A stretch of DNA of 35,106 nucleotides. It comes from a virus. Both the position numbers and the translations under genes were made by a program. How positions within the stretch are numbered: the stretch's first letter is position 1; every line of letters starts with the position of its first letter. The notes under the pieces are model-generated. The model was not told the DNA's origin. It did no database searches and saw only the letters and a list, made by a program, of their open reading frames with translations. This document shows, piece after piece, positions 1 to 35,106 of the stretch. The stretch covers positions 1 to 35,106 of the IMG/VR virus record IMGVR_UViG_3300042565_001418; one strand, given 5' to 3'.

Positions 1-343
1 TGTAATCCCACAGGGTTTCAGTCTCGCGGTCATAGAGGTCGATCTGTCCACCCAGCTTGACCCCGTCCACATCGATATAGTATCTCTGTTCGCAGATGTA
101 TCTTTCGGGATTTCGCTTGGCAATCTGCTCCAGAACGTAGTGGTTGGCCGTTCCCAGCATTGTCCACACTTTTTCGGAACAATCCATGGTGATCTCGTCG
201 CAATGGCGTCTCCACAATTCAGAAATCTTGGGAGGCTGGGCCAATCCAGTAGTAGTGATGTCGGACTCGCCTTTGCTGTATGTGTCCTCGCTGACAAGGT
301 CTACGAAGGGTTGTGGAAGATTGTAGATATTCGATATGGTCAT
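1..343 (-). CDS. PD-(D/E)XK superfamily nuclease, C-terminal part cut by window edge
   Basis: The reading frame opens at 343 (MTISNIYNLPQPF) and is still open at base 1, so about 114 N-terminal residues are visible. Near the edge it reads GGQIDLYDRETETLWDY and the next codon begins with A. This matches the core of RecB/Cas4-like PD-(D/E)XK nucleases, where Asp of the GxID element and the (D/E)xK pair bind metal. Such phage proteins usually act as exonucleases in replication or recombination. The start overlaps the stop of the upstream gene as ATGA, and AGAGGA lies seven bases before it. The catalytic Lys and the C-terminus are outside the window, so the family call rests on partial sequence. 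Confidence 0.75.
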   Translation of the reverse strand, partial: MTISNIYNLPQPFVDLVSEDTYSKGESDITTTGLAQPPKISELWRRHCDEITMDCSEKVWTMLGTANHYVLEQIAKRNPERYICEQRYYIDVDGVKLGGQIDLYDRETETLWDY

Positions 344-810
344 AGTTTTTCCTCTACTTCTTTGCTGGCATACCAGCGCCATCCCTTCCAAGATCCCGCA
401 ACTTTTTGTTTCGGGGTTCCATTTGAAAGGTGTGGGCGAAGCCCCGAAAGACATTTATAAGCATTACATAAATCTGATGTCCCAAAACGTTTCCACTGTA
501 AATCTTTAATATCAAAAAGATTGCCATGAGTGCGTAAAAATTCCGCCAAGTTTTTAAATTCATAAACAACATTCTTAGGAGAACGAAACCTCCAAATAGA
601 AGAACGAAAATGCTGTTCTCCCTTTTGAAATTTAGGAAGGGCAAGTCTGGCTATGGTTGCTTTTTCGCGATATTTAAAAGATACAATCCGCGCTGCATTT
701 TTAATTTTTTGCGAATTACGTATGCCAGAAAGTTTTTTTTGTTTATATAGATCTGGATTTTTTTCGCGCCACCGCAAGATGTTTTCAATTGGTGAGGGTC
801 TGGTGATCAT
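340..810 (-). CDS. NUMOD-like DNA-binding protein, homing-endonuclease relative without a visible nuclease domain
   Basis: This 156-residue basic protein starts MITRPSPIEN. Its C-terminal half has the pattern of DNA-binding modules attached to phage HNH or GIY-YIG homing enzymes: WRFRSPKNVVYEFKNL, then AEFLRTHGNLF, then GSWKGWRWYA. The N-terminal half is helical and Lys/Arg-rich, like NUMOD3 repeats. No HNH or GIY-YIG catalytic motif is visible, so it may be a remnant or a free DNA-binding protein. The frame stays open upstream to an ATG at 918, but the family-like sequence begins only at the Met chosen here. The gene looks AT-richer than its neighbours, as expected for a mobile insertion. 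Its stop overlaps the next start by four bases. Confidence 0.7.
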   Translation of the reverse strand: MITRPSPIENILRWREKNPDLYKQKKLSGIRNSQKIKNAARIVSFKYREKATIARLALPKFQKGEQHFRSSIWRFRSPKNVVYEFKNLAEFLRTHGNLFDIKDLQWKRFGTSDLCNAYKCLSGLRPHLSNGTPKQKVAGSWKGWRWYASKEVEEKL

Positions 811-922
811 GTGTAGTTTGACAGGTGTGTGTTTGATTCGTTCAAAAAGAGGCGGGGCATGGAGCGACCCCATATTAAGCGCAACTACGTCCTTGCGAAC
901 AGTAGCGCACCCCGCCAAAGGA

Positions 923-1084
923 TTATTTACCCTTCTTCTTTTTGCTCATGCCAGCTTCGCTCGTGGCAATTGCCTTCGCTTGGGAGGGCTTGGTCACCTT
1001 CTGGCCCGAACTGCTCTTGAGTTTCCCCTTGGAAAATTCGCGCATTACGGTTGCCACTTTCTTTTCTCCTTTGGATTTTTTCAT
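923..1084 (-). CDS. Small basic DUF6496-like protein
   Basis: A 53-residue protein (MKKSKGEKKVATVMREFSKG and onward) ending in SKKKKGK. The core pattern, VATVMREFSKGKLKSSSGQK followed by a QAKAIATSEAGMSK stretch, fits the short lysine-rich DUF6496 proteins common in phages and plasmids. Their function is not known to me; the charge suggests nucleic-acid contact. The start lies three bases after the stop of the SWIM gene, so it is probably coupled to it. It has no Shine-Dalgarno. The frame is short and overlaps longer spurious frames on both strands, so automatic callers could miss it. Confidence 0.8.
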   Translation of the reverse strand: MKKSKGEKKVATVMREFSKGKLKSSSGQKVTKPSQAKAIATSEAGMSKKKKGK

Positions 1085-1087
1085 ATA

Positions 1088-1363
1088 CTATGCTGCTATT
1101 AGTTGGTTGTTGTTTGACTTCGGCGTTTGGACGCCCAAGAGTTTGCAGAGGTATCGGATGTGGAAGCACTCTTTGCGGAATTGATAGCCTGAACAAGTGC
1201 AGGAACACCCTGTGATATCCCCGATTTCATCGGTAGTGAATTCCACCATGTAGTAGTCTTCGCGATTCGTCCGACTTTGAACGAGGAATGATCCCTTATC
1301 ATGCGACAGAATTTCGATGCCATGGTTTTGGCTGGAATCTCCGCGCTCTCGCTCATCAGTCAT
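1088..1363 (-). CDS. SWIM-type zinc-finger protein
   Basis: A 91-residue protein. Residues 53-68 read CSCTCSGYQFRKECFH, which fits the SWIM signature CxC...CxH with Cys55, Cys57, Cys66 and His68 as likely zinc ligands. SWIM domains bind DNA or protein partners in recombination factors, transposases and helicases. Here the domain stands almost alone after a short beta-rich stretch (FLVQSRTNREDYYMVEF). The gene starts inside the 3' end of the upstream gene with an eight-base overlap, and the DUF6496-like gene follows after three bases. A role in phage DNA metabolism is inferred from the domain and from its neighbours. Confidence 0.8.
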   Translation of the reverse strand: MTDERERGDSSQNHGIEILSHDKGSFLVQSRTNREDYYMVEFTTDEIGDITGCSCTCSGYQFRKECFHIRYLCKLLGVQTPKSNNNQLIAA

Positions 1364-2012
1364 TCGCTTGTGGACTATTCAAAGATTCGGCCTTGCTTGC
1401 CCCGAAGCCCAATTGTTCTGGGGTGTATGCTGTAATGGGCATTGCTGAAATGTGGCCTTGGCGATCCGCTTGAATGAAGAGGGTAGTTGCGATTCCCTGA
1501 CGATGCTGCTCTGGAAGGTTTAGCTCTACCGCAATGTCGTTGGCCTTCTTGACGCACAGACGCATCAGGTTTGCCGCCTGACAGAGGAATTGCTTGGCGT
1601 CTTTGTCTGGGTGGGGCGGAGCCGTAACAACCTTTTCTGCGGGCTTCTGGGGCGATTGAGAGGTGTTAATGGTGTTCCATGTAACGGGCTTCGATTGAGT
1701 GGGGGCCGCAGGCAGACTGGAAGCGGGAACCCCAGCAGGCTGGATCTCCATGGAATCGGTCTTCTGCTTGGAGTTACCAGAGGCAATGAGTACTACGGAC
1801 TTGCCAACATATTGCTGGAACTTCGACGCAATGTCCTTATTCTCAGTGAAATACACATGGGCTGCGCCATCAACAATTAATTCGATAACGCACAATGAGT
1901 TGTTCTTCACCCATTTAGGGGGCGATTTGACGGCTACGAGTTTCGGCCCGTTTTTAGCCAAGGTAAAATGTGAGAGGACTGGTGCTTTGGGTTGGTTTGA
2001 TTGATATGCCAT
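1356..2012 (-). CDS. Conserved phage protein, possible ssDNA-binding or replication accessory factor
   Basis: A 218-residue protein in three parts. The N-terminal 70 residues are beta-rich (VIELIVDGAAHVYFTENKD, then YVGKSVVLIASGNSKQ) and could form an OB-like fold. A Pro/Ser/Thr-rich linker follows at about 90-135. The helical C-terminus contains FLCQAANLMRLCVKKANDIA and RQGIATTLFIQADRQG. I have the impression that this C-terminal pattern recurs in small phage proteins encoded near replication genes, but I cannot assign an activity. It is the first gene of its unit, directly below a terminator and a sigma70-like promoter. The leader is only a few bases long and has no Shine-Dalgarno. Confidence 0.75.
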   Translation of the reverse strand: MAYQSNQPKAPVLSHFTLAKNGPKLVAVKSPPKWVKNNSLCVIELIVDGAAHVYFTENKDIASKFQQYVGKSVVLIASGNSKQKTDSMEIQPAGVPASSLPAAPTQSKPVTWNTINTSQSPQKPAEKVVTAPPHPDKDAKQFLCQAANLMRLCVKKANDIAVELNLPEQHRQGIATTLFIQADRQGHISAMPITAYTPEQLGFGASKAESLNSPQAND

Positions 2013-2026
2013 ATAGGTAGGTGTTC

Positions 2027-2053
2027 GTTATATCCGACAACCCAACTTGTCAA
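2027..2053 (-). promoter_or_regulatory. Sigma70-like promoter with near-leaderless start
   Basis: On the minus strand TTGACA (2053-2048) and TATAAC (2032-2027) are separated by 15 bases, slightly short of the usual 16-18. A transcript would start about seven bases below the -10, near 2020, giving a leader of roughly eight bases before the ATG at 2012. It sits immediately after a strong terminator, which supports a new transcription unit here. Confidence 0.5.
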
Positions 2054-2059
2054 GCGTTC

Positions 2060-2095
2060 AAAAAAAGCGGGGCCGAGTTTTTAGCCCGACCCCGC
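2060..2095 (-). terminator. Rho-independent terminator
   Basis: Read on the minus strand, GCGGGGTCGGG (2095-2085) can pair with CTCGGCCCCGC (2077-2067) across a seven-base loop, with 9 of 11 pairs. Seven T residues (2066-2060) follow at once. This is a classical intrinsic terminator for transcription arriving from the HNH gene at 2155-2883, and it isolates the downstream promoter. Confidence 0.8.
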
Positions 2096-2154
2096 CCCAC
2101 ACACATGAAAACAGGAAGACGAATGCCTTCCAAGTGAGCAACTTATCATTACTG

Positions 2155-2883
2155 CTAACCAATGCAAGGCATTTTTGCGCCCTTTTTCAAATTTTCTTGA
2201 GGATAAAGCGGCTGAAGATTTGTCCAGTGGCAAGCCGCCTTTAATTGTTTTGAATCGGTGAGATCAAAAGAAGCAAGAGGTCGGATATGATCAATATGGA
2301 AGCTGTTTGGTTTGTCCCAAGACATGCCATCGCGAAACTGTTTTTCAATGTGCTTCTTTAAAAAAGCATAAGAGCATCCAATAAGTTCTCGCGTTTTATG
2401 AGATTTTTTGATGTTTGATAGTCTTAAGGCAGACGTTATTCTACTTCTTACTCTTAAAGATAGACAAAATTGAGGATCTTTTACTCTTCTTTCTTGAAAA
2501 TATTTATTAGTTCTTTTTTTAACTTCTGGGCGTCTTCGATATTCATACATTTTGACTTTTTTTCTTTCTTTGGCGTGTGGTCTTTTTGCCCATTCTAATT
2601 TTGAAATTTTTACTTTTTCTTTGTGTTTTTGGCGATACCACTCCATGTATTTCCTAACCCGTTCTTTGTTTTCAGGAAGGTTTCTTTTTCTGGTTAATTC
2701 TTCTTTTCTTTGTTGATACCTTTGAGCCTCCCTTTTAAGTTTTTGATGCTGTCTTTTTTGAAACTTCTCTACTTCAAGCCAAATTTCACCGAGTTCAGCT
2801 TTATTCTTGTATTTTAAGTATTCCCAGAATATCTTTCCGTCTTCGCGAGTATCACCTTTTTTGTGTTTTTTATCAGTTTCCAT
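2155..2883 (-). CDS. HNH endonuclease, probable free-standing homing endonuclease
   Basis: A 242-residue, very basic protein. Residues 1-130 are a Lys/Arg-rich helical extension. The C-terminal domain has the HNH core: HIDH at 196-199, then HWTNLQPLYPQENLKKGAK from 219, with Asn222 and Asn231 in the usual places. HNH enzymes of this type nick or cut phage DNA and often spread as homing endonucleases. The gene looks clearly AT-richer than the blocks around it and is bounded by a terminator downstream and a divergent intergenic region upstream. Both suggest an inserted element. A role in DNA processing for the phage itself cannot be excluded. Confidence 0.88.
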   Translation of the reverse strand: METDKKHKKGDTREDGKIFWEYLKYKNKAELGEIWLEVEKFQKRQHQKLKREAQRYQQRKEELTRKRNLPENKERVRKYMEWYRQKHKEKVKISKLEWAKRPHAKERKKVKMYEYRRRPEVKKRTNKYFQERRVKDPQFCLSLRVRSRITSALRLSNIKKSHKTRELIGCSYAFLKKHIEKQFRDGMSWDKPNSFHIDHIRPLASFDLTDSKQLKAACHWTNLQPLYPQENLKKGAKMPCIG

Positions 2884-2967
2884 GATTCATTATCATAATA
2901 GCTGGTTTTACACCGAACTCAATAAAGAATCTTGATAAACTGTTGATTATAGAATAGATTATATTTA
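2884..2967. promoter_or_regulatory. Divergent AT-rich intergenic region
   Basis: These 84 bases separate the minus-strand HNH gene from the plus-strand unit beginning at 2968. They must hold the signals for the plus unit. TTGATA (2932-2937) and TTATAT (2959-2964) resemble promoter boxes but are 21 bases apart, so no pair is convincing. There is no Shine-Dalgarno before the ATG at 2968; the last bases read TTATATTTA. Confidence 0.35.
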
Positions 2968-5400
2968 ATGGAACAACCGCCCCTAAACCGCTCCTACGTT
3001 ATTTCTTATGCGGCGAACGATAGAGACTTTCCAACGATTGGACTGAGAGCAGATCCCCGTGTTGCGGGGTATCGGGTGCCAGAGGATTTAAGTCCCCATC
3101 CTGATAGCAAGCGTTATCCTAACCATGTCTTTACAGGTTCCCAGCCTTCCAATGGGGACGAGCGGGTTACCCACATTTACGAGATCCTACCTTCTCCTTG
3201 GGTGCCGTTTACCCGCTACGATGACGATCTGGGCCCGATTCAGGGAAGGCGCAGGGCAGTCAAAAACGAGAACCAACAAGCCAGTCTAGCCACCGATAAA
3301 AAGGTTTCCTATGAGGGTCGCGAGGGTTCGGCAATTGTTTCAAATGAGATTGAAGAAACTTGGTCAATCAAGACTGATGAAGATGGCAACTCTCTTTTTC
3401 CTATTCGGGATCGGGATTTTTATGATGCATCCCGTGGCCCCGTTCAAGAACGCCGTCAACTCTTCGTGCCTACGGGAGAAGAAGAGGGAAGCCTAGAAAA
3501 TATCAACGGAGTTATTACCCAGACCTCCTACGAACCTTACAACGAATTTCTTTCGGTCAAGATTGTCCAGACCTACAAGGTGGATGGTCCGCAACTGATC
3601 GGCAAAGCAACCAATGAAGAAGGACAATTGGTTACAATAACAACCCAAAGAAAGGCAGCATTGGGATATGTTCCGCCAAATCCGACCTCAACCAAGATCG
3701 TTGAAGTTTCTCGCGAGGATGCCGAATCCTTAGTTGAACGCATTGTTGACACACCCGAAGTTTTCGGAGCCAGAATTTACCGCAAAACAAAAGAAGACCT
3801 TACCCCGCAAAAATTTAGAGCTTCCCAAGAAGATCTCACATTTGAGCAGACAATTGCTGGAACAGCTAACCCAAATATCATTTTACTTTCTGGAGAGTTT
3901 GCCAAAAGCGAACAGCAGGTTACAAAATTTGTTAAGAGGGTTTCCACAACTTCAAGAGCGATTACCGAAGCAGTAACATTGGTTGAGAGCGTTTTAACTC
4001 CAGACGGCCAAGTTGGAACAAGAACGCTAACCCTTGATAGTGATCCACAGGAATTTGTGCCGTCCGCACTTTTAATTGATGCCAGTATTGAAAACTTAGG
4101 TGATGGAAGAACTGTAAAAACAGAAACGGTTGTTCCACAAGTTTTTTCAGCAAAAACAATTCAAAAAACCAAGTTGGATAATGTTCCAGAAAAATTTAAA
4201 GTATTAAAACCAGAAATAATTACAGAAGAAACAGTAGAGGGAACCATTACTGAACCATCTCTTGGCAATGAAGACCTATCAAAATCAGAACAACAAGTAA
4301 ATAAATTTTTAAAACGAGTCAGAACAATAAAAAGAGACAACTCAACCACGGGAACAATAGAGGGTAAAATTTTTACAACAGAGCTTGGAGGAGGGTACGC
4401 CAGAGTAATAGAAACCTACCCATTTGGTGGTGGAGAAACTTCATCTCCAGCTTTTGGAACAATTGATGAACAAATAGAAAATTTGGGGGATGGAAAAAAA
4501 TATAGCAGAAAAACAATACTGGATACGCCGCTTCCAAGGCTAAGTGGACAAGATTACGATCAAGAGCTTGATATTGTTATTCCATATAAACAGTTTTTTG
4601 CAGAAGCTAATACCAACTCTGCAACAGGAGAAAGAAAAAGAGTTACTCCGAGAGACTTAAAGCATAGCCAAGTTGTTGAATATGATGTCGCAGAAGCCCA
4701 AGAAGCCCTAGATAACTACTACTGGGAAATTCCAGACATGGTAAGCATCTCACTTCCAAATAAACTTATTTCTGTTGTAGCTGTTATTCAGCGTTCAACA
4801 GGAGAGTCAGAAGGCACGGGATTTGGAGACACTTATTTTTATACCACATCAAATTCAAATTCATCACGAGGAAAGGTTATCTACAACATAGAAGAGGGCT
4901 TTAATGGAAATATACCTGCAATTAGAGCGGTTTTTTTCCTGCCTAAAGAATCATCAAGTCCAGAAAATGTTTTAGCAGTAGTTCAAGCTAAAAGTGCAGT
5001 AGATGGGTTTTTCCCCAACGCAAGACCCCAATCACATGAGCTTGTGGTTTTTGGAAGCTCTGAAGATGTTTCCGAATCAAAAAGCGTGTCATTTACTTCT
5101 GGATCAGATAGTTCGTCGAAATCTGCTTCTTTTTCTATAGACTCAACAACAATACCTTCGACCATTCACGAAAGATTGACAGTTGGTTCAAATATAGATG
5201 ATCTAAATCCAGATAATAACAACTCTCCACAAGGTTCAAGCATTAGTGCCGCAGTTCGTCCAAACATCCTTGAAGCAACTAATCCATTCCCTGTTTTTCC
5301 AACTGGAAAATTTTTGTATCAAATAAATTCAACACCTTATAGATTTAGCTATGTTAGGGTTGAGGCTATTATTGTAAAAATAACAGAAGAATATGTTTAA
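2968..5400 (+). CDS. Large repeat-bearing protein, probable virion or tail component
   Basis: An 810-residue protein that I recognise only as a large phage protein of unknown function. The N-terminus (VAGYRVPEDLSPHPDSKRY, then PNHVFTGSQPSNGDERVTHI and YEILPSPWVPFTRYDDDLGP) looks like a conserved domain. Residues 259-517 hold two diverged copies of a unit of about 128 residues. The region at 560-600 (HSQVVEYDVAEAQEALDNYY) leads to a beta-rich, Ser/Asn-rich C-terminus like those of phage fibre or baseplate proteins. The first 700 bases look richer in GC than the rest of the gene. It heads a plus-strand unit and overlaps the next gene by eight bases. A virion role is inferred from size, repeats and composition. 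Confidence 0.8.
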   Translation: MEQPPLNRSYVISYAANDRDFPTIGLRADPRVAGYRVPEDLSPHPDSKRYPNHVFTGSQPSNGDERVTHIYEILPSPWVPFTRYDDDLGPIQGRRRAVKNENQQASLATDKKVSYEGREGSAIVSNEIEETWSIKTDEDGNSLFPIRDRDFYDASRGPVQERRQLFVPTGEEEGSLENINGVITQTSYEPYNEFLSVKIVQTYKVDGPQLIGKATNEEGQLVTITTQRKAALGYVPPNPTSTKIVEVSREDAESLVERIVDTPEVFGARIYRKTKEDLTPQKFRASQEDLTFEQTIAGTANPNIILLSGEFAKSEQQVTKFVKRVSTTSRAITEAVTLVESVLTPDGQVGTRTLTLDSDPQEFVPSALLIDASIENLGDGRTVKTETVVPQVFSAKTIQKTKLDNVPEKFKVLKPEIITEETVEGTITEPSLGNEDLSKSEQQVNKFLKRVRTIKRDNSTTGTIEGKIFTTELGGGYARVIETYPFGGGETSSPAFGTIDEQIENLGDGKKYSRKTILDTPLPRLSGQDYDQELDIVIPYKQFFAEANTNSATGERKRVTPRDLKHSQVVEYDVAEAQEALDNYYWEIPDMVSISLPNKLISVVAVIQRSTGESEGTGFGDTYFYTTSNSNSSRGKVIYNIEEGFNGNIPAIRAVFFLPKESSSPENVLAVVQAKSAVDGFFPNARPQSHELVVFGSSEDVSESKSVSFTSGSDSSSKSASFSIDSTTIPSTIHERLTVGSNIDDLNPDNNNSPQGSSISAAVRPNILEATNPFPVFPTGKFLYQINSTPYRFSYVRVEAIIVKITEEYV
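3742..4518 (+). repeat. Two diverged tandem protein repeats of about 128 residues
   Basis: Residues 259-387 and 388-517 of the 810-residue protein align. Both run from DTPEVFGARI or VPQVFSAKTI, through KSEQQVTKFVKRVST or KSEQQVNKFLKRVRT, to ENLGDGRTVKTET or ENLGDGKKYSRKT. A third copy may begin at 518 (LDTPLPRL) but soon departs. This looks like lengthening of a fibrous protein by internal duplication. Confidence 0.75.
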
Positions 5401-5875
5401 ACAACCCATATCTCCATTTACGCCGTATGTAATTCCAAGAACACCGAACATTGGCGCTGATTCAAAAACAAATAATTTTTTATCTGCTAAATCTGGAGCC
5501 AGTAGCGAAGAAAATCCTTCAAGATTTCTTGAATGGAAAGAACAGCCCAATATACCCACTGGTGAAGATAACGATATGCTTAAATGGTCTGGAGAAGAAT
5601 GGGTTGCTTTCTCGCCCTCTGGATCAGAGGAAGAGCCACATTATCTTAATTACGATGGTGAAGAGTTAAGTTGGTCGCCAGTTAAATCATCCTTTGAAAA
5701 GGGAAAAAATAAAGGAGACATTCTTTATTGGGATCCAGAAGCTGGAGAAGATGAAGAGGGCGATTGGGTGGTTTTGCAGGCTCCAGCAAACTCAAGCATC
5801 GCTATACAAGAATTTTTAATATGTGAAGACGGTGAGGCCGCAACAAAGCATATGTTGGTTTGGGAGACAACATAA
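5393..5875 (+). CDS. Acidic protein of the plus-strand unit, possible tail-associated protein
   Basis: A 160-residue acidic protein of unknown function. It contains short repeated units with Trp at the end of a beta-turn: NDMLKWSGEEWVAF, then LNYDGEELSWSPV, then GDILYWDPEAGEDEEGDWVV. Similar GD-x-L-x-W units occur in phage tail fibre and neck proteins. It begins inside the stop region of the 810-residue protein gene with an eight-base overlap, so the two are probably translated together. GAAGAAT just before the ATG is a weak ribosome-binding match. A structural role is inferred from context and repeats only. Confidence 0.65.
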   Translation: MFKQPISPFTPYVIPRTPNIGADSKTNNFLSAKSGASSEENPSRFLEWKEQPNIPTGEDNDMLKWSGEEWVAFSPSGSEEEPHYLNYDGEELSWSPVKSSFEKGKNKGDILYWDPEAGEDEEGDWVVLQAPANSSIAIQEFLICEDGEAATKHMLVWETT

Positions 5876-5904
5876 AACTAATAGCGCCAAAGTAATAATT
5901 AATT

Positions 5905-6549
5905 ATGGAGGAGGCATTTAGATTTTTTGGTTTATTTCCATTTTGTCCAAAGAAAGAAGGATTGGACGAAATTAGCGGTGTTGACATGTCATTAGATGAT
6001 GCCATGTTTTTATATTGGAAAGCGAAAAGCGTACAAGTTAATGTAAACTTTTCTTATCTTGGATATCCAAGCCCGCCATCAGTAGAAAATTTAACTACAA
6101 TTTTTGATAACATTAATGAAGAAAAAGAAATATCACCATCATCTATCCAAGAAAGGGTATGTTATAACTCAATAAAAATTTCAAGTTTTGATGGAGATGA
6201 GTTTCCCTTTCCTGTTGAAGACTTTGAATACCTTATAACTTTTTTCGCAGATGCTCGCCCATTTGATCCTAATGAGTATCCACAAGCTACGACAAATTAT
6301 CCAATTACTGAATCCAGCACCATAAGGGTCCATATGCAAATTGATATGAGAAATGGTGGATATTACACAAAAATGATTTCTGGTAATCCTCCATTTGCTG
6401 GACAGTTTAATTTTTCTTTTCCAACATATTTGAATGTTAATGGAAATCAATACACCATAAATACAACTCAAACAGTATCTGGACTTCCATTTGCAGAATC
6501 TCCAGATAATCCAAATCTTCAATACAGTGCAACCATATCAGTCACATGA
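5905..6549 (+). CDS. Hypothetical protein of the plus-strand unit
   Basis: A 214-residue protein with no family that I recognise. It is Phe/Tyr/Asn/Ser-rich with alternating beta-like segments (SVQVNVNFSYLGYP, FPVEDFEYLITFFADA, TYLNVNGNQYTINT). It has no signal peptide or membrane segment. The stop overlaps the next start as ATGA. Base composition is AT-rich, like the second half of the 810-residue protein gene, so the two may share a history. It is probably a virion or virion-associated protein, but the only basis is its place in the unit. Confidence 0.6.
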   Translation: MEEAFRFFGLFPFCPKKEGLDEISGVDMSLDDAMFLYWKAKSVQVNVNFSYLGYPSPPSVENLTTIFDNINEEKEISPSSIQERVCYNSIKISSFDGDEFPFPVEDFEYLITFFADARPFDPNEYPQATTNYPITESSTIRVHMQIDMRNGGYYTKMISGNPPFAGQFNFSFPTYLNVNGNQYTINTTQTVSGLPFAESPDNPNLQYSATISVT

Positions 6550-7295
6550 AATTTTGGTTTGCTTATTCGCATAGGCCAGAAATTTATGGTGAAGAAATGT
6601 TGTTTCTTTTTCTTGCAAACAACATGAACCTTCAAAGCGGAAATTCAATAGGATTGATTGCAAGCAAGGAGGACAAAAAATTTCTTGAGTCTTTTGGTTG
6701 TCGATACAAAGAATTTATTGAGGCAGATTTAACTGGAAAAAATGGAGCCTTAATTAAAATTGAAGCTATCCAAAAATTTTTGCCAGATGGAGATGCCCTT
6801 ATTGATGGAGATGTTTTTTTAAGCAAAAAATTAAATCTCAACCCATCTTATGCTTGGGTTCTTAATTATGAACCATTATATTTTTTCAAAAAGTATAATG
6901 ACGACTATCTCAAACAATGCGTTCCAACAGGAAATAGAACAATTAATGCAGGATTATTATACGCTCCCAAAGATCACTTTAGGGAATATGCAAGACAAGC
7001 CGAACATCTTGCAAAACAAGAAAAGTGCATTGGGCATACATATGAACAAATGTTTTTTTTAAAATATTGCCAAGACAAAAATATTGAAATTTTTGCAATT
7101 TACCCAAAAGAAGTCCACCTTAAATCAGAAGTTGAAATTATGTGGCAAGAAAGCGGTGTGCGACATCCGTTTTGTTATAAATGTTCATTGATAGAAACTC
7201 AACGCTGTATTCAAATTGCCATGAAATTTGGAAATAAAGAAGATATAAAAAAATTTATTATTCAAAAACGGCCATATTATAAAACAATGATTTAA
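6546..7295 (+). CDS. Glycosyltransferase-like protein (DUF6734-like)
   Basis: A 249-residue protein. Residues 87-91 read DGDVF, a DxD-type metal and nucleotide-sugar motif, preceded by a helical stretch ending KFLPDGDALI. Around residue 128 TINAGLLYAPKDHF resembles the acceptor-site strand of GT-A enzymes and DUF6734 proteins. It probably transfers a sugar to a phage or host molecule; the acceptor cannot be told. It is the last gene of the plus-strand unit, and its stop overlaps the stop of the convergent winged-helix gene by four bases with no terminator visible between them. It is AT-rich like the two genes before it. A second glycosyltransferase-like gene lies at 31978. Confidence 0.7.
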   Translation: MKFWFAYSHRPEIYGEEMLFLFLANNMNLQSGNSIGLIASKEDKKFLESFGCRYKEFIEADLTGKNGALIKIEAIQKFLPDGDALIDGDVFLSKKLNLNPSYAWVLNYEPLYFFKKYNDDYLKQCVPTGNRTINAGLLYAPKDHFREYARQAEHLAKQEKCIGHTYEQMFFLKYCQDKNIEIFAIYPKEVHLKSEVEIMWQESGVRHPFCYKCSLIETQRCIQIAMKFGNKEDIKKFIIQKRPYYKTMI

Positions 7296-7582
7296 ATTTT
7301 TGGCCTGACAAATACCATCTCGCGGGTTTTACCAGTTTGAATAACCTTTTTCTTTATCGACTCCATCTTGTCGCTATTAGCCAACTCCAACACCCTCTGC
7401 CTTGATAGGCTGGTCATTCGGGCGACATCCCGAACCGTCTTCCATCCTTCGGCCTCCATGGCTTCAATTGTGGTCTTGGTGTTGTCTTCCCTGAAAGACT
7501 CCCAGACGCTATCCCATGACGGGACTACAATTTTATCATCGGAGCCTTTTGCTCTTCCAGTTTTGCTATGATGGGTTGCCAT
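7292..7582 (-). CDS. Winged-helix-turn-helix-like small protein
   Basis: A 96-residue protein. Residues 47-70 (GWKTVRDVARMTSLSRQRVL) look like a helix-turn-helix with a recognition helix, followed by a short wing (KVIQTGKTREMVFVRP). It may be a phage regulator or a DNA-binding accessory of packaging. AAAGGAA lies seven bases before the ATG, one of the few Shine-Dalgarno-like sites in the window. Its first 58 bases overlap the 3' end of the metallophosphoesterase gene in another frame. No later Met would keep the whole domain, so the upstream start is preferred. Confidence 0.7.
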   Translation of the reverse strand: MATHHSKTGRAKGSDDKIVVPSWDSVWESFREDNTKTTIEAMEAEGWKTVRDVARMTSLSRQRVLELANSDKMESIKKKVIQTGKTREMVFVRPKI

Positions 7583-8313
7583 GTGTATGTTCCTTTGTTA
7601 ACGGTGAAAGTGACGAAACCGAAGTCCACAATACCCGTGCAGCGTCTGGCTCCGTAGCGACTACCGAATCCTTGTAGGGCTGGGGTGGTCATAGCCAGCC
7701 AGTCTGGGCCTCCAGCAAAGTTATGGTAGTGGACATGGGATCTGATAAATACATCTCCCTTGGGCTGCAACTCTTTTTCGGCCCATATAAGGTTCCAGAG
7801 GCGGTCTCTGGCCACTCCGCTATGGCGACCGTGGGGAATGCCGCTGGAGCCTGCTGGGTGGTGTTTAAGGTCAAACACAACCCCTTCTACATCCACCCAC
7901 TCATGTTCTCCAATTGCGGCGTCTACACGCTCTGCGATGATGTTTTCCCAATCCTCCGAATCTCCCGTATGGTAAGGGGTTCCACGGGTAATCACAATGG
8001 AACAGTTTTTAGATTTCGGGATTTCGCGGATAATCTTAACCGCCATATCGCACTGCTCTTCCATGTCGGTAGTGATCTGTTCTGTTCCGCCCGACTTCTT
8101 ACCAGTCCCATCTACGAGATCCCCGTTGATAAAGATGATATCGTATGGGCCGTTTTTGCGGATGTTCTGGCTATACCAATTGTAGTAGGCTTTGTTGGCA
8201 TTGACCCAACGTGCCCGCTCGTCTGCTGGCTCTTCAGGTAGATAACCCTTTGGGGTTAGTCCGACCTTGTGGCCGCAATGGAAGTCCGAAAGGACTGCTA
8301 TTTTTTTACTCAT
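7525..8313 (-). CDS. Calcineurin-like metallophosphoesterase
   Basis: A 262-residue protein with the ordered motifs of the family. These are SDFHCGH (Asp10, His12), FINGDLVDG (Asn63, Asp65), TRGTPYHTGDSED (111-121, in place of the usual GNHE box), LKHHPAG (His151) and SHVHYH (His193, His195). These residues bind two metal ions and hydrolyse phosphomono- or diesters. Phage members may act on nucleic acid or nucleotides, and the substrate here is unknown. It starts in an ATGA overlap with the DUF4406-type gene, so the two could work on nucleotide metabolism together. The length is normal for a compact phage member. Confidence 0.88.
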   Translation of the reverse strand: MSKKIAVLSDFHCGHKVGLTPKGYLPEEPADERARWVNANKAYYNWYSQNIRKNGPYDIIFINGDLVDGTGKKSGGTEQITTDMEEQCDMAVKIIREIPKSKNCSIVITRGTPYHTGDSEDWENIIAERVDAAIGEHEWVDVEGVVFDLKHHPAGSSGIPHGRHSGVARDRLWNLIWAEKELQPKGDVFIRSHVHYHNFAGGPDWLAMTTPALQGFGSRYGARRCTGIVDFGFVTFTVNKGTYTWQPIIAKLEEQKAPMIKL

Positions 8314-8912
8314 AGAGAGGTTGCTTGGTTACAGAGATCCAGACACCGTGCGTAGCCGCAAATATCTGCGACTGAGTCCCGATGACGGGGTGAGTTGGTA
8401 AGTCTGGAGAGTTTGACGGCGATCATGCACATGGCGATTTGTTGCGGGGTTACATTGACTCCAAGGATGGCTCCCCACATCTTGGCTTGTTTGGTAAAGT
8501 CATCAATCGGGCTTCCGTAGTCGCTTTGGCGATCATAGGAAGTAAGACGTTTGGCGATGTCGCACACATCTTCTTTCTCCAATTTAACCATGGAAGGGTA
8601 AAGACGCAAGGGTTTTTCCAGCCATTGGGCTACGGCGACTTCCGCTCTGGCTCCTTTGGATTTCTCCCACTTCGGAAGAAGAACCAACTCATCGCACTCA
8701 AAGACCGCATCAATGTCTCTTCGGGCGGCTTCCTCAATAAACTTCCCGTCCATTTGAGAATTGTGTGGATCTAGTCCAAGATTCTGATCCATTCTTGCTG
8801 GGTTAATTACTTGATGTCCCGCCTTGAGCAAGGCTTCTTCAGCTTCAAAAAAGGCAGGGTGGTTTAATTTTGGGTAGCCCCTCATAGGGCCACAGATATA
8901 TACTGTAGTCAT
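8310..8912 (-). CDS. DUF4406 (nucleoside deoxyribosyltransferase-like) fused to a DUF6378-like domain
   Basis: A 200-residue protein. The first half starts MTTVYICGPMRGYPKLNHPA and continues with a VINPARMD element, the pattern of DUF4406 proteins related to nucleoside 2-deoxyribosyltransferases. EVAVAQWLEKPL near residue 90 fits the end of that fold. The second half (DDFTKQAKMWGAILG, then VTPQQIAMCMIAVKLSRL) resembles DUF6378, a small helical phage domain. The fusion suggests handling of modified or host nucleotides, but no substrate can be named. An in-frame ATG at 8954 would overlap the previous gene and lacks family similarity, so the Met directly before the first strand is chosen. Confidence 0.8.
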   Translation of the reverse strand: MTTVYICGPMRGYPKLNHPAFFEAEEALLKAGHQVINPARMDQNLGLDPHNSQMDGKFIEEAARRDIDAVFECDELVLLPKWEKSKGARAEVAVAQWLEKPLRLYPSMVKLEKEDVCDIAKRLTSYDRQSDYGSPIDDFTKQAKMWGAILGVNVTPQQIAMCMIAVKLSRLTNSPRHRDSVADICGYARCLDLCNQATSL

Positions 8913-8925
8913 GGTTGTGTGGTTG

Positions 8926-9147
8926 TTAGTGGATGGTGATGCCGTAGTCGGCAATCAAGCTGTAAAGAACTTGTCTAACTTTTTCAATAGTTGCCCCATC
9001 CCAATCGGGATGAGAATTATACTTAAGATGAGAGCGAAGCTCGTCATCAAAATGCCCAAGAACACAGCGAAAATCGCTTGCTTTGCAAGCATCTTCAAAC
9101 TCCTGTTGTTCTTCTGGAAGGGTGAAGGATAGGGTTCCATTGGCCAT
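8926..9147 (-). CDS. Small conserved phage protein
   Basis: A 73-residue acidic protein, MANGTLSFTLPEEQQEFEDA and onward. I have seen this pattern (short beta strand, LPEE, aromatic helix, then YSLIADYGI) in many phage genomes without known function. The leader reads AAACTACACACA with no Shine-Dalgarno. It is followed after 13 bases by the DUF4406-type gene. Confidence 0.75.
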   Translation of the reverse strand: MANGTLSFTLPEEQQEFEDACKASDFRCVLGHFDDELRSHLKYNSHPDWDGATIEKVRQVLYSLIADYGITIH

Positions 9148-9157
9148 TGTGTGTAGT

Positions 9158-9418
9158 TTATGTGTCTTTGATTACTTTTTCTAAATCCCCGTCATCCAAG
9201 TCGTCGTCGTCCTCATCCTCTTCTTGTCCATAGAGAATGTCATGGATATTGGATACAATGCCTTCGATGGCATAATCATTTCCAAACTTGAGGAAGGCAT
9301 TTTTGGTTTCGGTGCCGTCCTGAAAGGTGGCAACGACAAAGCCCGAATCAAAGTATTCAACCAAATCGCGACATAGTTTGTCCAATACCTTCTGGAGTCT
9401 CTGGTCATGAGATGCCAT
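9158..9418 (-). CDS. Hypothetical acidic-tailed protein
   Basis: An 86-residue protein, MASHDQRLQKVLDKLCRDLV and onward. The middle (GFVVATFQDGTETKNAFLKF) is beta-rich and the C-terminal quarter is strongly acidic (EEDEDDDDLDDGDLEKV). I do not recognise a family. The frame extends upstream to an ATG at 9505, but that would run through the zinc-ribbon gene. The start used here lies four bases after that gene's stop, giving tight coupling. A binding partner for basic proteins or DNA-mimic behaviour is possible but unproven. Confidence 0.65.
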   Translation of the reverse strand: MASHDQRLQKVLDKLCRDLVEYFDSGFVVATFQDGTETKNAFLKFGNDYAIEGIVSNIHDILYGQEEDEDDDDLDDGDLEKVIKDT

Positions 9419-9422
9419 TGGT

Positions 9423-9575
9423 CTAGTCTTGGGTTTCTCCGCAATGCTTGCATCGGATAATATTGACGCCTCCCATTGATAAACGTTCAATCTTTTCCGA
9501 CCCACAGTAGAAACAGGTTTTGCTTTCGGGCTTGCGGTAGATCTTTTTCTTTCGGGGCTTGGGCTGGTCTTTCAT
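9423..9575 (-). CDS. Small zinc-ribbon protein
   Basis: A 50-residue protein with two CxxC pairs, TCFYCGS at 20-26 and RCKHCGE at 41-47, spaced as in a treble-clef or zinc-ribbon knuckle. The N-terminal 18 residues are basic (KPRKKKIYRKP), so nucleic-acid binding is likely. The start overlaps the endolysin stop as ATGA and the next gene begins four bases after its stop, so the reading frame fits the operon exactly. It is short and overlaps the upstream extension of the 9158-9418 frame, so it is easy to miss. Confidence 0.82.
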   Translation of the reverse strand: MKDQPKPRKKKIYRKPESKTCFYCGSEKIERLSMGGVNIIRCKHCGETQD

Positions 9576-11284
9576 CGCGCTGTTGACGAGTTAATCCTGA
9601 CGTAATTCCTTACCAATGAAGATGTTCTGGTTTTGAGCCACACGCCGTCACCAGAGGCAGAATCTCGCGTTCCTCGACCATTGGTATTGTGTGTAGGTAT
9701 GTAATTATCAGTAATGAAAAGTTTTGATTTTGCGGACACGGAAATACACTGAACTTCTCCCGTTCCGCAACTTTCAACAGAAACAATCCTTCTAGCCCAT
9801 GCTGCATTTCTAAATTTAAACCTGTCGGCCTTTCTTTTTAATCTGAACAAATTAAAAAACGGCATATTTATGTTTTGAAGTCTGTAACAATCTCTGGCTC
9901 TTTTGGGTGTTTTTTGGGTTGGGGATGTATAAAATATATTTGTTTTCAGATTCAAAGCACAACGCCCGCCCAACGAACGAATGACATCCATTAAATCTTC
10001 GCTAAGTTTTTGAGATGATGAGGCAAATTCGCACCTTCCAATCTTATCAACGGTTCCATCCGAGTCCATTAAACCCTGAACCAAACTTAATCTATCTTCA
10101 ATAGATGCCATTTTGTATGCGTATGGTATAAACTTCTCAAAAGATTTTTTACCGTAAAGACCTAACCCCTTTAAAATGCGTATCATTTCGTTTTTCCCAG
10201 TTATTGAAACAATCCTGTGGTTTCCCCTTACCGCATTTTTATTTGAAATGTGGGGCTTGATAATATGTCCAGAGATAAGACTATTTCCAACATAATTAAT
10301 TATCTCTTCATCAACATTTGTAAAACCCAAATAGCCTCCAGACATTCCGCCTTCTCCCAAAAGCAAACCCATTAAATATGGATCTATGGGAAGATCATCG
10401 CTTTTTGCAAAATCTACTGGATGTATTTGCGGAACCCTTGGTCTTGCTTTTGTTTTTTCAATAAGATATTTAAGGTCAACAGTGCTCAACACTTTGTCTT
10501 TAACGCCATAGACCTGAACCGTCCATAAATGCTCATCACACGCAATTGCGCTGGATTTATCTTGTAGACTAATCTTGTATAGATCTCTTTTACCTTTTTT
10601 AAAAACTCCAGTAACAAATGATGTTTCGCCGCTTGGATCAACGACTGCATCTCCAACCTTAATATCTTTCATTAATTTAAACCCATTCGGCGTCAAAACT
10701 TTTGATGTTAACGGCAGGGCATTTCCCTCCACGCATTGGAAGTTTTTTTCACCAACCTTGACCACAATCCCGATATGGGAAAAATCAAAGATGACAAAGT
10801 CCCCCACTTGAGGCTTGGCTTTTGAGGATAAAACCTTGGTGGTAGCGGGACGCCCCTTTGCCCACTGGATATACCCGAATGCTGCTGCGGTCTTGGGTCT
10901 CCACTTGTCAGGAGTCATCACCTTTAGCCCCAGCCACTCGGCATTCTCCTTGTCCTTGAGCCACTCTTGAATTACCCAACCCGTAAACGCCGCACACCAC
11001 GGCCATGAAGCTGGCTTCAGACTGGTTGCCGATTGGTACTTGCGGATCTTGGCCCCGTTGTTGTTGCCGCCAGACTCCTTCACCCCGACTTGGGATAGGG
11101 CAATCTTGGCCAGATTCTCAAGAGCCTTTGGGGTCTTCTGTTTCGGGGCGGGCTTGGCCTTGGCTTCTTTTGGCGGTTCGGGCTTTAAGCTCTCTTGCGA
11201 TTCGGACGGCAAGCTCGGTGAGGACGGCGCTTGGCCAGTATCAAAGCCGATAAAACCAAAGAGTTTCTGGATTAACTTTAACAT
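9572..11284 (-). CDS. CHAP-type endolysin interrupted by an intein
   Basis: A 570-residue precursor. Residues 20-55 are a Pro/Lys/Ser-rich linker after an amphipathic start. The CHAP/NlpC-like domain begins near 55, with Cys97 (WPWCAAFTGWV), GDFVIFDFSHIGIVV giving His170, and EGN at 186-188 as a possible third catalytic position. Residues 189-533 are an intein. Ligation of 1-188 to 534-570 gives a 225-residue enzyme whose tail reads TNGRGTRDSASGDGVWLKTR. Once spliced it should cut peptidoglycan at the end of infection. The gene sits beside holin-like genes and its stop overlaps the zinc-ribbon start. There is no signal peptide, so export probably depends on a holin. Confidence 0.92.
   Translation of the reverse strand: MLKLIQKLFGFIGFDTGQAPSSPSLPSESQESLKPEPPKEAKAKPAPKQKTPKALENLAKIALSQVGVKESGGNNNGAKIRKYQSATSLKPASWPWCAAFTGWVIQEWLKDKENAEWLGLKVMTPDKWRPKTAAAFGYIQWAKGRPATTKVLSSKAKPQVGDFVIFDFSHIGIVVKVGEKNFQCVEGNALPLTSKVLTPNGFKLMKDIKVGDAVVDPSGETSFVTGVFKKGKRDLYKISLQDKSSAIACDEHLWTVQVYGVKDKVLSTVDLKYLIEKTKARPRVPQIHPVDFAKSDDLPIDPYLMGLLLGEGGMSGGYLGFTNVDEEIINYVGNSLISGHIIKPHISNKNAVRGNHRIVSITGKNEMIRILKGLGLYGKKSFEKFIPYAYKMASIEDRLSLVQGLMDSDGTVDKIGRCEFASSSQKLSEDLMDVIRSLGGRCALNLKTNIFYTSPTQKTPKRARDCYRLQNINMPFFNLFRLKRKADRFKFRNAAWARRIVSVESCGTGEVQCISVSAKSKLFITDNYIPTHNTNGRGTRDSASGDGVWLKTRTSSLVRNYVRINSSTAR
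9686..10720 (-). mobile_element. Intein with LAGLIDADG endonuclease domain, class 3 features
   Basis: A 345-residue intein inserted between Asn188 and Thr534 of the endolysin precursor. It starts ALPLTSKVLTPNGF, so residue 1 is Ala instead of Cys or Ser. Block B has CDEHLWTV (His64, Trp66), block F has VQCISV (Cys325), and block G ends IPTHN (Thr343, His344, Asn345) before a +1 Thr. Trp, Cys and Thr at these three places form the WCT set that defines class 3 inteins, which start splicing from the block F Cys. LMGLLLGEGG at 116-125 and LVQGLMDSDG at 213-222 are both LAGLIDADG motifs with their acidic residues (Glu123, Asp221), so the homing endonuclease may be active. The insert looks AT-richer than the exteins. 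Confidence 0.93.
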
Positions 11285-11309
11285 GGGGCCGACTGCTCAC
11301 CCATTCATT

Positions 11310-11507
11310 TTACCACTTGCACTGACGCCTGCCAATATCCCAGTTCCTAGAAATCCGCTCCACCTCGGACTCCGATGGTGACGGAAGTTTTTCCATCATT
11401 GCCCCGCTTCCCTTTGACCCAGAAGCGGATGGAACTGAATAAACGGACAAGGAAACTTCTGCGATCTTCTTCGCGCTTTTTGGTAAATATGGCTTTGAGG
11501 ACTTCAT
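11310..11507 (-). CDS. Small hypothetical protein of the lysis cassette
   Basis: A 65-residue basic, Ser-rich protein (MKSSKPYLPKSAKKIAEVSL and onward, ending GRRQCKW). There is no recognised domain, membrane segment or signal peptide. It fits neatly between the stop of the two-helix membrane protein and the endolysin start, with gaps of 12 and 25 bases, and no other frame fills this space. It has no Shine-Dalgarno. Support is positional, so the call is moderate. Confidence 0.55.
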   Translation of the reverse strand: MKSSKPYLPKSAKKIAEVSLSVYSVPSASGSKGSGAMMEKLPSPSESEVERISRNWDIGRRQCKW

Positions 11508-11519
11508 CTTTGATTGGTT

Positions 11520-11855
11520 TCACTTACGTTTACGCTTGGTTGCGGGCTTTTTGACTTCAATGGCCCTGCGGACTTCGGTGAAGGTAATAGGCCCAGCCAC
11601 TCCATCCTCATCCGTATTGACCAAGGCTTGGATTTTTTTAACTCCCCTGACGTTCACTTCGTTGGTGACGTAGTTAACGATAGAGATAAGGAGGGCAACA
11701 ATAAAGCCTGTGAGACTGACCTGATCGACGGATTCGGCCAGCTTTGGATCAACCATAGCAAGACGGGAGACAATAGCGGCTACCGCCATGGCGATGAGAG
11801 GTGTAAGAACACCGCCCGCCTTACTGACCAAGAATGCTAGAAGTTTGTCTTTCAT
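11520..11855 (-). CDS. Holin-like membrane protein with peptidoglycan-binding-like tail
   Basis: A 111-residue protein with two predicted membrane helices, at about 14-33 (GGVLTPLIAMAVAAIVS) and 48-64 (LTGFIVALLISIVNYVT). A basic C-terminus ends KKPATKRKRK. That size, topology and charged tail are typical of phage holins, which release or admit endolysin through the inner membrane. Residues 74-100 (KIQALVNTDEDGVAGPITF) resemble half of a peptidoglycan-binding repeat (IQ...DG..GP.T). It overlaps the next upstream gene as ATGA and lies two genes from the endolysin. Confidence 0.7.
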   Translation of the reverse strand: MKDKLLAFLVSKAGGVLTPLIAMAVAAIVSRLAMVDPKLAESVDQVSLTGFIVALLISIVNYVTNEVNVRGVKKIQALVNTDEDGVAGPITFTEVRRAIEVKKPATKRKRK

Positions 11856-12136
11856 TGTTCGATTTTGACACGTTGGACAGCCGATTCAATAGTAAAACGA
11901 ATCAAGGATTCGGAGGCATCAATCCCATTGCGGATGGCTGCGCTGGTGAGCTTTTTGACAGCGGCCTCGCGCTTTTGTGCGCCAGTTTTGCTGGTGTCGG
12001 CCAACTCGCGGACAATGTCCAAGGCGAGAGGTAGGAGGCTGGACGCCGCATCCACAAACAATTCTTTAAGGATAGGTGCGTAGAAACTCCAGATTTTGGA
12101 AGGAATACCCAGAAGGGTGGCAAAGAATGATTTCAT
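11852..12136 (-). CDS. Lysis-cassette protein, possible LLH-type holin or membrane-associated factor
   Basis: A 94-residue protein. The N-terminus is hydrophobic and aromatic (FFATLLGIPSKIWSFYAPIL), followed by SSLLPLALDIVREL. The C-terminal half (REAAVKKLTSAAIRNGIDAS, then LIRFTIESAVQRVK) resembles the helical tail of LLH-family phage holins. Membrane insertion is plausible but the hydrophobic stretches are short and broken, so it could be peripheral. It lies between two membrane proteins in the cassette and its stop overlaps the next start by four bases. Confidence 0.6.
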   Translation of the reverse strand: MKSFFATLLGIPSKIWSFYAPILKELFVDAASSLLPLALDIVRELADTSKTGAQKREAAVKKLTSAAIRNGIDASESLIRFTIESAVQRVKIEQ

Positions 12137-12151
12137 ATATTTAAAGCTAGA

Positions 12152-12424
12152 CTAGAATCCTTTGGATTTCAAGTAATCTTCGATTCTTTTTGTGCGCTCA
12201 TCAATGCGGGCTAGGGTCTCGGACCTCTCTTGGTTTTCCTTATTAATCATTTCAATCCGCGCATCTTGTTTAGCATCATTAGCTTGGATAGACCGCATTT
12301 GTTCGGGCAAGACAACCCACCCATTGAGGGCGGAAAACGCTGTAACCATCAAAGCTACTCCCGCGATCAACTCGCTCATAGTTAACTTGATCCCTCGTTC
12401 GTTGCGGACTGTTTCGATGCTCAT
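12152..12424 (-). CDS. Single-pass membrane protein with coiled coil, possible spanin or holin partner
   Basis: A 90-residue protein. One membrane helix is likely at 17-39 (SELIAGVALMVTAFSALNGW). It is followed by a charged heptad-like region at 44-88 (AKQDARIEMINKENQERSET) that should form a coiled coil. This topology resembles inner-membrane spanins (Rz-like), and also some holin-associated proteins. It starts in an ATGA overlap with the LamG-like gene and precedes the holin-like genes, so a lysis role is likely. No partner lipoprotein is embedded in its frame; the only lipoprotein gene seen is at 33822. Confidence 0.65.
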   Translation of the reverse strand: MSIETVRNERGIKLTMSELIAGVALMVTAFSALNGWVVLPEQMRSIQANDAKQDARIEMINKENQERSETLARIDERTKRIEDYLKSKGF

Positions 12425-13557
12425 GGTAGTGATAGTCCCGTCCCAATGGTGGATTTGTAAAGATCGTAAAGTTCCTCTCTTTTGTCATGTATATGCTTGT
12501 GAAACACGGCATGAATTGCATAAGTTCCCCTTGCGTCATTTTCATTTAATACCCAATTGCCATTGGGGGCAGCCCCATCTGTTGATGCTGCGCCAAAAGC
12601 CGTTGGATTTGTTTTGTTGTAAGTAACAAAACCCGCTTCAGCACCATCAAGCGTTGCAATGTAACTGTGCCATTGCCCAAGATCAAATGATTCACGTGTG
12701 GCCGACACATACCTTGTGTCTGATGTGCTAATTCTATGGGTTCCGACTCCTGTAGAAACATTAATCCGAGTAGCAGATGGCCAACTTGCATCTTGCCTAC
12801 TCCACAGAACAACCTTGTTGCCAGCATCAAGACTTGCATATTTTTGAACACCAAAAATAGCAAATTCCCCATAGCTATTTAGATTTGATGTGGCTCCAAA
12901 ATTTATTTTTTGGCCGCTGGACGCACAGTCTATACCATCATTTTCCCAAGTCGGATTATTAACCAAAATTCCGTTATAAGTGCCAAGACCGCCCAAGCTG
13001 TAAGCCGTGGTTCCCGTGCCTGCGTTTTGGATGCTACGAAGTGGCCAAGCAACCATGGATTCCCACAGCCCAAGATTCTTTACTCCTTTAACAAATGCAT
13101 CCAATCCCTCAATGTCCGTGGCTCCACTTGCGGCAATAAATGCCAATACATCACTGTCTGTTGATGTATAAATAATAATGGAAGCCACTTGATAGCGCCA
13201 AGGCCAGTCAATATAGGTGGCTAGGTTTGCGGGATTGGCCGTGTCACCGCGATAGGCGGCGGCAATATGTCCCAAAGCTTGTTTCTCACTCCAGTCCGTA
13301 GTGCCCGCGCTCGACCCCGAAACAACATCATAGATAGTTTTCCAGACATATTGTTTGGGAAGGGATATGTAATCTGCCTCGCTTTTGGGCGCGCCTTCGG
13401 CTACCGCAATCTTGGCCCACAAATACTGCTCTGGGAGGGTATAGTAATCCGCGACCGATCCCGAATACTGAACATTAACCAGCCACTGGGCAAGCATCAT
13501 CCTTCGGGGCTGATCCGCCGCCGAAGCAAAAACACTATCTAAAGTAGGGAGAGCCAT
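12421..13557 (-). CDS. Tail-associated protein with N-terminal repeats and LamG-like C-terminus
   Basis: A 378-residue protein. The N-terminal third has repeated Leu-Pro-Tyr-Trp units: ADYYTLPEQYLWAKI at 36-50, ADYISLPKQYVWKTI at 61-75 and a weaker ATYIDWPWRYQVASI at 113-127. From about residue 190 the pattern is that of a concanavalin/LamG jelly roll: TWENDGIDCASSGQKINF, then FAIFGVQKY, then FDLGQWHSYIATLDG and GFVTYNKTN. Such domains in phages bind glycans on host or virion surfaces. It follows the capsid gene and leads into the lysis genes. It is probably a virion or receptor-binding protein, but the sugar ligand is unknown. Confidence 0.75.
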   Translation of the reverse strand: MALPTLDSVFASAADQPRRMMLAQWLVNVQYSGSVADYYTLPEQYLWAKIAVAEGAPKSEADYISLPKQYVWKTIYDVVSGSSAGTTDWSEKQALGHIAAAYRGDTANPANLATYIDWPWRYQVASIIIYTSTDSDVLAFIAASGATDIEGLDAFVKGVKNLGLWESMVAWPLRSIQNAGTGTTAYSLGGLGTYNGILVNNPTWENDGIDCASSGQKINFGATSNLNSYGEFAIFGVQKYASLDAGNKVVLWSRQDASWPSATRINVSTGVGTHRISTSDTRYVSATRESFDLGQWHSYIATLDGAEAGFVTYNKTNPTAFGAASTDGAAPNGNWVLNENDARGTYAIHAVFHKHIHDKREELYDLYKSTIGTGLSLP

Positions 13558-13576
13558 AGCCTATGGTCTCCGTCCT

Positions 13577-13819
13577 TTAAGCCATGCCCATGATACGCTC
13601 ACCCATGCCAGCCATCGGAGCGGCAGCTTCCATTTCGTCAGTAGCCTCGTCCTCCATCTCGTCTTCGTCTTCGGCTTCTTCAGCCGCAATCTCGACGCCA
13701 GCCAACATGGTGGGAACCAGCGAATCTCCATCAACACGGAAGGTCACAAGCTCTTCAAAGGTGTCGCCATCAGCAACATCTTCAGGCAGGGTATAATCAG
13801 TCGGTATAGTTAGTTTCAT
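13577..13819 (-). CDS. Small acidic protein downstream of the capsid gene
   Basis: An 80-residue protein. The first half is MKLTIPTDYTLPEDVADGDT and a short beta stretch (LVTFRVDGDSLVPTM). It then turns strongly acidic (EEAEDEDEMEDEATDEMEAA) and ends in a Gly/Met tail. AGGAGAG lies ten bases before the ATG, a clear Shine-Dalgarno in a genome that mostly lacks them, which suggests high translation. Its place right after the capsid gene would suit a head accessory protein. I do not recognise a family. Confidence 0.7.
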   Translation of the reverse strand: MKLTIPTDYTLPEDVADGDTFEELVTFRVDGDSLVPTMLAGVEIAAEEAEDEDEMEDEATDEMEAAAPMAGMGERIMGMA

Positions 13820-13842
13820 AATAGTTATTCTCTCCTCATAGA

Positions 13843-13872
13843 GCTTGCCTTAGATTTTACTCCAAGGCAAGC
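13843..13872 (-). other. Perfect nine-pair hairpin after the capsid gene
   Basis: GCTTGCCTT (13843-13851) pairs exactly with AAGGCAAGC (13864-13872) across a 12-base loop. No T tract follows on either strand, so it is not a standard terminator. It may protect the 3' end of the capsid message or weaken read-through into the 80-residue protein gene. Confidence 0.55.
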
Positions 13873-13895
13873 CTTGATGAATAGAGACTAACTAA

Positions 13896-15134
13896 TTACG
13901 CGAGGTAACCGTATCCGCTATTGCTGGGACAGGTCATCAGGTCGCCCGCCAGATTGCAGCGGAGGTGGAGCAGATAGTACCCAAATTCAGGGAAGATCTG
14001 CTTCGCCGCGCAAGCCATCTTGGCGCGCCAGTAACCACTGTTTTTGTCAGGGTTGCAATTCTTGTCGTACTCGTTGATCCAGCGGAAGTCTCCGCGATAG
14101 TTCTGAGCATCATAAACAAGCTTGCCAACCTTGAGGTTCGGGTTCGGGACGAGCCACTCAACGGCCTTCGGATGGAAGATAACCGTGGAGGTATACTTCG
14201 CAGCCTTGTAGGCGGGGTTGATGATGTATTTCGTTCCCTTGACCGCGCCAGAGGCAGCGATATACGGGGCAACTTCGGTATAACCACCAGCACCGTCATC
14301 GTTGAAACGTTTCGGGAACGGGCGGCTGTGGAACACAAATCCACCGTAAGCCTTTTTGGGCAGGAGCGAGGAGCCATTGGCACCCAACAGATCGTTAACG
14401 CGATCACTGTAGCGGATATCCTGACGGACATCTTCGTTCAGTTTGATCATGTTCTCAATCGTGGCGCGTTCGGCAAACACGTTGAACACGGGCGAGCCGT
14501 CATCGGTCACCGCATCACCGTCATCACCAGCGTTGTTCTGGTAGAGGCGGTCATAGAGTTCGCGAAGGACGCCAACCGTGAGAACGGAGGTCGGGGCAGG
14601 CAACGCACTGGTAAAACCAGAAGTGGAAGTTGATTCTGCAAGACCAGGTTCAACAGAGATCTTCGTCACTGCGGAGTAGTAATCGTCATCATAACGCTTG
14701 ATCCACTCAACGTTGACGTTGTCGGCCAAGATTTTGATGTAGTTGTTGACATCGTCAATCGGGAAAGCCGAAGTGCGAACGTCTTCCAAGCAGATCCAAT
14801 CCGACTCAATCGCCTGATGGCGGAGCGAAAAGGTCTTCTGTTCAAAGGCGTAGCCAACTTTCTTGACGGGAGCCAAGCAGGAGTTGTCCTGCGTGGGGCT
14901 TCCCTCGCCAGTGACTCCAATTTCTTCCCATCCGCTGCCAACGGCAACTGTGCGCTGGGCGATGGTGTTGGTGATCGTTTTGCCCATGTTGTCGGGGAAA
15001 GCCGACTGGGTAACAAAACGCAGATAGGGATCTTTATAAAGACCCAAACGATGAGTGCCAAGGGCGATACGTCCAGTCTCGCGCTGGAAATTATCATTGA
15101 TGGCCTCACAGGTAGTAGCAGTTTGTGCTGACAT
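13896..15134 (-). CDS. Probable major capsid protein
   Basis: A 412-residue protein. The N-terminus (CEAINDNFQRETGRIALGTH) and features such as FVTQSAFPDNMGKTITNTIA, TVLTVGVLRELYDRLYQNNA and AVEWLVPNPNLKVGKLVYDA read like a phage coat protein that assembles the head shell. The gene order portal, small protein, scaffold, this gene is the standard head module order and is the main support. It is flanked by the longest untranslated leader in the window and by a stable hairpin downstream, as expected for a highly expressed gene. The leader just before the ATG is A-rich with no Shine-Dalgarno. The fold was not tested. Confidence 0.85.
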   Translation of the reverse strand: MSAQTATTCEAINDNFQRETGRIALGTHRLGLYKDPYLRFVTQSAFPDNMGKTITNTIAQRTVAVGSGWEEIGVTGEGSPTQDNSCLAPVKKVGYAFEQKTFSLRHQAIESDWICLEDVRTSAFPIDDVNNYIKILADNVNVEWIKRYDDDYYSAVTKISVEPGLAESTSTSGFTSALPAPTSVLTVGVLRELYDRLYQNNAGDDGDAVTDDGSPVFNVFAERATIENMIKLNEDVRQDIRYSDRVNDLLGANGSSLLPKKAYGGFVFHSRPFPKRFNDDGAGGYTEVAPYIAASGAVKGTKYIINPAYKAAKYTSTVIFHPKAVEWLVPNPNLKVGKLVYDAQNYRGDFRWINEYDKNCNPDKNSGYWRAKMACAAKQIFPEFGYYLLHLRCNLAGDLMTCPSNSGYGYLA

Positions 15135-15344
15135 GATATTTTATTTCTATTTGGTTTAAGGGTTAGATTTTGATTTCGGGGCATAGGGTGCCCGTCTATC
15201 GGTTGAGTTTCTGGGCCGCGACCAGAGATTTACGGCTACAAATTTTGAAGGCGCTAACCCGCCAGCGAGGTGTCTGCGACCAACTCAGACTTCAGTCTTG
15301 GGTGCAAACTATTATATTTGCACAAATTTGTCAATAGCAGAATT
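15135..15344 (-). promoter_or_regulatory. Structured leader ahead of the capsid gene, with possible promoter
   Basis: A 210-base gene-free stretch between scaffold and capsid genes. Read on the minus strand it can form five short hairpins: 15323-15302 (GTGCAAA with TTTGCAC), 15290-15272 (GTCTG with CAGAC), 15267-15252 (CGCT with AGCG), 15226-15210 (TCTGG with CCAGA) and 15193-15179 (GGGCA with TGCCC). TTGACA at 15334-15329 and TATAAT at 15316-15311 match consensus boxes exactly but are only 12 bases apart, too close for ordinary sigma70. The last 40 bases before the ATG are A/T-rich. It may control capsid expression. Confidence 0.45.
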
Positions 15345-16667
15345 TTATCGGAATATAGATTTTCCGAAATTCATCAAACTGTCGGGATTTTCATCCCCAT
15401 CGTCATTGCTATCGGTCTCAGTGGCCTTACCCAAGCTTGGGGTAGCTCCGACCAGACCTTCTAGCTGAGTCTGAAGTTCTTTGATCTTGGCGTCTTTTTC
15501 GGAACTTACCTTCTCCATCTGAGTGGTATAGTGGTTGATTGCCGACTCAAGGAAGGGGACTACAGCAGCCCGTGCGAGGATGGCGCTTCGGTCTTCGACG
15601 CTCAAGCGATCCAGATTGGTCTCTGCGGCGTTCTTTTTGGCACTACGGATATGGCTATTCCAGTCATCCTGCCCGTCGATTTCTTGGAGGAAAGAATAGC
15701 GATCTTCCAGATTTGTCCAAGTTTTGGCCGTGAACGCCTTCTGGAGCCTTTGATCGTTCTCAATAAACTCCTGTTCGGATTGGGCCTTGCGGGCGTTTTC
15801 GGCCTCTGCGAGGGATTCTGCCTCCTTCTGAAACCGCTCATGGTATTGGGCCAACTCATGGTATTTATCAGCCATCTTGACGATGGACAACTGCTCCATA
15901 CGCTTGAAGTCCGCCGTCAGGTCTTCCAGAGAGTCGATACGCTTGCGGGCATCTGGCTCTGTTAGGGCTTGCCAGAGTTTAGAGAAATCGGCGTCATTGG
16001 CTTCTGCAATGGCTCTTAAATCGCCCTGAAGGCCGCTCAGAGGCTTTTTGATGGTTTCAACGTATTCGGGGCTTCGCTCAAAGTTTGCGGCTTTTAGTTC
16101 GCGGTTAAGCTCTGCCATGCGGGTTTTGTAGCTCTCAAGCTCTTCCTGAAGGGTCTTGACCGTCTCCCCCTCATATTTACCCACCTTCTCTTTGGTGGCT
16201 TCCAGTTCGGCCTTGAGGCGATCCCGCTCTTCACGGGCCTTTTTCATTTCGGTTTTGATTTCTTTCCAGCTTGAGATCCCCTTCTCAGAATCGTCACCTT
16301 CAGGTTTATCGGAGATGGGCTTATCGGCAAAGTGGGGGTTAAGCGGGAGGTCATCGTCGTCTTTTGCTTCTGTCTGCTCGTTAGCATCCTTAGACGATAC
16401 TTCCTTGGTAATATCTGCAACCTTCTTCTCTACCTCTTCCTTGGTGGCTTTGGATTTGGTTTCCGCTTTAATGGGAGCTTTCTTCTCCGCTTTGGGAGTT
16501 TCCTCTTTCGGGGTTTCGGCTGCTGGCTTTGGCTCTTCTTGCTGGGTTTCGGGCGCGGTGGTTTCATTGGGTTGAACTTCGGGGGCTGGTTCTGCGTTGG
16601 CCCCTCCAAAAATGGTTCCAGCGAAGTCTGCGTCACCCGTAAGGGCGGAATTAAGGATATTAGCCAT
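15345..16667 (-). CDS. Scaffold-like head assembly protein
   Basis: A 440-residue highly charged protein. Residues 25-125 are Glu/Pro/Lys/Ala-rich and probably disordered. Residues 140-210 (KKAREERDRLKAELEATKEK, then LQEELESYKTRMAELNREL) and 245-310 form likely coiled coils. A second helical part spans 330-400. Length, composition and position between portal and capsid genes match phage scaffolding proteins, which template the procapsid and then leave or are cleaved. No protease domain is visible in it or elsewhere in the head module. Confidence 0.8.
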   Translation of the reverse strand: MANILNSALTGDADFAGTIFGGANAEPAPEVQPNETTAPETQQEEPKPAAETPKEETPKAEKKAPIKAETKSKATKEEVEKKVADITKEVSSKDANEQTEAKDDDDLPLNPHFADKPISDKPEGDDSEKGISSWKEIKTEMKKAREERDRLKAELEATKEKVGKYEGETVKTLQEELESYKTRMAELNRELKAANFERSPEYVETIKKPLSGLQGDLRAIAEANDADFSKLWQALTEPDARKRIDSLEDLTADFKRMEQLSIVKMADKYHELAQYHERFQKEAESLAEAENARKAQSEQEFIENDQRLQKAFTAKTWTNLEDRYSFLQEIDGQDDWNSHIRSAKKNAAETNLDRLSVEDRSAILARAAVVPFLESAINHYTTQMEKVSSEKDAKIKELQTQLEGLVGATPSLGKATETDSNDDGDENPDSLMNFGKSIFR

Positions 16668-16675
16668 AAGTTATA

Positions 16676-16963
16676 TTAGTTTGTTTCTTCTGAAGTTATA
16701 TGGGAGAAAGGTTCTGGCAAGTCAAATTTGGGTTTATTTACCTGTCCATAACCCAAAGTTTCAATGAGGTCCATAACCTCTTGACTGCCCTCATAAAAAC
16801 CCGCGCTCTTAATAAACACTGGCGACAGATCGAAACCTTGAGCGACAGGGCTGCTGCTTCGTTTCGGGCGAACCCGTTTGGAGATGAATTTAAGCCCCTT
16901 CTGCATATGAGGCATTGCCCAAGTTTTGGCCCATTCACGGGCATCCTGATCTGTCCACTCCAT
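16676..16963 (-). CDS. Small hypothetical protein of the head module
   Basis: A 95-residue protein starting MEWTDQDAREWAKTWAMPHM. The middle is basic (KFISKRVRPKRSSSPVAQ) and the end acidic. I do not recognise a family, but a small gene between portal and scaffold is common in podovirus-like head modules. TTAGGA lies eight bases before the ATG. The 46 bases upstream contain a TATAAT on the minus strand (16992-16987) without a matching -35 box. Confidence 0.65.
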   Translation of the reverse strand: MEWTDQDAREWAKTWAMPHMQKGLKFISKRVRPKRSSSPVAQGFDLSPVFIKSAGFYEGSQEVMDLIETLGYGQVNKPKFDLPEPFSHITSEETN

Positions 16964-17009
16964 TAATAAGTCCTAACTATACGCAGATTATAACTTTGTC
17001 TAGTATAAA

Positions 17010-19280
17010 TTATGCTGTTGTAGCCATCGGGGGTCGGCCTGCGGGTCTGGCTGTTTTCTCAAGAATGGAACTGCGGGTTTTAAGATCATTAAGAGCCATT
17101 TGTTGACGAATGGTCTCCATTTTCTGCTGGTGCGTCTCTTGGTTCATCATCCGCTTTTCCTGCATCTCAGCTAGTTTCAACTGGGCTTTCTGGAGTTCCA
17201 TTTCGGATCGTGGATCAATCTGTCCTTGCGGGGCTTCCTGCATGGCTTGCTCTTGTGCTTGGCCTTGTTGAGCCATCATGCGGTTGATGACCTGTTGCTC
17301 AAGTTCATCGATATAAGCAGTGAGATTTTGGAGTTGGCGTTTAAGTTCGCGGACCTCCTGCGCCCGATAGCTATTATTGGAGAAAAAGACAAGATGTTCG
17401 GTTACATGGTCAGCAGCAGGACGCAAGATCTGCATCGCCTGCTCATCGGCCATTTGCTGTTGGCGGTGGGCCTCAATGATCTCGGCAATCATCGGGATGT
17501 GGGCCTCAATGTGAACCGCATGGTTCTGGCTATCGTGAACCATCTGAGGAATGCCCTGACGGAGGTTGCCATTCTCAAGGTTGGCGATATCAAAGTCCAC
17601 CACACGGCGCGGGCCTTTGTCGGAGACGAAGAGATTGACCTTCTGCCAGCCCACGCCAGAAATGCCAGCAATGACGGAACGTAGGGTATTTTCTTTCCCT
17701 TTCTCGTCCATCAAAGAATAAAGTTCCATGAGTTGCTTGCTCGCCATTTCTGTCATTACGGGGCTTCCGTCACCCATGGCGCGGAATGCCGTAACCTTGA
17801 GGAACTGGCGCATGCGCTCAATAGAAACTCCTCTACGCGCACAACGCCTACGGAACTCAAGGGCAAGTTGACCACCCTTATCATTAGCAGTAAGGAGAGG
17901 ATTAACAGCCCTGCGGTATTGTTCGGTTAGAAGCTTGTTGTAAGGAGTGTAGAAAAGTTCCAGTGCTGCGGCGTTGAGCGTGGATTCTTGGCGGGCTTGC
18001 TGGACAACTTCAGTAGCAGAACGTGCCTGTCCGTCTGGAGTGGCCTGACGGGAACGATAGCTGCCCGTATTGTTTTGTAAAACTTGGCTCATCAGGTTGT
18101 AGACAGGAAGACCCTGAGTGGCAATCGACGGCGGTTGAAGTTGGATCGGGGTCAGCCCACTAGGGATGAACGTGTAAGGCCCGACCTCAATATATTGAAA
18201 GTCTTGGATGGCTTCGGCGTCACCCTGCAACTGGATCAAGCCAGAGGTAATAGCGGCTTGGGCCGACTGACAGAGAACCCTGTTGGAAATCTGGATCTGG
18301 TTGTAGATCTTCTGCTTGAGTCCGCGAATCGTATGGAAGGTTCCTTGTCCGACTCCATAGGTGAAGATGACGAAGCACTGGTTCACGTTGCCATAGCGGG
18401 AATACCGCTCGTAGAGGAAGTCCGAAGAGTCGCGGGAGCCGATAAGTTGGGTGAACTTGCCATCGAATTCGCGGTTGTAGCCATAGATTAACTGGGCGCG
18501 GTGATAGGCCGATTCTCCTGCATAGAGGTCATTCTCTTTAATCTCGCGCTCAAAGTCTTCCCAATGAGCGGTGTAATTTTTCCATTGATCGCGCTTAGTC
18601 GAAGCTTTCCAGATGGCTTGCTTGACTGAGTTGATGTTCCAGCCCAGTTCTTTCGCGGCTTTGGGATTGCGGATATAGCGGTAAAGCTCGCTTACACTCA
18701 TGGAGCGTTGGACGATAGCTACTTCAATAGACTCATCTGATACTTTGGTATCACGGGCTACCTTGAAGTCTTTAAGTCCGCAAGGCTCCCAAAATATGGA
18801 GCGTTCGTCGGGCCACATGGCCACCCCGACTCCGTCACCCACAAACTCGCGGGAAAGAAGCTGCATATTATAGGCATGGTCGCTCCACTCCTTTAGCATC
18901 CAATCAAACTCCTCAGAGATAATTTCGGAGTCTTCATTGGAATCCCCATCATAGGAGTTCATAATGACGTTAGCAATGCGCGGCACCCCGTTCTGAAGTT
19001 CGATATACGGGGCCAAGGCCGCTTCCATGATGGCATTGGCCTCTCCAAAGTTGGCATTAACCACATGGGTTAGTCCCTTGCTTTTCAGTTCTTCGGCATC
19101 ATAGGGCGCTTCTCCGTTGACAAGGGCTTGCGCTCGCGCCCGAAGATATGCCGCATCCTCATCTTGTTCGATATACTTGTTGGCGATTGCCACAAGGCTA
19201 TCAGATGATTTAATGCGTTTTTTCGGGGGGCTACCACTCTCTGGTAGATTTTCCAGTTCTGCGTTTCCTTGAGAAGCCAT
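17010..19280 (-). CDS. Portal (head-tail connector) protein, podovirus type
   Basis: A 756-residue protein, long as in podovirus portals. After a disordered start, residues 25-60 form a helix (VAIANKYIEQDEDAAYLRAR). The body has YNREFDGKFTQLIGSRD, a clip/wing region with HTIRGLKQKIYNQIQISNRV, and a tunnel-like helix region with RSATEVVQQARQESTLNAAA and LFYTPYNKLLTEQYRRAV. The last 120 residues are a Gln-rich coiled coil (RELKRQLQNLTAYIDELEQQ and onward), like the barrel or crown of long portals. Twelve copies usually form the DNA channel and bind the terminase. The gene follows the tail-fibre cassette and precedes the scaffold. I recognise the type by length, pattern and place, not by a single motif. 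Confidence 0.85.
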   Translation of the reverse strand: MASQGNAELENLPESGSPPKKRIKSSDSLVAIANKYIEQDEDAAYLRARAQALVNGEAPYDAEELKSKGLTHVVNANFGEANAIMEAALAPYIELQNGVPRIANVIMNSYDGDSNEDSEIISEEFDWMLKEWSDHAYNMQLLSREFVGDGVGVAMWPDERSIFWEPCGLKDFKVARDTKVSDESIEVAIVQRSMSVSELYRYIRNPKAAKELGWNINSVKQAIWKASTKRDQWKNYTAHWEDFEREIKENDLYAGESAYHRAQLIYGYNREFDGKFTQLIGSRDSSDFLYERYSRYGNVNQCFVIFTYGVGQGTFHTIRGLKQKIYNQIQISNRVLCQSAQAAITSGLIQLQGDAEAIQDFQYIEVGPYTFIPSGLTPIQLQPPSIATQGLPVYNLMSQVLQNNTGSYRSRQATPDGQARSATEVVQQARQESTLNAAALELFYTPYNKLLTEQYRRAVNPLLTANDKGGQLALEFRRRCARRGVSIERMRQFLKVTAFRAMGDGSPVMTEMASKQLMELYSLMDEKGKENTLRSVIAGISGVGWQKVNLFVSDKGPRRVVDFDIANLENGNLRQGIPQMVHDSQNHAVHIEAHIPMIAEIIEAHRQQQMADEQAMQILRPAADHVTEHLVFFSNNSYRAQEVRELKRQLQNLTAYIDELEQQVINRMMAQQGQAQEQAMQEAPQGQIDPRSEMELQKAQLKLAEMQEKRMMNQETHQQKMETIRQQMALNDLKTRSSILEKTARPAGRPPMATTA

Positions 19281-19307
19281 TAAAGTAGAAAGTGTAAGGT
19301 GTTAAGT

Positions 19308-19685
19308 CTATTGTGTCCAGCCAGTAATAATACCATTGGAGATGGATACTGTATTGGTGTTGGTTACGGCGTCTACGAAAGTAATGTTGGTGGTAATTCC
19401 GCCTCCAAGCTGAAGATTTGTTCTAACAGAAGCCACAATATTTGTTAAAAATGAAATGGTATTTGTGAAAGTTAGTGTATTGGTATTTGTGTAAGTGATT
19501 TGACCGTTAGTTGAGTTAAATAGCAGTGGTCGCTGGTTCGTTCCATATAACGTATTTTGGTTTGCTGTTAAAAAATTGGTTGGCCTCTGCACTACACCGT
19601 TAGCGTCTACCATGACAGTGCGAAAATTTGTTTGGCCGTAAGCGCAACCTACCAACAAGATTAATAGTGTTATTGCTGTTTTCAT
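19308..19685 (-). CDS. Exported Thr/Asn-rich protein, short relative of the 785-residue fibre-like protein
   Basis: A 125-residue protein. The N-terminus is a signal peptide (MKTAITLLILLVGCAYGQTN); LVGC also fits a lipobox, so it may be a lipoprotein. Residues 23-39 (VMVDANGVVQRPTNFL) match the start of the 785-residue protein encoded at 24385-26742. The rest is Thr/Asn-rich (TNTNTLTFTNTISFLTN), consistent with a short beta-fibre. It starts in an ATGA overlap with the beta-helix gene, so it belongs to the tail-fibre unit. It could be a shortened duplicate of the larger gene. A signal peptide on a virion protein is unusual. Confidence 0.7.
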   Translation of the reverse strand: MKTAITLLILLVGCAYGQTNFRTVMVDANGVVQRPTNFLTANQNTLYGTNQRPLLFNSTNGQITYTNTNTLTFTNTISFLTNIVASVRTNLQLGGGITTNITFVDAVTNTNTVSISNGIITGWTQ

Positions 19686-21955
19686 GCCGTTATTTGAAGT
19701 TCTCCATCATTCGTTACTGACAATGTATATCTCGTATTATTTGGGGAGATTAAAAATAATTCTGATCCCTTTGTTTGATAAAATATATTAGTTGGTGCCG
19801 TCACAAACGATCCTCGCATTTGGCCCAAAATTACTGGAGATAGTCCAGAAATTCCGTAATTATAGCCATAGAAATAATTATTATTAACATATGTTTGCCA
19901 CTGAGAACTTGCATCTCCGCCACTATTAATCGTCGTAATAGCAGATGTTTGTTGACCAGCTTCTGCTGACTTTATGGCATAAAAAATATTGTTTGAAACT
20001 GTAACACCCTGTCTGCCAATAGTCAAAGAAGATCCAGTTGTGGCATCGTCTGTAAAAAATATGTTGTTGTCTATAATAGAATTAGGCATAGACATTTGAT
20101 TATTGGGGTCAAATAAAACAGCGCCAACAAGTTTTGACTTGGTGTTATTAATTACATTTCCATTAATAATTGAAAATCCAGACCTACACAATGATCCCGT
20201 GGGATTTAATCGAATAGATGAACCGCAATCAAAATAACAATTACTAATTGTGCATGGGGTGCCAGCCATAATTGCTGGACCCATTCTCCAATCATAAAAT
20301 TCAGCCACAGCAGTTGCTCCAATGCCGTTTCCACCTTCAATAGTTACACTTGGCTGAGTTGTGTAAAAATGGGCACCAGCGTTTAATGATATAGATTGCA
20401 CACTGCCACCAGAAATATTTGCAGTTCCTATTGCAGAACCACCACCAGAAATTGTTACTGTAGGCGAAGATGTGTATCCGCTCCCACCATTTGTAACGCG
20501 AATTCTGAACAATCTGCTTGATCCGTTTTCCCTTGTAATAACAGGATCGGATACAAAAGTGCAATTTGTTACAGAGCCAGTAGCTTCTCTTCCAATTTCA
20601 AACAAAGTAAGCTCGGCATATGGAATTGTTGTTCCAGCAGTGACTCCTTCTTGTAGTTCTGTTCTTGCTGAATCCAGCGGAAAAATTAAAGAATCTGGCA
20701 TTCGCGTAAGAGTCACCTGTGATTGATTGGATACAATCGGTGAAGGTGCCGCATCAACACGATACACTCCAGCAGTCCACGTTCTCCAAAGATTTTGTGA
20801 AGCAAAAAGATTGTTTGCATTGTTGGTCCATATCATTGTGTATAATTTACCAACAATAAGCTCTTCATTACTGTTAAACATAGAACCAACAGTAACTGTT
20901 ACTTGAGACCCAACAGCGGGCTGTACAAAAGATTGAAGAGGGGCAACCCTTGCAAATGGACCGTGTAGAAAGACCGCCTCAACCCACATATTTCTAAAAT
21001 GGCTATTAGATATTTGCGTATGATATGGATTCATGTATAGCCAGCCATCAACAGGAAAAGTAACGTCATTTCCAATTTTTCCGTTTACGGCACCATCAGC
21101 ATAAACACCGTCCGCATTAAGCGTTTCTACCCAACTGCTCAAATTAAGCATTTGCCCACCACCAGAAGTTCTGTTTGCTCCAGACCCTTTTGGATGCAAG
21201 TGTTTACAATTCAGCCATTCAACCAGTCTTAGTTTTCTATAAGTCTTACTTGTTGAGTATCCTTGATTTTCTATAACAGCGGCCATTCCGTTGACAAAAG
21301 TAACATTTTTGCATGTTAAATGATCAATAGGATTTGTTGACACTGGTCGCATGGCAATAAATGAATCACCAGCCCAGTATGCATTTCCATTTTCTCCGCG
21401 AGTTTGTGGCCCTCGTTCAAATGTGAAATTGTGAAATTCAATAGAAAATAGTTCAGACGTTATGCCAAAAAAATAAGAAAGCGTGTTGTCTGCAACCTGA
21501 TCGGTGTAAAGCTTTGCATTGTTTCCACTAAAAATAATTCTCGTTGACGAAGTTCCTCCCACAATTTCCATATGTACGCGATTTGCGTTTAACGGAGAAA
21601 TAGATCCCAATGTTGGTGTCTTGAAATTAATTAATTTGTATGTTTTTGGTTCAAATTCAATAATTGCATTACCAAGACTAATTGCGTGATTAATAGCGTC
21701 TTGAATGGCTTCGGCATCATCAGTGACTCCATCTCCAACTGCGCCGAAATCTGCCACTCTAACCACTTCTGAGAATCGGCTAGAAAGCGTCCTAGCCGTG
21801 GCTCCAGCAGACCCCGAATGGGCCAAAACGCTACCAGTTCCCGCTGTAGCTGCTGGTAAAGCTCCGACAATCCTACTATCATCTCCTTCCGCATAGGTGC
21901 CTGCGGTGGTGCCAGCTACTACTGGTAATGGGTAATATGCAGAGAGGGAGGCCAT
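19682..21955 (-). CDS. Tailspike-like protein with pectate-lyase-type beta helix
   Basis: A 757-residue protein. A short head-binding-like N-terminus of about 60 residues (TAGTYAEGDDSRIVGALPA) leads into VRVADFGAVGDGVTDDAEAI at 65-84, the classical opening of pectate_lyase_3 beta-helix tailspikes. Repeated beta strands follow (for example SNCYFDCGSSIRLNPTGSL and NNIFYAIKSAEA). Gly-rich GGSGYTSSPTVTISGGGSAI sits near residue 495. The C-terminus reads NNTRYTLSVTNDGELQITA. Such spikes bind and often cut surface polysaccharide. The gene is AT-richer than the fibre gene before it, so it may have been swapped in from another phage. Confidence 0.88.
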   Translation of the reverse strand: MASLSAYYPLPVVAGTTAGTYAEGDDSRIVGALPAATAGTGSVLAHSGSAGATARTLSSRFSEVVRVADFGAVGDGVTDDAEAIQDAINHAISLGNAIIEFEPKTYKLINFKTPTLGSISPLNANRVHMEIVGGTSSTRIIFSGNNAKLYTDQVADNTLSYFFGITSELFSIEFHNFTFERGPQTRGENGNAYWAGDSFIAMRPVSTNPIDHLTCKNVTFVNGMAAVIENQGYSTSKTYRKLRLVEWLNCKHLHPKGSGANRTSGGGQMLNLSSWVETLNADGVYADGAVNGKIGNDVTFPVDGWLYMNPYHTQISNSHFRNMWVEAVFLHGPFARVAPLQSFVQPAVGSQVTVTVGSMFNSNEELIVGKLYTMIWTNNANNLFASQNLWRTWTAGVYRVDAAPSPIVSNQSQVTLTRMPDSLIFPLDSARTELQEGVTAGTTIPYAELTLFEIGREATGSVTNCTFVSDPVITRENGSSRLFRIRVTNGGSGYTSSPTVTISGGGSAIGTANISGGSVQSISLNAGAHFYTTQPSVTIEGGNGIGATAVAEFYDWRMGPAIMAGTPCTISNCYFDCGSSIRLNPTGSLCRSGFSIINGNVINNTKSKLVGAVLFDPNNQMSMPNSIIDNNIFFTDDATTGSSLTIGRQGVTVSNNIFYAIKSAEAGQQTSAITTINSGGDASSQWQTYVNNNYFYGYNYGISGLSPVILGQMRGSFVTAPTNIFYQTKGSELFLISPNNTRYTLSVTNDGELQITA

Positions 21956-21996
21956 TGACTATTTAGTATATCTGGATTCGGGGTTGGAGGCGACTA

Positions 21997-22407
21997 TTAT
22001 GTTTCGGGGTTCGGGGTCTCGCCCTCCGTCAACTGCTTCTCAATAGATACCGCCACAGGCAAAAGCTGGGATGCGGCGTTGAGCCCTCCTGCTTTGGTTG
22101 CGATGTCCAGAGCTTGCATGTCAATGCGGGCCAGATCGGCGTCGAGGAGGGCAGCGACCACTTCTTGCACGACTTCGGCAAAGCTGTGGGGCGGCTCGGT
22201 GAGTGCGGCTTCGATGTTGTCGGGGTCGAGGGCGGCGGTGAAAATAAGCTCGTTGAGCCACTGCTGGAGGGCATCGGCCTTCACGGAGGTGCGGTCGGCT
22301 TGGGTAAGGAGTTGCCGCAGGTAGATGAGAAGTGCAGGACGGTCGCGAGACAGCACATGGTCGTCCAAGTGTGCCTGCACGCGGTGGAGTGCGGTTTCGG
22401 CGGTCAT
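21997..22407 (-). CDS. Hypothetical helical protein, possible fibre chaperone
   Basis: A 136-residue, mostly helical acidic protein: LHRVQAHLDDHVLSRDRPAL, then YLRQLLTQADRTSVKADALQ, then AEVVQEVVAALLDADLARID. No family is recognised. It starts in an ATGA overlap with the collagen-motif fibre gene and shares its high GC content, so the two probably moved together. A small helical protein right after a fibre gene could be a fibre assembly chaperone, but that is only positional inference. Confidence 0.65.
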   Translation of the reverse strand: MTAETALHRVQAHLDDHVLSRDRPALLIYLRQLLTQADRTSVKADALQQWLNELIFTAALDPDNIEAALTEPPHSFAEVVQEVVAALLDADLARIDMQALDIATKAGGLNAASQLLPVAVSIEKQLTEGETPNPET

Positions 22408-24023
22408 GTGATGGGGATCAATACAACTCGTGAAGAGCTTTTGAGCGTGCTGGTGTTCGCGCTGGAGCTAACGAGCGCCCAGTTAAAATCGACTGTTCCA
22501 CCAGCCGTGAATCGGACGGTCGAAATAGAAAAAACGGCCCCAACGAGTCCCGAGCTTGTTTGTGCAGCGGTGGCCCGAAAGGCGCGGATAGAGGTCGAGC
22601 TAGGCGCGACCAGCGCGTTAGTGGTGCTGCTGTTGACGCATTGAATACCGTTGGCTGTAGCGCCGCCGTTGATATTCGGCGTTGATGCGTCTAACACGCA
22701 GCCGCCGCCGCTGGCTGCGACATCAAGTTGCAGGGAGGCGATGACTAAATAGTTGGTATTGGCCTGCGCGGTGAAGCTCATGCCTGCAACAGATGCGGGC
22801 GTGGTGCTGGTGGTGTTTGCGTCTGAGGTTGGTGCCAAGACCACAGTGCCGTTGAGTTTGGAGAGTATTAGGTCTGAAAGGAGGGCGAGGGTTCCGCTTG
22901 CTGCTGGAGCAGTTAATGTAACCGTGGATGTTGTGGGAACATTAGTGTCTACTTCAAAAGCGATTTTCTTGGAGGAATCTGAAGATCCGACAATGCGTAG
23001 ATCTGCATCTGAAATGGCGTCGATGTTTCGGGATGAGGCCGTGCCCAAGGTTGGCTTATTTAAGATTTGCGCGTCTCCACTGACGGCATCCCAATCTGCG
23101 TTGACATTGACTTCTGCCCCGTCTGCCACATTCAATATAGTCCTTACTTGGCTTGCTGATAAGTCTTCGGGGTCGCCCGTGGAGGCTGTGGCCCGCCCCT
23201 TGATGGTCGATTGGGCCATGTTGGACAGCTTGGTATTATCCACTGCGTCATTGGCTATGGTGGCGGCGAATGACCCCGTCCCGCTTCCTGTTACATTACC
23301 CGTGAGAGTAATTGTCTGATCACCCGTGTTGGTTCCTGTGATTGCATCCAGCTTCGTTTTATCCGCACTGCTCATGCTACCAGCCGCCGAAGTAGTGGCC
23401 GCGCTGATGCTGATTGCGGGGGTTGCCCCACCAGAAGAAGCGATAGGGGCGGTTCCCGTGACGCTGGTTACGCCAGTCGCGGGCGCTGCCCCCCATTCTG
23501 GTGCGGTGGAAGTGCTATTTACTTTAAGGATCTGCCCTGCGGTGCCGATAGGAAGTCGTTCGTTGACCAAAGGGCCGCGATAGAGGGTATCGCCTTGGTT
23601 GGTGAGGATAGATTCTCCTCCTCCTCCAGAAGTTCCATAGCGAGGTAGAATCTGCCATCCACGGGTTACCCCCGTATAGATCATCGTGAAATAGGCTCCT
23701 TCGACATTGCAGACGAGGTTTTCTTCGATAGATTCGATTCTTTCCCCGTTTCGGGCGATGGTCAGGGGATTGGTGTCGAAGGTCTCCGAGTAGTCGAAGA
23801 TATCGATGGAGTCTCCTTCATTCGGGTTGAGCGGGAGAGTAAGAGTAAACGTACCTCCAGAAGTATCTGCGGCGATATTCTGAGAATTAGAAAGCGTTTG
23901 CGGACTAGAGACTACCGTGTAGTTGATGTTAGCTTGCGGGCCAGTTGGCCCAGCAGGGCCGCGCTCCACCACCTCAATGATCTCAATCTCCCTCTCTGTG
24001 ATCTCAATGACCTCTTGGCTCAT
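22404..24023 (-). CDS. Tail fibre protein with collagen-like start and phage fibre repeats
   Basis: A 539-residue protein. After a charged start (EITEREIEIIEVVERGPAGP) comes a short collagen-like GPAGPTGP at 22-29. A beta domain follows (FTLTLPLNPNEGDSIDIFDY). Residues 150-230 carry repeats typical of tail fibres (PLVNERLPIGTAGQILKVNS; MSSADKTKLDAITG at 217-230). Residues 275-315 continue with GRATASTGDPEDLSASQV. The C-terminal part (NYLVIASLQLDVAASGGG) is a beta domain probably used for receptor contact. It follows a small BppU-like gene as in many tail-tip modules. The gene is GC-richer than its neighbours. Confidence 0.85.
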   Translation of the reverse strand: MSQEVIEITEREIEIIEVVERGPAGPTGPQANINYTVVSSPQTLSNSQNIAADTSGGTFTLTLPLNPNEGDSIDIFDYSETFDTNPLTIARNGERIESIEENLVCNVEGAYFTMIYTGVTRGWQILPRYGTSGGGGESILTNQGDTLYRGPLVNERLPIGTAGQILKVNSTSTAPEWGAAPATGVTSVTGTAPIASSGGATPAISISAATTSAAGSMSSADKTKLDAITGTNTGDQTITLTGNVTGSGTGSFAATIANDAVDNTKLSNMAQSTIKGRATASTGDPEDLSASQVRTILNVADGAEVNVNADWDAVSGDAQILNKPTLGTASSRNIDAISDADLRIVGSSDSSKKIAFEVDTNVPTTSTVTLTAPAASGTLALLSDLILSKLNGTVVLAPTSDANTTSTTPASVAGMSFTAQANTNYLVIASLQLDVAASGGGCVLDASTPNINGGATANGIQCVNSSTTNALVAPSSTSIRAFRATAAQTSSGLVGAVFSISTVRFTAGGTVDFNWALVSSSANTSTLKSSSRVVLIPIT

Positions 24024-24388
24024 CGGGCAATCTCCTGATAGACTTTAGCCTTACCTGTGGCGAATGCGATATAGGTGTAGCCTTGGTAGAGTTCGATTTC
24101 GTAGACGTTGTCGCCTGCGGTCAGGTTTGCGGCCTGTGTGGCGGTGATTTCGATTTCGATGGTGCCCGCTGCCCCTCCCAATGTAATCCCGCTTCCAGAG
24201 GTCAATGTGAGCAAAGTAGCACTATCCTTCGCGCACTCACGGATGACCATGTTGGCCCCGTAGCCCGAAAGATTGACTGGGACATTAGACTTTCCCTTGC
24301 AGGACTTAGTCAGATAACGAAACTTCGCCGTCCATGTCTTTCCTTGGACGATTTCAATATCTCTCTCAAGTCTCCAGTAGTTGGTCAT
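24020..24388 (-). CDS. BppU-N-like small tail or baseplate protein, copy B
   Basis: A 122-residue protein. After WRLERDIEIVQGKTWTAKFR it has PVNLSGYGANMVIRE, then GTIEIEITATQAANL, then YEIELYQG, the layout of BppU N-terminal-type phage proteins that join fibres to the tail tip. It aligns along its whole length with the protein encoded at 27068-27436 (PVNLAGFTAKMHIRS, GSIRLFISASDTASL, YDLELYDG), so the two genes are paralogues of equal length. It overlaps both flanking genes by four bases. Confidence 0.8.
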   Translation of the reverse strand: MTNYWRLERDIEIVQGKTWTAKFRYLTKSCKGKSNVPVNLSGYGANMVIRECAKDSATLLTLTSGSGITLGGAAGTIEIEITATQAANLTAGDNVYEIELYQGYTYIAFATGKAKVYQEIAR

Positions 24389-26742
24389 TGAAACAGGGGA
24401 ATGCGGAAGGTCTGATTGGTTCCGCCGATATTCAAAGTAACATCCATCCAGCGAACTGCTGTATTGAAGTTTACTTGGTTTGAATTAGCCGTATTAGTGG
24501 GTGCGGCGTTGGTCGTGAACACTGCTGCTTGGAAGTTTGTAGGAGTCCAGTTTGTTAAAGTTGAGCCGACATTTCCAATTACATAAGTTGTTCCAAAAGT
24601 GGAATTTAAACCTGTTGATCTTGTAAGGTTTCCTCCAGTAGTTGCACCAACAATTAAAGATCCTCCACTAAGACCTCCAAGAGAAACATTGCTGAACGTT
24701 GGAATATTGGTGGCACCAAGTTCGAGGTTGGTGCGGGTTGTTGCGGCGTTTGTTGTGCTGGCAAAGCTAATTGCGCCAACGGTATTCATTCCGCTTCCTC
24801 CAAGATTCCATTCTCCGCCGCTTCCTAGGGTAAGATCTCCTTCTTCAAAATCAATTTCTCCATTAAATCCAATTATTCCAGTATTGGTAAATGTATAATC
24901 ACCAATAACAATTTTATTAAATGTAACATCATTCGTCGCGCCTAACCCAATCGCCGTGCGAAAATTCGTGACGTTGGCGTTGGTGAGCCAAGCTGCACCG
25001 AGGCCGAGGTTGGTGCGATTGACCCCAGCAAATGCGCCAATCGTAAAACTGTTGGTGTCTTCGGTTAGCTCAATGCTTTGAAAGTTTGGTTCACTTGTCT
25101 CCCCCAACCCAATCTCCGTGCGGAAATTTGTTACATTTGTATTAGTGAGCCATGAAGCCCCCAATCCTAAATTTGTTCTGCTTGCCGCCGCATTGGCTGC
25201 TGCGTTGGTTCCCGAAAAATAGATAGGCTCAATGTAGGAGATGTTGTCGGCCAACCTCCATTCTCCGCTTCGATACATCAGTAGAACCGTCTCATCAAGC
25301 TGGTTGAGTGTGATTAGGTTGGTTGCCGCACCCAACTGCCTAATTGCTGTCACTGCATTGGTTGAATTGGCAAGATGGGTAATAGTAGCTCTATCTCCTT
25401 CAAATGTGGTTGCGGGATTCGTGGGTAATGTCACCGTATTGGTAACCCCAGATACAGAAGGAGCAAGGCTGAACAAGAATAGGTTGCGGCTATTTGTCGC
25501 GGCATTTGTTGATGTTCCAGTAACATTTGTCTGGTATTGAACAGTTGTGGATATCGGGGCCGCTTGCCAAAAGTTGGTCGGGCTTACCACTTCTCCGTTG
25601 GTGTTGACCAAAACTGGATTGGTATTAGACCCAAAGAGAGCCGCTTGGAATGTTGCGGCGTTGGTATTGGTTAGCCCGCTCCAAGGAAGTCCAAGGTTGG
25701 TGCGAGTTTGAGCCTGATACAATGGGCGATTTGTTGCGCCACCAATCTGAATTGCGCCAGAATCAAATGTCCATTCTCCAAAAAATATTCTTGTTTCTGG
25801 CTCGATTATGTCATTAGTTCCCCATCTTATTACGGACTCGCTTAAATACAGATCCCCCAAATTTACCGTTTCAAATGTCACGCTATTAGTGGTTCCAAGC
25901 CCGATGGCATTACGGAAATTTGTGGCATCTGTATTTGTAAGCGCAGACCAGCCCAATCCAAGATTGGTTCTTGCGGTTGCGGCGTTAGTAGATGCGGTTC
26001 CGCCGTTAGCCAATGCCACTACCCCCGTAACGTTTGTGGCCAGTGGGGCTGTTCCTACAATATTAGAAGCCAACGCTACAGTTCCCGTAATATTTGCTGC
26101 GGTAATATTGCTTAATCCTGAAGCATTTCCGTTGGTTGCAAGCTTTGTATCAAGATTTGACTGAAGATTAACAACTCCTGAAATGGGAATATTAGTCAAA
26201 AATGCGCCATTATTTGTAGACAAATTGGTTAAATTTGTGCTGGCTGGTTGAAATGCTGTAACCGAACTAGTTGCGACAGTTCCAAGTAAAAGTGCCGCTC
26301 TTGCAGCTTCTGCATTTGTAGCAATAAAAACTGCGTCTCCAATTGTTGTTATTCCAAGATTCTGTCTAGCATTTGCAGCATTGGTAGCGCCTGTTCCACC
26401 TTGAGTAATCGAAAGGGTTCCAGCGAAATTAGTGAATGTTACTGAGGGAATGTTTGACGCTGCTATAACCCCGACAATACTTGTGGATTGGAGGTTGGTT
26501 AGCGCCCCACCATTACTAGTGGCAAGATTTGAAAGTGCCGCTGAAGAAGCTTGAAATGCAGTTGCTGGGTTTGTTGCAGCAGTCCCCAATCCAAGTCCAG
26601 TGCGAGCATTGGAGGCATCAACACTCCAGAAATTTGTTGGCTGAACAACAGTATTATTTGTTCCCACAAGAACATTTCGCGTTTGTCCGAAGCCAGAAAC
26701 AACCAAGGCTCCACCGATAATAAGTGAGAGAATATATTTCAT
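24385..26742 (-). CDS. Exported Thr/Asn-rich fibre-like protein with repeats
   Basis: A 785-residue protein. The N-terminus is a Sec signal peptide (MKYILSLIIGGALVVSGFGQ). The rest is built of phage fibre repeats around TNAATARTNLGLG and LTNTNVTNFRTEIGLG. Copies begin near 45, 120, 253, 345, 415, 517, 572 and 664. The PTNFW module occurs at 35-39 and 388-392, each time after a DANG-like turn, and again in the 125-residue protein encoded at 19308. The C-terminus (MDVTLNIGGTNQTFRIPLFQ) is a beta domain. Composition and repeats say tail fibre, whereas the signal peptide says export. It lies between the two BppU-like genes. Confidence 0.8.
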   Translation of the reverse strand: MKYILSLIIGGALVVSGFGQTRNVLVGTNNTVVQPTNFWSVDASNARTGLGLGTAATNPATAFQASSAALSNLATSNGGALTNLQSTSIVGVIAASNIPSVTFTNFAGTLSITQGGTGATNAANARQNLGITTIGDAVFIATNAEAARAALLLGTVATSSVTAFQPASTNLTNLSTNNGAFLTNIPISGVVNLQSNLDTKLATNGNASGLSNITAANITGTVALASNIVGTAPLATNVTGVVALANGGTASTNAATARTNLGLGWSALTNTDATNFRNAIGLGTTNSVTFETVNLGDLYLSESVIRWGTNDIIEPETRIFFGEWTFDSGAIQIGGATNRPLYQAQTRTNLGLPWSGLTNTNAATFQAALFGSNTNPVLVNTNGEVVSPTNFWQAAPISTTVQYQTNVTGTSTNAATNSRNLFLFSLAPSVSGVTNTVTLPTNPATTFEGDRATITHLANSTNAVTAIRQLGAATNLITLNQLDETVLLMYRSGEWRLADNISYIEPIYFSGTNAAANAAASRTNLGLGASWLTNTNVTNFRTEIGLGETSEPNFQSIELTEDTNSFTIGAFAGVNRTNLGLGAAWLTNANVTNFRTAIGLGATNDVTFNKIVIGDYTFTNTGIIGFNGEIDFEEGDLTLGSGGEWNLGGSGMNTVGAISFASTTNAATTRTNLELGATNIPTFSNVSLGGLSGGSLIVGATTGGNLTRSTGLNSTFGTTYVIGNVGSTLTNWTPTNFQAAVFTTNAAPTNTANSNQVNFNTAVRWMDVTLNIGGTNQTFRIPLFQ

Positions 26743-26743
26743 T

Positions 26744-27067
26744 TTACATTAGTCGCTTCCAAACCCGCTTTGTTCCTGTTTGGCTATCATAGTCATTGGG
26801 TCGGACTACGAATGGGAGACTTTGATCATCAGTTCCGTTGGTCAGTTGATAAATGGCTGGGATTCCGTCGATCACCAAAAAGATAACAATCCCAACAGCA
26901 TAAGTTCCACTAACCGTATTGAGTCCATCAAGATTAGTCGATCCGCCGCCATCCAATCCCGTAACAGATGGCTCCACGCGAAGGATATTGACGCTTGGAG
27001 TTTGAATCGGCGTTGATGAGACGCCGATAACGCTGGAAGAAGGAATGGGGATGCAAATCTTGCTCAT
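26744..27067 (-). CDS. Small hypothetical protein of the tail-fibre cassette
   Basis: A 107-residue protein. The middle is GLDGGGSTNLDGLNTVSGTY followed by a hydrophobic strand (AVGIVIFLVIDGIPAIYQL), then DSQTGTKRVWKRLM. The hydrophobic stretch is probably a buried beta strand, because it carries Asp, Gly and Pro. The family is not recognised. It begins directly after the stop of the BppU-like gene and ends one base before the next start, so it is part of the fibre operon. A tail-tip adaptor role is possible. Confidence 0.65.
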   Translation of the reverse strand: MSKICIPIPSSSVIGVSSTPIQTPSVNILRVEPSVTGLDGGGSTNLDGLNTVSGTYAVGIVIFLVIDGIPAIYQLTNGTDDQSLPFVVRPNDYDSQTGTKRVWKRLM

Positions 27068-27436
27068 TTAGCGGGTAACCTCTGGTGAAATGATAACATT
27101 ACCTTGTAGGATTCGGGTTGTGATGGCCCCATCGTATAACTCAAGGTCATATACGGCTTTATCGCAGACGGAGAGGGAGGCGGTGTCGGACGCCGAAATA
27201 AATAGTCTAATAGATCCTGTAGTTTCATTCAAGATAATTCTACCATTGCCTACAGCAGTAGACAATTCAAGAATTAGTGCTTTGGATTCGGGCTTTGACC
27301 TGATGTGCATCTTGGCCGTAAACCCAGCAAGGTTGACGGGAGCCGAAGGTTCGCCCGTCTCATAGAAAAGAGTCTGATTAAATGTTGCTCCTTGGAATAT
27401 ACAAATATCGGCAACAGCAATAGGTAATTCGGCCAT
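27068..27436 (-). CDS. BppU-N-like small tail or baseplate protein, copy A
   Basis: A 122-residue protein: ICIFQGATFNQTLFYETGEP, then PVNLAGFTAKMHIRS, then GSIRLFISASDTASL, YDLELYDG and a closing VIISPEVTR. This is the pattern of BppU N-terminal-like proteins found before receptor-binding genes in many tailed phages. It is the paralogue of the gene at 24020-24388, so the fibre cassette was partly duplicated. It is the first gene after the large terminase, 18 bases from its stop. Confidence 0.82.
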   Translation of the reverse strand: MAELPIAVADICIFQGATFNQTLFYETGEPSAPVNLAGFTAKMHIRSKPESKALILELSTAVGNGRIILNETTGSIRLFISASDTASLSVCDKAVYDLELYDGAITTRILQGNVIISPEVTR

Positions 27437-27454
27437 AAAAATTCATATTAGAAT

Positions 27455-29296
27455 CTACCAATTCTTCCTTAGAGTCAAGGCTTGTTTAAGTTTCTTGAAG
27501 GTTTCTTTATTAACTCTTTTCTTTTCTTCTATCGCTTCTGATCCCGCCATGGCTCCAAAGACTTTACGGGCGACAAACAATCCTACAGCAAATGAGTCAA
27601 ATAAGTCGGGGGACTTTCCTATCCGTTTTTTCATATCGGTCTTGGACTCAATGATGATCTTTCTGGTTCGGCGCACATACTTCCTCTGGGTCATCTCCCA
27701 TGCCAAATCGGGGCTGATGCCCTTTAGTTGTTCACATTCTAGGAAGTAGCGGGCGGCGAAGCACAGTTCTGAAGCCATGTTGTGGAACAATTCCTTGCCG
27801 ACTTGGGGTTTTCCCGTGACCTCGTTCCTCATGGCGTATTGGGCACTTACTGGCAAATCTGAAGCCGCCCCTGCAAAACTCACTGCATGCCAACCCTTTA
27901 GGAGTTCTCGTTCTCCGATTGACCAGAAAATACCACCCGCCGAAGCATCTACCCCCATCCACTGATTTGGAATTCCCAATTTGAGAGAGAGATCATGAAT
28001 TTGCTGGATCATCTCATATTGGAAGTCTTCTTGAGATCCCGCCCTCCTATTGAGGACATACTGTTTCTCGACAGCTATCGCCCATTTACCACTGATCAGC
28101 TTGCCATACTTGAGGTGGGTGAAGACAAACCTATCGCCACCTTCGGTGTAGCTAGGGTCAATTCCTGCAATATCTTTCGGGGTTCCGTCCCAGATCGGCT
28201 TGTCTAGCGCACCATGGCGAGCTAGGAGGATATCAGAGACAATCGTGGAGTCATCAGCATCAGCGGGAGGCCAGAAGCCCCTAAACTTTCTCCAATACTG
28301 GGGGTTGAGTTCTCCAAGTTCCTTTCGGGCTAATGCCACATCGTTTGGTTTTGGGAGGAACGGGTAGCGGAGTCCCTTTCCAGCATCGAAGGACTGTTGG
28401 TTGGGATTGTCGTTCTCTGAGTCAAATCGTATGCATACTCCCTCAATACCAGCCACTCGTATCTTCCAGTTCGGGGTTTGCTCGTCCACACTCATCCACC
28501 CCTTGATCGGTTCGCAAAATTTTCCGTGGGGATCAAAAATGGAGGACGGGTTACCCGCTCCAACGATATAGAGTTCTTGTGCGCCCTTAAATCCCCACAC
28601 AGCCTCGTTAATTACGGAAGCCGAACAATCTTGCAACTCATCGATTATCAACACGATACGACGATTCTTTTTACCCTGAAGTCGTTTTTGGGCATCATCT
28701 TTGTATTCATCACCCGCTGCTAGAAGCATGATTGATGAAGCATCGCTTACCCCTGTTTCGGGATCGATAATCGCCCCCTCCTCGTCCGAAAGCTTGATAA
28801 TGTCCATGGATTCGATGAGCCTTCCAGAGGCTAGTCCCATGTTTCGGGCTTCGCGATACATCTTGACCAGTGCTGCCCAGATGCGCTGCTTGGCGTCTAT
28901 TTTGCTCGTAGAGACCACAATGGTCATCGTATTGATTGGATCACAGAACCAGTTGACAAGAGCGAACGCCGCCATGCCATAAGACTTACCAGAGTCAGTT
29001 CCGCCAGCCAGACCAGTCACGCTTCGGACAAATCGATTGCCAGTTGCCCCGTCTACCTCGTAGACTTGATTGCAGAATGCCTGTGCGCTAAGTTCCGCCC
29101 ACCTATGCCACTGAAAAGCTGGCCAAATAGCAGAGACAATATTTCGGTAATGCCTAGCTTTTCCGAGTCCGCCTTCTTCGGGTGTTAACCCCTGCAAGAA
29201 AGCATCCATCTCAATACGGATCGGTGTAATCGCCTGTCCGTCTTTGGGTAACCACAACCTCCCGTATTTCTCTATCCCTTGATCAACTGTTGCCAT
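27455..29296 (-). CDS. terL: Terminase large subunit
   Basis: A 613-residue packaging ATPase and nuclease. Walker A is GGTDSGKS at 98-105 and Walker B is IVLIIDELQD at 214-223, with acidic 219-220. The C-terminal RNase H-like nuclease has AGIDPSY (Asp380), GVDASAGG (Asp450) and KSPDLFDSFAVG (Asp564, Asp567), as expected for three acidic metal sites. It pumps DNA through the portal and cuts concatemers. Length is typical. The leader has no Shine-Dalgarno. The gene is head-to-head with the small subunit gene, only 28 bases apart, and heads the long structural unit. Confidence 0.95.
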   Translation of the reverse strand: MATVDQGIEKYGRLWLPKDGQAITPIRIEMDAFLQGLTPEEGGLGKARHYRNIVSAIWPAFQWHRWAELSAQAFCNQVYEVDGATGNRFVRSVTGLAGGTDSGKSYGMAAFALVNWFCDPINTMTIVVSTSKIDAKQRIWAALVKMYREARNMGLASGRLIESMDIIKLSDEEGAIIDPETGVSDASSIMLLAAGDEYKDDAQKRLQGKKNRRIVLIIDELQDCSASVINEAVWGFKGAQELYIVGAGNPSSIFDPHGKFCEPIKGWMSVDEQTPNWKIRVAGIEGVCIRFDSENDNPNQQSFDAGKGLRYPFLPKPNDVALARKELGELNPQYWRKFRGFWPPADADDSTIVSDILLARHGALDKPIWDGTPKDIAGIDPSYTEGGDRFVFTHLKYGKLISGKWAIAVEKQYVLNRRAGSQEDFQYEMIQQIHDLSLKLGIPNQWMGVDASAGGIFWSIGERELLKGWHAVSFAGAASDLPVSAQYAMRNEVTGKPQVGKELFHNMASELCFAARYFLECEQLKGISPDLAWEMTQRKYVRRTRKIIIESKTDMKKRIGKSPDLFDSFAVGLFVARKVFGAMAGSEAIEEKKRVNKETFKKLKQALTLRKNW

Positions 29297-29324
29297 TTAT
29301 AAAATTTACACTACACTAATCGCA
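29297..29324. promoter_or_regulatory. Divergent 28-base region between the terminase genes
   Basis: The whole gap between the two divergent start codons is 28 bases and AT-rich. It begins TTATAAAATTTACAC on the plus strand. Any promoter boxes for either gene must lie mostly inside the opposite coding region. TATAAA/TTTATA-like boxes are present, but I cannot assign a complete promoter. Confidence 0.35.
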
Positions 29325-30095
29325 ATGGAGAAAAAGCGCAAGGTTGCAGAACGGGATTGGGATGCGCCCGAAAATCGACTTAAAAAACAGAATGCATTTC
29401 GTCTATATGCCGCTGGTAGGGAATTGCCAGAAGTAATGAAAGCTTTGGACACAAAGCACAAAGCCACGATTGAGAAGATGATATATAGCGAGAAGTGGGA
29501 TGAGTATGCCAAGATCTGGCAGGAAAATCCCGAAAAAGAAAATCTTTATCCTTGGGACAAAGAACGCCCCATAGCTCTAGTTCCGCCCCCCGCAAAGATG
29601 GAGGAGATGGATAAAAAACGCAGGCTTGAATGCATTAAGGGATTCTCCATGTATTGTTCGGGGCGCACCCTACGGGACATTGCCGAGGAACTGAAGGTTA
29701 GCGAGTCTACCGTTTGCTTATGGCGGGATACCCAGCGTTGGATTCAGTGCAGGGAGCGTCTCGTCAACGATCAATCCCCCGCCCCTTGGGAGGATGACGG
29801 GGTTCCCACTTTGATGTCGGAAATTACGGCTTCATTGGAGACCATGAAAAAATCGATCAAGTTTCTGACTGGCAAAGTATTAGTCAAGGCCGCTGATGCC
29901 GCGCAAGACCTTGATGGTATGGAAGCTCTTGGCATGATGAGAAATATCAAACAACTAGCCGAGGCAGCGTCGATCAACTTCTCTGAAGGCCCGAATCAGC
30001 AAAATGCTATTCAGATCAATATAGCCACCAAACTGGAATCCATGAAGATTCCCGAGGACTCAACCTACGAAGCGGAGCTTGTGGTTAATGAATAG
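29325..30095 (+). CDS. terS: Terminase small subunit
   Basis: A 256-residue protein with two helix-turn-helix units. The first is at about 22-58 (AFRLYAAGRELPEVMKAL). The second is at about 103-138 (FSMYCSGRTLRDIAEELKVS, then ESTVCLWRDTQRW), a strong HTH followed by the Trp-rich end seen in phage small terminases. Residues 165-215 are helical and may oligomerise. It recognises the packaging site and recruits the large subunit. Position beside the large subunit gene supports this, although the two genes diverge. Its stop lies inside the start of the next gene. Confidence 0.82.
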   Translation: MEKKRKVAERDWDAPENRLKKQNAFRLYAAGRELPEVMKALDTKHKATIEKMIYSEKWDEYAKIWQENPEKENLYPWDKERPIALVPPPAKMEEMDKKRRLECIKGFSMYCSGRTLRDIAEELKVSESTVCLWRDTQRWIQCRERLVNDQSPAPWEDDGVPTLMSEITASLETMKKSIKFLTGKVLVKAADAAQDLDGMEALGMMRNIKQLAEAASINFSEGPNQQNAIQINIATKLESMKIPEDSTYEAELVVNE

Positions 30096-30687
30096 TCCGA
30101 GATTCTGCTATTCGCGTAAAACCACTGTCCCGCCGCAGGGCTGGTGGGTTAAGTGCCCAATTGTGGATGAACCCGTCCACGGTGGAGATTTTTGGGATAT
30201 GGTTGGTAATTGTGAAAAGCTTTTGGTTTCCAAGGGAATTACTCCGCCTATTGATTTTGTGTCGCAAATAGAAAACAATCTTTGTGACAGAATGGCTGGC
30301 AACGAAAACTGTGTGCCGTGTTCTCAAGAAAAACAGAAACTTGGTTTTTCAGAAATTGTTCGCTGGGTCAAGGCCATGTATCAGTTTGCCGTAAATGGCA
30401 AGTTTGAGCTTGTCTCACAAGAAGAAGCTGAACGCCGTGCCAAGATCTGTGCAGCTTGCCCTCACCAAATAGCAACATCTGGTTGTTGGGGGTGCAAGGG
30501 AATTGCTGGAATGCTGCCCCATATTGCAGGAGCCAGAAAAACTTCCTATGACTTGCAACTCAAGGCTTGCGGGGTTTGCGGATGCTACAACGCCGTGAGC
30601 GTCCACTTACCCGTTGAGGTGCAGGGCGGAGAGAATCTGGAATTTCCCGATTTCTGCTGGAAGTTTAAGCAACCTCAAAGCGAGTAA
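30088..30687 (+). CDS. Cysteine-rich zinc-binding protein
   Basis: A 199-residue protein starting MNSPRFCYSRK. Cysteines cluster as ENCVPCSQEK near 76, then KICAACPHQI, SGCWGCKG and KACGVCGCYNA, enough for two or more zinc sites. VPPQGWWVKCPI near the start and EEAERRAKICAACPHQ are patterns that I have seen in phage proteins of unknown role. An in-frame ATG nine bases earlier is possible, but the chosen ATG overlaps the previous stop by eight bases. The 3' end overlaps the convergent helicase gene by 23 bases. No enzyme motif is visible. Confidence 0.72.
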   Translation: MNSPRFCYSRKTTVPPQGWWVKCPIVDEPVHGGDFWDMVGNCEKLLVSKGITPPIDFVSQIENNLCDRMAGNENCVPCSQEKQKLGFSEIVRWVKAMYQFAVNGKFELVSQEEAERRAKICAACPHQIATSGCWGCKGIAGMLPHIAGARKTSYDLQLKACGVCGCYNAVSVHLPVEVQGGENLEFPDFCWKFKQPQSE

Positions 30688-31969
30688 TCGCCTTGTTAAA
30701 GCTCATGTTGGCAACGCCTGTCGGGCCGTCACGATGCTTACCGACAATGAACTCCATGGTGGGATTCTGCTCATGGTCTTGGGCATCCTCGCTATGAAGC
30801 ATGATGACGATGTCGCTATCCTGTTCAATAGCTCCAGATCCCTTGAGGTCTGAAAGGCTTGGGCGTCCACCGCGCTTGTCGGGGTCGCGGTTGAGTTGAG
30901 CCAGCACCAGAACGGGAACCTTGAGGGTCTTAGCCAGATCCTTGATCCCGCCGCTGATCTCTTCCACTTCGCACACACGATTGTCTTTTCCACGCTTGCT
31001 GTCGCCCTTGACCAACTGAAGGTAGTCAATAATGACGAGGTCTAATGGCGTCCTTTGGTGGGCGCGGCGGGCAACCGCCTTGAGATAGCCTATGGACTTT
31101 GCCGAACTATCATCGCAGATGATTTCAGATCCGTGGATCTCTTGGATAGAACGTGCCAGAGATTGTTTTTGATGCGGGGTGACCCGACCAGAAAGGATGT
31201 CAGCCGCTCCTACACGCGCCCGCGAGCGGATCATGCGTTCCATAAGCGCAACGCTGGTCATCTCTAAAGAAAAGATAAGCACCCGCTTTTTCTGGTTTAG
31301 TGCTACGTTTTCAGCAATCTGGAGTGCGCTTGCAGTCTTTCCTACTGCTGGTCTTGCCGCCAAAACAACCATGTCTCCTCCGCGCAATCCAAACATAAGG
31401 ATGTCATCCAATGGTGTGATTCCTGTGCGGATACCGATACAGGGCTTGCCAGCAATGGTGGATTCAATGTTCTGGGCAGCGCGGTCTAGGGCGCTATTGA
31501 TTGATAGTTTGTCTCCATCATCAATCTCGTAATCGGCCCGCATCACGGTTGTTTCCGACCAGTTCTTTAGTTCTTCAATCTTCAGTTCGCGGTCTCTAGC
31601 CTTGTGAACCATGTCGTTGGCCAGATACTCCAAAGACCTACGATAACGGGCTTCTTCCAGCTTGGGGTAGTAGCGTTTCCAATTGTTGTGGGCTACACAC
31701 GAAGTTGCAACTTCTGCAATCTTTTGTTCACCCCCAATGATGTCGTATTCGTTGGCCGCTTCGATTTCGGCTTTCACATTGATGATGTCTGCCTGCATAC
31801 CCTTGGCAATGCAGCGCATAATCGCCCGAAAGATGATCTTGTTCTCCTGAAGGTAGAAATGATCCTCTTTGATAGAAAGCAAGATTTCCCTTTGATCCTC
31901 TGTCGGCGCGTGGCAGAGGCAGGACAGGATTGCGGTTTCCGCCGATGGTTCGTAGATGACTTCGTGCAT
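30665..31969 (-). CDS. dnaB: DnaB-family replicative helicase
   Basis: A 434-residue protein. The N-terminal domain (AETAILSCLCHAPTEDQREI) resembles the DnaB N-domain. The RecA-like core begins with TGITPLDDILMFGLRGGDM. Walker A is ARPAVGKT at 205-212, VLIFSLEMTSV is motif 1a, LVIIDYLQLV at 311-320 is Walker B with Asp315, and LAQLNRDPDKR and KHRDGPTG complete the arginine-finger region. The hexamer unwinds the replication fork 5'-3'. No primase or polymerase gene is in the window, so those functions come from outside it or from the host. Its stop region overlaps the convergent cysteine-rich gene. Confidence 0.93.
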   Translation of the reverse strand: MHEVIYEPSAETAILSCLCHAPTEDQREILLSIKEDHFYLQENKIIFRAIMRCIAKGMQADIINVKAEIEAANEYDIIGGEQKIAEVATSCVAHNNWKRYYPKLEEARYRRSLEYLANDMVHKARDRELKIEELKNWSETTVMRADYEIDDGDKLSINSALDRAAQNIESTIAGKPCIGIRTGITPLDDILMFGLRGGDMVVLAARPAVGKTASALQIAENVALNQKKRVLIFSLEMTSVALMERMIRSRARVGAADILSGRVTPHQKQSLARSIQEIHGSEIICDDSSAKSIGYLKAVARRAHQRTPLDLVIIDYLQLVKGDSKRGKDNRVCEVEEISGGIKDLAKTLKVPVLVLAQLNRDPDKRGGRPSLSDLKGSGAIEQDSDIVIMLHSEDAQDHEQNPTMEFIVGKHRDGPTGVANMSFNKAITRFEVA

Positions 31970-31977
31970 AGTAAGCG

Positions 31978-32940
31978 TTAGACAGCCGACTGGGCCTTTC
32001 GTTCACGCTTTCTTGCCAAAATCGCCAGCATCGATTGCCTGCGGCGTTCGCGCTCTGCTTCCGAGATGACACGCTTCTTTTTCGCCTTTTTTGACGATTT
32101 ACGCATCATTTCTGATGCTTTATCGTAAACCGTCTCCACTTGTGCATCATTGTTGACGCTTTGTGGCATTGGGAATCCTTCTTGGGCCATCTTGTGGAGT
32201 GACCCATCTTTACATCCGTGGATGACCACGGCTTGGCTGGAGATGACTCTATCTGGGCAAGTGACTCCTTGGACAGCTTGGGCTTCGGGGTCTTCGGCAT
32301 AGAAGATAATCTTCCCATCCTTCCACTGGTAGTTGACACTTTTCCAGTAGGTGCGGATCAGTGGGGTGTCGCGGCCAATGGCCATGAAGTTCCAGCGGCA
32401 ACGAACATCCCATGGTTCGGGGATGGTGCCTGCGTTTTTGTAAGCCAAATTGTAGGTCGATAAGGACTGCGCGGAAGGACAAAAGTCCAAGAAATTGGGA
32501 GGATAGACAGCACTGCCCACAATCATCCTGTAGATATTCTTCCCATTGGTTGCCATACCCCCTTCGTAGAGATGGCCCATAATTCCGACTTTTCGGTGGT
32601 ATTCGGCGTCCAAGTCATCTACCCATCCCTCTTTCATCGGAACACAATCTGGCTCCCAAAAGTAAAACGGAGCATTGGTTGAATACATGGCAGCAGCCAC
32701 ATCGCTGAACATCTGGTTCGGGCCAAGTGGCCAGCCATCAAATCCGTCTTGGGCGGTCAGGTGGTCAACTTCTGGAAAGCTTTTCTTGAGTTCGTGAATG
32801 ACATCGGAAACACCAGATGTATCACTCTTGGTACATACTGTTGCCTTATGTCGCATGTTGATGCCAAAAGCTGTAATCGCTTTGGCCGACTCCATGGCCA
32901 GATCGGCATCCCCGTTGTGATAAGCAAATGCAATATTCAC
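31978..32940 (-). CDS. Glycosyltransferase-like protein with basic tail
   Basis: A 320-residue protein. The fold opens MNIAFAYHNGDADLAMES and has FWEPDCVPM at 94-102, where Glu96 and Asp98 take the place of a DxD nucleotide-sugar motif. MIVGSAVYPPNFLDF and WDVRCRWNFMA fit phage glycosyltransferase-like proteins. Residues 280-316 are strongly basic (KSSKKAKKKRVISEAERERR) and may bind DNA or a membrane. It could modify phage DNA, a virion protein or host glycans; the acceptor is not visible. It lies between the helicase and small accessory genes and overlaps the previous gene as ATGA. Confidence 0.7.
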   Translation of the reverse strand: MNIAFAYHNGDADLAMESAKAITAFGINMRHKATVCTKSDTSGVSDVIHELKKSFPEVDHLTAQDGFDGWPLGPNQMFSDVAAAMYSTNAPFYFWEPDCVPMKEGWVDDLDAEYHRKVGIMGHLYEGGMATNGKNIYRMIVGSAVYPPNFLDFCPSAQSLSTYNLAYKNAGTIPEPWDVRCRWNFMAIGRDTPLIRTYWKSVNYQWKDGKIIFYAEDPEAQAVQGVTCPDRVISSQAVVIHGCKDGSLHKMAQEGFPMPQSVNNDAQVETVYDKASEMMRKSSKKAKKKRVISEAERERRRQSMLAILARKRERKAQSAV

Positions 32941-33128
32941 TGTGCGTCGAAGTTAAGCGGCCAGCTTGGGTGGATGGGGTCTTCCAGCCTCACCCTAACG
33001 TTTTTGTAGCCATGGGCCATGAGTCTTTGGGCTTCTTGGTTGGCCTCTTCTTTACTCATGCCAAACCTGTCCAGTTCCACAACTTTTTCTCCGTGGCACA
33101 CAATGTAAGTTTTATTACTTTCGCTCAT
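32937..33128 (-). CDS. Small hypothetical protein
   Basis: A 63-residue protein (MSESNKTYIVCHGEKVVELD and onward, with SKEEANQEAQRLMAHGYKNV). It is a short beta-alpha-beta pattern without a known family. The frame reaches up to 33182, but the start used here overlaps the stop of the previous gene as ATGA, the arrangement common in this genome. Confidence 0.65.
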   Translation of the reverse strand: MSESNKTYIVCHGEKVVELDRFGMSKEEANQEAQRLMAHGYKNVRVRLEDPIHPSWPLNFDAQ

Positions 33129-33349
33129 TTTTTCTTTTTTTTCTCTGATTGATTGATGTATTTTTGAAAGGATTCGGCGCAATCTCTGGCCATCTCGATT
33201 TCTGATTCTGGGTCAAAGAAATAACCGCCACGTTCAGCGAACAACGCTTCCATTGGCAGGGGACTTCCTCGACGAAACCGTGGGCCAACCACGAATGGGG
33301 AGACGGAGTCTTCATTGATGACGGTTAATACTACTTTGAATCGGGCCAT
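33125..33349 (-). CDS. Small hypothetical protein with poly-lysine tail
   Basis: A 74-residue protein (MARFKVVLTVINEDSVSPFV and onward) ending NQSEKKKKK. The first strand and the PRFRRGSPLPMEALFAE region suggest a small beta-rich fold. No family is recognised. A Met three codons upstream is possible; the chosen one gives the MARF start usual for such proteins. It overlaps the previous gene by 19 bases and the next by four. Confidence 0.6.
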   Translation of the reverse strand: MARFKVVLTVINEDSVSPFVVGPRFRRGSPLPMEALFAERGGYFFDPESEIEMARDCAESFQKYINQSEKKKKK

Positions 33350-33519
33350 GGACTCCAATACTTAATCACACGCTCAAGTATATGTCCAATACCACTCCAT
33401 CCATGGTGGGGATGGTAATGGCAGGCCCACCTCAATGGAGGGTTTGACTCGTCGTTTTTAATAAGGTAGATTCCCTCAGTATCGGGCTTTGTATCGTTGT
33501 AATCGTTCCAAGTGATCAT
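33331..33519 (-). CDS. Small DUF551-like protein
   Basis: A 62-residue protein starting MITWNDYNDTKPDTEGIYLI and ending ERVIKYWSPWPDSK. The layout (Pro-rich start, IYLIKND strand, Trp-rich middle and a final YWxPxP) is that of DUF551-type phage peptides, whose role is unknown. The frame is open to 33618, but the extension is not family-like and would run across the divergent HNH gene. Its start codon lies seven bases from the HNH start on the other strand. Confidence 0.65.
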   Translation of the reverse strand: MITWNDYNDTKPDTEGIYLIKNDESNPPLRWACHYHPHHGWSGIGHILERVIKYWSPWPDSK

Positions 33520-33526
33520 AGTAGGT

Positions 33527-33913
33527 ATGACAAGAAAAACTCCACTTCGTTCAAAAACTCCACTTAAACGCAGCGGAAGGTTGCGGTATGCATCCCCCAA
33601 GCGCCAGAGTGAATACAAGGAGTATGCAAAGGTAAAAAAAGCCTACTTGGCACTGCATCCCGTATGTGAGAAATGCAAGAAGGCGAAGAGTCAGGATATC
33701 CATCATAGGGCAGGCAGGGCTGGTCGCTATCTTTGTGACTACAGTCTGTTTGCCGCGCTTTGTCGAGCCTGCCATGACTTTATCCACCAGAATGGCAGAG
33801 AAGCCCGCAAGCAGGGCTGGATTATTGATACAGTTCATGTTCCTCAGTATCTGGCGGAAGAGCCTTCAGAAGTTCAATCTCCGCGCCAAAGTCAGGCTCA
33901 TACTCACGAATAA
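33527..33913 (+). CDS. HNH endonuclease
   Basis: A 128-residue protein. A basic N-terminus (MTRKTPLRSKTPLKRSGRLR) precedes the zinc-supported HNH domain: Cys47-x2-Cys50, HH at 59-60, then CRACHDFIH at 79-87 with Cys79, Cys82, His83 and His87. This form resembles small phage HNH proteins that assist packaging or recombination (NinG-like starts with the same KTPLK pattern). The ATG at 33512 is less likely than this one. The final 92 bases overlap the lipoprotein gene on the other strand, and the C-terminal tail after residue 105 is low in complexity. Confidence 0.85.
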   Translation: MTRKTPLRSKTPLKRSGRLRYASPKRQSEYKEYAKVKKAYLALHPVCEKCKKAKSQDIHHRAGRAGRYLCDYSLFAALCRACHDFIHQNGREARKQGWIIDTVHVPQYLAEEPSEVQSPRQSQAHTHE

Positions 33914-34109
33914 GCGGATTCCACACTTTATTGCGCGGTGCTGTCAGATTCCGCCAGTTATCAACAAGATTAAGCCAGCTAGTCTCCAGCGGGGCGTTCC
34001 ATTCCTCTTCTGGTGGGAAGTTCCAAGGATAGGGTCGCGGATAAGAAGCGCAACCACTTGCAATAAGTAGTGCTAATCCTATCCCTGCTCTTTGAAGTCG
34101 TAAAACCAT
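33822..34109 (-). CDS. Small lipoprotein, possible outer-membrane spanin
   Basis: A 95-residue protein with a signal peptide ending LLIASGCAS, so Cys20 is the probable lipidated residue. The mature part is Pro/Trp-rich at first (YPRPYPWNFPPEEEWNAP), then acidic. Small phage lipoproteins of this length often serve as outer-membrane spanins in Gram-negative hosts. No adjacent inner-membrane partner is seen, since the lysis cassette is far away. AGGAGGAG just before the ATG is the strongest Shine-Dalgarno in the window, although it lies inside the upstream coding region. Confidence 0.7.
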   Translation of the reverse strand: MVLRLQRAGIGLALLIASGCASYPRPYPWNFPPEEEWNAPLETSWLNLVDNWRNLTAPRNKVWNPLIREYEPDFGAEIELLKALPPDTEEHELYQ

Positions 34110-34726
34110 AGCTCCTCCTCGCTTTCACTAACCCACCTGCTGCCTGTATGCTCGCAGCTAAACTCTTGGCTGAAAACCTTCCAGTTGGGCTTGGTTGGGA
34201 ATTTTTTAGCGATAAACGATCCGCCGTCCATCCATAACACACGGTTGTTGGGTTGGATGAAGTATTGCCCATCTCCCGCAAACACATGGCCGCATTTGTG
34301 TCCAGCAGCCATCTCTCCATAGCCACTTGTGTAATGGGGACCAAGGCACCAATCCAAGGTAAACATATACTTGGCCTTCTCAAAGTTTTTGTTCTTGAGC
34401 ATTATGTTCGCTGCCCGATTCTTGCAGTAGTCCAAGATGTTAACCGAACAGTAATAACTCATGGAATCCCAAAGTTGTATCCAATCCAGAGGGTAAAACG
34501 TGCCACCAATTTCCTCAGTGTGGAGATAGTGGATCGGAACTCTGGCATGCTGGCTTCCGTATTCTGTCATCACGCTAAACAACCCGCAACGTTGAGGGAT
34601 GGAGGTGAAGGCAAATACTTCGACTAGTTGTCTTTCCCTGCTGACGCTGGGTTCCAAATCGTAGAAAAATCCCTCGTCTACGAAAGCAAAGAAGGTTGGG
34701 ATGTTGACGTTGAGATAGTTGCTCAT
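34079..34726 (-). CDS. Conserved hypothetical phage protein
   Basis: A 215-residue protein rich in aromatic residues and Cys: FFAFVDEGFFYDLEPSVSRE, then FAFTSIPQRCGLFSVMTEYG, then YPLDWIQLWDSMSYYCSVN. The N-terminal pattern seems familiar from other phage genomes, but I cannot give a function. It contains no signal peptide or zinc cluster. It overlaps the exported coiled-coil gene as ATGA and the lipoprotein gene by 31 bases. Confidence 0.7.
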   Translation of the reverse strand: MSNYLNVNIPTFFAFVDEGFFYDLEPSVSRERQLVEVFAFTSIPQRCGLFSVMTEYGSQHARVPIHYLHTEEIGGTFYPLDWIQLWDSMSYYCSVNILDYCKNRAANIMLKNKNFEKAKYMFTLDWCLGPHYTSGYGEMAAGHKCGHVFAGDGQYFIQPNNRVLWMDGGSFIAKKFPTKPNWKVFSQEFSCEHTGSRWVSESEEELWFYDFKEQG

Positions 34727-35004
34727 TGGTCGGCAATTTTGCGAAGGAGTCGCGTCTGCTCGCGCAGTTCGTAGAGTTGATTGTTCGCTGTAATCTCCGC
34801 ACTCAAACGGGCGTTTGATTCGGCCAACTCCGCATTGATGCGGCGAAGGGTGGTAAGATACGGGCTTTCAGTGGGCTTAACCTCCACCGATCCCCTAATA
34901 ACTTGAATTCGGCCCGAATTTAAATCATAGACCGTTCCATTGAACGATCCGTCTTGGGCAAGGGTATTACTCAGTAATAGGGGTAGTAGTAGTAGTTTTT
35001 TCAT
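34723..35004 (-). CDS. Exported small coiled-coil protein
   Basis: A 93-residue protein. Residues 1-16 (MKKLLLLPLLLSNTLAQ) are a signal peptide with cleavage probably after Ala16. The mature part has a beta hairpin (GTVYDLNSGRIQVIRGSVEV) and a helical region at 48-90 (TTLRRINAELAESNARLSAE) that should form a coiled coil. It is probably periplasmic. Together with the lipoprotein two genes later it could act at the envelope during lysis or exclusion; this is inference. The frame is open to 35100, but only this Met starts a signal peptide. Confidence 0.7.
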   Translation of the reverse strand: MKKLLLLPLLLSNTLAQDGSFNGTVYDLNSGRIQVIRGSVEVKPTESPYLTTLRRINAELAESNARLSAEITANNQLYELREQTRLLRKIADQ

Positions 35005-35026
35005 AAGATATTCCATCATTGTGGCT

Positions 35027-35106
35027 ATGATCCCCGAAGTTGAAGAAAATTCTGACCCACGGGCCTTCCTCATCTTCGCCCTCTTCAAAGCGGGATTCAA
35101 AGTAGC
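35027..35106 (+). CDS. Partial reading frame at the window end
   Basis: A plus-strand frame from ATG 35027 runs off the window (MIPEVEENSDPRAFLIFALF and onward). The visible 26 residues look protein-like, and the start lies 22 bases from the divergent start at 35004. No family can be named from so little. Confidence 0.35.
   Translation, partial: MIPEVEENSDPRAFLIFALFKAGFKV

Follow-up and report, generated by a model that had tools for sequence, protein, structure and literature searches.

A fibre-like protein with a conserved predicted Sec signal in a lineage of uncultured phages and in Verrucomicrobiota prophages

The assembly of tailed-phage virions is regarded as an entirely cytoplasmic process, and their tail fibres are normally made in the cytoplasm without signal peptides. 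Phage Lambda carries a signal-bearing gene, lom, within its tail-fibre region, the product of which is an outer-membrane beta-barrel moron and not a fibre. We know of no precedent for an exported fibre that is assembled onto a cytoplasmic tailed virion, and no account of phages of the kind studied here having a class of signal-bearing fibres was found in the open-access literature, most subscription journals being outside the scope of that search. Llp of phage T5 jams FhuA from the periplasm (PMC9586334), and adhesion is mediated by pneumococcal PblB, a prophage protein that resembles a tail fibre and is predicted to have a signal peptide (PMC4508584); as described in the latter paper, permeabilisation in the course of the lytic cycle sets free the PblB of Streptococcus mitis. 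For the isolated verrucophage P8625, none of the proteins is reported to have a predicted signal peptide (PMC4642752). The present study concerns FIB785, a 785-aa fibre-like protein of an uncultured phage that, judged from its sequence and that of its relatives, is very probably a genuinely exported phage fibre.

The window, by which we mean the whole stretch of DNA analysed, is a 35-kb virus record (IMGVR_UViG_3300042565_001418, 35,106 nucleotides) that encodes a terminase, a DnaB helicase, a pectate-lyase-type tailspike, a CHAP endolysin, and a probable portal. FIB785 lies in a late structural operon on the minus strand, the order of which is the large terminase (27455..29296; phrog_2, 3e-14), a 122-aa protein without a signal (27068..27436; phrog_1084/phrog_3304), a 107-aa protein (26744..27067), FIB785 itself (24385..26742), a further 122-aa protein without a signal (24020..24388; phrog_1084 and weakly phrog_3304, L-shaped tail fibre assembly), a 539-aa collagen-like tail-fibre protein (22404..24023), a 136-aa protein, a tailspike with a pectate-lyase-like domain and no signal (19682..21955), a second signal-bearing, fibre-type protein of 125 aa (19308..19685), and the probable portal protein (17010..19280), which was named from size and position only and had no family match in Pfam or PHROGs. 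The ATG of FIB785 is at 26742, one base past the adjoining stop of the 107-aa gene directly upstream, and the gene overlaps the next one by 4 bp; its place between terminase and portal is fixed across relatives. Elsewhere in the window, the CHAP-type endolysin gene (9572-11284, minus strand) is split by a ~345-aa intein that contains a LAGLIDADG homing-endonuclease domain; the intein begins with a Cys beyond the CHAP match and has HN as its last residues. Two short minus-strand ORFs, 33822-34109 and 33551-33838, have lipobox-like starts (IASGC, with a good ribosome-binding site, and ALGGC, respectively) and are candidates for spanin-type lysis or superinfection lipoproteins, and a 215-aa protein (34079-34726, minus strand) matches phrog_3704 ('ferredoxin', moron/auxiliary category; 3e-36).

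A preliminary description of this DNA had placed a 785-residue ORF at 24385-26742 without giving a strand, and this ORF was recovered on the minus strand, the plus-strand reading being broken by many stops. The signal region with n-, h-, and c-parts and the phage-fibre repeats that it had reported are likewise present: Lys2 is followed by a 12-residue hydrophobic core and a predicted cleavage site after Gly19 and before Gln20, and TNAATARTNLGLG-type repeats follow the signal. By our home-made scorer, the signal peptide (residues 1-19, MKYILSLIIGGALVVSGFG; 26686..26742), continued by the mature N-terminal motif (residues 20-39, QTRNVLVGTNNTVVQPTNFW; 26626..26685), is a textbook Sec/signal-peptidase-I signal with small residues at -3 and -1; it holds no Cys and hence no lipobox of the Llp/Cor type. 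An internal copy of the motif, PVLVNTNGEVVSPTNFW (residues 376-392; 25567..25617, minus strand), has no preceding signal. The PHROGs matches of FIB785 were weak and consistently 'tail fiber protein' (best E 6e-5, range 6e-5 to 2e-3), and Pfam returned zero matches. AlphaFold models were of low confidence (pLDDT 41 for the full length and 61 for the mid-domain), and Foldseek found no match to them at E <= 0.001; a profile comparison likewise gave no significant relation between the mid-domain and the shaft module of the unsignalled fibre (probability 5.5%), and that identification was dropped.

More than 100 relatives of FIB785 were found in IMG/VR. The first search had been seeded partly on motifs adjoining the signal, so it was rerun with the terminase as an unbiased anchor, giving 80 loci, 73 of which had enough downstream DNA. 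The large ORF after the terminase bore a signal in all 73, of which 72 were called by the scorer (cut-off 30) and one by eye at 29.8 (L229, which carries a further signal-bearing gene in front of the fibre); because nine of these loci are duplicates and most of the terminases are >90% identical, the 73 are not independent events. Homologues lacking the hydrophobic start, which would have counted against the signal, were sought and none was encountered among the terminase-seeded fibres, and every FIB785 homologue scored as signal-bearing once its true N-terminus was read. Within the lineage, 103 of the 103 N-terminal copies of the mature motif in complete frames lie in signal-bearing ORFs (one further copy, cut by a contig end, falls outside this count, and internal copies sit inside the same proteins). 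Two loci, L239 and L265, were considered as signal-free copies and rejected: a model of the motif without its signal matched at residue 208 of an open frame, and the gene as called opens with a signal that lies well ahead of the motif.

The signals themselves have little sequence in common and the same architecture (MKYILSLIIGGALVVSGFG, MKNIFTIIAVLFFVASAYA, MKKTFLFAALLMFASLGLA, MKFLITAIACLSFAASAWS, and MKKLSTIAILLASSFFAGA), such that between lineages the sequence is almost wholly replaced and what persists is Lys2, the hydrophobic core, and a small residue at -1. This turnover is a stronger argument than the 73/73 count that the predicted signal is genuine. In the same phage loci, none of the 636 proteins from 18 other families scored as a signal peptide, a set that takes in the collagen-like fibre (63 copies) and the tailspike (23 copies). 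Signals were scored in three families: FIB785, its 125-aa paralogue (MKTAITLLILLVGCAYG before QTNFRTVMVDANGVVQRPTNF), the relatives of which are longer, and the predicted exported 93-aa protein at 34723..35004 (minus strand; MKKLLLLPLLLSNTLA before Q), with a signal in 28/28 relatives. A few members of these three families at first seemed to be exceptions, which proved to be errors of alignment once the true N-terminus was read. A lipoprotein reading of the 125-aa paralogue was ruled out, as its LVGC is not conserved in the homologue from L058/L059. From these patterns, the predicted signal on FIB785 is not an accident.

The design of signal, VxVDTNGxVxxPTNF motif, and fibre recurs in several Verrucomicrobiota prophages beside capsid, portal, and tape-measure genes, and further proteins of this design were found by a profile search of 388 Verrucomicrobiota genomes. 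Near the signal-bearing fibres, L148, L151, and L264 have a major head gene matching phrog_1005 and L150 one matching phrog_267; L150 adds a head-tail adaptor/portal match and L151 a tape measure. The fibres of L150 and L264 contain a Pfam Collar domain (PF07484) above cut-off. In L264 and L265, the fibre comes after a short non-signal gene and before another gene without a signal, which in L264 is collagen-like. Directly downstream of the major head gene, these two prophages also encode 130-aa signal-bearing proteins (L264:5559-5951 and L265:6470-6862), and in L152, a possible prophage (G344:C15, 6726-9747), five consecutive short signal-bearing genes lie near a 2237-aa protein. In L149 (G183:C16, 7684-10461), a 925-aa protein of the same design is possibly a domesticated or host-origin version. 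The sole genome_contigs match was L131, a Verrucomicrobiaceae MAG contig that has fibre-like genes and a run of several signal-bearing ORFs. The uncultured FIB785 phages probably infect Verrucomicrobiota, an assignment that depends on these homologues, one of which (L149) sits among apparent host genes, and that falls short of proof. Across 50,697 phage records, no named-phage homologue of the FIB785 fibre was found, nor was one found for the L131 homologue, and the terminase had one match (27% identity over 41%); a terminase relative in G192 (27% identical) showed no signal-bearing fibre in the ~38 kb read around it.

Signals were not a general feature of comparable proteins. Collar proteins of ten cultured phages had a signal in 0/10 cases, so virion fibres do not need one, and most of the readable best-scoring Collar proteins in Verrucomicrobiota were clearly without a signal (7/30 were not resolved by the script, some perhaps having been read on the wrong strand), which ruled out signals as a general trait of the tail proteins of this phylum. 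Given these two controls and the lack of signals in P8625, the signal belongs to one fibre family and not to the phylum or to Collar proteins.

The variation of FIB785 is of the fibre type, with a constant N-terminus and a variable C-terminus: N-terminal similarity is 0.70 versus 0.71 in the unsignalled fibre, and C-terminal similarity 0.21 versus 0.12. Some C-terminal modules are common to FIB785 relatives, the 125-aa paralogue, and the unsignalled fibre. Because it lies in the structural operon and has a variation profile almost equal to that of its unsignalled neighbour, FIB785 is probably a real tail fibre, and the conserved signal on so fast-evolving a fibre suggests that it leaves the cytoplasm before acting or meeting the virion. 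We infer its export, cleavage, docking role, and virion association, as follows. Late in infection, SecYEG would export FIB785, signal peptidase I would cut after Gly19, and the mature fibre, from Gln20, would fold outside the cytoplasm; the conserved N-terminal segment QTRNVxVxTNxxVVxPTNFW may be the docking or trimer-nucleating end and the swappable C-terminal modules the binding end. Most likely, the fibre would then join virions in the periplasm, or at lysis when periplasmic fibres mix with cytoplasmic particles, which is the simplest union of the operon, variation, and signal facts. We put this whole chain of Sec export, cleavage, docking, and virion joining forward tentatively, as nearly an even matter. 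More speculative is the wider proposal of a two-compartment line, in which a Sec-exported, periplasmically folded fibre is fitted outside the cytoplasm at or after lysis and which Verrucomicrobiota phages of different tail types have reused.

The chief alternative to virion joining is a role at the surface or in receptor masking. The exported fibre would then be no part of the virion and would remain with the infected cell or lysogen, in its periplasm or at its surface, either binding the phage's own receptor (for superinfection exclusion or for protection of progeny from debris) or acting as a surface adhesin. Such a mask should match the virion's binding tip, yet the tip coupling of the two fibres is weak and does not exceed that of the N-terminus control (Mantel r 0.12, p 0.04; control r 0.20), and FIB785 relatives are genes of 500-1650 aa in a structural operon, whereas known exclusion proteins are mostly small. 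Masking or adhesion explains the signal directly and fits it equally well, has precedents in T5 Llp (PMC9586334) and pneumococcal PblB (PMC4508584), and accords with the L149 homologue, whose neighbours are polysaccharide-synthesis-type genes, none visibly of phage type; the virion-type Collar domain in two prophage homologues points the other way. As the role fits the operon, the size, and the uncoupled tip evolution less well than a virion fibre does, we judge it possible but rather unlikely.

The preliminary description had offered two readings of the hydrophobic start, of which export is well supported and a membrane or virion anchor is less likely, since even highly divergent signals retain the cleavage signature at -3 and -1. 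Export draws on the universal conservation of the signal, its sequence-independent turnover, a constrained cleavage site, Cys depletion, and recurrence in unrelated prophages. Among 69 distinct FIB785 genes, Lys2 is invariant and positions -1 and -3 show no residue other than G, A, or S. The h-region has a dN/dS of 0.50, compared with 0.19 for the c-region and 0.02 for codons 20-40 of the mature part; the predicted cleavage region is under purifying selection. FIB785 homologues contain 2 Cys in 64,070 residues versus 130 in 35,673 for the unsignalled fibre, or ~100-fold fewer, a depletion that fits extracytoplasmic proteins and to which repeat composition could partly contribute; distant prophage homologues do contain some Cys. 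A need of export for disulphides was ruled out, FIB785 being essentially without Cys. With a lysine in front of it, the 12-residue core could instead remain uncleaved and anchor the fibre to the inner membrane or the virion, and the G-F-G site of the window copy is acceptable and not optimal; the core is short, however, divergent lineages have A-x-A versions of the site, and the small -1 residue has survived near-complete sequence turnover under the c-region constraint noted above, which makes an anchor improbable. An ordinary cytoplasmic virion fibre with an inefficient or bypassed signal, which would suit the structural-gene context and could hold for some of the protein, is just as doubtful, because selection keeps the signal in every relative and the 69 genes have no in-frame start downstream of it that is both conserved and preceded by a ribosome-binding site (57/69 have TTG at codon 13, only four with SD-like bases; 8/69 have GTG at codon 26).

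A selected export signal on a fibre throughout a lineage and in unrelated prophages of one phylum would either break the cytoplasm-only rule of virion assembly or mark an unrecognised class of phage-made surface fibres, and either outcome would change the reading of host range, superinfection, and receptor-binding genes in these little-studied phages.

Set beside the described systems, FIB785 resembles T5 Llp and Cor as a phage protein with an export signal whose gene lies beside receptor-binding genes, and differs from them in that they are small superinfection-exclusion lipoproteins acting on FhuA and not fibres (PMC9586334), with a lipoprotein signal where FIB785 has a type I signal. PblA and PblB of Streptococcus mitis phage SM1 and pneumococcal PblB are, like FIB785, tail-fibre-like, and the Pbl proteins reach the cell surface; their host is Gram-positive, and no sequence relation to FIB785 has been shown. 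Tail fibres and tail collar fibres (PHROG 1591, 11393, and 523; PF07484) are like FIB785 in structural-operon position, repeats, constant N-terminus, and variable C-terminus, and the Collar domain occurs in its prophage homologues, but the Collar proteins of cultured phages and the collagen-like fibre lack the signal (0/10 and 0/63). FIB785 has the fibre modules, with weak PHROG matches, and the structural-operon place of a phage tail fibre, and departs from the usual, perhaps not defining, trait of a cytoplasmic fibre made without a signal.
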